This document shows positions 1-64,000 of a DNA stretch of 64,000 bases, piece after piece; the stretch's first letter is position 1, and each line of letters begins with the position of its first letter. The translations under genes and the position numbers were made by a program. This DNA comes from Hyalella azteca (taxonomy: Eukaryota; Arthropoda; Malacostraca; Amphipoda; Hyalellidae), in contig NW_025943963.1 in assembly GCF_000764305.2 (NCBI RefSeq), forward strand, positions 154,303 through 218,302, written 5' to 3'. Under the pieces are notes generated by a model that was not told the DNA's origin, searched no databases, and saw only the letters and a program-made list of their open reading frames with translations.

Positions 1-2029
1 GTTAGGTTACAGGCCGTAAGCCGTTTGTTCTGGTTCTTGAGATGAAGCTGTCTAGCGCCGACGAGGGATGTGACAACTCGGATTTTAATTAAATGTTACT
101 TCTGATACACAAATGAAACCATTTCGGTGGCAGATGCTATGAAACGGTAAAAAATTATAGTATAACTGAAACAAATGATCAGGTGTTCTGTTTCAATTCC
201 TAAATCGCATCTGTTTTTGTTAACACTATCTAATCGAGTCTCATTCAGTTCCTAATTACGATTGAAAATATCTCAGTTCCTGGTTTCTTTCGAATCTGTT
301 TCAATTCCAAGCCACTGCCGAACCTGTTTCAATTCCTAGCTGCAGCTGAATCCTGTTTCAAGTTTCTATTATATGCCAAATACCCGTAAACGTTGCCAGT
401 TGCGATTTTTTTACACGAAAATGTAACCAGATTTTATAACCATTTCTGATTTAATTAATTTAATTTAAAATTTCTTACTTAATTGTAACATTAATTTGGT
501 TGGATAACGGTACATTTTGTTTCACTGATATAGACTATTCATCTCAGTTTGGAAGGCTTTTTGTATACTGGTCAAATCGTTGATTTACAGAAGACATTTC
601 TCTCTAATACTATAAATGTATTGTCTCGTGATGTCTGTAATCGATCCCGTTTAGTTTAATCAATCTTGTAACAGAACATTACTAACAATATATTTTATAC
701 TCTTTATTTCTTCTAAAGCAGTGAACATTTAGGTGGACTTTATACAATTTTGATCAACGAATTTGATTTGATGCTTTGATTTAAGAACCTTACTGATACC
801 CTGACAACCGTTCATGGTTTCATGTACCGATCATATATATAGATGATCTAAAATATATTTTCCACGTTCACGTGGCGTGTGAACTTGATGATAGCAATTG
901 TTGCAATTAACAAGAGTTTGGTATGGTCTTTACAATTAATATGTTTATTATTTATTAACGAAAGATGATTTCAGCCAAGATGTTATCAAAGTATGCACTT
1001 CCTCTGCCCACTGTACACAGTTGCAAAGAAAGATGCTTTCCACGTTTCACTTTGTATATTTTCTATGCCCCAATGAATATCTTGCGAATTCCTTTATCTT
1101 TGATTTTATTATGTAAATCCGTTCAAGTCGTGATACAACTTTAGAATAAAAGTGCATGAGATTTTTGCGTGTGGGCAAACTGCTGCTCGAGACACGCTAT
1201 TTAGATTGCGTATGCATAATGCAGCTGTTTAGAATGCTCCATAAATATTTCTAATTTCTAAATTTCTCGTGGGTTAAGTTATATGAAATTAAATACGCTA
1301 CTAAAGTTTGTACTGTATTTATCGCCCATGAATAATTGTACAAAGATTTTTTATCATTTGGTTCTATTTGAGTATCACCTCAGCTCAGATCCTTATACTC
1401 TACACTAAATTTTTTTTTTTTGTCAATGTGCTTTACGAGAGAATTACGTGTGTCGTAATGTGGATGATATAAGCGGCCATGTTGCTTGTATGTCCTTTTC
1501 TTTGTAAGATTTGTTTTACTTACGTCTTCGTGTTCCTGGAATGTATAAACAATAAAAATGTAATAGATTCTCTAGCTCTGTTGGAGACGAGTGCTCATTA
1601 AACGGAATAAACTGTTTCCTAATTTCATTTCTGAAACGCGTAAATAGGAAGTAACGTTCATAGGCATGAACAAGGCTAATGCATCTTATTTGAAATAAAG
1701 TGCCGATTTCCATCAAGTTACATAGCCCTGTGTTTTTTTAGATAAGAAATATGTTTGAGGAACGAGTTTTTTTTTTTTACTTCTCTTCGCTCCCACTTTT
1801 TTTCAGTGAAGAGTATATGTGCCAAGAATGAAGTCTTTGGGTTAATCATCGTTACTTCTGGATATAAAATCGAATTAAAGAGAAAATAGAAATGTAGGAA
1901 GAGTACCGTATATTATGTATCGATAATCACTCAGTAAATATGCAGAAATTAAAGTTATTTCAAAGACGGAGTTGTGCAGTGAAGTATGCGCCTAGACATG
2001 AAATTCTATTGTAACTACTCAGTATTAAT
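1..2029. other. Non-coding 5' flank with degenerate short repeats
   Basis: No recognisable gene apart from one candidate minus-strand exon near 1524-1716, listed separately. Positions 180-370 hold five or six degenerate copies of a motif around TTTCAATTCC. The rest is AT-rich sequence with homopolymer T runs near 1408 and 1770. Confidence 0.6.
1524..1736 (-). CDS. Candidate exon of an unrecognised gene (minus strand)
   Basis: On the minus strand an open frame of about 64 codons with an in-frame ATG near 1714 ends at a consensus donor (exon...GAC|GTAAGT, the donor being the complement of 1518-1523). A possible acceptor (ACACAG) lies just upstream near 1736. The peptide is rich in Phe, Arg and Tyr, including the stretch YERYFLFTRFRNEIRKQF. 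I do not recognise the family. No partner exon was found in the first 1.5 kb, where the downstream exons would lie. It could be a chance frame; the donor and amino-acid composition are the only support. Confidence 0.25.
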
Positions 2030-2175
2030 AAAAATATAATAATAATAACGCCGATTCTCAACCAACCGGACAGCTTTCTGATTTTACTAAATCTTTCACA
2101 GCTACTTGCGGGTTTCGAACCGCATCTCACTGCTCCAATTGTTGTGATCTTAAGCACAAGGCCAACGGTCCAAAA
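2030..2175 (-). mobile_element. tRNA-derived SINE, diverged copy
   Basis: Read on the minus strand this has a B-box-like GGTTCGAAACC (complement of about 2110-2122), a degenerate A-box-like TTGGCCTTGTG upstream of it, and then the tail AGAATCGGCG followed by an (ATT)n run. The same order (A box, B box, AATCGGCG tail, ATT repeats) is seen in the clearer copy at 36945-37196. The copy looks old and diverged. Confidence 0.6.
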
Positions 2176-2233
2176 AAAAAAACACCCTTTTTTTTGGATG
2201 TAGTTAATCTGCAATAATACCAAAAATTTAATA

Positions 2234-2865
2234 GAAAATGTTCAAAGAAGTGCAACAAGGATAATTCCAGGCTTGAAGGGCCAGTCCTATGAAGAAAGAT
2301 TGAAGATTATGAAGCTCCCAAGACTCAGTTATCGACGTCTGCGTGGGGACCTCAATAACACCTCATTGAAGTATACATACAACTGATACAAGTATACTCA
2401 TGGTTTATACAAGGTCCCCGAAGACTTCTAAATTGACTTTGGATGTCCCTACTGATTACTAGAATTTGAAACAAGAACCAACGCCAGGGGGCACGGCTAT
2501 AAAATAAAAAAAAACTGCGCTGCAATTTCTTCACGCGGCAAAATTTCTTCTCTCTTCGATACGAATCATCGACATGTGGAACAGCCTCCCCGATGACATC
2601 GTTGGCGCTCCAAGTATGAACACGTTCAAGAACAGACTAGATAAAGCTGCGAAAATATATATGTTCAGATTTGAAATGCCTAGCACCATATCGAACCCGG
2701 TGGAAGTCTCGTAGCTACTTCAAACTATCGTCAGTTAGGAAAAGATCCGGTCAAATGACACGATTTTAGACCTTCTGTGAATAAGGCACGAAAAGGAAAA
2801 GAATCGGCGGCAGGCCACATCAGACCTACACTTCAGCGCAGAGATCACTAATGTTATGTTAAAAA
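2234..2865 (+). mobile_element. 3' end of a non-LTR (CR1/L2-like) retrotransposon, broken
   Basis: Positions 2234-2340 encode a peptide typical of the end of a LINE reverse transcriptase, including [17 protein letters not shown] and the YRRLRGDL motif. Then come frameshifts, and then DMWNSLPDDIVGAPS...FKNRLDKAA ending at the TAG at 2712-2714. The non-coding 3' tail contains AATCGGCG, a short AGGCC...GGCC-type hairpin and an ATGTTATGTT end. The frame is interrupted, so it is inactive. The same 3' end recurs at 19165-19390 and, inverted, at 35052-35288. Family assignment to CR1/L2 is inferred from the C-terminal motif order and the short-repeat tail. Confidence 0.75.
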
Positions 2866-5800
2866 ACAGGAGACACCAAACGAGCGGTATTCTAGGTACC
2901 TTACTACCTGGATTCAGCTGCGGACTAAACTGTTACCAGTGGTCAATGTTACGGATTGAATGTACTTCTGCCTGCACTCCTCAAGGTTAACTTGCGCATC
3001 ATCGGTACGGTTCGACGGTACCACCGTACCAGTTGGCAATTGGATTCCTCAATGCCAGAAAACCTATTTACGTACCTAATTAGACAAATGATGGAATATT
3101 TGATGTAAAAAACTGCTAACACTTTTGAAAATTGACTTTAATACTCACGCCTAATCTCTAGTCTCTACGTACCACGTAACCACTGCGTGACGGGAGTCGG
3201 AGCTCGACGTTCACGTTAAACGTTTATGTGTGTTAATAACTTGAACTTTTCCCGTCACCGTCAGAAATTTATAGGGATTAGGGAGTCGTGCGAGCTGTGT
3301 TGCATTGTCCTATTGCGTCATTGCTCGCCTTTCCGTCAGGCAGTTAGAGTGACGGCTACGATTCATCGGTTCTACGAAGCATCCTTCAATTCATAGGTAG
3401 TTGTGGTTTATTTTTTTTTATAAAATATATCGGCCCTATTAAATTAAAGGCCTGTGACTTTAGACCAAGAGCTTACATTACAACTGATTCAATTGAACTG
3501 TAGTTTGATAATACTAGTACTAAAGTAAGTAGTATTGTAGTAATGTAATTGATCAATGATCAGTTACCTAAATAAAAAGTTCACCAATGAAATTTTGCTG
3601 AGATTTCATTTTTGCTTCAATTATTAAATTATAACTAACAGTCAGTCGTTAAGATTATGTTATTCAATTTTGCACTTCAAAGTTCTAGATAGAAATTCTG
3701 TTTCATCTAATTTGGATTCTGTGATGATGTGATCTAGATTCTAGCAGATCTACCTATGCTTCTCACTTTCTCAGCTCAGCTTATGAAACTGAAAGACTGT
3801 AACTTGAAAGTTGAATCTAATTAGGTATCTAGAACTATTTGGAATATTGGGAAAGGGAGTTTCCTAAAGGCTAAAGCCTAAAAGTCACTCATAGTGTCAA
3901 TTTCAAAGCAGAGACTTATTTTATTTATATTATTCCTCTTCCTCACAAGCTCACATTAAATTTTGAGTCCTGTANGACTCCAATGTTACACATGTACAAT
4001 GATTTTCTTATTTTATTTTTTAATATTGAAAAAATTTTAACATTATTTTTTTTATTCTGTCAATTGATTGATGCATTGCCTGATCTGCCTCCAATTTTAC
4101 ACACATTTTCAGAATTGAAGCAGGACAGGTAGCTAGAAGCAGGCATAGAATATACTATCTACCATACTTGGTGAGCCGCGACTGAATTTTTGGAGCCGTG
4201 GTTTTATGGATTTGCCAGCCATGATTCCATTTCTTGGAGCTGTGATTTATTATCCATGGAGCCATGAATTCCATATTTCGGCCATTAAAATCCATTTATA
4301 AGCTGGCAGCTGCAAACTTTTTACTTAGTCCCTTGCATGTGTTACCCCTAATCTCTAATTTCACCCTAAAAACAGTAAACACTAACATTTGTCTTCACTT
4401 GAGTTGAGTGGCAACTTATCACATGATAATGCAGTCTGCCCACTCTGATGTGACTACAACTACAGTATTACTACACTATGAGCATAGTTGCGAACCAGTG
4501 ATTTTGTAGAACCAGTTCAGTTTTAATTTTCTTATTTACTCAAGATTTAAACCAATATCTTATGTATGTTGATGCTGGTATCCATGATACTTTGCTGGTC
4601 TACTTATAGGACTTGAAATTGAACTTGAAGGAGAGTCTAAAAAACTCTCGGCTTTGCCACTAAGTCTATAAAAAAGCATTTTAGGTTGACATATTGTTGT
4701 TTTGTTGTGCAGGATATTTTGGCTGGATCATTGAAGTAGTGCAGATTGCAGAAGTTAAGTTGAAAATTTTATGAAATGACATGATTGCAGAGTGCAAACG
4801 GCTATTTTTCAATCAAACAAAAATACATGACATTAGAGCCATTAGATTTCATACCTACTGAAATTATATGATATTAGAGCTATGATATTTCAGAAAAAAA
4901 TAGGACTTTTCCAGCCCTGGGTAGAAGTGTGTTAAATATTGTATTGGTTATAATTGATAAGATTTTTATCACATGGACAGACAAACAAACAAGAATAATT
5001 TATGAAAAAGCTATGTGAAAGGGTGAAATTGACCAGATTCATGGGTATTTTTGTATAATTAAAGTGTAGCTCCTACCCAATTTTCCACTAGAATCTAGAA
5101 TATTAGTTGTGAGAAATTGAGATTGCCTAATTCTATCAGAAAAATTAATAAAAATTTGTAACATTTTAATAAATTGGACAAATTATTTATTTAAATGGAT
5201 GCAATGAAACTATGCTGATGACCCTTTGCTAAAGTTCAATGACAACAGGAATCTGTAAATTTATCGGGTTTAGTATACAGCAAGGGATTTGTTTCAGATA
5301 ACTATTAAGCTTAAAAACTATGTTAGCAAGAAATTGGTCTGGTCGGTGGAAAGAAATCCTTGAAGGGCATTTCCCCAGTTGATTCTGCAATACAGAAATA
5401 AAAAACTAGAAGGTAACAACTTGAACAGATAGTATTATCTAAATATGACTTAGACTTGCTAAAAATTATGTATCAAACACTGACAAGTATGAATAGCAAA
5501 ATTAACAAACTTTAGATTTTGGTACAATATAGTGCTGAAAGCTATAGTAAGATGGATAAAAGGAAACTTGGGAGGTATGAGGATACCAGTAAGAGGAAGA
5601 TATTCTAGTGTAGATAAGAAATAAGAATAGTACAGTTCGGAGATTTGAACTTTGGAAATCAGGGAAAGGTTATAAGTTATAACTTATAAAAAATGTTGGT
5701 CTTGGCTATGGAAAATCAAGGAAAGGTTATAAGTTATAACTAAAAAAAATGTTGGTCTTGGCTATGGAAACTGGCTCCACAGCAATTACTGGAGACCAAG

Positions 5801-5895
5801 CTACAAAGAATTTGTAGTTCCAATGATTTCATTATTGATGTAGGCATTAAGTAAATTGTCTGCAGTACTGTAGAATAAATTGATACTAATCTAAT
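2833..5895 (+). repeat. Direct duplication copy A (partner at 6045-9655)
   Basis: Starts at the retrotransposon tail (AGATCACTAATGTTATGTT) and ends at AATAAATTGATACTAATCTAAT, and matches 6045-9655 in order over its length with small indels. It has no recognisable gene. Copy A has a local tandem duplication of about 60 bp near 5650-5770 (GGTTATAAGTTATAAC units) and its own MITE at 4483-4664. It keeps the empty site (4422-4429) of the MITE present in copy B. A single unresolved base (N) lies at 3975. Confidence 0.85.
4483..4664 (+). mobile_element. Short hAT-like MITE (CATAGTGGCAAA family) in copy A
   Basis: About 180 bp beginning CATAGTTGCGAACCAG and ending CTTTGCCACTAAG, a diverged form of the inverted termini CATAGTGGCAAA / TTTGCCACTATG seen at 7719-7913 and 23362-23542. 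No clear target duplication remains here. It is absent from the matching point of copy B, so it arrived after the duplication or was lost from B. Confidence 0.6.
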
Positions 5896-6044
5896 ATTAC
5901 ACGTTAGAAAACCACTGTCACTTTAACAGAACACTGATTGAACACTTGTCTTGTATGTATCTTAGGGCCGTAGCCCACTTCTAGAATGAGGAGGACTCTG
6001 TGGGAGAACAGTAAAACGTGGTAAAGGGAAAGCGTAAATTCCTT
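5896..6044. other. Spacer between duplication copies A and B
   Basis: A 149-bp segment with no counterpart after copy B and no visible gene or element. Confidence 0.5.
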
Positions 6045-7718
6045 CAGCGCCGAGATCACTAATGTTATGTTAAAGTGGGAGACACCAAACCAGCGGTATT
6101 CTAGGTACCTGGATTCAGCTACGGACAACACTGTTACCAGTGGTCAGTGTTACGGATTGAACGTACTTCTGCCTGCACTCCTCAAGGTTAACTTGCGCAT
6201 CATCGCCCATCGGTACGACGGTACCAGTGCGGCAGTGCAGTTGGCAATTGGAATTGCTCAATGCCAAGTTTTTGAACCAGAAAACCTATTTACGTACCAA
6301 ATTAGGCAAATGATGGAATATTTGCTGTAAAAAAACTGCTAACACTTTTGAAAATTGAGTTTAATACTCACGTCTATCTCTAGTCTCTACGTACCACGTA
6401 ACCACTGCGTGACGGGAGTCTGAGCTCGGCGTTCACGTTAAACGTTTATGTGTGTTAATAACTTTTCCCGTCACCGTCAGAAATTTATAGGGATTAGGGA
6501 GTCGTGCGAGCTGTGTTGCATTGTCCTATTGCGTCATTGCTCGCCTTTCCGTCAGGCAGTTAGAGTGACGGCTACGATTCATCGATTCTACGGAGCACCC
6601 TTCAATAAGTTCAATTCATAGTTGTGGTTTATTTTTTATAAAATATATCGGCCCTATTAAATTGAAGGCCTGTGACTTTAGACCAAGAGCTTACATTACA
6701 ACTGATTCAATTGAACTGTAGTTTGATAATACTAGTAAGTAGTACCTATTGATCAATGATCAGATTGCCTAGGATCCTAGGTACCTAAATAAAATAGTTT
6801 CTCATTGAAATTTTGCTGAGATTTTATTTTTGCTTCACTTATTAAATTATAACTAGGCTAACACTCAGTCTTTCAGTCTTCAGATTATGTTATTCAATTT
6901 TGCACCTCAAAGTTCTAGATTGAAATTCTGTTTCATAATTTGGGATTTTTGGATTCTATGATGATGTGATCCTACCTATGCTTCTCAGTTCAGCTCAGCT
7001 TATGAAACTGAAACTCTGAAAGACTGTAACTTAAAAGTTGAATCTAATTAGGTATCTAGAACTATTTGGAATATTGGGAAAGGGAGTTTCCTAAAGGCTA
7101 AAGCCTAAAAGTCACTCATAGTGTCAATTTCAAAGCAGAGACTTATTTTATTTATATTATTCCTCTTCCTCACAAGCTCACATTAAATTTTGAGTCCTAT
7201 AAATAGACCAGCTATGAGCTATCCAGCAATGAATGTAAGATGGAATCATGCCATGGATACTAGCATTATCTAAACAAAGGTTTTAAAAAATCTCTGGTTT
7301 GACACTAAGTTAAATGCAGATAAAAATAATTGTTTCATACCTAGCCCTAGGAAATGAATGATGGGATGGGAGCTTTTCAAGAATTATGGGTAAAAAAATA
7401 TGCATTTAAAAATTACTTTTTAAAAAACACACTTTTAAAGAAAGAGGCTGCAGGCTGGTATGATTCCAATCAGACATTAGTCCAATGTTTCACATGTAGG
7501 TACAATGATTTTCTTATTTTGTTTTTGAATATTGAAAAAAATTTAAACATTATTTTTTTATTCTGTCAATAGGTTCATGCATTGCCTGATTTGCCTCCAA
7601 TTTTACACACATTTTCAGAATTTCAGATTGATTGGACAGGTAGGCTAGGACAAGAACTTCAGCCTAGAAACAGGCATGGTCCGCGTGGAATATACTATCT
7701 AGGCGGCTAGGCCTACCG

Positions 7719-7913
7719 CATAGTGGCAAACCAGAGCTTTTTTTAGAATAGGTTCATTTTTAATTTCCTCATTTACTCAAGATTTAAACAAAGTTCCCAA
7801 GTATGATAATGCTGGTATCCATGATACCTACTTCACTGGTCTACTTAAGTACTTATAGGACTCATAAGTAAACTTGAGGCAGAGTCTAAAAAACTCTCTG
7901 CTTTGCCACTATG
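7719..7913 (+). mobile_element. Short hAT-like MITE (CATAGTGGCAAA family) in copy B
   Basis: Ends CATAGTGGCAAA and TTTGCCACTATG are exact inverted repeats of 12 bp. The interior is shared with the copies at 4483 and 23362. It sits at a different point of the duplicated unit from the copy in A, so the two insertions are independent. No coding capacity. Confidence 0.7.
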
Positions 7914-8171
7914 GGTATGCCACGGTAGGGTAGGCCCTACCCTACCGTACTTGGTGAGCCGCGACTGAATTTTTGGAGCTGTGGTTTTATGGATTTGCCA
8001 GCCATGATTCCATATCTTGGCCATTAAAAGCCATTTATGAGTCAGCAGCCGCGAACTGTTTACTTAGTCCCTTGCACATCAGCACGTGTTACCCCTAATC
8101 TCTAATTTTGCCCTAAAAACAGTAAACACTAACATTTGTCTTCACTTGAGTGGCAACTTATCACATGATAA

Positions 8172-8500
8172 CATGGTGCCAATCCATAGGTTATTCAAAA
8201 GAACCTGTTCTTATGTCATTTTGAACCGATTAACACTTCTTTATGGATCGATCGTAAAACACACCTTCACCGGCAAAAGCTTTCACACTTCTGAAGAAGG
8301 TGAGCTGACAGCTATACTGGCCGTGGGGTGTGGGTGGACCTAATTTGAATTTGAATGCATGCAGCAATTCAAAATAGAGTTTAGACCATTACAACTTGCA
8401 AGAGGGGCCCAAGGGCCAAGGGCATGGGGCCTTGCGAAGGGTTAAGACCAACGCACGGCGGTGGACCGATAAGTACTCTCAATAATTCCCTGCCACCATG
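8172..8500 (+). mobile_element. 329-bp hAT-like MITE with 8-bp target site duplication
   Basis: Begins CATGGTGCC and ends GCCACCATG (inverted termini of about 8 bp). It is flanked by CATGATAA at 8164-8171 and again at 8501-8508. Copy A carries the uninterrupted single CATGATAA at 4422-4429, which is the empty site. An 8-bp duplication with short inverted termini fits the hAT superfamily. No transposase frame, so non-autonomous. Confidence 0.8.
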
Positions 8501-9655
8501 CATGATAATGCAGTCTGCCCACTCTGCTGTGACTACATACAACTAGCTATCTGTAAGGAAACATTTTAGGTTGACATGTTTTTGTTTTGTTGTGCAGGAT
8601 ATTTTGGCTGGATTATTGAAGTAGTGCAGATTACAGAAGTTGAAAATTCTATGAAATGACATACTTGCAGAGTGCAAACCGTGATTTTTCAATCAAACAA
8701 AAATACATGACATTAGAGCCATAAGATTTCATACCTACTAAAATTATATGATATTAGAGCCATGATATTTCAGAAAAAAAATGGGACTTTACCAGCCCTG
8801 GGTAGACCGTAAAAGTGTGTTGAATATTGTATTGGTTATAATTTATAAGATTTGTATCACACGGACAGACAAACAAACAACAGGAGGTGAAGTTAAAGAG
8901 AAGTGTGGTAAAACTGCAGTTTTTTCTGTTATTAACAGAATAAATTTATGAAAAAGCTATGTGAAAGGGTGAAATTGACCAGATTCATGGGTATTTTTGT
9001 ATAATTAAAGTGTAGCTTCTACCCAATTTTCCACTAGAATCTAGAATATTAGTTGTAAGAAATTGAGATTGCCTAATTCAATCAGAAAAATTAATAAAAA
9101 TTTGCCGTGTTTTGATAAATTGGACAAATTATTTATTTAAATGGATGCAATGAAACTCTACTGATGTCCCTTTGCTAAAGTTCAATGACAAAAGGAATCT
9201 GTAAATTTATCGAGTTTAGTATACAGCAAGGGATTTGTTTCAATTAACTATTAAGCTTAAAAACTATGGTCGCAAGAAAATTGACCTGGTTGGTGGAAAG
9301 AAATCCTTGAACTTTTGAAGGGCATTTCCCCAGTCAATTCTCCAATACAGAAAGAAAAAACTAAAAGGTAACAACTTGAACAGATAGTATTATCTAAATA
9401 TGACAATTTGACCTTTGGAAATCAGAGAAAGGTTATAAGTTATAACTTCTAAAAAATGTTATGGAAATGTTATGGAAATGTTGTGGAAATTTATTAAAAT
9501 TATTATTATATTAAAATGTTATGGAAACTGGCTCCACAGCAATTACTGGAGACCAAGCTACAAAGAATTTGTAGTTCCAATGATTTCATTATTGATGTAG
9601 GCATTAAGTAAATTGTCTGCAGTACTGTAGAATAAATTGATACTAATCTAATCTG

Positions 9656-9772
9656 TATGTATATATTTTTTGGAACTCCTGTGTCCTGTAGTTGAAATGA
9701 AGAGAAAATTGTGTTAAACTTATAAATATTTCTATCATTTGCAAACTCCTTCATTAAAAAAATCAGTTCATA
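9656..9772 (+). promoter_or_regulatory. Probable promoter and 5' UTR region of TSG101
   Basis: The 117 bp between the end of duplication copy B and the TSG101 ATG. No TATA box or initiator can be assigned with confidence. The start codon has A at -3 (position 9770), which is a favourable context. The transcription start is not visible from sequence and could lie inside copy B. Confidence 0.35.
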
Positions 9773-9820
9773 ATGTCAGGTAGCACTGAACAGCGTGTGG
9801 CTCAAGCACTGGCTAATCGG
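9773..9820 (+). CDS. TSG101: TSG101 exon 1 (start)
   Basis: ATG plus 15 codons (MSGSTEQRVAQALANR), ending at donor CGG|GTGAGT, phase 0. It corresponds to the N-terminal helix of the UEV. The start was chosen because it is the first in-frame ATG and gives the length expected for the family. Confidence 0.92.
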
Positions 9821-12800
9821 GTGAGTAGATAATCTTTTAAAATTTAGAGGAAAGCTCTCGAATTTATTGATTATTTTTTATTGAATTAAATGAATTAAAA
9901 TTGTGGTTTCATTTCAATTTGCTTTTTATCAGTGATTACAAAATATATATTTAATTCTTAGATTACTGGTATGTATAAATTAATTAAAATAATTCTAATT
10001 ATTAATAAAAAAATGCACTGGACACATTTTTATTAGATATGATTATTTCTGTTATTTGACTTATATGAATTATTTGAGTATACATCTTACATGGAATGGC
10101 ATTAATTGATTTAGGTTGGATGTAGCTTTCTCATTATATTTCATAGAATTGTTTGAAATGTTCTATCATTTTTCATGTCTCTTCATCCTATTGGTATTTT
10201 ATAGTAAATTTTGAATGCCTTTATTTCACAGTATCAACATGTTGCCAAGACCAAGACGGACTGTATGAATTTACTCAACCAGTATCGAGGCCTTGCTGCC
10301 AAATTGGATAGATTTGGTAGGTTGTGCCCATTATCTGTCTTTAGTTCTTTGTCATTTCCTGTGAACTTTTATGACTATTGTGATAGGATTGGTAATAAGA
10401 TATGGATTGGTAATAAGATAGAATCTATCTTATTACCAATATGGATTGTTAATAAGATAGATTCTAAAATATAATGATATAGGTAATGATTCAAGTAGTA
10501 TACAAGTTTAAACATCATTGCTCTTGAGGCTTGGTAATGTTTACAAATTAAAGGATGCATAAGATATACTTTTTTGTATATCTGTTGTATGTATAGGATA
10601 TGTACAGAACTTGCCAAATATGCAACGTCTATAGAGATAATTTTTAATGATATCCATAATTTTGTTAGTTAAAGATATTGACTCTACACAGATAAACTCA
10701 ATGAAATACACAAAAAATATAATTTCCATCATTACCATAGTTGTCATTTTTATTAGATTGTTAGTAAATTTTAAATAAATTAATTCATTGATGATAGTGT
10801 GATTTCAATTTTTTGCTCAAGGGTTCTGGTTTTTTGTGTAATCTTGTGTATAATTTTGAATAATCTTATATTTTGCCATATCAAATATAGTACTCTATCC
10901 ACCTTCATGATGATCATATACTCAGCAATAAATTTGTTAGCTCATCACTCACTAGTTCTACCTTCTCTGTACATGACTTGTACCTCTCCACTCTCATGGC
11001 ATTTTAATTATCACTTCCTCATATTCAAGTGTTTAATGATGGCATCACAAAGCAGTTACTCACACTGGATGGTACCATTCCTGTACCCTTCAAGGGTGAG
11101 TTTAATGAGGCCTTAATGTTACTGCTCTGCCTGAAAGATCTCCTGTTACATTTCCTCTCCATGCATTATTTGCCTGTTAATTTTCTCAGTATTGAGATCT
11201 GCTGTGCCATCTTATTTGCATTGATTGCATTTCAATAGGTACTTGATTGCTTGTATATCTACTTATGGACTGGGATGTAAACATTTTGATGAAATCTCAC
11301 TTGCAGCAATCATGTGGGAAGTATAAATGACTGATTAGCCTGTTTCATTGTTCAAATGACGACACAGAGAATCTTAAAATGCATTTGAAGGCTGTGCATG
11401 TGATCTTTCAGGCTTGCATGAGTATGATGCTTGAAAATTACATTGGCTCACCTGCTGATGCTGCTGTTTGGTTTTAATAAAATTTGTGGCTAACTAAAAC
11501 TCATGTGGAAATTGCCACAAATTTTCTTAACCACAACACAGTTTTGCAGAGGCCAAATTTTCTATCATTCTGTGATTCTCATTACTTGTCTCTGTCTCGG
11601 CCTGCTTCTGAAGTGTTTAGTAGTGGAACATCCCGCTACCTGCTGTGTCTTGAGGGAACTATACCTGTTGTCTACAAAGGTAATACAATTTCATTGTTGA
11701 CAAGATGCTGTGAAGCCTTTATCCTGCCTTGCACCTTCTTCCTGTTGCATTGCACTCTGTGACTGTGCTTAATTTCTTAGTTACAAAAAACCTCTCCTAC
11801 TCTCTCTTTGTCAAAAGTTGTTTCACACCTGAACTGAAGTGCTTAAATTTATTCTTACACAAACTTTCAAAGTTGGCTTTCATGTTGATATTTTATTGTT
11901 TCTGAGTGGATGCCCAATTTCTCTCAATTCCTGATGTATGGTAATGGAGTTTTCTGGCCAGAAAGGCAAATTTATTACCTAATATATTTGGTCTGCTACA
12001 ACATATGTACTAGTCTAGTTAATTATTTATTCTTTAATGTCAGCTTTACTTATGCTGCAATTATTTATTTGCATCGGCTGCAAGTTGTGACACCTGTATT
12101 AATTAACTCAACCTAATGTAAATATATTGAAATTTCTGGATTTTTTTAATAGCCTTGCTTCTAATTAAAGTATACCTGTATACCATATTGCTTTTCTTGG
12201 CTTCTGTCCACTTATAATTACTTGCAATGGTGAACTCCTTAGGTTCTCTGCTATAAGAAGGCTAGAAACTTTCTTGCCAATTAGAATGCTATGTGTGAAA
12301 TATTGAAAAACTCATTGTATTTCTTATGTTTGTGATTTTATTTATTATCAAAGAATTCACAATCTTGTTATCAAGTGATGTTTTGAATAGTTCTATTAAT
12401 GCAACTGACACTTATATTATTATCTTTACATCATCCAATATTTTGTAGTAGAATGTACAACCTATCATTAAGGATTTTATATATGTGCTAAATATTGTAG
12501 GTAGCACCTACAACATCCCCATCTGCCTGTGGATATTGGACACCCACCCATACTCTGCCCCCATGGCTTTTGTCAAGCCGACTGCAGATATGCTCATCAA
12601 GGCCTCTAGGCACGTCGACCAAAATGGCAAGATCTACTTGCCTTACCTCCATGAGTGGAATCCAGTAAGTTTTTGTTCCATATTGAACTTGAAGAGTGCA
12701 TATATCTCATCATGTTCAATATTTTTTTCATATATGTTTTATGCTAGTACAGACCTCATCATATGGGATGATTTTCAGTATATATTGAACAAAACATTTT

Positions 12801-15800
12801 CATAAATTTCAGTGAATATCAAAAAAATTGATTTGCATGCAATAGCTTCAAAATATCAGTTATCATGTTCATCTCCATATTTGTATTCACTGAAGATATC
12901 TTGTATTCTAACAACCTGTGTTACACTAAAAACTTATCATGTTTAAATAAGTTTTCTAGTATAATTATTTGTTTCAGGACGTTTCAGATTTGATTGGCCT
13001 GGTGCAAGTGATGATCATGACGTTCAGTGAGATGCCTCCTGTCTATGCAAAACCTAAAGGAGCGCCTCCTACTCCAGCCCAGCCTGCCATGCCATACCCA
13101 ACTACCCCGTATCCTACCCAGCCAAGTGAGTGCACATCATGTTAGCACGCTGTGATAACCTTATTAAATTGTGATGATCTATTGGCTGTACTTAAGAGTG
13201 ATGGACTCGTGTATGACATTCATGTTGCGTGTGTGATGCACACTTGTTTTGTGTGTGACACACGTATCTCGTGTGTGAGACGCGCTTGTCTCGTATGTGA
13301 GACGAATTTCTCGTTTTAATGCTAATAGAATAGGTATTTATGCCGTTGGTTCAGTTCTTCATGCTATCACTTAATTACATTCACAGTCTAGAATCGCATC
13401 TTGTCTATACCTGGTCCTGGTTGATCTGATCAGGGTCAGCTGAGGAGATCTCTAACTTGATCTCTTTTTACAACACTTCTCTTTAACTTCACTTCTTGTT
13501 TGTTTGTTTGTCTGTCTGTCTGTCTGCTACAAATCTTATAATCAAAATTTAACACACTTCTACTTATCTTATCGATCTGAAATTTTGCACACTTGCGTAA
13601 AGTTGGAGACAATGCATGAATCAAATGACAAAATAAATGATTTTAAAAATTAAAAAAAAAAATTCAATACTGTATTAAAAAATTGAAAAAATAATTTTGT
13701 CAGCTACAAATCTTATAACTGATATTTGACACACTTTTACCTGTCCAATTGACATGAAATTTTGCTCACTTGTGTGAAGTTGGAGGCAATGCAGGAATCA
13801 ATTGACAGAATAAATAATTTTGAAAACAAATTTTAAATATTAAAAAATAAATTGAATTTTTTTTAATATTCGAAAATGAAGTTAGAAATTCATTTTACAT
13901 CTGTAACATTGGAAACACCGGATTCTTTAGAAGTGTTGTCTTTAAAAAGTAATTTTTAAACGTATATTATTATTATTACTTACAACACTTCTCTTTAACT
14001 TCACTTCTTGTCTGTTTGTCTGTCTGTCTGCTACAAATCTTATAATCAAAATTTAATACACTTCTACTTATCCTATTGATCTGAAATTTTGCACACTTGT
14101 GTAAATTTGGAGACAATGCATGAATCAAATGTCAAAATAAATGATTTTAAAAAGTAAAAAAAAAATTTATAATAAAAAAATTGAAAAAATAATTTTTGTC
14201 AGCTACAAATCTACAATGCATGAATCAATTGACAGAATATATAATTTTGAAAAAAAGTTATATATATGTAAAAAACTGAAAAATTAATTTTTTAATATTT
14301 GAAAATAACATTTGAAATTCATTGTACATCTGTAACATTGGAAACACTGGATTCTTTAGAAGTGTTGTCTTTAAAAAGTCATTTTTAAACGCATATTATT
14401 TAAATATCAACACCCAATGAAGAAATAGTTTTTTTTAATTTAAATTGAAATAATGCTCATTTTCTAAAGTTTTCAATAGTTTTGATGGAGATCTGTTTGG
14501 CAGGTTACCCGGCATACCACGGAGGAGCGGGCTACCCTCCCTCCAACACAGGGTATCCTGCACCAGCATATCCTCCCTACCCGCCCCCCGGCAACTTGCC
14601 CTACCCGACACCTTATCCTACTCCTGCTGAGGTATGCAACCCTGCAGAGGTAGGATTACTGCTATTCCTCCTCCATTTAAGGTAGCAACCTTGCTGGTGT
14701 AGGATTACCTCTATTCCGCCTCCATCTAAGATATTAATATTTGCAGAGGTATGATATTAGCCATATCTTTGCTTTGAATATGTTGAACTCAGTTTATACG
14801 TATGTAAGATTAGAAGTACGAATTAGGTCTAAGTAGTTCATTTTAGTTAGTTAGTTTTAGTTTAGTTTTGGTTTAGTTAATGAAGGAATACAATTATTTT
14901 CAACATTATTGATTTGTCTTATATTCTTGATGCTGTCACTGGTTTTGTCTTGTGATGGCACTAACCCAAGTTACTCAATTGAAATAAGAAATGTTTATTT
15001 GTTAGCCTAAAATGTGAAGATTGCTACCGGAACTCAAAGTCGAGCTCATATTTCTTGAGTTGGTTACTGAAGTTTTTGAAATGTTAGTTGAGGTTATGTT
15101 TAGTTAATAAGCTATGTGATGAAGTTCTGAGTTAGTTCTGAAATGTTACTGCTTCATACTGTCTTTTATTGGTTCTTATATTTGTTCTTATTTCTGTGCA
15201 GAATACTCTAGCTGGTGGCTCTGCTTCCATGGCCGCTGCTGCAGGAAATACGGGCACCATAACTGGTACAAAGCAATGAAATCTTGGCATTAATTTTCCA
15301 TGCATACTCTCTTTCTCTGGGTTTTAATTATAGGTAGTTATGGATCACCCTAATGAATAAAGAGTTCTTATCTTTATCTATTTGTGTTTCTCAATGCATT
15401 TATTTTGGGATTAACATGAGCTTCTTTTTAACCTCATCTTTGCCTGAATGTCAATAGCTTTGGAAATTCAAAGCTACGTATGAATTTTAGAATTTTTTCC
15501 AGATAATTACGTCGGTTTATTGTATCCATCAGCTTGATATGACAGCGTGTAGAGTGTTGTCATTGACGGTAGTAGGATTAGTTCCTCCTGTACAACATCA
15601 TATTCTTTGTACACTGTAACACATTCCTTGTACACTGTAACACATTCCTTGTACACTGTAACACATTCCTTGTACACTGTAACACATTCCTTGTATACTA
15701 AAAAGTTCCTGGTGTATTACAGAGGAACACATTCGCCTGTCGCTGGTGTCTGCAGTAGAGGACCGAGTGCGTGACAAGCTCCGCGAGAAACACGGCGACG

Positions 15801-17036
15801 CGCAGGCCGAGGTTGCGGTGCTCAAGCAGCAGAAGGCCGACCTCGAGCGAGGGCGCGCCAAGCTCAACAATATGATCAGCAAACTCCAGGCTGAGCAGGT
15901 TACTTTAAAATAAGTTAAATGAAAAAACTATGCAACTTTTTACCTGAGAATTGAATATTTTTTTAATGCACTTTTTTAAACTATGCGTCTTGTTTACCCA
16001 AGCGTGTAGGTTAGAGTACTAGACCTGCACCAGGTCCGCTATTACTATTCTATCAGGCCTAAAAAGAAAATATAACACGAACATTTTATATTCAATGTGT
16101 ATATATTCATTGAACATACTAGTTATTTATGCAAACTTACTTTCTCCATTTTGCCTTTCCCATAGGTATACAGGTATGCATATATATTGCAACCATGCTT
16201 GATTGAGTGGTTATAAACATTTCATATGATTTTTTGGTCCTGTAGAATTTATTTTGATTTGAGAGTTGTCGACTGTAAGTTTGTTTACAAGTGTTTTTTT
16301 TTTTTTCTCACCACATACAATAGCACCAACTGTCAGGACAAGAATAATATATTCGATTTATTTTCTGTACTTGATGAAGAACATATATATTTACATTATA
16401 AATAATATATGTGTTTAATAATATAATAATTATAGTATAACAATATTTTGCCAGAACGAAGTGAATAAAAGCATCCGTGTGCTGAGGGAGCGTGAGGCTG
16501 AGCTCCGTGGTCTGGTCGAGCAGAGCGAGAGCACTCAGAAAGAATTGGACATCGATGAAGCCGTGACCACAACCGCACCTCTCTACAGGTCAATAATTTC
16601 AACTCCTGCCTGCTATTCTATTATTTTCCTAAAACTTTTGAATGTTCATTAATTTTGCCCATGGGGAAATATTAATCACCAAATATCTTGCCAACGAATT
16701 TTTTAAATTAATGTTCGGAAAGTTGAGTGCTGTGAATTTTCATTGACGGTAGTTCGTTAGTTTATCATTCAAGGCCAGAACGCTAGTCTGATCACAATAT
16801 GGACAAACATTATTGTTCTGAATTACTAAATTGTGGGCACCTGCAGGCAACTTGTAGCTGCGTACGCGGACGAACAAGCCACCCAAGACGCTATATATTA
16901 TCTGGGCGAGGCCCTGAGACGCTCAGTGCTCGACCTGGACACGTACATGCGCCACGTGCGCGCTCTCAGCCGTCGACAGTACCAGCTCCGCGCCACCATG
17001 TCTCTCTGCCGGCAAAAAGCAAACCTTGCCCCATAA
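9773..17036 (+). CDS. TSG101: TSG101 (ESCRT-I subunit, UEV protein), complete, with an alternative exon pair
   Basis: Coding exons: 9773-9820, 10232-10316, 11030-11095 (3a) or 11614-11679 (3b), 12501-12664, 12978-13125, 14504-14631, 15202-15265, 15723-15898, 16455-16588, 16847-17036. All have GT-AG boundaries and keep frame, giving 400 residues with either 3a or 3b (human TSG101 has 390). Order: UEV domain about 1-147 (GTIPVP, TYNIPICLW, GKIYLPYLHEW), Pro/Tyr-rich linker about 148-234, coiled coil about 240-320, C-terminal steadiness box about 335-398 (YYLGEALRR). TSG101 binds ubiquitin and P(T/S)AP motifs through the UEV and joins VPS28/VPS37/MVB12 to sort cargo into multivesicular bodies; it also acts in abscission. 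Met95, Tyr68, Asn69 and Phe88 of the human protein have matching residues here. The C-terminal PTAP motif of human reads TTAP. Confidence 0.97.
10232..10316 (+). CDS. TSG101: TSG101 exon 2
   Basis: Acceptor TTATTTCACAG, donor TTTG|GTAGGT, ending in phase 1. Encodes YQHVAKTKTDCMNLLNQYRG and LAAKLDRF, aligned with human residues about 15-42. The split Val codon is completed identically by either exon 3a or 3b. Confidence 0.95.
10406..10440. repeat. Perfect inverted repeat in TSG101 intron 2
   Basis: Arms of 16 bp (ATTGGTAATAAGATAG and its complement) around a 3-bp loop, flanked by further GGTAATAAGATA copies at 10390-10405 and 10447-10460. A tight hairpin in RNA or DNA. Confidence 0.85.
11030..11095 (+). 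CDS. TSG101: TSG101 exon 3a (alternative UEV exon)
   Basis: Acceptor ATATTCAAG, donor CAAGG|GTGAGT, 66 nt, phase 1 to phase 1. Encodes VFNDG...GTIPVPFKG, aligned with human residues 43-65. It keeps Asn and Asp at the positions of human Asn45 and Asp46 and has Phe in place of Tyr63. Either this exon or 3b completes the UEV fold. Confidence 0.93.
11614..11679 (+). CDS. TSG101: TSG101 exon 3b (duplicated alternative UEV exon)
   Basis: Acceptor CTTCTGAAG, donor AAAG|GTAATA, 66 nt, phase 1 to phase 1. Encodes VFSSG...GTIPVVYKG, clearly homologous to exon 3a with no gap. It has Ser-Ser at human Asn45-Asp46, keeps Tyr63 and changes Pro62 to Val. No stop, frameshift or splice-site loss. The equal length and phase strongly suggest a mutually exclusive exon, though splicing has not been observed. 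Inclusion of both, or skipping of both, would also keep frame. Confidence 0.88.
12501..12664 (+). CDS. TSG101: TSG101 exon 4 (UEV core)
   Basis: Acceptor ATTGTAG, donor CCA|GTAAGT, phase 1 to 0. Encodes GSTYNIPICLWILDTHPY, then FVKPTADMLIKASRHVDQNG and KIYLPYLHEWNP. It contains the residues matching human Tyr68, Asn69, Phe88 and Met95 that line the P(T/S)AP and ubiquitin surfaces. The catalytic Cys of true E2 enzymes is absent, as in all UEVs. Confidence 0.96.
12978..13125 (+). CDS. TSG101: TSG101 exon 5 (UEV end, start of Pro-rich linker)
   Basis: Acceptor TTGTTTCAG, donor CCAA|GTGAGT. Encodes DVSDLIGLVQVMIMTFSEMP and PVYAKP (human PPVFSRP), then a Pro/Ala/Tyr-rich stretch. Phase 0 to 1. 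Confidence 0.96.
13470..13939 (+). mobile_element. MITE-like element in TSG101 intron, copy 1
   Basis: Starts ACAACACTTCT and ends AGAAGTGTTGT (inverted 11-bp termini). It has a TTTGTCTGTCTG run near the left end and an interior GATCTGAAATTTTGCACAC motif. Two copies lie nearly in tandem here and a third lies at 25491-25752. No coding capacity. Confidence 0.65.
13982..14368 (+). mobile_element. MITE-like element in TSG101 intron, copy 2
   Basis: Same termini (ACAACACTTCT / AGAAGTGTTGT) and interior as the copy at 13470-13939, in the same orientation and 42 bp downstream. It is shorter through an internal deletion. Its end lies about 135 bp before the acceptor of the next TSG101 exon. Confidence 0.65.
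14504..14631 (+). CDS. TSG101: TSG101 exon 6 (Pro/Tyr-rich linker)
   Basis: Acceptor GTTTGGCAG, donor GAG|GTATGC, phase 1 to 0. Encodes a linker of YP, GYP and PYP repeats, about 43 residues. A second in-frame donor (GAG|GTAGGA) 18 nt downstream at 14649 would add six residues (VCNPAE). It lies in a short local duplication of about 50 bp spanning 14632-14730. Confidence 0.93.
15202..15265 (+). CDS. TSG101: TSG101 exon 7
   Basis: Acceptor TTTCTGTGCAG, donor ACTG|GTACAA, phase 0 to 1. Encodes NTLAGGSASMAAAAGNTGTI then the split Glu codon, which with the next exon gives the conserved TI-x-E-x-x-IR junction before the coiled coil. Reading through the weak donor would end five codons later (TGA at 15277). 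Confidence 0.9.
15603..15700 (+). repeat. 21-bp minisatellite beside a TSG101 acceptor
   Basis: About 4.7 tandem copies of ACATTCCTTGTACACTGTAAC ending about 22 bp before the acceptor AG at 15721-15722. It lies in the usual branch-point and polypyrimidine zone of this intron. Confidence 0.85.
15723..15898 (+). CDS. TSG101: TSG101 exon 8 (coiled coil)
   Basis: Acceptor GTATTACAG, donor CAG|GTTACT, phase 1 to 0. Encodes EEHIRLSLVSAVEDRVRDKL followed by a Lys/Gln/Glu-rich heptad region. It matches the human SEDTIRASLISAV start of the stalk that assembles with VPS28 and VPS37. The exon is much richer in GC than its introns. Confidence 0.95.
16455..16588 (+). CDS. TSG101: TSG101 exon 9 (end of coiled coil, TTAP)
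   Basis: Acceptor TATTTTGCCAG, donor TACAG|GTCAAT, phase 0 to 2. Encodes NEVNKSIRVLREREAELRGL and onward to DIDEAVTTTAPLYR. The human equivalent of TTTAPLY is IPTAPLY, so the first Pro of the internal PTAP is replaced by Thr. Confidence 0.95.
16847..17036 (+). CDS. TSG101: TSG101 exon 10 (steadiness box, stop)
   Basis: Acceptor CACCTGCAG, ends at TAA 17034-17036. Encodes QLVAAYADEQATQDAIYYLG and EALRRSVLDLDTYMRHVRAL, the conserved C-terminal domain that binds VPS28 and sets TSG101 protein level in other animals. Confidence 0.97.
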
Positions 17037-17313
17037 TTTCTGCATTTTTATCTGCTTTAATATGCCTTTAGATCATAATGTTCCTGCACTTCGGATAGTC
17101 TTTCAATTTATTGAATGGCAATATTGACCTTTTGTAACTAACTTGTCATTTCTTGCACTACAAGAGGAATTTATGTATTGTACCTATATGCTAGGGCACT
17201 GTTAAAGAGAGTAACTTTGAGGAGACCTACTTCTCACCTGGCATATACACTGTTAGAAATAACGGTGAAAAAATTGTCTAACCGGCGTTCTAGTGGCTGG
17301 GCCGCTCCGTGAT

Positions 17314-17319
17314 AATAAA
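17314..17319 (+). terminator. Candidate poly(A) signal of TSG101
   Basis: AATAAA, 278 bp after the stop codon, the first canonical hexamer downstream. Use is inferred only from position. Confidence 0.4.
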
Positions 17320-19160
17320 CATTTTCTCCGTTTTTTTTTCCAACTGCGGTGCGGATTTCTTGTGTTATATTGAAAGAAAAACATCGACGTTGTGTTTTAT
17401 TTCACGTGCTCTCGGCCACTGACATGTCGATCAGACTTTTTCAGGGCGTTTTTCAAACGTTGGTACGTTAAAAATAACGTTTATTGAACGTTGTCTCAAC
17501 GTTATTTGACTGGAAGATAGTTGTGTCATCTTAAAAGTACTACTCACGTTGTGTAGAAGCAAGCTATCTGGCGCGGCGTATAATTGTGGGTAGGATGTGT
17601 TTTGTTCGTTTCTTGAGAACACAAATTTTTGTCATTTTCTTTTCAGATTTATGAAGCAGGTCATTGTAATAACTTATTGAAATTCTCATAAAGTTAATAG
17701 TTTTATCATAGCGTTCTCGTTGTATGATTTTTGAAAGTTGAGTGCTAAGTAATGCTAGTAATTATTTTGTCTATTATTTATGGAATACTTCATTTTGCTA
17801 TGGATGTACTTTGTGATTATAATTATGTACTCTAGTAGAATTCATTTCATCCATAAACCACACACTGGCCTGGTGCAATGACTACCAATTATATACCCAG
17901 GAATACAGGACTGTCATTTGAGATAAAGCAGCATTTTTAAATTACTTTAGCATTACCATCACTTTAGAGTTCAGTGGAGTTATGGGTGCGTAATTCCGCT
18001 TAAATAATGCCTTCTGAATTGATTTCTTTCTGTAATATGTATATGTAATTGTATAATTGTTTTGGTACAAGTCAATTGGATGTATTGTTTACTTCAGAGT
18101 ATTGGTGAGAACCTTGCGTGTTCCCGGTAGTCTGGGTAAAAGAAATGTTATTCCTTCATTTCAGGTTTTTCTGAAATTCAACTATTCATCAGAGCTGAAT
18201 TAGCATTTTTTTATTGAAGAAAATGTTTCTAACATTAATTGAAATCTATTTTATAAAGTTTCACTAATTCTTCTTTGAGATTCGAAGAATGTCATCAATG
18301 ATGAGTTTACAATTTGCTCTGGAGTCTGGAGCTCTTCCAGGGATGAACTTAATGGCCATTATATTTTATATTATCCTGTATATGAAAGTATGACTTATTG
18401 TATGGATAAATATAGTAATTTTAATTTGACCAGCAATTGATTGAGTCCTTTTCTATGATATTTTTGTTTCATTTTTCGTATAATATTAGCTATTAATTGA
18501 TTCTTGATATTTTTTTCATTTATTGAAGCTCGTCCTGAGACATGCGCGGAGTCTTTAGGACTTTTCTTGTGCTAAACAGAGTTGCCCGATGGGCTTTTTC
18601 TCGGCCTAATTCAACGATTTAGGCCTTTTTGCAAAAATATCGTGCATTTTAATTTTTTTTACTGATTCAACCAAATTATCCCTTTTCCGGGATGATTTAG
18701 TTCATAATCCTATAACTGACAAGGAAGACACTCATGTCCGATACTCTTTTCAGGAGTCAAGGCACTATTTTCACGTTGAAAACACCAGCAGGTACTGCCT
18801 AGAAAAAAATGTGATTTTTAAACATGAACTTTTTGTGGCGAGATTGCGCTGAAACTTAGAATTGAAATTTACGTGTCAATAAACGGACTTTAACAAAAAT
18901 AAATTTGTGCTTCAACTAAAAATCGTGTTTTCTACATATAAAAAGCCTTACAATCCATTATAAGTCCCCCGCTGAAAAGACAATGAATTTTTAATTTAAT
19001 GCAACCATTCGTTCTTTCCAAGTTCAGAGCGCAGCACGACCACGAATTCCCAATTCCCATTTATTGAAAAATTCAAACGCGGAATAATGAAAAATAATTG
19101 AACTATCGCTCGTCGCGATGCAATAAAAAATGTAAGATTTACGCTAGCAGAAACGTATAA
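17320..19160. other. Non-coding region after TSG101
   Basis: AT-rich DNA with no recognised gene or element. Parts may be 3' UTR if a more distal poly(A) site is used. Confidence 0.5.
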
Positions 19161-19164
19161 AAAA

Positions 19165-19390
19165 ATGCTGGACAAGAGCAGACTAGATAAAGCTATGGAA
19201 AAATATATGTTCAGACTTGAAATTCCTAGCAGCATATCGAACCCGGTGTAAGTCCAGTAACTATTAAAACTATCGTCAGCCTTGAAAACATCCGGTCAAA
19301 GGAACAATTTTAGATTTTCTGTGAACAAGTCACGAAAAGTGCAAGAATCGGCGACAGGCCACATCAGGCCTACTCTTAAAAACCCTTTAA
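19165..19390 (+). mobile_element. 5'-truncated non-LTR retrotransposon 3' end
   Basis: Encodes the last residues of the reverse transcriptase ([19 protein letters not shown], stop at about 19250) followed by the AATCGGCGACAGGCCACATC tail. Same family as 2234-2865 and 35052-35288. It lacks the ATGTTATGTT terminus, but a CGCCGACATCAACATGTTATG fragment occurs later at about 20068-20095. Confidence 0.75.
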
Positions 19391-19431
19391 CGCCAAATCG
19401 GGCTTTCAAGTCGCCTTTCAAAAAGCACGGA

Positions 19432-19730
19432 TTTTCTCTAAGAATTTCACGTTTTCTTTCATTTTTTCGAAAAATTTGCACGAGCAAATAAAGTCTTAAA
19501 TTTATTTCTCACATATGTGTACCAAGTTTCAAAGTTATCTGTCTGTAAATAACCGAAAAGAAATTTCCAATTTCCAATGTCAATTTCCAATTTCTTGTGG
19601 AAATTTTATTTCGGTTATTTACAGACGGATCACTTTGAAACTTGGTACAATATGTGAAAAATAAATTTAAGAATTTTTTCTTTGTGTGAATTTTTCGGAA
19701 AAAATGAAAGAAAACGTGAAATTCTTAGAA
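19432..19730. repeat. Long hairpin: inverted repeat with arms of about 125 bp
   Basis: The left arm runs from TTCTCTAAGAATTTCACG to TGTAAATAACCGAAA (19432-19560). The right arm (about 19607-19730) is its near-complete reverse complement, from TTTCGGTTATTTACAGAC to CGTGAAATTCTTAGAAAA. The loop is about 45 bp and itself repeats TTTCCAATTTCC. No coding frame is convincing. Confidence 0.85.
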
Positions 19731-19746
19731 AACAGCCTATAGGGGG

Positions 19747-19778
19747 GTACTGTAAAAATCCTAGGATTTTTACAGTAC
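19747..19778. repeat. 32-bp perfect palindrome
   Basis: GTACTGTAAAAATCCT followed directly by its exact reverse complement, no loop. A partial third arm (GTACTGTAAAATCCTAGG) lies at 19790-19807. Confidence 0.9.
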
Positions 19779-19807
19779 TGTACAGGGAGGTACTGTAAAA
19801 TCCTAGG

Positions 19808-20789
19808 AGGTAACTAAAGATCAGCGTCTTCAGACGGTCAGACCGTCTATATATGTGCCCGGCCGGTAATTTTCGCCTATCTTAATTAAATGTGAAAGAA
19901 CTCCCCCACCCTAACCCTTTCGCAATCTGTCGTCAAGGCATAAATCAACGTAAAGAGATGATTTTGGTACCGTTGGATAGGTCAGAATGTCAGCTTTACG
20001 GTGAGACTAAAAACCGGAAAAGTGAAATTTGCTATTTCTTGACCCAGAAAATCAGACAGTAAAGGGTATTAAGCGCCGACATCAACATGTTATGTTAATT
20101 TATAATTTCCTATCGAACCAGACGATAGAGGATAAATTAAGAATTCGGTCGAAATTTGTTGCAGAGGGGAAATTTAAGCAACATGAATCTTCTATGAATC
20201 TAACGGAATTTTTTAGTATAGAGTATAGACTATAGAACCTTTCAAAATTATTTGTGGCCGCTCCTGGCTTTTTTCTTAGTTGATTTGGCTTTTTTTTTCT
20301 CCTGAAACCATCTGGTTCTGGCTTCTTCTGGGCTTCTGGCCAGCGTTGCCAGATGGTATATTTTTATACCAAATTTCACAAATTGGTATTTCCAGAAGAT
20401 GTCTGGTATGAATATCCTAGATCTGGTATATTTGCCTAAATCTGGTATTTTCTGGCTTGCTGCGAATTTACTGCATCAAGTTCCACCTCGGAAGTTTGAA
20501 CTTCCTCGTTCCTCCAGCGTAGGCGACTAGGCGTGGATTATATGGATTACCTTCAGAGCGGCGCGACTAGAGCTTACAAGTCATTTTTGGACCCGCAAGT
20601 TTACCGCTTGATGAAATAACCTCAATCTAATTGTTAACATTTAACAACAGTGTTTAGTACGATATAAGGACGAAAGTGATGATCCTTGATTGATTACTGA
20701 TCAGTGATGGTATGGCCTAGGACGAGTAAGGTTGTCGAACCGATCTTTGCGACGCAAGCTCCACCATTTTTGTTTGGCGGTTTCGAATN
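19808..20789. other. Non-coding region with TCTGGTAT repeats
   Basis: No gene recognised. Positions 20350-20460 contain four degenerate TCTGGTAT(A) units. A single unresolved base (N) lies at 20789. Confidence 0.5.
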
Positions 20790-21350
20790 CTAGTCTGGAA
20801 AAGTCCTATTTTTGTCTGAAATATCGCGGCTCTAATATCATATAATTTCAGTAGGTATGAAATCTCGCGGCTCGAATGTCATAAATTTTTGTTTGATTAA
20901 AAAATCGCGGTTTGCACTTTGCAAACATGTCATTTCATAAAATTTTCAACTTCTGCATGGCGCAATCCGCATTGCTTTACCCGTTTACCGTTCCCACCAA
21001 AAATATCTTGCAGAAAAAACATAAACATTGTAATGTAAACAGATCAACGAAACGTTTTGTTGAAGATCGCGCATAGTTGCGGTCATGTCAAAGCGGTCAG
21101 ACTCACAGACTGCATTAATGTGTGCTGAACTTACAGTAGACACAAATTTTATTGTCGCCGTTTGACTGTTTAAGGGTAAAGTTAGAGATTTGGGGTAACA
21201 TGTGCATGGACTTCGTAAATAAATTTGCACCTCGTAAATGGCTTTTCATGGCCAAGATATGGAACTCACGGTTCGGTGAAATCGAATCACGGCTGGCAAA
21301 TCCATAAAACCACGGCTCGAAAAATTCAGTCGCGGCTCGCCAAGTAGATA
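20790..21350 (-). repeat. Inverted copy of the dispersed repeat found in duplications A and B
   Basis: The reverse complement of this segment follows the order of 4165-4920: GAGCCGCGACTGAATTTTT, GGTTTTATGGATTTGCCAGCC, then TGCAAAC...TTTTTCAATCAAACAAAAAT and ATGATATTAGAGC. Related sequence recurs at 21550-21700 and 22920-23900. No coding potential seen. Confidence 0.75.
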
Positions 21351-21363
21351 TATTCCATACTAG

Positions 21364-22094
21364 ATAACAGGGGTGAACCAGTGGCTAGCCTCAGACAGGG
21401 ACAGGCTAGGTACATTGTTTTTAAAATTTCTGATTTCTGGGTGGTCAAATGAGGAGGCAAAGCACGGTGCACAATTTGGGAATTTTGGTTGAAATTTGTC
21501 CACTGCAATACTTAGCTTAAGACCTTAAGGTTAAGTTAGCTACTAAGGGCAGGTCAGGAAAAGTCTTACCTTTTTTTCTGAAATATCACGGCTCTAATAT
21601 CATCATTATTGTGTATTTTTGTTTGATTGAAAAAAATCATGGTTTGCACTTTGACTTTGCAAACATGATGTTTCATAAAATTTTCTATTTCCAAAGTCCA
21701 CATAACTTCAACGCTCCTGCCAAAATATCCTACAAAACTTGATAACAACAACTGCAGGATTGGAATTTTCCTACTTGTTTCTGAAATCTTGGGAAATCTG
21801 TTACATTTGGAATCTTGTGGCCTGATCATGCACTTCTGTCAACAATTAGATAGGAAGTAATTCATCTTTGGGAAATCTTGCAGTTCCAGAAATGGCAGAT
21901 TTGCAGGAAAGCTCTAGTCGCAGCCCTAATGGTAGAAATTTTCCATGCTTGATGCTTGACAACGAGTAACCCAAAACATTTCCTTGAAGATCTCATAGTT
22001 GCGGTCACATCAGAGCGCGGACTTGCCGCCGAGAGCAGTGAGTGAATGAGACACTGAGACTGCATTTTCACATGTTCATGCTTCAGTTGACACC
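21364..22094 (-). repeat. Direct duplication copy C (partner at 22760-23636)
   Basis: Begins ATAACAGGGGTGAACCAGTGG and ends CATGTTCATGCTTCAGTTGAC, as copy D does. Includes part of the dispersed repeat (inverted relative to A/B). It keeps the empty site CTCATAGT (21992-21999) where copy D has a MITE. Confidence 0.8.
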
Positions 22095-22759
22095 AGGGTG
22101 GAATTCTAGAAATGGAAGTTCACTTATAAAAAAGCTTTCCACCCAAGGTGGAATGCTTTACTTAGATACAGTGCTGTGCCAGGTGACTGACTATAAATGA
22201 AAAGGAGGATCAAAAGTGGACAAACTGTTTCAATTGTACAGTACCTCAGATTTACCCCTGAATTCCCTGCTGAACTGATCATCAAATACCTCCAAGCCAC
22301 CAACATGCTCAACAACATTTAATGCACCCTGAAGAATGCGGATTGGGGGCGCCAATACTCAAGACGGTGACGCGCCTCATCTTAACCAAGTAACCAAGTA
22401 AGTAACTGTTGTGTTGCAGTTGTGGCTGCCGGCGGCCCGGCTGGTGACACCGTGACAGCCTGGTGTCAACCTGTCAAGACTCAAAGTCACTGTCAAGTTG
22501 GCCAAATTAAAATTGAATTGATTCCAAAGAATCTGTTGTTTATTACTTAGTTACTAGCCTAATGACCCTAATCTTAATCTATGGCGGCAATGGCCCTGCC
22601 CCCAGCCAGGGTGCAGAAAAAAGGCAAATACCTATCTGAAGACATTTAAGAAAATTTAGCTAGGCCTATGCCTTCAGTAGATCTTGCTGACACATTTGGA
22701 ATGAAATTATTGCATTTTAGATATTTACAAATCTTCAGCAATGCTAATTGCTAACTGCA
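22095..22759. other. Spacer between copies C and D
   Basis: No gene recognised. Contains a short GC-rich patch near 22420-22470 (GTTGTGGCTGCCGGCGGCCC). Confidence 0.5.
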
Positions 22760-23636
22760 TAACAGGGGTGAACCAGTGGCTACATTGTTTTTAAAATTTC
22801 CGATTTCTGGTTGGTCGAATGAGGAGGCAAAGCACAATTTGGGAATTTTGGTTGAAATTTGTCCACTGCAGTATGAATAAGGTACTTAGCTACTAAGGGC
22901 AGGTCAGGACACTCAGGAAAAGTCTTACTTTTTTCTGAAATATCACAGCTCTAATATCATGTATTTTTCTTTGATTGAAAAAATCATGGTTTGCACTTTG
23001 CAAACATGATGTTTCATAAAATTTTCTATTTTCAAAATCCACATAACTTCAACGCTCCTGCCAAAATATCCTACAGAACTCGATAACAACAACTGCAGGA
23101 TTGGAAATTTCCTACTTGTTTCTGAATTCTGAAATCTTGGGAAATCTGTTACATTTGGAATCTTATGGCCTGATCATGCACTTCTGTCAACAATTAGATA
23201 GGAAGTAATTCATCTTTCAGAAATCTTGCAGTTCCAGAAATGGCAGATTTGCAGGAAAGCTCTAGTCGCAGACTCGCAGCCCTAAGGCTAATGGTAGAAA
23301 ATTTCCATGCTTGATGCTTGACAACAAGTAACCCAAAACATTTCCTTGAAGATCTTGTAGTCATAGTGGCAAACCAGTGATTTTTTAGATTCAGTTCATT
23401 TATAATTTCCTTATTTACTCAATATTTTAACAGATTTCTTATAATGATAATTCTGGTATTCAAGATACTTTACTGGTCTACTTATAGGACTCAAAAATGA
23501 ACTTGAGGAATAGTGTAAAAAACTCTCTGCTTTGCCACTATGCTCGTAGTTGCGGTCACGTCAGAGCGCGGACTCGCCGCCGAGAGCAGTGAGACACTGA
23601 GACTTCATTTTCACATGTTCATGCTTCAGTTGACAC
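22760..23636 (-). repeat. Direct duplication copy D
   Basis: Matches copy C in order and differs mainly by the MITE at 23362-23542. Sequence beyond 23636 to about 23900 continues as an inverted match of the A/B repeat (4160-4400). Confidence 0.8.
23362..23542 (+). mobile_element. 181-bp hAT-like MITE (CATAGTGGCAAA family) with target duplication
   Basis: Exact 12-bp inverted termini CATAGTGGCAAA / TTTGCCACTATG. Flanked by CTTGTAGT (23354-23361) and CTCGTAGT (23543-23550), an 8-bp duplication with one mismatch. Copy C has a single CTCATAGT at the same place (21992-21999). Non-autonomous. Confidence 0.8.
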
Positions 23637-23900
23637 TTAACTTGACTTAAGTGAAGACAAATGTTAGTGTTGCTGTACAATTGGACTGTTTTTAGGGCAA
23701 AATTAGATACCTATATGGGGTAACATGTGCATGCAACTTTGTAAACAAGTATGTGCCTTTGTGGCTTGTAAATAACTTCTCATGCCCTAGATATGGAATT
23801 CATGGCTCAACGAAATGGAATCACAGTTGTCAAACCCATAAAACCATGGCTTTAAAAATCCAGTTGCTGTTTGCCAAGTTCTCAAGTTGATATATTCAAT

Positions 23901-25490
23901 GCCTGACTCTTAAAACTTTTCTGATACTTAAAATATTTTGATATGTCGCCCTCGCGGCGACGGCAGGAAAAGTATATTTATGCCTGAAAGTTCAGATGTA
24001 ATTCACGTTAGAGCTTGGATGAAGTATATAGCCTTATGTCCCTGGAGTGCTGAAGGTTATGAGAAGATACAATCATCAATGTTTGTTTGGTAAAAATTTT
24101 GATGAAAATTGTTTGCAACGCATTTTAAAGACTGCCAGAAACATGGCAATGCATCTTGGGTACTGTTGGCAAGGTTTTTGGTCTACAAATGTAGAAATTG
24201 GCAATGCATTCACCAAACTCTGCACCCTGGCTATGGCCCAGTGCCAATAATACTCATAATTCTTTCTAGTACCAGCATGATATGGTTTTCATTGATGAGC
24301 AGCAAATTGAGTAGAGTGCTCTTACTGCTCTAGCTGCCAAGTGGCAGCTTATGTCACTAATGGTAATTGGTAGACTTAGAGTTGCTGTAAATCAAATTTC
24401 CAATATGGGACAAAAGTTTTCTAAATTGGAAGCAAAATGATTTTTGTGGTTTTCCGAATAGGTGGTTTTTCTCTTTTTTTTTTTGACAAAGAAATTAGAA
24501 AAAAGTCCTAGGATTGGATGATATTAGTCAGATTCATGGGCATTTTGTGTGTTTCACAGGTGGCTTCTGCCCAATTTTCCACTTTGGTTGTTGATGCCAC
24601 ATGAGATAACATTCGGCAGGTGCTGCACAGTCTGTGGCTCTGTGCTGAACAGCTTGAGTTACTGCTGATCTATAAATAAGTATAATGCCAATCAAAAATA
24701 TAATTTGTTACATGTGTTTGTTTGGTCAATTACTATAAATATATATTGAAAATATAATGAAATCAGTCCAATCCTACCAGCAAGTTTTGGTTCTAGCTCT
24801 TTATTAAATTGAAAGAGATCATTCTATTGGATGCGAGATACATATATATATATATATATAGGTGCTGTGGTGATTTAATCGAGTTGCATTCTTCACATAC
24901 CTATTTATAACAGAAAAAAATTTTGCAAGCCAGTTCATTCCAATTTCCTGATATACTTTAGGATTTTGTTCAATATCCTATGTATGTATGGTGCTAATCT
25001 CCATTCTACCTACCAAATTACTGCTCCTATAGAACTTGATAAAGAAGGTTCAAATAAATTTATTGCTATTACCATATACGGTATTGTTTATTGTTAACAG
25101 ATTGACACATAAGTTGCCAATCTGCAGCTACTTCAATTAACTTGCCACTTTTTAACATAATCATAAATATAATACTGGTTATACTGGTTAGAATCAAATT
25201 TTATGGGGTTCAATTGCCATATACCGGTAGTAACAAAGTAACTTTTTCAATCACACTAAGAAAGTTGTGGTGTAGTTCTGTAAACAAATTGATTGCTTTG
25301 TTTTGATTGCATTGATGGTTGACAAATTGCTTGATTGGCTAATCCAAAAAGTCAGCTTAATTACAAAGGAAAGAGCCATTTCAGGTTTTTCTATATAATA
25401 TGAATTGTGTTTGTATTCATCTACCTATTTACATTTTCAAATTCTACGCTGCTGATGTAGTAAAAACATCAAAACAATCATTTTTTATTA
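23901..25490. other. Non-coding AT-rich region
   Basis: No gene recognised. A (TA)n microsatellite of about 10 units lies at 24840-24862. Confidence 0.5.
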
Positions 25491-25752
25491 GAATTCTTCT
25501 CTTTAACTTCACTTCTTGTTTGTTTGTCTGCTACAAATTGTATATGGTAATCAATATTCAATGCACTTCTACCTCTCCAATCAATCTGAAATTTTGCACA
25601 CTGGTGCAAAGTCTGAGAAAATGCTTGAATCAATTGACAGAATAAATAATTTAAAAATATTTTTAAAATATTTTTTTAACATTTAAAAATAAAATTAGAA
25701 AATCATTGTACATGTATAACATCGAACACACTGGCTTCTTTAGAAGTGTTGA
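25491..25752 (+). mobile_element. MITE-like element, third copy of the TSG101-intron family
   Basis: Shares the left end (CTTCTCTTTAACTTCACTTC), the interior GATTGA-CTGAAATTTTGCACAC motif and the right end TTTAGAAGTGTTG with the elements at 13470 and 13982. The left terminus is diverged. Confidence 0.6.
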
Positions 25753-26920
25753 CTTTAAAAAGTAATTTTTAAACACATATTATTAATTAGTTATATTCAA
25801 TGAGTTGATCTGCTATTGATCATCTGTTACTTACTAGAATTGATATGCAAGTTGTCATAGTAAGCAAAAATAAATGTGTAGAAAAAAGCTGCTATAACTA
25901 AGCCAGGTTATAATTGCTACTGAGAATCTGGTACAGTAGGTAGTCTCTTTTTCATGCCTCTTATACTTAGTGGAAATTTTAATAGACTTCTTACTAGCTG
26001 AAATAACAAACTAATGCTTCTAATATCATTTATAGTGTCAGAAATATTATGCAGTTTGTTGATAGATTTAAAATAATATAAATAGATCACAGAAATTGCT
26101 TAATTATTGTTCAAATTTAAACGCAAAAATAAATATCCAGATTCTGATCAACCTACTTCAGTAATGTACCCAAGTGCAATCAACTTCCCCACAGCCTTGC
26201 CAGCCTTAAAAAAAATGATCTATTTTGTTAACAAAACTGAACCAGTGAACTTCAACTCCATGGCACAATTGAAAAATTTCTTATTTGTTTTGTGGCAATC
26301 AAACCATGAAAAAAAAAACATAATTCTGACCAGTATAATGTGGTTGTTATTGACAAATCAATTAAGTGCAGTAGCTACTGAAAGTGACTTCTGTGTCAGT
26401 GATGGTACTACGCAATATGCATTGATGTGCAACTCTTTTGAATTATTACAATTTATGCATTGCATGCTTTGTTCAAATGAAAAATTATTGTATCGATGAC
26501 ATATTAATTTTAATCTTTTATTCAATTTTTTATCTGAACCACTGTATTATTTGTAGGCAGTTGATCAAAAGGTTTTATTTATCACTAAATTTTTCTTTCA
26601 GACCTTTTCAGTAAGAGTCCCCAAGAGCATCTACAGCCCTAGATACTCTATATCATTCAGCTGGTTGTGCTCTTAATTCATTTTATTAACTATGAACTTT
26701 CAATTAAAGTAACCAAGATCAGGCTACTTCTTTCTTTATAGAATGTAACTATCTTTATAAAACGCTAGTCATGGTTGTTTCTCCATGATCATCTAGAACT
26801 GTGGCATAAAAGATGCAATGTTGTACTGCTCTTCATCAACATATGAAAATTGCATCTGCAAAAAGTTAAATATTGTACTCAATCATTCAATACCAAGGGG
26901 CAGAGTTTTTGAAATAAGGA
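25753..26920. other. Non-coding AT-rich region with one unassigned open frame
   Basis: An open frame of 111 codons from ATG 26164 to a stop at 26499 has no recognised motif, poor start context and no clear splice sites around it. I do not call it a gene. Confidence 0.4.
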
Positions 26921-27066
26921 ATGGAAATAGTTTACAGTATGCTGAGTGCAGGTCGTATCATCAGATTGCTCATAGCCCTGCTAGGCTGTGTGGCTATATG
27001 GAAGATGTGGAGCTACATGGATGGTAATAAAGGTCCTGCACCCAAACTTGCTCTAATCAATGAAAT
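26921..27066 (+). CDS. Candidate exon with a membrane or signal-anchor segment
   Basis: ATG at 26921 opens a frame of about 49 codons: MEIVYSMLSAG, a hydrophobic stretch RIIRLLIALLGCVAIWKMW, then DGNKGPAPKLALINEM, ending at a strong donor ATG|GTAAGT. This could be the first coding exon of a secreted or type II membrane protein. Alternatively the exon begins at the acceptor TGCAG near 26951. The GILT-like exons are the next plus-strand coding signal, 4.6 kb downstream, but no exon with the CxxC active site was found between them, so a link is speculation. Confidence 0.35.
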
Positions 27067-28914
27067 GGTAAGTGTAAATTTTTCAATTGTAATATTGGCT
27101 AATATTCTAAATGTTGTAGAGAATGGAAATTGTCCTTGGGAATGAGAATTGCAGTTTATTGGCTTAGGAGCACTTGGATTTTCTTGTTTTTTCTTCTTGT
27201 TTCTTTTTTTTATCTAACAGCAGCCATACTGTACAACACTTATTCATACCGGTATTTGAAATGTTAAAGATGAAATATTTGCAAAATACTAGCACTTTTG
27301 GTTTATTAATTTATTGTGCTTTATTTTTTGTAAAACAACTTTGTATAGGTAATAAAATCTGATAGATATTTTGAATACTATACCTACATTTGTTTCAATG
27401 ATGTATAATATTTTTAATGTTCATTGAATAATAAAATCTTATAGTCTTGATACCTTACCTACTAGTACTTCTGGCTTTGGAATATATTATGTTTCATTTC
27501 ATTTAATGTTCTTTGATGCCACTTGGCTAAGTTGGCTTACACTCAGCCCAGCCACCTCCTCCCTCTCGTTACCATTCACTTCCAAAAAATTGTTTAAACT
27601 CTCAATCACGACCACTTCAGGTGCTAGTATCCCTCAATGCACAGTCATTAAGCTTCATTCATCACCCGTTTCCACACACGCACCACGTCTAGAATAACAT
27701 GCAACATCACGTTACCTCTTCACATAAATCATACTCCATTAATTTTGGTATACTCACACTCATAAAATATTGAATATTTCTGTGCCATCTCTTTACCTGT
27801 TATAGGTATTCATTAATTCCACTCCTCTTACATTGAATATCTTTGCTAATATATTTTTGCGCCATGATTTTTCATCGTAATGCTTTCATTACGACCAATT
27901 TTAACCAAGTGTGAATAATCATGTAAGACGCCTAAATTATTTTGACCTCTAGAACTGCAACAAGCAAGTCTGAATATATCCATGATAGGAAGCAAATTAT
28001 ATTTAGGACGTTAGCTCAAATTATTTACCTCTATAAAATAAGCCTGTGTGACGCATGGCCCTGAGATAATGCACGAATTCCTTTTAGGTTTTTTACTGTA
28101 TATTGGTATATATAATAATAACGGAGGCTATGAGAATATGTTGCATGGAAATTTTTTACAAGTTTTAATAATTCTGCTTTGCCGACATATGTAGATGTTT
28201 TTTTACAAAATGTTCGTTGCATAGACCAGTCTCTTGACTTCGAAACTTTAACACTGTTTCGTATACAAAAATTGTGTAAGTCATTCGCAATTTTTCTACA
28301 TTGAGAAATTTCTGTGCTGATAGGCAATTGTTCCTACTTGGTGATAATTGTATGCGGAGTTGACTTTTTTTAACCGACCGAGGAAGTCGTTAGGTTTACC
28401 GGCTTGTTTACGTGGTTGCCAGCGTGGCCTTGCTTGCTGTCAGCATATTTTTTCCTTCTAGGCTCCACTTTTCCTCCAATGAATGAGCTTTACTCTTGTT
28501 GGTTTTCAAGACGCTTTTATCCTGAGAGACGTTACTGGTCGGAAATTGATCATTGCTCTACCGGCTCGAAAGTCGAAGTAACATTACTTTGTGTCACTGA
28601 CTCTGGCAATCGCGTAGCTATTGCGAAACACTCTTGGAAAATAGAGCTGATATTTGATTTATTTCTGTGTGGTTGTTTATATTTAATATATTGTTAAGTA
28701 GCGACATCGTGGAGCGACCACGTGGAGTAAACGAACCGCCACGTGCAGCAGAATACGTAATCTTATCTCAACGCTGTACACGCGTGACGCTCTGAGTTTA
28801 GAACTGATGCGTTTTAGTAGCTCTGTATTACTAATTATAGCATTCACATCGTTATCAAACTTGAGTGGCTGAATCAGACTTTGGTTCGGTTTTGTCTTAA
28901 GTTAATATACCGAA
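27067..28914. other. Non-coding region
   Basis: No gene recognised. An open minus-strand frame of 98 codons at 28031-28327 has an upstream acceptor-like TATCAGCACAG and plausible amino-acid use (SRDWSMQRTFCKKTSTYVG), but no family match or donor was found. Confidence 0.4.
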
Positions 28915-29234
28915 TCAATCAATTATTTTGCTGTTATTTGGGTTGAATACATAAAAAACAAAATCAAAAATGTTTTCCAGCTGCAGTAGTCTATGATGTC
29001 TGTCTGTCATCGTCATTATCTGGTGGGAGTTTGGACGAATATATAATTGTGTTGATGCAAGTGTTGGTGAACCTGTTGGGTTGGTACACTTGCGTTGCTG
29101 ACCATCTGTGGTCCGAATCATGCTGATGGATGAATGACGTGCCATCGGCATAAGTTCTTTTCTGAAATCAGAGTTTCCACTGTCCAATAAAATCGCGTTG
29201 ACATTGTGGCTATTCGAAGTATCGAGGTAAACTC
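28915..29234 (-). CDS. Candidate minus-strand exon, Ser/Thr/His-rich, unrecognised
   Basis: From an acceptor-like CTGACCAG|G (exon start 29234) a frame stays open for about 105 codons to a TGA at 28915. Its peptide looks protein-like: LDTSNSHNVNAILLDSGNSD, ELMPMARHSSISMIRTTDGQ, QRKCTNPTGSPTLASTQLYI. The composition changes to Phe-rich after LLQLENIF, which suggests the real exon ends earlier, but no clear donor is visible. Family not recognised. Confidence 0.3.
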
Positions 29235-29284
29235 CTGGTCAGCCTGCTTCTGCTTTATCACTACACAGTTTCGTAAAACTCAAT

Positions 29285-29386
29285 CTTGGCATTATCGGGT
29301 ATGCCAGCCGATAATGCCAAGCCGGCATCATCGATTATGCCAAGCCGGCATGATCGATTATGTCAAGCCGCCATGATCGATTATGC
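29285..29386 (+). repeat. 23-bp minisatellite starting with a 14-bp-arm hairpin
   Basis: About four copies of a unit like CGATTATGCCAAGCCGGCATG. The first part forms an inverted repeat, CTTGGCATTATCGG (29285-29298) against 29308-29321, with a 9-bp loop. Confidence 0.85.
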
Positions 29387-29789
29387 CAAATTGTTTCTGT
29401 TACCTTCTTTAGATAAGTCTGCTAAAATTCTAATATGTAGCCCGCACCTTAAAATTTACCTCATTACCTCCGTTTCATTTCAGATATACGAATGTTTTTG
29501 GAAAAGTCTAACGTAACGCTTTATCTAGATTGGTTCTTGGTCACTAATTTTTTACAGGAATTTGACCAAATTTAGTAAATATTTATCATTGACTTTACTT
29601 AACTCAATATAATAAAGACGAGCGATGAAGTCTTCTACCTCATAGACTAGCATTAGAGTTTTTATTACAAGCAATGATATTGGCCGGAGCAAGAATGGCG
29701 TTTCTTTTTTGTCCAACTGTATTCGTTCTGTCTCTTGGTACTCGATAGGTTCGAACTGACCGCAATATTTGAATTTAAGGCAAGTAATC

Positions 29790-30455
29790 ATGCCGGAGAA
29801 GATTGTCAACGACTTTTCTTCTAAATCTCGGGTTTGCAGCTCGCCTTATTTGATCAGCATCTGGACATCGGTTCTGATCGTATGGGTTTTTGCACTCATC
29901 ATTATTTGCGATGTTCAAATCTACACCATGGATTCGAATAAAACTTCCCGTACTGGCCATTCTCTTATGACTTCCAAACCCAACCGACAGAATTACTTTC
30001 ATTCACTTCCTAATTTTATCATGTATGTGAAACATCCAACCAGAAACAGAGGAAAAAATCTAAATTATGGTATAAGAAGATCAGTCTGTAAAAAGAATAT
30101 TTTTGTCGGTATTAATACTCATTGCAAGAAGCGGGAAAACCAACCTCGCATTTTAAATCCAAGGTTACTCAAAAAATTGAATGCTTTCCATAGTTACACT
30201 GGGGCTTATCTAGATGTTTGGATTCCTGTAAGCTCCCGTACACGACCGGTGCTTAGCTCAAGCGTTAGTCTGCATTCGCTCATCTTCGCTTCTGTGCCAT
30301 CCAAGGAAAGTTCGTCGGCATACAGAGCCCAGCTTTTGAAGGAACGCTACCGCATTATGAACATGAAATCTGCTCGGTTCTATTCCGCCTCGAGTCGAGT
30401 GCATGACGTACGTGGTGACCGAACAACTCTGGTGCGTCACCAAACTTGTGTTTAG
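29790..30455 (+). CDS. Hypothetical 221-aa intronless frame with one membrane segment
   Basis: ATG at 29790 (A at -3) to TAG. It is the longest open frame in the window and long for this base composition. The start MPEKIVNDFSSKSRVCSSP leads to a hydrophobic segment at residues 21-40 (LISIWTSVLIVWVFALIIIC). A polar, Arg/Lys/Ser-rich tail of about 180 residues follows, with Cys only near residue 108, near residue 120 and at the end. This layout would suit a single-pass anchor. The opposite strand is also open over two thirds of it, and no family is recognised, so it may be chance. The frame also continues upstream to 29769 without another ATG. Confidence 0.35.
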   Translation: MPEKIVNDFSSKSRVCSSPYLISIWTSVLIVWVFALIIICDVQIYTMDSNKTSRTGHSLMTSKPNRQNYFHSLPNFIMYVKHPTRNRGKNLNYGIRRSVCKKNIFVGINTHCKKRENQPRILNPRLLKKLNAFHSYTGAYLDVWIPVSSRTRPVLSSSVSLHSLIFASVPSKESSSAYRAQLLKERYRIMNMKSARFYSASSRVHDVRGDRTTLVRHQTCV

Positions 30456-31660
30456 TTAGATTTTATATAATTCTAGTAGTAAACTTAATGTAATTTATGT
30501 GCGGTAAGACATGACTCTTATCGATAATGAACTGCAGGCTCTTCTCATTTGTATCTCTTTATCATCCGTTATTATTAGCAGCTGCGCTTCATGAAAGCAG
30601 TATTCATCCAATTAAGGCGGGTGATGAAAAAAATTCATCCTACCAAGTATTTCGTTACTTGTCCAATTTAAATTTCACTTCTCTGGAAGTTGAAGGGTCT
30701 TGTGTGTTGGTCATCCTGATTCAGTTTGGCCAGACAAAAGGGCGGATCAATGCTATGTGCTGGAAGTGTGTCACCATTTCGACAATATTACCTATTCATT
30801 TTTCTGGGTCTCCCAAGGGGTCGGTACCAGGGACCGTACTTTAAAAAACTCGCTCAAGTACACGTAGCGGCCGATTTATCGACTGAAGTTAGTAGGTTTA
30901 ACATGAAAAGGCGTCGGTGATTGCCTGACGGAGTTACAAACTCGTAACTATTTATGCTAGTATGGCCATTGACTTCTAGATATAAATAACACCATTGACG
31001 ATGGTTGGTTTATCCTAGACCGTTGATTAAATCTCATGAATTTAGTCTGTTATCTAATCTAAACAGTGCCGGCAATTTTATTTTTACGATGATCATTTTT
31101 TTTGTCGTATTTTGTGGTGGCCTGAAAGCCCTGAGCTGTTCATCTCGCTCGTACGACTTTACCTCACCGATTGTACTCGTATGCACCTAAAATGGTTACA
31201 AAATAAAAATTAATGAATGTGTGATTGTATCTCATTCATATCTTTTAACATTTCTTAAGTCTGACTTATCCCGCAAATTGTTTCATTTTATGCCATATTA
31301 ATTCTCATTTGCTTTGAGGTGAATTTAAAAGGTTCCCTATGAAAATCTTTATTCTGAAGAAATTTGGTGTCTGCAAGCTGAATGAAATAAGAGCAATTGG
31401 CGAAAATACGAGACGCCAATTTAGCGAACTGATTAATCAAAATTTGTGTTGCGGGCTACGTCAACCAATGTTGCCCCACTAACCAAAATCAAGAATTTAA
31501 GAGCAAATAAAACAGCCAAGAAATTTACCATATCTTAAGAATGAATTTATTCTTAAGAAAGGGTGAGTTTTTTGGCTATATTCTTTGCTTTTTAAGTCTT
31601 TATAAACTTGCGATTTAAGCAATCAAGTGATTGTAATACTTATAACCAAAACCTATTCAG
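30456..31660. other. Non-coding region before the GILT-like exons
   Basis: I looked here for an exon carrying the GILT CxxC active site and found none. No other gene recognised. Confidence 0.5.
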
Positions 31661-32565
31661 ACGACAGAGAAAGCTGGACAGCTGACATTCCAGTGCCAAC
31701 ATGGCGGCACTGAGTGCCTCGCTAACAAGGTGCACGGCTGCGTCACGCGCCACGTTAAAGACCAGTTACTGCAAACACGCATCGTTGAGTGCATGATAAG
31801 CAATAACTACAAGCCTCTTCTTGTTGGCGAGAAGGTTAGTTTTTTTAAGATATTCAGCAAGTCGAGCTTTCTCATAAATGTTTTCAATTCGCTGATGAAA
31901 GATTTTGTAGTTCGTAAAAATGATAGGTTGTGTAATTTTTGCGTTGATGCACATAACATTCAGTCTTTAACTCGACTTGTGAATTCATCGTTAAATTTTA
32001 TGAATTCACAAAATTGAACGATTATCATGTACTACATCTATAATTGTACGTGGCAATTCATTAATACGAAATGAATATTAACCCTCTACCGTCGTATGTC
32101 ACTCTCCGGGAACATAACTTTTAACTTAAATTATGCGTAAACTATTGAGTGTAGAAAGCTGAGGACGTTTGTACGCAACAGAGAACATTTCAAAGTTGCC
32201 GTACGTGGCGGCAACCATCAGTGCAAGTCATTTTGCGCTCACTAGAACGTATCCTTTTTGGGAAGTAGGCTTGTGACAATATTGCTCCGGTTACTCGTGC
32301 CATGGGGTAGAGGGTTAAATGTTAATACAGTAAAGATATTCATAGGACTTTGTTAAAGGTCGTCTTGCGTTGCAGTTGTGAATTCACAAAAATGAACAAT
32401 TATCTTGTACTGCGTATATAATTGTACATGGCAATTCATTAATCCGCAATGAATATATATAGTTAAAACAGTAAAGATATTCAGTAAAGGTTGTGTTGCG
32501 TTGCAGTGCGTGTCGTCGATAGCAGGAGCGGACGCCTGGCCCGTCATCAATGACTGCGCTGGCTC
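31661..32565 (+). CDS. GILT-like thiol reductase, two internal exons (partial)
   Basis: Exon 31661-31834 (acceptor CCTATTCAG, donor GAGAAG|GTTAGT) encodes QLTFQCQHGGTECLANKVHG then C, an exact fit to the GILT signature CQHGxxECxxNxxxxC, followed by a helix-like stretch ending VECMISNNYKPLLVGEK. Exon 32507-32565 (acceptor GCGTTGCAG, donor GGCTC|GTAAGA) encodes CVSSIAGADAWPVINDCAG, matching the next Cys-rich part. Phases agree (0, then 2). GILT enzymes reduce disulfides in lysosomes. The CxxC exon, the signal peptide and the C-terminal exons were not found, so this may be a gene with long introns or a fragment. The joining intron holds a duplicated acceptor and a MITE. Confidence 0.75.
31979..32374 (+). 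repeat. Intron tandem duplication, copy 1 (with decoy acceptor)
   Basis: Runs from GTGAATTCA...ACAAAATTGAACG to the acceptor-like TTGCGTTGCAG at about 32364-32374 and matches 32376-32506 in order once the element at 32082-32314 is removed. Its AG is followed by sequence that does not continue the GILT-like frame. Confidence 0.75.
32082..32314 (+). mobile_element. piggyBac-like MITE with TTAA target duplication
   Basis: Ends CCCTCTACC and GGTAGAGGG are exact inverted repeats, flanked on both sides by TTAA (32078-32081 and 32315-32318). TTAA duplication with CCC-starting termini is typical of piggyBac-type elements. 233 bp, no coding frame. It interrupts copy 1 of the intron duplication. Confidence 0.75.
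32376..32506 (+). repeat. Intron tandem duplication, copy 2 (ends at the used acceptor)
   Basis: Uninterrupted copy of the unit, ending TTGCGTTGCAG directly before the second GILT-like exon. Confidence 0.75.
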
Positions 32566-34528
32566 GTAAGAAACAAAGGTAGCTTGTTGAATTGTTCAAG
32601 TCCGTGCTGTTTACAAACTTTACTGAAGTGAATATTACTTTCAGAATCAAAACGGACAGTCGTCGATGTTGAAGGATTTCACCAAGTTTCTCTGCAGGAG
32701 TTTTAAGGGAGTTCAACCGAGCCAATGCAGCCAACACTCCTCTCCATAGCCTAAGCATCAATGCATTTATACATTTCTAAAATAGATTTTACTAGCGATA
32801 TTATCAACGCATTCCTAGTTATATTCTTTGAAGACAATTGTCCTTGATGAAATTATGTTTCAGGGTAGCTTTCTAATTTCTTATTGCCAATAGTTTCATA
32901 ATTTTGTATTGCCAAATTGTTGATGGTAATGATTGAATATTTCGTCCCATATTCAAGTGCCATTGAACGTGTGTGTGGATGAACAATGAGATAACTGGAC
33001 TCGGCGCTTACGTTATTAGCCTTGGTTCCTTATTCATTCATTCATTGATCTTCATTTCATTTCATCAACTGTTTTTGTTTCGGTCCAAATCTTATTTTTG
33101 AGTAAATCAAAAGGGCTTTCCTGCTCATACAAGTATCATTTGATATAAAATAAAAATATATGTTGTTGGGTATGCAATAATTATTTTTGACACAAATATA
33201 GTTTTGTATATGTCACTTCAGTCTTTGTTTGATCTTCAATACACGTTTTGTCTCAAGAACTTACGTTATTTGTCAAACTGCACAACTGTTTCATCGCGTA
33301 AACCCTATGAATTAGTATGTTGAATACATCGTTGGTTTTTTAGTACGGTACTTATTTTGTTCTTAAGTTGGACGTATATATTGTGATATCTTCTTGTCCA
33401 GTTCCCCGCGCAGCATAAATTTTGGGAATAAATCGAATTAGAGGACCCGGCCTTGAACTATAGGACTCGGACACTCGGCCTTTAATTAAAATACCCGGCC
33501 TTGAATCGCGCGACACTCAGGCTTAGCTTTACATCATCGTGAGCCGTCGTGTGTAGAGCTGATGTTTGCTCCATTGGGTGATTAGACCTCTGATATTGCT
33601 ATGATCTAATCGTTGCAAATATGCTGATAATTATAATTTTAACAAATTTCAACTTTGTCTCAGAATGTTATGTCATTGTCATCTCTCGTGTGCAACAACT
33701 AGTCCACTCTATAACTGGAGGCACTTGAAATAGAAGATATTCCAACTAAGTATGATAGATCGCAACATAACACCATGTTGAGATGCATCATCCAAAAACT
33801 ATCAATGGCCCACTGTGTTATCTTTGTTGTTTTTGTCCGCTGAGACGACGCACGAGTCGGTTGGGATTTTGTTAATAACTTTTACGATTGCTAATATTTT
33901 ATTCTTGAATTGTTGTGTTATTCTTATGTTTTGATATCTGTAATTTATTTCTTCTGTTTGTATCTGGTAGAATTGAATTAAAAAAAAACTTTTAAAAGCT
34001 CGGCATGTCACTGTCCCTAAACTATTAATTCAATAGTTTCTTAATAAATGTCACTAGTTCCTCGCTGGACAATAAGCACTCAATATCTTGAATATTTGCC
34101 AAGATCACATCAATTCGAATTTAAAAAAATTGTCGAAGTTGGACAAAAATTTCAAGATTCAAATCAGACGCATATTATGCTGTGATGTTGGGGGTTACAG
34201 AATACCATTTATAAAAACTATTCATGTATGTTCAATTGGCAATAACTCGAACGGTTTAGGTGCTTCAGCTTAGACGCTCGCAAAATTTTAATCATTTAGT
34301 AATATACTTTGATGTTTATCTCGCGATATTTAGTCAAGACAATGCAAGGTGTACTACAATAGTAGAATTTACACAAGGTCAACGGAGCTTCAGGGATTTT
34401 CAGTAGATCAGGAAAGTAGAGTATCCATTGAATTTAAAAGTTAACATATATTTGTGACTTGTCATCTCGCTTGCAACACAGCAGCATTGATCCAGATAAA
34501 AAATAGAAGCAGCAAAAATATTAGTACT
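32566..34528. other. Intergenic region between the GILT-like exons and BBS1
   Basis: No further GILT exon recognised. Reading on from the donor in the required phase into the next plausible acceptor (ACTTTCAG at about 32642) meets a stop within ten codons. Positions 33445-33510 hold short CCCGGCCTTGAA repeats. Confidence 0.5.
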
Positions 34529-34696
34529 TCAAGACACCGTGTCGGCCACAGGCATGCTTATGAGCGCAGTTAGCACTGGTCGTGTAGAGTTCTCCTTCAC
34601 TACGAGCACCTTGACTGTGTCGGCAACACCAAGCTCCGACACATTGTTTACTAACGTCTCGACCACGTGCGCCACTCCCGGCACCAACATTGGCAC
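34529..34696 (-). CDS. BBS1: BBS1 last exon
   Basis: Acceptor TTGTTTTAG, 55 codons and TGA. Encodes [20 protein letters not shown] and [15 protein letters not shown], aligned with the human C-terminus (VPLLVPGL...NMPGSEGLAAA). Confidence 0.94.
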   Translation of the reverse strand: MPMLVPGVAHVVETLVNNVSELGVADTVKVLVVKENSTRPVLTALISMPVADTVS

Positions 34697-37362
34697 CTAA
34701 AACAATAAAATATACCTTTAATTAATTACTCTAACACAACGTTTATTAACACCGTCATTGACAGCTGCTGGGTTTGAATGAAATACGCAATTCTCGTAAA
34801 TGAGTTATCTTATTCCATAAAATCAAATATGATATTGTTCAGCAATCTATGTAACATATTTAAGGACGCAAAAATAAATAAGTTAAAATTTATAATCATA
34901 CATTATTCATGATTTTATCAACTTATATATATGATCACAAATCATGGTCGGCTTAGCCCCTTGGTACATGTGCCATGCACTTGCAAATGGTAGTTACGTT
35001 TCAAACAAACTACAAAAGGTTATTCGAAAATTGATGGCGCACGACTAATCAAGATGGTATTAACATAACATAATGATGTCGGCGCTGAAATGTAGGCCTG
35101 ATGTGGCCTGTCGCCGATTCTTTTCCTTTTCGTGCCTTGTTCATAGATCTAAACTCGTATCATTTGATCGGATCTTTTCATGACTGGCGATAGTTTGAAG
35201 TAGCTACTAGACTTCCACCGGGTTCGATAAGGAGCTAGGCATTTCAAATCTGAACATATATTTTTCCATAGCTTTATCTAGTCTGTTATAACTACTAAGT
35301 GATATGCAAGGTTGCATTCATCACCTGTATGACGGAGTTCTGCACGTTGTACACGTGATGGTCTGCATGGAAGACGACCATCAAGCCCAGTGACGGGGAG
35401 CTCGCTGAAGTGTTCTGAAGTTCCACCTTGATCTTGAAGGTTGGTCCCAACCCAAGAACCTTCGAATTAAGAACACTTGATTGCTTAAATCCCAAGTTGA
35501 TCAAGAATTCAAAAGCAAAGAAAACAGCACAAAAATCACCATGAATTTTTCCAACATTAGTTTTTCTCTTCTTGATTGCAATGATACAAAATCAAATGGT
35601 CGTTTTCAGACATCTCTTTTTCGAAAATCGACGTTTACCGGCTGAAGCACCAGCGTTAGCTATGGCTCTTTAGCTAAAGCCATAGCGTTTTCAGCTATGG
35701 CCCCAGCCAAAATCGACATTTTCTTCCATTATTTGAGGTGCAGGTGTCAGACGCTGCTACTTAAGCCGCAAGGTAATTTCTATTTCGTGTTAGAATTGAA
35801 CCCACCTGAGCTGACAGCTTGAGAGGCTCGGTCTGTGTAATGGAGACAGGGTTGCTGGATGTCTCAAGCGCCCGCACATACTGTCGGGCTGTGTTCAGGC
35901 GCAGCTTGTACAGGTCGTGCTGGAACACGCGGTGCATTTCTGCTCAAGTTAATGAAGTTCAAGTAATGATATAACTTTACAGTCTTACGGATACACTAAA
36001 TTATCCATCGCCTTATTATTACGTTCATGTGAAAATTTCTTAGTCGCTCTGTATACAATTTTGTACGTAAAAATTAATAATCATCGTATAATTTTTAATG
36101 TATTATATGAATTATTGTCAAATACGAACTTTATCCATAAATATCAAATTCACTAACTATATAACCAATATAATGACAACAGCTGAGAGGTGCATCATAT
36201 TTTTTCTTGATGTTAGATTTTATATTTTGCTGCCCTCTATATATATCGAAACCTGCATAAAATTTTCTAAGATTGACGCAGCTTTATGATAGCAGTTTAT
36301 AATTTTTTACATTTAAATAGTAATTGACAATTAAGTAATAACTTCAATAAAAGCGTCTTTTCATTCTATTCATAATTTATACATAAAATATTTATTACCG
36401 TCCACAACGCAACGTCTATGCGATTTCATTCATGCCACCACACTGCTATTTTATATTGATTTATATTACGTGGGTCATCTCCACCGTCGTTAACTAAATT
36501 GATTTTTATTTTCTTCAGCTTCTGAAAAATACACGGAAAAATCCGCTTCCATTGATCCGTTCAATTAAGCTATGAGCAGAGACTCAAAAATTTCAATGAA
36601 GAACAGGGTAATGAACTAAACATCAATGGTCTTGCCAGAAGATGAAGACGATATTTTGTAATGATTAAGATTAGAATATTACTAATATTACAATTATACA
36701 AAAAGCTGTCCCACTCACGGATGGAATTTTCTCGTTCTCTCATGGTTTGATCGACGAAAAGTTTTGTTTTCTTAGGCACATTAAGGCGCGTGGCCGCGGC
36801 GGGGCCTAAACCTGAAGAATCATCGGCGGCGAAGCGGGCTTTTCTCCTTAAGATTTTGATGTGCAAGCCTCCCCCTGTAAACCGTGCAGAAAACCCCTAT
36901 AAATTAGAACCTAAAAATATTTTCTCAGCGAATTTTTTATAATATAATAATAATAATAATATAACAGTTTCAGCGTTTATTAGGCCGTAGGCCTGTCGCC
37001 GATTCTTAACATTGCAGAACATCCACAGCTTGGTGCGGGTTTGAACTCGCAACTCACTGCTACAATTCTGCTATGCTTAACCCCCCGGCCTCCTCGCCGA
37101 TTCTGACCAGAAACTGGCGCACAGAGCTGGGATCGAACCCGCACCTCTCTGCTCCAATCTTGGTACTCTGAACTTTAACCACTGGGCCACCAGTGGATAA
37201 AGTTAAGCAGAAAGATTGTAAAAAAATGTTGTGGCGTTAGTTACCTTTCATGACCAAGATAAAAGTGTTGTCTTCTCGACCAAAACGCCCGAAAAGCATG
37301 GCTGACACCGGGGCTTCCATGTGAATGGTGTCCACAACATATTTGTCTTTGAAAATTAGCAC
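34529..37362 (-). CDS. BBS1: BBS1 (BBSome subunit), C-terminal five exons
   Basis: Minus-strand exons in coding order: 37362-37245, 36874-36719, 35939-35806, 35459-35325, 34696-34529. Phases join without shifts and the frame ends at TGA 34531-34529. The joined peptide follows human BBS1 closely: DKYVVDTIH...[13 protein letters not shown] (human FGRYGREDNTLIM), [63 protein letters not shown] and [16 protein letters not shown]. It covers the end of the beta-propeller, the linker helices and the gamma-adaptin-ear domain. BBS1 contacts ARL6/BBS3 and membrane cargo at cilia. The first 60 per cent or so of the protein is not found up to the assembly join at 41788 or beyond. Confidence 0.95.
35052..35288 (-). 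mobile_element. Non-LTR retrotransposon 3' end in a BBS1 intron
   Basis: Minus-strand copy of the 3' end seen at 2234-2865: ACTAGATAAAGCTATGG, GAACCCGGTGGAAGTCTAG, AGAATCGGCGACAGGCC, then CGCCGACATCATTATGTTAT. 5'-truncated, with the usual terminal ATGTTA repeats. Confidence 0.8.
35325..35459 (-). CDS. BBS1: BBS1 exon (ear domain)
   Basis: Acceptor ATTCGAAG, donor ATACAG|GTGATG, 135 nt, phase 0 to 0. Encodes [20 protein letters not shown] and [15 protein letters not shown]. Confidence 0.94.
35806..35939 (-). CDS. BBS1: BBS1 exon
   Basis: Acceptor TTGAGCAG, donor CAG|GTGGGT, 134 nt. Encodes [20 protein letters not shown] and the PLKLSAQ end (human EPLKLHAV). An alternative acceptor 3 nt upstream (TTGAG) would add one residue. 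Confidence 0.94.
36719..36874 (-). CDS. BBS1: BBS1 exon
   Basis: Acceptor TTTACAG, donor ATCC|GTGAGT, 156 nt, phase 1 to 1. Encodes [19 protein letters not shown] and [22 protein letters not shown]-rich compared with its introns. Confidence 0.95.
36945..37196 (-). mobile_element. tRNA-derived SINE in a BBS1 intron, two tRNA-like units
   Basis: On the minus strand: A box TGGCCCAGTGG (complement of 37179-37189), B box GGTTCGATCCC (about 37128-37139), AGAATCGGCG, then a second degenerate unit with GAGTTCAAACCCGC, again AGAATCGGCGACAGGCCTAC, and an (ATT)n tail. Box spacing of about 40 nt is that of a tRNA. The shared AATCGGCGACAGGCC tail links it to the retrotransposon at 35052-35288. Confidence 0.8.
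37245..37362 (-). CDS. BBS1: BBS1 exon (end of propeller)
   Basis: Acceptor CATGCAG at about 37369-37363, donor AAAG|GTAACT, 118 nt, phase 0 to 1. Encodes [18 protein letters not shown] and [17 protein letters not shown], then the first base of a Gly codon. Confidence 0.95.
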
Positions 37363-40300
37363 CTGCATGCAGGAAAAAAACATTAGCAAATGTCCATCAT
37401 TCTTATTAGCAATACGTCATCTGTGTGTTGATGTTATATAGATAAATTCGGAACTTCAACTAAACATGCAAGGTTAACTAACAACGCTTAATTTAAGTAG
37501 TTGTTCTTGAACTACCTTGAAGAGAGCGCATTTTCTCGTCCGTCCGTGACGTGAAGTCACGGACGGACATGACGAGCACAATAGCGCCGTTTTAGCGCAT
37601 TTTTAAAACGTTTTTAACACGTTTTTAACACGTTTTTCTTAGCTTAGCTTCGCGTTTGTTTGTTTGTTTGTTTATTTGTTTGTTTGTTTGTTTGTTTGTT
37701 GTTAACATTGACAACGAAAATTAGCCCACTTTTGATTGTTCTAGAGATCTGAAATTCGGCATGCAGGCTATTTTCGCCTAACAATTTCAGATACAATCAT
37801 AAAAACCAGATAATCACTTTCAACCCCCCCTATCTTAATATCAATTTCAATAAACCACATCCCACGATGCATACCGCAACATGCGCTTTCATTATAACCA
37901 ACATCAACAGTGACTCAGCGTCAGATACTGCGTGTATCTACACGACTGCGTTTGTACATAATTTCACTATAAACAACAACCTGTAGTCCCTAACCTAACC
38001 ATAGTATCCCCCCGATAGTTTGTTGATGTTGACACAACCATGTTTAACAGCATGGTCATCCTTGCAAGGAAAATTCCTTTGCAGTCCTAAACCCAACCTC
38101 AGGTTGTCTTATCGGGTCGGCCCTGCTCTAAAAAAAAGAACTTGGCACACCTAACCTAACCCCAGATTCCATCAGCTATATCTGGGCTGCATCAGAAGTC
38201 CTCACTCTTTACATTTAATCAGATTTGGGATAAAATCTCTCATTAGATTTTTAAAGCAATAAAACCATGACAATCCAAGCCGTAACAAGCTACGGTATAA
38301 CACAAAATGACAAGGCAGTTTAACGCTCGATAATCTAATATAAGTTACAGGGGACGGAGCATGTAACACGTAACAGTATAACGCAGGGTGACATGGCAGT
38401 TTTACTCTGAAATTGGCCGCCGAGGGGAAGAGACTGGATTGTAATTTGGTACAATGTGGCTTAACAACCTTCGCTCCCCTCGCTTTCAACCCCCAAAAGG
38501 GAAACTGACGTCCTAACTCTTAGCGGCAGCAACCCAACGAATCTGGCAGCCCGTTTTTCCGGAGCCACTGAATATTTTCTGACAGACCTTCCGCTGGCGT
38601 GCAGGCACTGATTGCAACACACCTTGATAGTCTTTAGCGTGTAGCACCAGCTATCTTGATCATTAATCATTCAAGAGGTCACACATTTATGTCTAAACTG
38701 CATATCACGCATTCCAAACAAAGTTTTTTGCAAATGGTTACATGCAATATAGTTGTATTGGTGAATAGACACTCTCTGAAACTAGTGTTCACTATCCCGC
38801 CTAATTGGCACCTGCTAATCACTTATCACTGCAGGATAAATTCAGAAACAGGTTATTAAGGGTCACGCAGCCTAGCCTATATAATGTATATATTTAAGGG
38901 AATAATATATGCAGGGAAGGTTCCCAAGTCATCCTCTATAAGCCACGCAAAAAAAGACGCTATACGCAACCAAGGTAAAAAAACACTATAGGGTTGGTCA
39001 TCCTTTATCGCTAACGATGACGTATACAGAGCAGTTACAGAGCGGTGTGATATTGCAGGGTTTGATTTATGAAATTTTTATCCTAGTAAAATTACACAAC
39101 ATAAGTAGAATCGCAGTGAGAAGTTGAAGCAACAGATGAAAGTAAATGGATACAAAAAAAATTCAAGCGAAATCGAAACCCTAAGCAAAAGACTAAAATT
39201 CTTTGCAGAAAACGAACGAGGCAAGTTTTATTCAGACAGATTATCTTGAGCGAGAGGAGAAGTAATATCAAGATAAGCTGAATGTAAGCACTTTAAGTCC
39301 TCAGTACGTCGATGGCATACACGCGCAAAACGCGGATAAGCCACGCAAACCGTCCGCTACACCCAAGGTTCCGCGTTGTATATCAGCAGCAGCAACTTCC
39401 ATTAGCGAAAATCCATTAGGCTTCGCCTACGAATAGACTTAGCACATTTGCATTGCGCAAAATGGGCGAGCCGATCAGCCCACAGAGGGAAACCCGAAAA
39501 TATGACCGAGGAAATACCGATAGGATAAGTAAGGAAAATGTAAAAATACAGCGGAAAAGGAAATAGCGCAGAAAGAGGTAAGAATGATGAAGAATGAAAT
39601 AAAGTAGAAACGTACTCCACGAAAAGGAATCCTAAGGGCATTATAACATTAGTAAAAGAATGCTTAAAATAAAACTTATATAACATAACGACACGCGCAT
39701 ACAGTGTCATAATAAAAGCAGACAAAACTACAACCTAAAAAAATAGGTGTCAAAACGCAGCAAAAAAAGGTGGCCTACGAAGTGAAATGACCACAGACAA
39801 AGTACAGTGATAACACAGTTGGTTATATATAACGAACCAAGTTGGTTATATAGAGAGTTGGTTATAACGTTGGTTCGTTACACTAACGAACAGTGTTAAA
39901 TATACTGAGATGCCGTGCCGTACCGTGGCCTGGGACTGTTACGTCTGAAACATGTACCAAGTTAATACGAACGAAATATTTAGAGTACCACAGGGTGTAG
40001 CTAGTTAATGCACTTAAGAGAGACAAGATGGAGGCAAGCAAACCATTACCAACAAGAGCACGAGAATCATCAGCATTGTGCATTTGTGCCGTGGTGAGGG
40101 AAGCTACCCTTACATCGCTAACGATGCTGACAAACGATGTGTGCCTCACGGAACTAAGCTTTGTACATCATAGTAAACAACTGCTTAATTCCTATATTTA
40201 GATGGGCACGAGTTTTCAAATTATTTAACTAATTACTCGATCTTTGACGACGTAGTAATATCACATGATAGCGTGATGGAAAACTTTAGTAACGGATAAG

Positions 40301-41787
40301 CGTATTTTTTCCATGTGTAAGGCTTACTGTGAACGTAAGTAGGCAGCGGAGAAATAATCAAATGGTTAGGTGGTATGACAAATATTGAATACCGGTACGT
40401 GCATTGCAAGTAAACGTTATACCATGCTGAGATGCAAGTGTATAGCACACATCAATCCACCAGTACCACAAACAACGGACTTTGAAACAACGTTGATGGA
40501 AAGGTTTCAAGGAAATCAACTTGTAAACATGGTTTTAACTAAATCACCTCGTATAATCAAAGCTATTTTAAAGAAATTAACACCTAATCAACTTTTTTTA
40601 AGTCCAATCAACACTTAATCAACGTTATTCTAACATAATCAACACGTAATCAACGTTATTTCAACGAAATCAACTCGTAATCAACGTATTTTCGACGTCA
40701 TTTGCCTGCAGAGCAACGCTCGACGCCATGAAACGTTTTCCGTCACGGCTGCGTATTATTGATTTTTGTTGTTAAGCCTCAAAGGTCGAATAAGAGATCG
40801 ATGGCAGACCGCGGGCATCGATTAAAGAAGACCGTGAGACCAGAGTAAGCTGGGCAGACCGTGGGTCTCATGAGAGCCAATTATTATCAAACACTTCACC
40901 CCTCCCGGTTCCCAGTCAACTAGAAACCAGAAAATCCTAATCACCCCCATATCTTAATATCAATATACATAAACTAACCATCTTACATCCCACCATGTCT
41001 AAGGCACGAAGTGCTTCCATTAGAAGCAACATCAACATTGACTCAGCGTCAAATACTGCGTTTAGATGACTGCGTGTATATATGCGACTGCCTTCGTTCA
41101 TAATTTCACTATAAACAACAACATCAAACACTTCACCCTCCCCCTGGGTCTCAGTCAACTAGAAACCAGTCTTGTTTTCAACTCAATTGTACTCAAAACT
41201 AGTTTTATAGTTACTCAATCCAAGTTACATACAAAGGATACATAGGTTGATCCCTGTTGATGGCTCGTGGCCTATTGACATTATGCGTCTTATTCGTAAA
41301 TGACATCTTCAATTTCTTCCTCAATTAACCTCTTTTAATAAACAATTGTTGCATTCACCCAGGAAACTCAGCCGAGTTCAATTTTCATACGAGCTCACAT
41401 ATACATGTAATGTAAACATACAATTTCGGTGTTTGCACGATAACCAATTCTGATGACACTATCAATTCCAGATATAATTTGTAAAAAATCATTTGTTTCC
41501 ATTGCAAAAACCTAAGCAGTTCTGACTACACTAAAAATTCTAGTTACACTTTGTAAAAAATCAATTATTTTCATTGCAAATATCTAATTTCTATTACATT
41601 AACTCAAACAATGTTGTTTTTGTTACTGACATAAAAAGTGTACTCGTAGCCAAGTTACTCGGGACGAGCAATAACTGAAATGACCGCCCGAACAGCCTCA
41701 CATGGCGTCATTACAGCCATAAAGAAACGTCCGCTAACACTGTAGCACTCGGTAAAAAATATGGGTCACATTGATCAAATAGTGACA
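37363..41787. other. Repeat-rich non-coding region upstream of the BBS1 exons
   Basis: No BBS1 propeller exon recognised. Holds an inverted repeat at 37540-37573 (GTCCGTCCGTGAC arms), a (TTTG)n microsatellite at 37655-37701, a dispersed repeat seen at about 37800-37990 and again at 40925-41130, GTTGGTTATA repeats at 39820-39895 and AATCAACGT repeats at 40600-40690. Confidence 0.6.
37655..37701 (+). repeat. (TTTG)n microsatellite
   Basis: About 11 copies of GTTT with one interruption (TTTA). Confidence 0.9.
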
Positions 41788-41825
41788 CTGTCTCTTATAC
41801 ACATCTAGATGTGTATAAGAGACAG
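41788..41825. other. Nextera mate-pair junction adapter left in the assembly
   Basis: The 38 bp are exactly the reverse complement of the Tn5 mosaic end followed by the mosaic end itself (AGATGTGTATAAGAGACAG at 41807-41825). This head-to-head pair is the known junction adapter of Nextera mate-pair libraries, so it is synthetic. Sequences on its two sides may come from points kilobases apart. Confidence 0.97.
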
Positions 41826-42215
41826 GTCTACTCTCGAGTGTAGCCATTAATCTACATTACTAAAGTAGAGGAACGTGTCGCGCTGCATCACTCTACGTCG
41901 TAAAACTTTTTCACAGGATACCAATAATATCGGCCAAGAGCCATTGTAATTCAGATTTTTGTGACGCAGAAGATGCGTTATTTAAAAAGTGATTACGGTT
42001 CACGATCGACTTAAATTCTTGGCACAGAGCAGCATACTTGGGATTGCAGGCCATTCGGCAATATTCACGATTCATCAATGGAGTTCAGTTGTAAAGACAG
42101 CCATTTCGATTCAATGGTACTGACTCAGTCGTACTAGTGTTATACAGGATCAGTTGTCCAAACTACGTTTCACTAACTCACCGTCCAGACTTAAAAATGG
42201 ACCACACTAGACCNA
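41826..42215. other. Non-coding segment right of the adapter
   Basis: No gene recognised. A single N lies at 42214, at the edge of the polypurine tract. Confidence 0.5.
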
Positions 42216-42525
42216 GTAGGAGGGCAGGAGGGAAGGAGGTCCAGGAGGGCAGGAGAGGAGGAGGGGCAGTGAGGCAGGAGGGAAGGAGGGCAGGAAGGGC
42301 AGGAGGGGCAGGGAGGACGGAGGGAAGGAGAGCAGGGGGGAAGGAGGGCAGGAGGGGCAGGAGGAACAGGAGGGCAGAAGGGAAGGAGGGGCAGGAGAGC
42401 AGTAGGACACTAGAGGCAGGAGGGAAGGAGGGCAGGAGAGAAGGAGGGGCAGTGTGGAAGGAGGGAAGGAGAGCAGGAGGGAAGGAAGGGCAGGAGGGGC
42501 AGGGAGAACGGAGGGAAGGAGACAT
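42216..42525 (+). repeat. Polypurine (AGG/AGGGC) tract of about 310 bp
   Basis: Almost all purine on the plus strand, built from AGGAGGGCAGGAGGGAAGG-like units. It is open in several frames on both strands only because it has few T or complementary stop triplets. Many GGG/GG runs give it potential for triplex or G-quadruplex structure. Confidence 0.9.
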
Positions 42526-42534
42526 TATAATTGA

Positions 42535-43300
42535 AAGGTCATATGATCCAGTGAGATCTCTGTGAATATACTTCGGATTGGTTGAATATATTTCAATTGT
42601 GCCTGAATATTCTTCAGATCTCTTGATGAAGACTTGCCATTGGTCCATTAAGACATTTCACGTCACAATGACGTCATCACTCGAAACAAAAAGCATTCCA
42701 ACCACTGTTCTATCCATACCCTTCAATACGCGAACAGAATTTCTGAAATTTAACTACTGCTCCCATATGTAAAGTATTCCAAATATAAGACCAAATTGGG
42801 TCATTCCGATCAATAATTGCCTTACAACATGAGAATATATTCAAATCTCGTTGAATTTTTCGCACTCGATAGAGTTGAGTCTCGCGCCACAACGACTAAT
42901 AGGAAAAACAAATAAATAAAAAGGTCATTTAATCCAGTGAGATCTCTGTGAATATATACTTCGGACTGGTTGAATATCTTTCGATTGCGCCTGAATATTC
43001 TTCAGATTCCTTGATGAAGACTTGCCATTGGTCCATTAAGACATTTGACGTCACAATTACGTCATCACTCGAAGCAAAAAGCATTCCACCCACCGCTCTA
43101 TCCATACCTTTCAATACGCGAACAGAATTTCTGATATTTACCTACCGCACCTGTATGTAAAGTATGCCAAATTTGGGACCAAATCGGGTTATTCCGATCA
43201 ATAATTGCCTTACAACGTGAGAATATATTCAAATCTTGCTGAATATTCTGCACACGGTCCAACATTCTTGAATTTTGCTCGAATATCATTCGAAAACTAG
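42535..43300 (+). repeat. Tandem duplication of about 386 bp
   Basis: Copy 1 from 42535 and copy 2 from 42921, each starting AAGGTCAT...ATCCAGTGAGATCTCTGTG and containing CTTGCCATTGGTCCATTAAG, CAATACGCGAACAGAATTTC and TCCGATCAATAATTGCC. A third, strongly diverged unit (GATTGGTCCATTTTGC) may follow at 43300-43620. Confidence 0.85.
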
Positions 43301-43817
43301 ATGGAGGCTGGTGATTGGTCCATTTTGCTGCATGATGTCATAATGACGTTGCACAATGAACAGAAAATTTTTAATTCTGGCTCTTATTAGCCACCCATAT
43401 GTGCCAGAAAGTATTTTCTAAAATTTTATTACTGCACCTCCATGCATATCATGCTAAATTTATGACAAAATTGACCTTTTTGATGAGCAATTTCTCCGAT
43501 ATCTGGAGGCTTATCTTCCATAGAAAAAGATACAATAATTCTATATTCATAGGTCACCGAAGATCTTCCAGCACCATGGTCATTTTCCGCCATGACTTGA
43601 GAGAAAATTGAAAATTTATATTGACTTGCTATTCTCCAAGAATTAATCTACTCATTTCAACATACAATATATATATATTTTACCTATCACTTTTATCAAC
43701 AATACACCATGATAATATTCTATTCATGAACATGATATTTTATGAAAATATGCAGCAACAGGCCATGAGCCTATTTCTTCAGTTCCAACACTTCTATTCT
43801 AATATTAAGCACTATCN

Positions 43818-44005
43818 TGTACTAAGGAAATAATGTTACTAAGGGCGAAATAAATTAGTTATGTTCATGGCGAGATAATGTACTAAGGAAATAATGTTAC
43901 TAAGGGCGAAATATATTAGTTATGTTCATGGCGAGATAATGTACTAAGGAAATAATGATACTAAGGACGAAATATGTTATGTACATGACGGGATAATGTA
44001 CATGT
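43818..44005 (+). repeat. 61-bp tandem repeat, three copies
   Basis: Units start TGTACTAAGGAAATAATG at 43818, 43879 and 43940; the third is diverged. An N at 43817 marks the left edge. Confidence 0.85.
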
Positions 44006-44740
44006 ACTTGAAGGATCATGAAAGGATACGTGTGGGTGATGTTTGATTGAGGATCTTAAAAGAAATTTTTTGAGGATCAAGTTTTCGGCTTTCAAATTGA
44101 AAATAAAATATTAAATCCACTTCTAAAAACATGTATCCTACACCAAAACGTTCAGGAGACTTGTAAATGACTGGCGTGTACGGTCAATGATTTTTTGACT
44201 GATCTTTGGGTCCACTTACAACAAAGTATATTATAAAGATGTTGTAATTGTAATTCCATGACTAGTCAAATTTTAGAATCGTCGTTCGTTAATTCATTAT
44301 CTATTTCGTTTTAAAGACAGAATTAACTCTATAATTCCAATAATAATGATAATAAAAATGATAAATACCGGTATAATTATATAGGAAATAATAATAATGA
44401 AGATGATAATATTAATAATTATGAAAGTAATAATAACAATAATAAATCAGTGAAAGTCATTTAAAATTCATTATTTAACCCTACCCTATTCTACTCAAAT
44501 TACAGGAGTTTTCGCTATGTTTTATCTTTCAGTACATACTGGGGTCACTAACCTCAAAAGCGGACGTTTTCAGTGCCCTGAGTGTTATTATGTTCCCCTC
44601 GGCTCGTGAATAACTAATACTTCAATGAATTGTAAATTAATTAATAAATTATAGCTAAGAATTTTGCTTGTAACTTCTTCCCGCATTTAGAATTTATTGA
44701 TTTCATTTGAAATTTTCTCAAAACCCCATTCTTAATTCAG
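44006..44740. other. Non-coding region with AAT-rich low-complexity DNA
   Basis: Positions 44340-44450 are degenerate (AAT/GAT)n. No gene recognised. Confidence 0.5.
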
Positions 44741-44847
44741 GAGTCACTGCAGCCAGAGATCAAATACGTTTCCCTTGACGGGAAAATGGAGCAGAAACGA
44801 CAAACGAGCTTGAAGCAGGAAAACAGATTGCTTCAAAGGTTTATACT
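44741..44847 (+). CDS. Candidate exon, charged coiled-coil-like peptide
   Basis: Strong acceptor (CCCATTCTTAATTCAG) and strong donor (ATACT|GTAAGT) enclose 107 nt open in one frame: ESLQPEIKYVSLDGKMEQKR then QTSLKQENRLLQRFI. The peptide is rich in Gln, Glu and Lys with Leu spacing suggestive of a short coiled coil. An alternative donor (CAAAG|GTTTAT) lies 9 nt earlier. No partner exon was identified on either side, and the opposite strand is also open. Confidence 0.35.
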
Positions 44848-46728
44848 GTAAGTGATAGCAATAGAACTTATGCAATTTATTGTTTAGGGTTTTGAATCGC
44901 CAACGAAGTGACCTCGCGTATAAAAGGGTTTTAGCCATTATTGTTTCGTGGTCCACCACAGAGAAGGGCTCCGAAACTAGACCCCGAAATAATGTCAAGG
45001 TGAAAAGAGCTAAGGAAACACACGTTTTATACGTTCATATTTTGCATTTGAAGTTTGTTAATTATTATATATTAGATTTATTATTTTTATTCGTCCTCTA
45101 TTCACGATCATTGGTCAAATGTCTAGGGTCACTGAGAGCTAGTTTTCTTACTTATTGAATTGTCTTCAACAATACTTGGCTAATGGTGACCCAGTTTATG
45201 CTGTTTGAATCCTAAATAAAGTAATCCCTTATAACTCACGGTTCCGTTATGCTATCTCTCCATGCCAAACAGCCATAAAATAAATCCCCCTATGTAATAG
45301 TTAGTAATTTTGACGATTCTCAAACAAATAATTCATTCGTTTTTTGGTGATTCATTAATTTTGACTTCATTTCTCATTAAATCATGACTTTCGGTGTTGA
45401 ATGAATCATGTGCCCTAAGAACAATAGAATTATACCGTAACCCTGAGCCTGCCCTCTTCCATCGACCCTAAATGTCAGAATTGATCAGCCATCAAGCATC
45501 GCACAAGAAGCTAACAATTAGCGTGTCGGACATTCCCCTCATCATCAGCTATAAATCAGCGTAATCCGACAAGTGCTAATTTACACCATTAGACCATATT
45601 ACGGTGAGAGACGAGAAGCCGAAATATTTTACGTGTAAAACCTAAAAGTATTATAAGTTATTCCCCTAATGGATTTAGTTAGGTATAACTCATGGATTTA
45701 ATGATTTAACATTGCTTGTAGCGCATTTTCTCATTTATGGAAAAAAGCGCTATTTTGCTCGTCATGCCCGTCTGTCTGTTTTCGTCGACGAGATAATGCG
45801 CTCTCTCTCACTCATTGCAGTGAGTACTGAGGTAAATTTTTTTAGTAATCAAACCCATTCATCCTTGTCAAAAATCATGGCTATGGCACCGGTGATTCAA
45901 GCACACAGAAAGCTAAAAAGCCATCATAAGAGAGATGTAGATGTGTACGTATACTGTGTGTGGTTTGAGATCCTGCGTCAATCGGTGTTACCGACATGGA
46001 ATTCAAAAACAAACACAAGAAGATATTTATTATATCTTTATTAAGGAAAACGTTTCGGAGTTCAACTTCATTGTCAGTCGACAATTCCAAGAAGTAAATA
46101 AATTCAGTTTTTAATCCAGTCTGACTGTGAATTTTACATTTCGGATTACTAGCTGATGTATTTACTTTCTAGGATTGTCGAGCTGACGTAGCTCGACTCC
46201 GAAACGTTTTCCTTTAGGGATACTTAGAAATAATGTGGATTTTTGTGCCATATTTTTGTTTTTAAATTCCATTTTTATTTGCTATTAAAGCAATCAAATG
46301 CCCTTGTAACCGTCAAGCCACACACGATCATCGACTAAATTCGGAAATGTGATCAAGAAATTCGATATAGTAACACTTGTAATGACATAGATAGCCGAGT
46401 TTCTTAAATAATATATATGCTATATTATCATAAACTTCTTGATCTTCCAGAAGCCAACTGTTCTCTCTGAGCTTCCCATCACGCAATGAAGAACATTACT
46501 TTACAATAATGTTCATATCAGGAAGAGAAATCATCAATCAAGTTATAAAGTCTAAAATTTTTGGCTACACATGCAGAGAAATGAGAGGGTGATTGTCCAA
46601 GTAGCCATGCCTTTTTGCTTCTATGTGAGTCGTCCTGGCCCAGTCTGATCAGGCTATCAGTGCAATGCATGCCTCTGTGGCTCGTGCTGTGCGTGAAAAA
46701 GTGTATCACTAATTATCCTATGTCTTAT
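44848..46728. other. Non-coding region
   Basis: No gene recognised. GTAGCGCATTTTCTC...TTTTGCTCGTCATGCCCGTC at 45719-45773 resembles 37523-37600. Confidence 0.45.
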
Positions 46729-46975
46729 CCCAATAATGTCACTACCCGAATAATGTTATTACCTGAATAATGTTACTACCCGAATAATGTTACTACCTGA
46801 ATAATGTTACTACCTGAATAATGTTACTACCCGAATAATGTTACTACCTGAATAATGTTACTACACGAATAATGTTACTACCTGAATAAAGTTACTACCC
46901 GAATAATGTTACTGCCTGAATAATGTTACTACCCGAATAATGTTACTGTTACCCGAATAATGTTACTACCCAAAT
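46729..46975 (+). repeat. 17-bp minisatellite, about 15 copies
   Basis: Unit GAATAATGTTACTACCY with Y mostly alternating C and T. Few length changes, so array turnover looks recent. Confidence 0.92.
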
Positions 46976-49900
46976 ACTATAAAAATAGGTGCGTACTTAT
47001 TCCGTTCAATTATCACCTTTGGTGAAATTGCACCAATAGTAGAATTGTGTCGGTTTGCATGAAGATTTCGTTAGGATAAAAAATTCTACATACGCACTTG
47101 AATAACCCCCAGTATTTTCCAAAGACGAAACTTAAAATCTGCTTCTTCGTATTATCTTTTTGCATTTCTAATTAAAATCATCATAAGCAAATTATTTTAT
47201 CATCGCTCCCTCATTTTAAGAAGATTCTGTGCATAGGTATACAGCATAGAAGAATAAAACAACATATAGTAACTTATGGGGAGGTATTGCAGAGAATATG
47301 TATTAAATTGCCGATAACGTGACTGAGCTACGGACATCAGCGTAGCCGCTGAGCGTGAAAGGCAGATCAATGAATGGGGTATACGGATATATTAGTCATA
47401 CAGATATATTAGTCGGTTAGAGCGACCACTCAACACCCAACGCGATGCCAGGGATATTTGAAGCAAATGATTTCCAATGCGTCCAAATCACCATTTTCTG
47501 ATTTGCTATATATAATGTGTCAAATTCCAAGATGATAAAATTATATTCCCAAATATATGATGAATTCCCAAATATGAATTCCCAAAATATGTTTAACAAT
47601 GAAGCTAAATTATGTAAAATTAATACCCTCATGTTGATTTAACATGTTAAATTAACACCTAAGCTGAAATTAATGTTGAACATAAAACTAAATTAGGGGG
47701 TAACATTGAATAGTAACATCAAAGAAATTTAACATGATTTTAATTTTAAGACGATAAAATTAAATTCCCAAACATATGAAATATTCCAAAATTGAAAAAT
47801 GGGTAAATAGAGAGAGATTTTTTTATCTTCATATTTCTATATCGATATTTCGGCATTTTCTTTGTAAAATTTGATAGCATCGTTGTAATAAGAGTTAGTA
47901 AGCAAATACAGAGTAAAAAAACTGTATTGTCTAATGTAATGTTGCAGCAATACGTTTTTATGATAAATACACTTGTAATATAATATACTCGATTCAAACT
48001 GTCTCCACGACCCTATTAAATATTGATGTAACTTAGATGATTGTGCGCCAAAATCGTTCAATTCCAGTATGCGGGCTCGTAATAATTGCGATAATTGCTA
48101 ATTCAAACATGAGTAAAATCTAACCTGAAAAAGGCTATTGATTTTTTTTTCAAAGACTGATTTAAAAATAAAATTGTTTATTGCAGCGCAAGTGTGTAGA
48201 AAAACAAATTTCAGTTTTTACTCACAACTTCTGAGGAAATGAACTTTTAGCACTTTTAAATTTTCACAAATCTTTGAGGCTCCTGGAAATTTTCAGGCTT
48301 GTATAGTTGGTTGTTTTCAACTATGAAGCTAAATTATGTAAAATTAAGACTTTCATGTTGATTTAACATATTAAGTTAACACCTAAGTTCAAACTAATGT
48401 TAAATTTAGTTACGGCTAACATTGAATAGTAACAATTAAACAAAATGTAAAGTATATTTTCCTAGCAATGATGATTTAAACTGCTTAAACAGTGCCTACG
48501 AGTGTAAACAAAATTTCAAAAGTCTCTAAATATATTATTAACATAAATTAGATATCTGGTGGTCATTTGTTTAATTTTATGTCATTGTTATATGCCCTAA
48601 TTGGCCGTAGGGAAAGATATGAAACCAAGTGACATATTCATATAAATTTCGAATGGATTTTTTTTGCAACTCAAAACAGCATGGGTTCTTTTCAAAGGCG
48701 TACATAATATATGTTTAGTTAGCATACTTTTGTCGTACGTCATTTTTACACACTACGGAGCAACGCAGTTTTTTTACAGAACAAAAGAAAGGAAAAAATG
48801 TACCATTACGTGTGAATTTCCTTCCAGAAATGAATTTTCTTACGTACCATTTCAAAATCTGACGATTCACACCATCGAAGCTCAATAGTTCCATTATAAC
48901 TCTATTACGCCATTGAAGCTCCATAATCACCAAAATAACTGACTGTACTATTGAACAAAATTATTGTACACGCGTATCAAGTTTTTCCATTGCCCAGAAA
49001 AATTAATAAGACATCTATCTATAGTTTTCGAAATTTCTGCATAGAGCTGCGCTCCTTTAATGCAAAACACAAACAAAAAACTCTCAAATCTCAAATCAAA
49101 TCTAACGTAGAAATGAATACGAGGAAAATAAAAGAGTATTAAATTACGGTTATTTTTTAAAGGAAAAAAATACCAAATTTTTTAATAATGCATATCATTA
49201 ATTAATTTAAATATATTTGTGAAATGATGTTAAAAGGCACTCGGTAGAATATCTTTGACTGATGTGAGTCTGTTATTAATTATTCCAGCATCGACAGAAT
49301 TAAAAACATCCACTGCTATGATTTAAACCGTATTTAAACTAGTATAAAATTTTGACACAAATTAGGCTCCAACTTTTAAACTTGTAAAACTTTTCTTCCG
49401 GAAAAAATTGAAGGCTTTTTTGTGTTTATTGCTGGGATTACTGCAATAAATCACCATTAAATTTTATCAGTGGCTTTTAGGCGGGTTGGGTGATTTCGCC
49501 TCAGTACTCCGTGGAAATATCGATGGATGGATCATAGGAGACTGGGGGCAATCTCTTCGGTTGATGGATGGATACTACAAGAAAAACTTGGCAACACATA
49601 CGTGGATGCATAATCCAAGTCCTACTATAGTATGTAGCATGAGCAGCACTATTTATAATCCAAGTCCTACTACTACAGTACCGGTATGTAGCATGAGCAA
49701 CACTATTTAGGCATCACAAGAGAGAGAGAGAGGAGAGATTAATGTTAAGTGTCTAGGCATGCTGCCTTTTTGGTTTTATAAAACGGTTTGGAACAGAAGA
49801 GATTTCTTTCTAAATATACAATTGAATTCCTGTTAATAAAATCTGAACAAATCTCTTTAATGTGATGATCAAGTCGCAAAACAATATGCGTGTGATACTA

Positions 49901-51726
49901 GACACATACACATAAACATTAATTGGGAAATTTAAATATGTTATATTACTTGTAAAACTTTCATTGTATAACACACATTTTTAGGATTTTCCGGTATTTC
50001 TCGGAAATCAACGATTTTAACGGGAAATTCACCAGCAAAATTACGCTGCAATGGCGCAGGACTATGACAATGTGAATAAAGTCAAAACGTCAATTGACTT
50101 GATTAACTAGTTTGATACTCAATTAACTGCTTCCCTCTAAAGGGAAATGACATCATGGGACTCGAAAGAATTAATGCTCGAGTACTTCGTCAGTATTCGC
50201 TGGTTAAAATTAAACTCCGAAGAATATTTTAAAAATTACACCAAATTTATATTCATTTATAAATTTCATCGCATCAATTTTATAATTTATACCTGTAGAT
50301 GGACGCAAATTAAAAGATGCCGGAAAAATTCGAAATTTTTTCGGAAGTCAAAACAACACAACAAAATTTAAATTATAAATATTTGTAAACCTCAGACAAA
50401 AATTATGATTTGTCATTTTAAAGTATGATGTTAGTTAGCTTACCTCTAATAAATATTTACTGTTTGGGTTCGTCAGATCTCAAACTAATTGTTAAATCTG
50501 GGTCTCAGTCAAAATCTTGAACTCATTTTACACAAAAATTAATCAAGTAAACTTCGCCTCCAATCGTAGCTTCTACATCACAGGCGTCCCGGGCAGCCGT
50601 TGATTGCTCCAAATATTTTTATTGTTGCCTCCACTGAGTTGATTGGTTGGATGTCAGTTGTATTAAATTAGCCGCACATAAAAGGTTTATGACAGCAGCA
50701 TAGCTTAATTGAACTTCACGTCAATACGTAACTGAACTTCAAATCAATATGAGCATATGCGCTTGTTCTCAGACGATGAAAATGGATTGATCGTTGTGAT
50801 TTATATTTTTCGATCACGTTTGAGTCCAATTTAGATTGAAATCAGCTGTTAATAAGTAGTTTTAATGTGGTATATATGCCGGCCTGAGTTATATATTTGA
50901 CCTGTTTTTCGAACACATAGGACTTTTGCAGCTGATTTGATGGTGTGCCTAATGCATGATAATCGTCGTGTTATCGAGAGCACTAAGCACATCTTGACTG
51001 GGCGTTTCTTTTCATTATTTATTTATTATTAACCAAATTTCAATAGGAATTAAATTGAACAAATCGAGAAGCACAGGAAGACGGCCTTCATTATACTTAA
51101 GATTGTCAGTTCTGTACTACGCGATTCTGGCGGCACTTCAGGTTCAGTAATGCTTTACATGCTTTAGTGCGATATTGGAATGAAAGCGAAATGATTCCGC
51201 GGCTGATGTATGCAAATTCGGAATAGTTTTGATGCTGGAAGAAACTGATAGAGAGGAAAGTTTGGGCCTCACTTTTACCTTTAATCTTGTATTATTACCT
51301 TCAAATTTTGTATAAATAATATTTTATCCATTCGACTAATTTTTTTAATAATTTACTTGAAACCGTGGTTAAAATTACACAAAACATTCTAACACTTACA
51401 TATCTGATCACAATTACTTCAAAATTTTTTATTTTTTATCGTCACCATCATCATGAGTGCGGATAAAAACCCTTTACATCTCAAAAAACTATGAACAAAA
51501 AGAACAACACTACATTTTCCTTCGTTGTTTTAGTTTGTCATTAATAAAATCTACCTTACATAAATGTGAAACGTTCTTAAGCCTGTCAAAATCCGTGTGT
51601 TACAGGAATAATTTCATTTCCATTGCCCAGCAGGGGCTACATTGAGCGACCATGGCACTGGTTGAGATGCTGGAAAATATTGTGAGCAGCGGATGCCATT
51701 AAATTGCTCTGGGTGTAGAATTGCCT
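46976..51726. other. Non-coding AT-rich region with a dispersed pair of repeats
   Basis: GAAGCTAAATTATGTAAAAT...CATGTTGATTTAACATGTTA occurs at about 47601-47720 and again at about 48325-48425. A short (GA)n run lies at 49720-49737. A plus-strand frame at 49486-49710 is open but not assignable. No gene recognised. Confidence 0.5.
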
Positions 51727-51871
51727 GGGGCCATACTTTCGAAACTCGCTAAGTGAACGTAAGTACTTACGCTCTATTTTCTTGTCTGTGATTGGTGAAT
51801 ATTGCTTGAAAGGCCGTCAATGATTGGCTGATGAACTTACGATCTCTTAACTTTTTTGAAAGTATAGGCCC
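51727..51871 (+). mobile_element. MITE of about 145 bp, first of an inverted pair
   Basis: Begins GGGGCCATACTTTC and ends GAAAGTATAGGCCC. The interior holds GTAAGTACTTAC and CTTGTCTGTGATTGGTGAAT. An inverted copy lies at 62772-62923. Confidence 0.75.
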
Positions 51872-52909
51872 TAGCTGTTTTAATCCTGCCTTGTTGGAGA
51901 ACCTAGCGAGGTTCTGATCTTATTTTTGGATATTTGACCTTTTTGGTAACGTGAAACATCAGAACATTTGCATAGTAAATTGATTCATAGTTGATTACGC
52001 CGTTCAATCCATGACCTGTAGTAATTTGCTTGAATTAAGGTATGAATTGAGGTATGTGAACAATATATTTTCAATAATTTACTTATTTCACTCCTATTTT
52101 GTCGACATAAATTATGCCTCTTGTAATTGTCCAGTTTATATAATATTTTGAGCCAGCGTGAACTTTCATATTATGTTCTATGAAGTAAATTTATATGATA
52201 TTCACACTAAGCGCAAATTTGCCACTGCAAAAACATTTCGGTGAATAACCTGGTGAATAATCATATTGGCAAAAATATCTTGAACAATCATAATATGTTC
52301 TCAATGGAAGTTGAAACGCTTTTTGCGTCTCTCGTTTTGTTGTGAGTTCAATGAAGGCTGCCAAACATTTCATGTCAAAGAAATATTTGATTTTTAATAG
52401 AGGAACTTTAGTGTAATTTCAGTTGTTGTTTTTAATTTATTCATCGTCTACTGGAAATACTATTGCTCGCATTGCATCTGTGATTGTGATCAGTATGTAT
52501 AATTACAAGAGTCTTCAATAGTCCATCATATATAACGTGAGATATATTAAATTTTTAACTAGCACAAGATGTAGAATAAAAAATCCCTTGAGAGGAAAGA
52601 CCGAAACATGCGATGCGATATTTTTTCAATTTCTTATAAAAATTGATAAGTTTCGTTAGGTTTTCCCAGTGGTTGAAATTCTTATCAACAGCAATTATGG
52701 TTTTTAAATTACTGATGACTCTGAGATATTAATTTTTCAGTAGTGATAAAGATTTGTTGAAGAAGAAATATCGACAGAAAAAGTCGAAGCATATTTGATC
52801 TCGGTAATTTTCAATGTTTATCATAAACTAGAATCTACAAACGCGAATACAGAGTTCCTTGGGAGAAAGATCTTTGCTCTGGCACGTAAAATTTGAATGA
52901 AAATCAATC
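51872..52909. other. Non-coding AT-rich region
   Basis: No gene or element recognised. Confidence 0.45.
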
Positions 52910-52917
52910 GCTTAAAG

Positions 52918-54480
52918 CAGTGGTTCCCAAACTTTTTCCGGCTGGCACCCCCTTTGGCTCCCTGATGAATTTCTAGCGCCCCCCACAGTCATGCGCCTCT
53001 TTATTGAAATCAACTACGCTGCAATTTTAAAAGAGAAAGGTTAAACACAAATAGAACCCCATTTAGTGAACCAATATGTTTTTCAGCTGTTTTAACTGTT
53101 TGAGCACTAAAACCTAGAACATCTCGGGCGAATTTACGGCCGGACTTGTGGCCGCGGTCTCACGACCAATCTCCTAATTCAATTATCAAGTAATATCTCC
53201 CAAACTAATGAACGCAGTTAGGTGAAACTTGGAACATGTATTCATCAGAACCTAACGGTGATGTTTAGCTCGTAATTTTTTTAATTTCCCCTTCATTCGT
53301 GAGTTACGCGTATATTGCGAAACAGGCCGAAATTCGCAGTGATCAAAGAGTTTCTTCCAAATTATTGAACAGATTTGAACGAAATTTTGAATAAACATGC
53401 CTAACTACCAACAGTGATTTTTTAGCTTACAAAATTTTTGTCGATTTTACCTTCGTTTGCGATTTTTTTTTCATTTCACCGTCATTCTTGATTTCACACT
53501 CCCTTATATTCGGCCTGTATCGCCGGGTAATTTGTCACTTAAATTCGCGGCGATCAAGAAATGTCTTCTAAACTACAGAACAGATTTCAATGAAACTTTA
53601 TATATGAAACCTCTCAACGGTGATGTTTAGCTCGTGACAATTTATTTCATTTTGCCTTCGTTCGCATGTTATACAGATATATGTAGGAGGAACGACCGGC
53701 TTTTCTACCGGCCGGTTTAACCAAAAGTCGTATACATATAGCCGTATAACTCGCAAACGAAGGCAAAACGAAAATGTAACGAGCTAAACATCACCGTTGC
53801 TGATGTTAGAAATTTAAAATACTAAATTCCGTTCAAATCTGTTCAGCAGCTTGGAAAAAATTTATTGATTACTGCGAATTTAAACACGTATAGCTGTTTA
53901 AATTACGAATGAAGGTGAAATGAAAAAAAAAAAACTCGCGAATGAAGGCAAAATCGAAAAAATTTTCACGAGCGAAACATTACCGTTCGGTAGTTGGGGT
54001 TGCAAATCCAAAATTTCGTTCGAATCTGCTCAGTAGTTTGGAAGAAATTACTTGATCACCGAATTTCGGCCCGTATTGCCATATAACTATGGCAAAATTC
54101 AAACAATTTTCACAAGCTAAACATCATCGTTAGGTCCTAATGAATACGTGTGCTAAGTTTCATCGAGTTAAGTTCATTAGTTTTAGAGATATTCCTAGAT
54201 AATTGAATTTGGAAATTGGCCTCGAGATCGACCGCGAGTCCGGCCGTTAATTTGTCCGAGACGTAAACTCAGGAGAGGTTAAAAAAACAGATCTGGGTGA
54301 CAAAACCATCGCTGGGAGTCATGTGCTGCACGTGTTGTGTACAAATCGTCAAACAAACGTTCGAACTTCTGACATTGACTTCGGACTATCGCCCCCCTAC
54401 CGCCCTCTTCTTCCTTACCGCCCCCCAAAATCTTTCTATCGCCCCTAGGGGGGCGATATCGCCCACTTTGGGAACCACTG
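52918..54480. mobile_element. 1.56-kb hAT-type foldback element with 8-bp target duplication
   Basis: Inverted termini CAGTGGTTCCCAAA at both ends (exact over 14 bp), flanked by GCTTAAAG at 52910-52917 and 54481-54488. CAGTG-type ends with 8-bp duplications are diagnostic of hAT elements. The interior is a giant imperfect palindrome centred near 53,710 (arms from about 53,110 and 54,265). Each arm repeats a module with GAACAGATTTGAACGAAA and GGTGATGTTTAGCTCG about three times. No transposase frame is present, so it is non-autonomous. Confidence 0.9.
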
Positions 54481-54488
54481 GCTTAAAG

Positions 54489-57449
54489 TCAAAAACAAAA
54501 TAAAGGAATAAAATGGGTATTTATTACCAGAGTCAAGTTTAAAATCAGTAGTATAAACAATTTCACAGATCGAAACAAAATAGACAAATTTTCAATGGCT
54601 AAATCGTTTGGGTGCTTGAAGAAAAAATATACATGATTCTTAAAAAATAATATAAGTGTTCTAGAAATAGAGCAGAACAACTATTGGTGGCGTTGAGCTT
54701 GTTCTGTTTGTCAGTTCGGTAATTCTGGAGCTGGGTATTATTGGTATAGCTATCGGGTCCGGCAATCCGATGATTAGATGGCAAGATAAGATCAAGGTAT
54801 AGACCAAGATTTTAGGCTGTATCGTACGCGAAGAATTATTTTTCATATAATTGAGCAGTCTCGTGTACGTTCTGAGATCTTTAGTCAACTTGAATTAAGT
54901 TCTCGCAGAAGTTGATTCCATTACGGAAAGTGTAACGGAGCTTCCATGAAATAGGACAGCTTCATTAACCTTAAACTTATCCGGCAAACTCCCTAACGAG
55001 CGGAAGGGCCCAAACTTCCGAGACGACACGTCACGCATAAAGTTGCTGCCTATTCACTTCATTGAGTTTGAAGTATGATTCTATGTGTCCCGGTTAAATT
55101 ATTACACGAATAGTTGCAATGTCTATAGTTTTTAAATGTAGAACACGGTAGATCATCAGTTGAATTCTGACAAAAAGTGAGCAGGTAAAATAAAAAAAAT
55201 TTAAATTTAGTAGTATCGCAGCATTTTAGAAGGATTTGTAAATTTATTTATGGCCCGCGCTTTCTTTTATACACGTACACTTCGAAACGACTCTTACTCT
55301 ATGCTTCATACTCAAATCTTATGAGTTCGTCAGTAATGATTACAGATACTGAAAATATAGCTCCCAACAAATGGTTGATATAAGCGAGGATGTTTATATA
55401 TCAACCACAACTTGGAGTTCTGATAGATGTTGACGCTCGCTGACTTACTGAATACAGCTAAAAGCCACTAGCGTAAATTTGAATTTTTGGGCAATATTTT
55501 CTTTTAAAATAAATTATTCCAATACAATCCGAAATTTTTCATTTAATGAAATCACATTCTACTTATTTCATATTAATAAACATTAACTTCTAGTTTTTTG
55601 GATAGATTGCCAGGAAATAAGTTATCAGGAGAGTGATTATCATAAATCTCTTTCTCCGCCTCGGCCAATAACTGGCTTCTTCTTTTATTTTCAGATATTG
55701 ACGCAGAGCATTGTCGGTCTACGGAACATGTTCGGTGTTCCAATGAACACCGATTGATCCAACTGATTGATCCAACTGATTGATCCAATGCTGTTCATCC
55801 CACGCAGAAATGTCTGCAGTTTGCCTATTTCATTTTATGCTGAGAGGACAACGTTTTACGTTGCAAAACATCAACAAAACAACAATTACGATTTTTACGT
55901 TGCAAAACAAAACACAATTGCAATCACTTATTTTACGTTGTTATTTTGAGCGGATTTTATTTGTTATTGACAGAGATTCCACTTGTCCTAACGAAAGAAA
56001 CATCCAAACAGTGGGTGTACAAATTTTCATAATTGAAAACATCGTACTTCCATTGAACACATGGGTTAAAGAATATGGATTAAATTTCAACGAGAAAGAA
56101 ATTATCCAAAATTCACTTTTGTTTTCCATTTTGGGTGGAAATGTTCTTCGCAGACAAAAGTGAACGTTCCTGAAGACAGCTCTCAAAGAATTATTATTAC
56201 CAGTATTATATATATTAAAATTCAAATAACCTATAGATGTATGTTTTATCTTGAATTAATTTATAACTTTTTGGGCAACCGAACGGTCTGGATATGCAAC
56301 CTGCGAAGATACCCTCATTAAATCGGACAACGTAAAAGTTGGAGAAGCTTAAACGATAAAGTTTCGTGATTGCCTGCATGCTGAGTTTGGTTTCGGAGCA
56401 TCGGTGTACAAAGAAACGATTTCAATGTCGCAATAATATCTACCATTTATTTTACACGATATTAAACTTATAACGACTCAAGTCTAGTTTCCGAGCATCA
56501 GTGTACAAAGAAACGATTTCAATGTCGAAATAATCAATAATATCTACTTATATACACGATATCTATTTATTTATTTATTATTTTACACGATATTAATATT
56601 ATAATGACTCCAAGGATTTTCGACCGTAGTTACTTTGCTCATGGCAGATATATAGAAAAAATTTCATCTGATTTTCAGTAACAGAGTATAAAATTTGTTG
56701 AAATTCAATTTTTCTCATCACATTTGAGCGAATATTTTTTTTACTTTGCATCCTATACATTGACAAGGAAATATTTGTTAACATCGGATCATGTGCATGG
56801 TCAAAAAATTTTTTTTACTCTGCATGATGTACATGACCATGAAAAATTTAATACTTTTCTCATATAAATAATGGAGAAAATATTTTTTACTCTGTATCAT
56901 ATGCATAACCAGGAAAATATATTTTTCACTTCGTCTCATATGCATGAAGAGATTGTTAGTTATACAGGATATACTGCCTGACCCTAGCATACCCTGGGAA
57001 GTATTCTTGGATAGAAATTCATTATTGAATTTCAACACATTGATTGAAAACATTTCATATTCTCTTGGCTCAGGGTTTATTAGGAATTTTTTCATGGATA
57101 CCTCAAGCTGCTTCTACCGTCCTGGCTAAATATTATTTATACGATATTGAATTGAAGTAACCTTTAATTAGCTTGAGCATTCACACTGTCAAGTTCACAC
57201 TAATTCGTGGAACAAACACGGTGTCTGTTCTGAAAGAACTCTATTAATTAACAAATTTATCAGGTTCCTTGACGAATTCCGAATAAATTACGAGTTATTG
57301 CGAGATAAATTACGAGTTAAGATAAAAATCAATTTATCTAATCGTACTACAGGCTAATTTAATATCATGCAATTAAAAACATCATAATTTTGCTATCCAA
57401 CCATCTGCTCTCTGTCATCCTATTTGTGAACTTTTTTATTTCAGTTCTT
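54489..57449. other. Non-coding region
   Basis: No gene recognised. Positions 56725-56945 hold about four degenerate units around TTTTTACTCTGCATGATGTACATG. Two related stretches lie at 56395-56465 and 56480-56545 (GAGCATCxGTGTACAAAGAA). Confidence 0.5.
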
Positions 57450-57725
57450 GTATTGTTCCAGTCATTATTTCTCCAGTCAAATTATGATCATGGTTCGAGT
57501 CATGATTTCTCCAGTCAAGTTATGATCATGGTTCATGTCATGATTGCTCCAGTCACATTATGATCATGGTTCGAGTCATGATTTATCCGGTCAAATTATG
57601 ATCATGGTTCTTGTCATGATTCCTCCAGTCAAATTATGATCATGGTTCGAGTCATGATTTCTCACGTAAAATTATGATCATGGCTAGAGTCATGATGCCT
57701 CCAGTCAAATTATGTTCATAATCAA
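57450..57725 (+). repeat. 38-bp tandem repeat, about seven copies
   Basis: Unit contains GTCATGATTTCTCCAGTCAA and ATTATGATCATGGTTCGA. Copies are contiguous without spacers. Confidence 0.9.
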
Positions 57726-59582
57726 CCTAGACATGAAATCAATTTTATTATGTTTCGCAGTTCACCAATGACGAAATATATGGTAATTTTGTCCATACTC
57801 CCCAGCCTTCCCTCATGCATGCTTTCCCCTTCCATATAACCAACTAACCGACACTGATCCAAACATATTGGTAGTTAAATGTTATGTAACATTTTCTGTA
57901 AAATACAGTACCATATTTTTTATCGAATATTAATCATTATCGAACCAGTCATTATTCTCCATGATAAAGTTGTTGATAGATCAAGGTTTAAATCATCAAT
58001 ATTTAATAAAATAACACTGAAATTAACAATAAAAGAGAGTCTTTAAATGGTCAATATTTATTGTATGTTAAATCAATGTGATATTAGAAAAAAATTATCA
58101 ATCATCATAAGGAGTTCGGATATTGGACAAACTATTTACACATACTCGGCAATAAGGTTAGTCCCTAATTTTATTTTCTGTCAAATTAATTCTGCGCTAA
58201 AACTTGGGAAATTCACAACGAACTTTTATTCCTCGAATTTAATTTCAAAATACCTATATGGCTTCTTTCTTCGCTTTAGGCGATATTTCGCGTTTCAAAT
58301 CAGCAGAGTTCATTGTTTAAATTATGAAATATGCACTAATGATCAATTTTTATTGATAATGCATTATATAATTATTGCATGATGATATAATATTTATGAC
58401 TGAATAAAATTACCATAGTTTGAAAAATTACAGTAACGCGAACTTATTTTAAATTAATATGGCAACTTGTACAACCATCATGTTACCACGGTATTGTACG
58501 GGAAGTTGTCTAAAAATGTTAAAATTGAAGAAAATATGTATAAAATAAAGTAAGAAATAATAAAGTTTAATAAAATATATAATAATAACATCAGAAACTA
58601 TAGCTTATTTCGATATTATTTTGAAATCTTTTCAACCAAATACAAGCCCCTATCACAGAAATCCCCAGTCAGCGATATCAGAGTTTTCATCGACTTTCAT
58701 CATTAATATAAATTGATGACGTCAAATCAGGCTGTGTTTTTCTTAAGACATATAAAGCATTTTGGCTGCCCATATGAAAGCATTCAAGTCGTCAAGCTGG
58801 TCTTATTAAGGCATTTAAGAAGGTTCTAGAGACGAAAGTCCTTCACAAAAATTTTCTTTGATCTTGCTACGCCAGTCTCTTAGATCCGCCGCAAAAATGC
58901 GCTCCATACAGCGCTCTAAAAATTCGAATTTTTTTCCAATAATTTTTATGGCTTCGTGAAGACCTTGGAAATATGCCACGTTTGTGGAAAGATTGAAAGG
59001 ATCTTAGTAATGAATAGGAGGGACACATTAACTTCATAATATTTCGAATTACACTCCGTGCATATGCCATGATATGAATGAAAAATAATTGAACTTTTGA
59101 TGTGCAAGCAAGAGATAGATCTGAAGCAGAACACCGTTATATTTAAAAAATATGATATTTTCTATTAACTTATGGGAATGTGCAATGTAATAATGTAATG
59201 CAAGTATTATCATGTGCTCTAATATCGCACAACAATTGCAGTGTAGGTTTCACTGACTATTTATTTCGTTCTGCTGTGCCCTAGTGGGAAGTTTCATGTA
59301 GAGATATTTTGTGTAAAGGCAAGATCCTGCCCACAATTTTTAAGTTTATTAATTGCTGATACCGGTTTGTTTTACCGGTCGTCAAGTTGCCTATCCCTTT
59401 AAAAAAAATTTTGTACGGAACGGCACCGGAGTTCTCCTCGTCCCAAATGATGCTCCTGTTTCCAATAGATGCGCTTCGTGAGCTGATATATTCTATCCCA
59501 AGTTTGCTCGCATTAAACAAATGACGGTCACGGCTGGTTGTTGTTCTCGAGTTTGTCGCAATCGCCGTAGTTTGTGCGATAA
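57726..59582. other. Non-coding AT-rich region
   Basis: No gene recognised. The minus strand is open for about 110 codons across 59281-59600 (ISSRSASIGNRSIIWDEENS). This may be a degraded mobile-element frame, but I cannot assign it. Confidence 0.4.
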
Positions 59583-59655
59583 TACGATAGCCTGCGCCGC
59601 ATTCTGCGGGGTGGCGGGGTGGCCACCCCGCAGGCTGCGGCGCTATCGTATGAGG
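59583..59655. repeat. GC-rich inverted repeat with arms of about 30 bp
   Basis: ATACGATAGC...GCCGCATTCTGCGGGGTGG on the left pairs with the right arm ending GGCGCTATCGTAT. The arms differ by a 4-bp insertion and two mismatches. The centre is GGGGTGGCCACCCC. Strikingly GC-rich against its surroundings. Confidence 0.85.
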
Positions 59656-59928
59656 CGTTGTTTGTAGCTGGAGTTGGCTGAGGACTTTGCGTCAATGCTG
59701 CAAATTAGGGGGCGCCGGTCCCTGCGCAGGTGCTTGCCCAGTAGGAGGGCGCTGGTCCATCAGGCTTGTTCCCCTCTGTATGGATCCTGAAGTATTCACC
59801 CTCGCTGGTCCTGCAGAGCGCCACGAGGACGGGCAGCTGAGCAACACAGATGCCAGGTCCGCGTCAGGCAAGGGCGTCGTGAGCAGCTGTTTAGTTGGCC
59901 CAACACCACAGCGCCCCAGATTACTACG
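59656..59928. other. GC-rich block of unknown nature
   Basis: About 270 bp, GC-rich and open on both strands in at least one frame (plus: WSIRLVPLCMDPEVFTLAGP; minus: DQRPPTGQAPAQGPAPPN). No splice signals or family match support a gene, so this may be an exon, a mobile-element piece or foreign DNA. Confidence 0.35.
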
Positions 59929-60042
59929 GATTACACGTGCTGTGATTCACAACGTGATTACACGTGCTGTGATTCACAACGTGATTACACGTGCTGTGAT
60001 TCACAACGTGATTACACGTGCTGTGATTCACAACGTGATTAC
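59929..60042 (+). repeat. 27-bp minisatellite, four copies and a partial
   Basis: Unit GATTACACGTGCTGTGATTC plus ACAACGT, nearly identical between copies. Being a multiple of three and stop-free, it creates a false repeat protein frame. Confidence 0.92.
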
Positions 60043-60170
60043 AAATACAGAATAACAAATGGCTGAACACCGCGGGGTCAAGCGCCGTGCCCCTGTACAG
60101 GATAACAAATTAGGAACATGGCCAGGATAACAGGAGCCGTAAACCACCACGTCCAGCTCCAAGAAACTGA

Positions 60171-60290
60171 AGGTAGAGCATGCAGCGTGCAGGTAGAGCA
60201 TGCAGCGTGCAGGTAGAGCATGCAGCGTGCAGGTGGTAGAGCATGCAGCGTGCTGGTAGAGCATGCAGTGTGCAGGTAGAGCATGCAACT
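60171..60290 (+). repeat. 20-bp minisatellite, six copies
   Basis: Unit AGGTAGAGCATGCAGCGTGC, one copy with a 3-bp insertion (GGT). Confidence 0.92.
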
Positions 60291-60292
60291 CA

Positions 60293-61837
60293 CTATTTTC
60301 TAACGATGTTCAGGATCGTATTCAATCATGTGTACATTTGGAACTTTTAATTTTCTGAGAAAAATTCAAACAAATGCGTTGAAATCACATTCGGTGAGTT
60401 GTATAAGGTACATAATAAATAATCGTTATATTCAATTTTTATGCTAAATCTTATTTGCTACCATGCATAAGCTAAAAAATTTCGCTCAATTGACGCATTG
60501 TTGCTAACGCGATATATGAAAAGATTTCAATGCATCACTCATTTTGGGCGGGCCTCGCAAACGAAGTGAAAGATACAAAATATACAATGACTATATAAGT
60601 CATTTGTGTGTAGGAGATATTTATTTCAGCCACTTGTAAAAATACGAATTGTGGCTTTGTGGTTTCTGTGCGTATTAGTGTGATTCGCTGCTCAAGTGTA
60701 CAGTTTGATCGGAAACTTAATTCGACTTTTAGAGCAGCCAGTACTATCATGCTGCCTTGATAACCTACCTAGATATAAATTTTCTCCCTGAAATTCTCTT
60801 TTTATGATTTAATGATATCGGAGTCCACCACTTATTCACGCTGAAATCAACGCCTTCCTGTATCGGGATGTTAGTCGCTGTACTTTTTACCGTTTCAAAA
60901 TCTATAGATGCTCTGTTACTTAAACGTACCAAATCTTAATTGACTTCTCTTTTGTAAAGAAATTTGAATAAAAATAATAATTTTTTGATTGTTTTCTTCT
61001 CAAAACCTGATATCATTTAAAGCTCATATTTGGCACAATATTTCTTCAGTTAGAAGGCATAAAATGTCTTTATATGAACTCATGAATTACTCTTTCCATT
61101 TGTTAACATTTACAATCACTAAATACAGGCAAAAAATGTATTCGAAAAATATATCTGTAGCAAATCTGTCCTGGAGTATGCGTACGGACACTAATGAACA
61201 TTTTAACACTTGTCATATTTCAATAATTAGTTAAACGAAATGTGCTGAGGCGCACAAAAAATTCAGTTTTCTCAAAAAATTCTCTTTCATCTGTTATTTA
61301 AATTAATAAACAGCATTCCGTATTTCTATAAAAGATACATTTGCGGTAGTTAAATGTAAAGACTATCTGATTACGTTGGATTAGTTATAAAACATGTTAT
61401 GAATTTTGCCAAATATTTTTATTCACCTTCCTCAGAAATTTATGAACAGCGGAAAGGCAGTTTAATTAAATTAAGTTATTCCAGGCAGGTTCTTAGAGAC
61501 ATATTTTTGACGTCTAATCAATGACGTTAATTAATTAAAGCGAGTGTTTTACCAGATCTCTTAATTGATCAGCTGAATACGATTGACCTAAACTTACGTG
61601 CCAACCGCTCACTCTCGAAGAATGTTTAAATTGCAAACGGCTTACACTGTCATCACACAATATCGATTAGCTAAGCAAAAACCTACTTGCAACAAATTTG
61701 AAAATTACTGTGACACATTTCTTAAGATAGTGCGACACTTTTCATCGGCAATGATATGTCCTTGCGCCATGATCAGACATTGCGCCAAATGGGAATCGTT
61801 CAAGTTTGTTCGATATGAAATTATATAAATAACATTA
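60293..61837. other. Non-coding AT-rich region
   Basis: No gene or element recognised. Confidence 0.45.
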
Positions 61838-62047
61838 ATTGAAACATGAATTGGTACAATCAATATTCTTATGACACACATTTGCAGTAGCTATTCTAAA
61901 GCCTATAATCGTCGTATATGAATTGTAATTGAATTCATCGCAATTTGAAACATGAATTGGTGCAATCAATATTTTTAACACACATTTGCAGTAGCTACTC
62001 TAAAGCCTATAATCGTCGTATTTAAATTGTAATTGAATTCATCGCAA
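61838..62047 (+). repeat. Tandem duplication of about 106 bp
   Basis: Two units starting TTGAAACATGAATTGGTRCA and ending GAATTCATCGCAA, with one 3-bp indel and few mismatches. Confidence 0.85.
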
Positions 62048-62771
62048 AATATGGTCACACCACCCGAACTCAGTCAGTTGGAGGCAAGTTCTAGCGCTGT
62101 TTATTAAGAAGATTGAGCGCACGTATCTTCTTGAACCGGGATCCTCTTGTTCCTGTCTTTGCTATATTTCCAGAATCTACGCATGTCTTAAGACTTCTTC
62201 ATAGACGTCAGTAAAGCGCAGATTGCATAAAGAAGATTAAATGTTTCATAAATTTGATGAACGTCCCAGTCCCGGAGGCAGCCTAGCTTGATCACGAAAA
62301 TGTTATGAAATTAGACCATCAATTGCAGGAGATTAATCAAACAATTTTTAAAATTAAAACCAAACTACTTTTTAAGAAATTTAAAAGGAATCGAGCTCGC
62401 AATTTATTTTTTTATGTATTGAAATTAACTTAAAATCCTCTGATTACCTGAATCCTTTAAAAAAGCGTGAGAATTGCATTATGATCAGATACTGAAATCT
62501 TATATTATTTCGGCTCTTAACTCGCAAATCTACAGTTTCTCACAATTCAAGCTCGCTAAGAATGGCATATCTACTTGTATATATATGGCGAATTATAAAA
62601 TGGACTAACTTCATCCTAAACATAACGTACTAAATTTTTCAGGCAATTTCAATCAAGGTTCATGGCTAAAAGTTTGCTCAGGAAACTTGACCGTCCACAA
62701 CCTGGCGGCTATCGCCAAACTTGCGCTGGTAATTGTTATTAACATCACTACGGCGCTCGTAAAGTGCCCAC
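62048..62771. other. Non-coding region
   Basis: No gene or element recognised. Confidence 0.45.
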
Positions 62772-62923
62772 AGGAACCATACTTTCAAAAAAAGTTAAGA
62801 GATCGTAAGTTCATCAGCCAATAATTGACGGCCTTTAATTCAAGCAAAATCCACCAATCATAGACAAGAAAATAGAGCATAAGTACTTACGTTCACTTAG
62901 CGAGTTTTGAAAGTATGGCCCCT
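62772..62923 (-). mobile_element. MITE, inverted copy of 51727-51871
   Basis: Reverse complement begins AGGGGCCATACTTTCAAAAC and ends TTGAAAGTATGGTTCC. Shares the interior GTAAGTACTTA and GATTGGTGGAT blocks with the other copy. Confidence 0.75.
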
Positions 62924-64000
62924 GGTCTCTAACGTGTAATCTTGGAGGAACCTGAGACATGCAAAATTGAAGTTCATTTACCAAAGCAAATAATTTGCAG
63001 ATTTTCCATGCTAATGCGAGTTTCAAAGCGAATTGCGAGAGGAATTTGACAACGAGCTCGAGGTAAGATTACGGTTAATCGGACGATTAAAATAACATTA
63101 CCCATGGATCATTGCCTAATGAGTGAACAAGGTTGCTCGTTAGTATCTGTCATTTTATTCATGAAAACAATGGCACCCAGTGAGCGAATGGAGGTTGGGA
63201 ACACGCATGCCAGAGGAAAAAATGTATATTTCTCTGCAACGATTCGAAACTTGAGTTAACATTGCATCATAAGTGCTAAATAAGAGACTTAAATAAAACC
63301 TCACCTGCAAATTATTTGGAGCTCTGTTATTCTGGTGCAATGGTTGCAACATCCGGCCAATGACATGAATTCGAAGGAAACGTGAACATTCATGTTCGTT
63401 TTTAATAAGTGCACAGTGCATTCGAAATATTTATAGTCCAGTATTTCGACCAGTTTGTCAATCAATATCATAATATATTAGAAGAGCACTTGCAGAATGA
63501 AGCTGGGCCAATATAGAATACCTATGCTTGTATTGAACCTATATAGAATACCTATATAGAATACCTATATACATATATAGAATACCTATGCTTAAAAAAT
63601 TGTCAAATAATCTGTGCATTTGATTCCACCTATTTAAAAAAAACATCTTGTTAAGATTCAATTGCTACCAGGAATTCCTTAATTCATCCAGTGATCAAAT
63701 GACTAGAAAATCCTAATGTATAAATCGTCGACAATGAAATAAAAAATGAACGCACATAGCATATATCTGAGAATTGTTTTTCGCGACTTGAATAAACGCG
63801 GCCAACCTCATGAAAAAATTTAAAATTATTTCACGATTCTTTCCATCGTGGGAAATTGTTTGGCCAATTCTGACTGCTTAACTGGAAAATAACCAATAGA
63901 AATAAAAATTGAAAATAATATTCGCTAGTGATAGCCAAACTTATGGAATGTTTACTTCTTAAATACATGATTTTGCTAGTATTTAGTGATTTAATAGCTA
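62924..64000. other. Non-coding AT-rich end of the window
   Basis: No gene recognised. 63530-63590 holds TATAGAATACC repeats. Confidence 0.45.

What the first reader, a model, noticed from the sequence alone, without database searches (positions are those of the whole stretch)
11030..11679. Duplicated, probably mutually exclusive exon inside the TSG101 UEV domain
Seen directly: exons 3a (11030-11095) and 3b (11614-11679) are both 66 nt, both phase 1-1, both with intact GT-AG sites, and align without gaps (VFNDG...GTIPVPFKG against VFSSG...GTIPVVYKG). Either one joins exon 2 to exon 4 to give a complete UEV. Known from human TSG101: this segment carries Val43, Asn45 and Asp46 of the ubiquitin surface and Tyr63 of the P(T/S)AP groove. 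Form a keeps Asn-Asp but has Phe63; form b has Ser-Ser at 45-46 and Val62-Tyr63. Inference: the animal makes two ESCRT-I forms, one tuned to ubiquitin and one to PTAP ligands or weak in ubiquitin binding. I know of no described TSG101 exon pair of this kind.
Basis: partly seen in the sequence, partly recalled or inferred. Interest (0 to 1): 0.92.

Follow-up and report, generated by a model that had tools for sequence, protein, structure and literature searches.

The report
Swappable ubiquitin-binding exon in crustacean TSG101
This amphipod gene for TSG101, a core part of the cell's ESCRT membrane-cutting machinery, carries two versions of the small exon that builds its ubiquitin-gripping hairpin; the second version is found almost unchanged in prawns, lobsters, crabs and krill, so these animals probably make two functionally different forms of the protein.

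Summary
The window holds an intact 10-exon TSG101 gene; with exon 3a its protein equals the Hyalella azteca database record. Exons 3a (11030-11095) and 3b (11614-11679) are both 66 nt, phase 1-1, GT-AG, 12/22 residues alike, and either completes a UEV domain (153.4 and 153.9 bits). 3b is the only other exon-3-like open stretch in the 64 kb.

3b is an old coding exon: I found it in amphipod, decapod and krill records, 18 of 22 columns invariant in 9 sequences (13 of 22 in 15 3a sequences). Asn45 and Asp46 of the ubiquitin-binding hairpin are replaced in all nine. Cockroach and stick-insect records show a second copy too, with Ser-Asn there.

Limits: strict mutual exclusivity is not shown. Records with both copies and with neither exist, and I found no device that enforces exclusion. 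The likely meaning, untested, is a swapped hairpin that weakens or redirects ubiquitin or HECT-ligase contact. Ten paper searches listed no such pair, but isoform records are already public.

The parts
9773..9820 (+). TSG101 coding exon 1 (start codon at 9773)
   Evidence: 3a-form protein identical to P0004, Hyalella azteca TSG101 isoform X1
10232..10316 (+). TSG101 exon 2, ends in phase 1
11030..11095 (+). exon 3a: canonical hairpin exon, Asn45-Asp46 kept
   Evidence: donor-U1 pairing energy -10.1
11096..11613 (+). 518-nt intron between 3a and 3b
11614..11679 (+). exon 3b: duplicated hairpin exon, Ser45-Ser46, Tyr51, Cys54
   Evidence: relatives; donor-U1 pairing energy -6.6
12501..12664 (+). 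TSG101 exon 4 (UEV core), starts in phase 1
12978..13125 (+). TSG101 exon 5 (end of UEV, start of proline-rich linker)
14504..17036 (+). TSG101 exons 6-10 (14504-14631, 15202-15265, 15723-15898, 16455-16588, 16847-17036): linker, coiled coil, C-terminal core, stop codon

Best explanation
TSG101 exon 3 was duplicated in tandem in an ancestor of at least the amphipods, decapods and krill, and both copies were kept as alternative exons. Exon 3 codes for the end of beta-strand 1, the hairpin tip and strand 2 of the UEV domain, that is, the ubiquitin-binding hairpin. Choosing 3a gives the ordinary form (Asn45-Asp46). Choosing 3b gives a UEV predicted to fold normally whose hairpin tip has lost both residues and gained fixed Tyr51 and Cys54. 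Shown here: the exons, their coding nature, the conservation, and the predicted fold (of the Panulirus 3b form). Inferred: that both are used in Hyalella, as a rule one at a time; that form b binds mono-ubiquitin weakly, or binds another partner through the hairpin (another ubiquitin form or a HECT ligase), while the PTAP groove stays usable; and that splicing factors make the choice, with 3a as default because its 5' splice site is stronger.
For: Exon anatomy and full reading frame. Pfam UEV 153.4 and 153.9 bits. 3b stands out from 34,555 open windows. 3b-type exons in Trinorchestia, Palaemon, Panulirus, Cherax, Macrobrachium, Meganyctiphanes, Eriocheir and one unnamed krill-like record. 18/22 columns invariant in nine 3b, 13/22 in fifteen 3a. 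Amphipod-eucarid mean identity 88% for 3b (14 pairs), 69% for 3a (21 pairs), 82% for the next 74 UEV residues (39 pairs). Malacostracan 3b group support 0.959. P0011 (unnamed) differs from Panulirus ornatus isoform X3 at 10 of 437 positions, 9 of them in exon 3, so it looks like the 3a form of the same or a very close species. P0010: 3b joined to its neighbours in a 447-aa frame on a 2,233-nt contig, probably an assembled transcript. AlphaFold model of the Panulirus 3b form: pLDDT 92-94 over the exon; best PDB matches are human TSG101 UEV, among them 1s1q with ubiquitin. N45A is described as ubiquitin-binding deficient (passages of PMC2958808 and PMC10231130).
Against: No RNA reads were available, so use in Hyalella itself is not shown. 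Some records carry both copies (P0001, P0005) or neither (P0032, P0033), so exclusivity may be leaky or absent. Pairing between the three introns is no better than in shuffles. 54 of 94 other sequences, many of them Lepidoptera, have Asn-Asn at 45-46, so loss of Asp46 alone is common. The a/b sorting used the Asn-Asp motif itself. Comparisons rest on 22 residues, and pairs are not independent.
Confidence: 0.77

Rival explanations
1. The two exons are alternative but not exclusive: each is a separately regulated cassette, and transcripts with a, b, both or neither are all made.
For: All four combinations keep the frame. Models with both: P0001 Trinorchestia, P0005 Palaemon isoform X5, P0108 and P0113 Timema. 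Models with neither: P0032 Penaeus vannamei isoform X5, P0033 Chionoecetes. No exclusion device found.
Against: 19 of the 21 malacostracan records counted carry one copy, 2 carry both; P0032 and P0033 lie outside that count. Gene predictors can chain every exon, so tandem models may be artefacts (general knowledge). In the AlphaFold model of the tandem Palaemon form copy a sits in the sheet and residues 77-91 of copy b (73-94) are below pLDDT 50; that model leans on an alignment made mostly of single-copy sequences.
Confidence: 0.3
2. 3b keeps ubiquitin binding; it is a tissue or stage version with neutral or subtle differences, kept for regulation rather than for a different ligand.
For: Val43, Gly47 and the hairpin length are kept in nine of nine 3b sequences; the predicted fold is unchanged.
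Against: Both ubiquitin-contact residues differ in nine of nine, while 3b as a whole varies less than 3a. Of 94 other sequences (first match per record) one lacks both Asn45 and Asp46, and it is itself an alternative form, Periplaneta X2.
Confidence: 0.2
3. 3b is a dead duplicate that only looks like an exon.
For: No RNA evidence from Hyalella; the 3b donor pairs less well with U1 than the 3a donor (-6.6 against -10.1).
Against: Open frame, intact sites, third-position excess of differences, 0 of 20,000 neutral simulations as similar; near-identical 3b peptides in decapod and krill records; on the same U1 measure the 3b donor is stronger than those of exons 4, 6, 7, 8 and 9 and weaker than those of 1, 2, 3a and 5.
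Confidence: 0.02

Closest known systems
Mutually exclusive exon clusters of arthropod genes (criteria as in PMC3228551; muscle myosin heavy chain and N-cadherin as examples seen in the listing)
   Same: Neighbouring internal exons of equal length, same phase, homologous, coding the same structural element.
   Different: Exclusive use is not shown; models with both and with neither exist; the gene is a core ESCRT-I subunit, for which my searches listed no report of such a pair.
Human TSG101 UEV domain (PDB 1s1q, 7zlx)
   Same: Same domain and predicted fold; exon 3a keeps Val43, Asn45 and Asp46.
   Different: Form b replaces residues 45, 46, 51, 54 and 62 as a block. Whether human TSG101 has a second exon 3 was not examined here.
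Periplaneta americana TSG101 isoforms X1 and X2
   Same: Two 407-aa forms that differ at 10 positions, all within exon 3, listed on a contig of the same length; X2 has Ser-Asn at 45-46.
   Different: The X2 exon does not group with malacostracan 3b in a short tree, so it may be an independent duplication.

Membership tests
TSG101 (ESCRT-I, Vps23 family) | N-terminal UEV domain | tested here: met
   PF05743 at 153.4 (3a) and 153.9 bits (3b), cut-off 27; PDB TSG101 matches at E 1.8e-52 and 1.6e-50
TSG101 (ESCRT-I, Vps23 family) | C-terminal steadiness box core (PF09454) | tested here: met
   the window's 3a protein equals P0004, listed with PF09454 and PF05743 as precomputed domains; not scanned anew
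[quoted passage not shown]
   66 nt each, phase 1-1, GT-AG; criteria from passages of PMC3228551
Mutually exclusive exon pair | homologous sequence, both copies conserved in relatives | tested here: met
   12/22 identical; 3b type in 9 and 3a type in 15 malacostracan sequences
Mutually exclusive exon pair | exactly one exon per transcript | tested here: inconclusive
   19 of 21 malacostracan records carry one copy, 2 (P0001, P0005) both; P0032 and P0033 carry neither; no reads available
Mutually exclusive exon pair | a built-in device that enforces exclusion (frame, short intron, U2/U12 mix, competing RNA pairing) | tested here: not met
   all combinations in frame, 518-nt intron; all sites GT-AG; pairing between introns no better than in shuffles. 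Regulation by proteins cannot be tested here.
Ubiquitin-binding TSG101 hairpin (form b) | Asn45 and Asp46 at the hairpin tip | tested here: not met
   Arg/Ser45 and Ser46 in 9 of 9 3b sequences; Asn-Asp in 15 of 15 3a, which were sorted by that motif
Ubiquitin-binding TSG101 hairpin (form b) | measurable ubiquitin binding | not testable with these tools
   needs purified protein

The most novel reading that the evidence does not exclude
Some arthropods run two ESCRT-I versions from one gene: a ubiquitin-reading one, and one whose hairpin has been rebuilt to ignore mono-ubiquitin and read another signal. The rebuilt hairpin, kept almost unchanged from amphipods to lobsters and perhaps remade in cockroaches and stick insects, would let cells switch ESCRT-I between ubiquitin-dependent cargo sorting and other membrane cutting by splicing alone.
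Probability: 0.4. Interest if true: 0.82.

Novelty: new member of a known kind. Interest (0 to 1): 0.66.

Why it matters
TSG101 reads two signals, ubiquitin and P(T/S)AP, with one small domain, and how far the two functions can be separated is an open matter (passages of PMC8232796). A natural form in which only the ubiquitin-binding hairpin is exchanged, and which has been kept almost unchanged, would be a ready-made separation-of-function tool and a splicing switch in the ESCRT pathway. A similar second copy in cockroach and stick-insect records hints that this spot is a favoured place for such a switch.

Tried and rejected
Rejected: 3b as chance or as a decayed duplicate. A third copy: the scan of open 66-nt stretches in the window found none.

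Led nowhere: a full duplex fold between whole introns (50, 50 and 24 of 60 shuffles paired as well or better) and an ungapped stem scan (92, 29 and 30 of 100). The one outlying stem is a hairpin inside intron 2. A dN/dS ratio could not be computed because synonymous sites are saturated (NG86 dN 0.42, dS undefined). The 22-residue tree supports the malacostracan 3b group (0.959) but puts Periplaneta X2 among crab 3a sequences (0.912), which speaks against one common origin of the insect and crustacean second copies; with so few columns it decides little. Timema copies were not in that tree. No tRNA or Rfam match in the window.

Dropped rows: one search listed 120 of 131 hits. One search treated 21 of these 120 as malacostracan and counted 94 of the other 99 in which its pattern matched (first match per record). 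P0022, P0032, P0033 and P0118 were not among the 21. In one search Armadillidium missed the 3a pattern and P0011, P0013 and P0017 were not in the set. Structure jobs used 49 and 50 of the 120 proteins.

Full report
What was checked. The window carries a complete TSG101 gene on the + strand. Ten coding exons (9773-9820, 10232-10316, 3a 11030-11095 or 3b 11614-11679, 12501-12664, 12978-13125, 14504-14631, 15202-15265, 15723-15898, 16455-16588, 16847-17036) give 400 residues with either copy of exon 3, with GT-AG introns throughout. With 3a the protein is letter for letter P0004, named TSG101 isoform X1 of Hyalella azteca in the database, so the window is almost certainly this amphipod.

More than chance. 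The two 22-residue segments share 12 residues without gaps. Of 34,555 open 66-nt stretches on both strands, 3b scores 63 against 3a; the next scores 25 and the mean is -22.1 (SD 10.1). Differences fall 7, 7 and 15 on codon positions 1, 2 and 3. A neutral simulation at the third-position divergence gave an open frame with so many identities in 0 of 20,000 runs. No third copy shows in the window (all). Both spliced forms score as full UEV domains, 153.4 and 153.9 bits against a cut-off of 27, and both find human TSG101 UEV among PDB sequences, at E 1.8e-52 and 1.6e-50.

Relatives. A search with the 3b part alone found four proteins among five candidates: Trinorchestia longiramus, Panulirus ornatus isoform X3, Cherax quadricarinatus, and Hyalella's own 3a-form record. 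A wider search from the Panulirus form gave 131 hits, 120 listed. Among 21 records that I took as malacostracan I count 15 exon-3a and 9 exon-3b sequences, the Hyalella 3b taken from the window; Hyalella (window plus record), Trinorchestia and Palaemon show both. Sorting was by the Asn-Asp motif, so that difference is in part by construction; the others are not. A fourth likely pair: P0011, unnamed, differs from the Panulirus ornatus 3b form at 10 of 437 positions, 9 of them in exon 3, so it looks like the 3a form of the same or a very close species. Thus 3b occurs in Amphipoda, Decapoda and Euphausiacea (lineages of three species), which dates it at least to their common ancestor.

3b varies less than 3a. 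In nine 3b sequences 18 of 22 columns never change; in fifteen 3a sequences 13 of 22. Between amphipods and eucarids the mean identity is 88% for 3b (14 pairs), 69% for 3a (21 pairs) and 82% for the following 74 residues (39 pairs). Sample sizes differ and pairs are not independent, so this is an indication, not a test. Hyalella and Trinorchestia 3b are identical, 22 of 22; their 3a agree in 19 of 22.

What differs. In human numbering, states that do not overlap between the two sets are residue 45 (Asn against Arg/Ser), 46 (Asp against Ser), 51 (Glu/Met/Gln against Tyr), 54 (Asn/Thr against Cys) and 62 (His/Pro/Arg against Thr/Val). Of 94 other TSG101 sequences in the list (first match per record) one lacks both Asn45 and Asp46, the Periplaneta X2 form, itself an alternative form. 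But 54 of the 94 have Asn-Asn, so loss of Asp46 alone is common.

Why the place matters. Passages read in PMC8232796 and PMC9944984 describe an extended beta-hairpin linking strands 1 and 2, special to the UEV, that binds mono- and di-ubiquitin; in the latter paper residues V43-S48 also come near the HECT domain of Nedd4-1. N45A is used as a ubiquitin-binding-deficient mutant in PMC2958808 and PMC10231130; passages only. That Val43 and Asp46 also contact ubiquitin and that Tyr63 lines the PTAP groove is recalled from the structural literature, not read here. In the AlphaFold model of the Panulirus 3b form the strands are 38-46 and 52-66, so exon 3 (from residue 46) is the end of strand 1, the tip and strand 2; pLDDT there is 92-94, and the best PDB matches are human TSG101 UEV, including 1s1q, the ubiquitin complex. 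The fold is predicted to be kept while the contact surface changes. No 3a form was modelled for comparison.

Use of the exon. I had no reads. Indirect signs: records named isoform X3 (Panulirus) and X8 (Macrobrachium) contain 3b alone, and P0010, an unnamed krill-like protein, has 3b joined to its neighbours in an unbroken 447-residue frame on a contig of 2,233 bases, most simply an assembled transcript. Against strict exclusivity: P0001 and P0005 carry 3a then 3b in one chain, and P0032 (Penaeus vannamei isoform X5) and P0033 (Chionoecetes) carry neither. All four combinations are in frame in Hyalella too. A predicted model of the tandem Palaemon form puts copy a into the sheet and leaves most of copy b disordered; this leans on the alignment.

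How the choice might be made. The 3a donor pairs better with U1 than the 3b donor (-10.1 against -6.6), and the pyrimidine share upstream is equal (0.75 each). The intron between them is 518 nt, all sites are GT-AG, and pairing between introns is no better than in shuffles. So no built-in exclusion device is visible; control by splicing proteins is my inference.

Second copies elsewhere. Periplaneta americana isoforms X1 and X2 (407 aa each) differ at 10 positions, all in exon 3, with Asn-Asp against Ser-Asn. Timema tahoe and Timema podura models carry two copies in a row, the second with Ser-Asn. A search with the Periplaneta X2 exon found only Periplaneta (3 proteins among 5 candidates). The short tree does not join Periplaneta X2 to the crustacean 3b. 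Either an old pair was lost in many insects, or the same exon was duplicated more than once; in each case the second copy lacks both Asn45 and Asp46.

Literature. Ten paper searches, six of them combining TSG101 or ESCRT with alternative or duplicated exons or isoforms, listed no paper that by title or start of abstract describes such a TSG101 pair. Only open-licence papers are held, long result lists were cut (20 of 324 shown, 12 of 28), and most listed papers were not opened. The isoforms themselves are already in public databases.

Verdict. The kind of system (paired alternative exons) is known; its place in TSG101 and its effect on the ubiquitin hairpin appear undescribed in what I could search. 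Function is untested.

Noticed in passing
window 14630-14734: A 49-bp tandem duplication at the end of TSG101 exon 6 creates a second in-frame donor 18 nt downstream (GAG|GTAGGA) that would add VCNPAE to the linker.
   Followed up: partly
window 10386-10466: Near-perfect inverted repeats of 15-22 nt make a strong hairpin in intron 2, about 560 nt upstream of exon 3a; stem score 77 against a shuffle mean of 33.3, reached by 0 of 100 shuffles.
   Followed up: partly
window 31646-32014: Open stretch with a partial GILT (gamma-interferon-inducible lysosomal thiol reductase) domain, PF03227, E 1.5e-12.
   Followed up: no
window 42218-42515, 46732-46976, 57455-57719, 59929-60043: Tandem arrays: AGGAGGGC-type repeat, 17 bp x 14.2, 38 bp x 7, and a perfect 27 bp x 4.3.
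   Followed up: no
proteins P0022 (Meganyctiphanes norvegica) and P0007 (unnamed, lgn): Each appears to hold two UEV-like segments in a row, perhaps tandem UEV genes or fusions.
   Followed up: no
protein P0015 (Homarus americanus isoform X2): About 20 extra residues directly after the exon-3a segment, as if exon 4 used an upstream acceptor or another exon were included.
   Followed up: no
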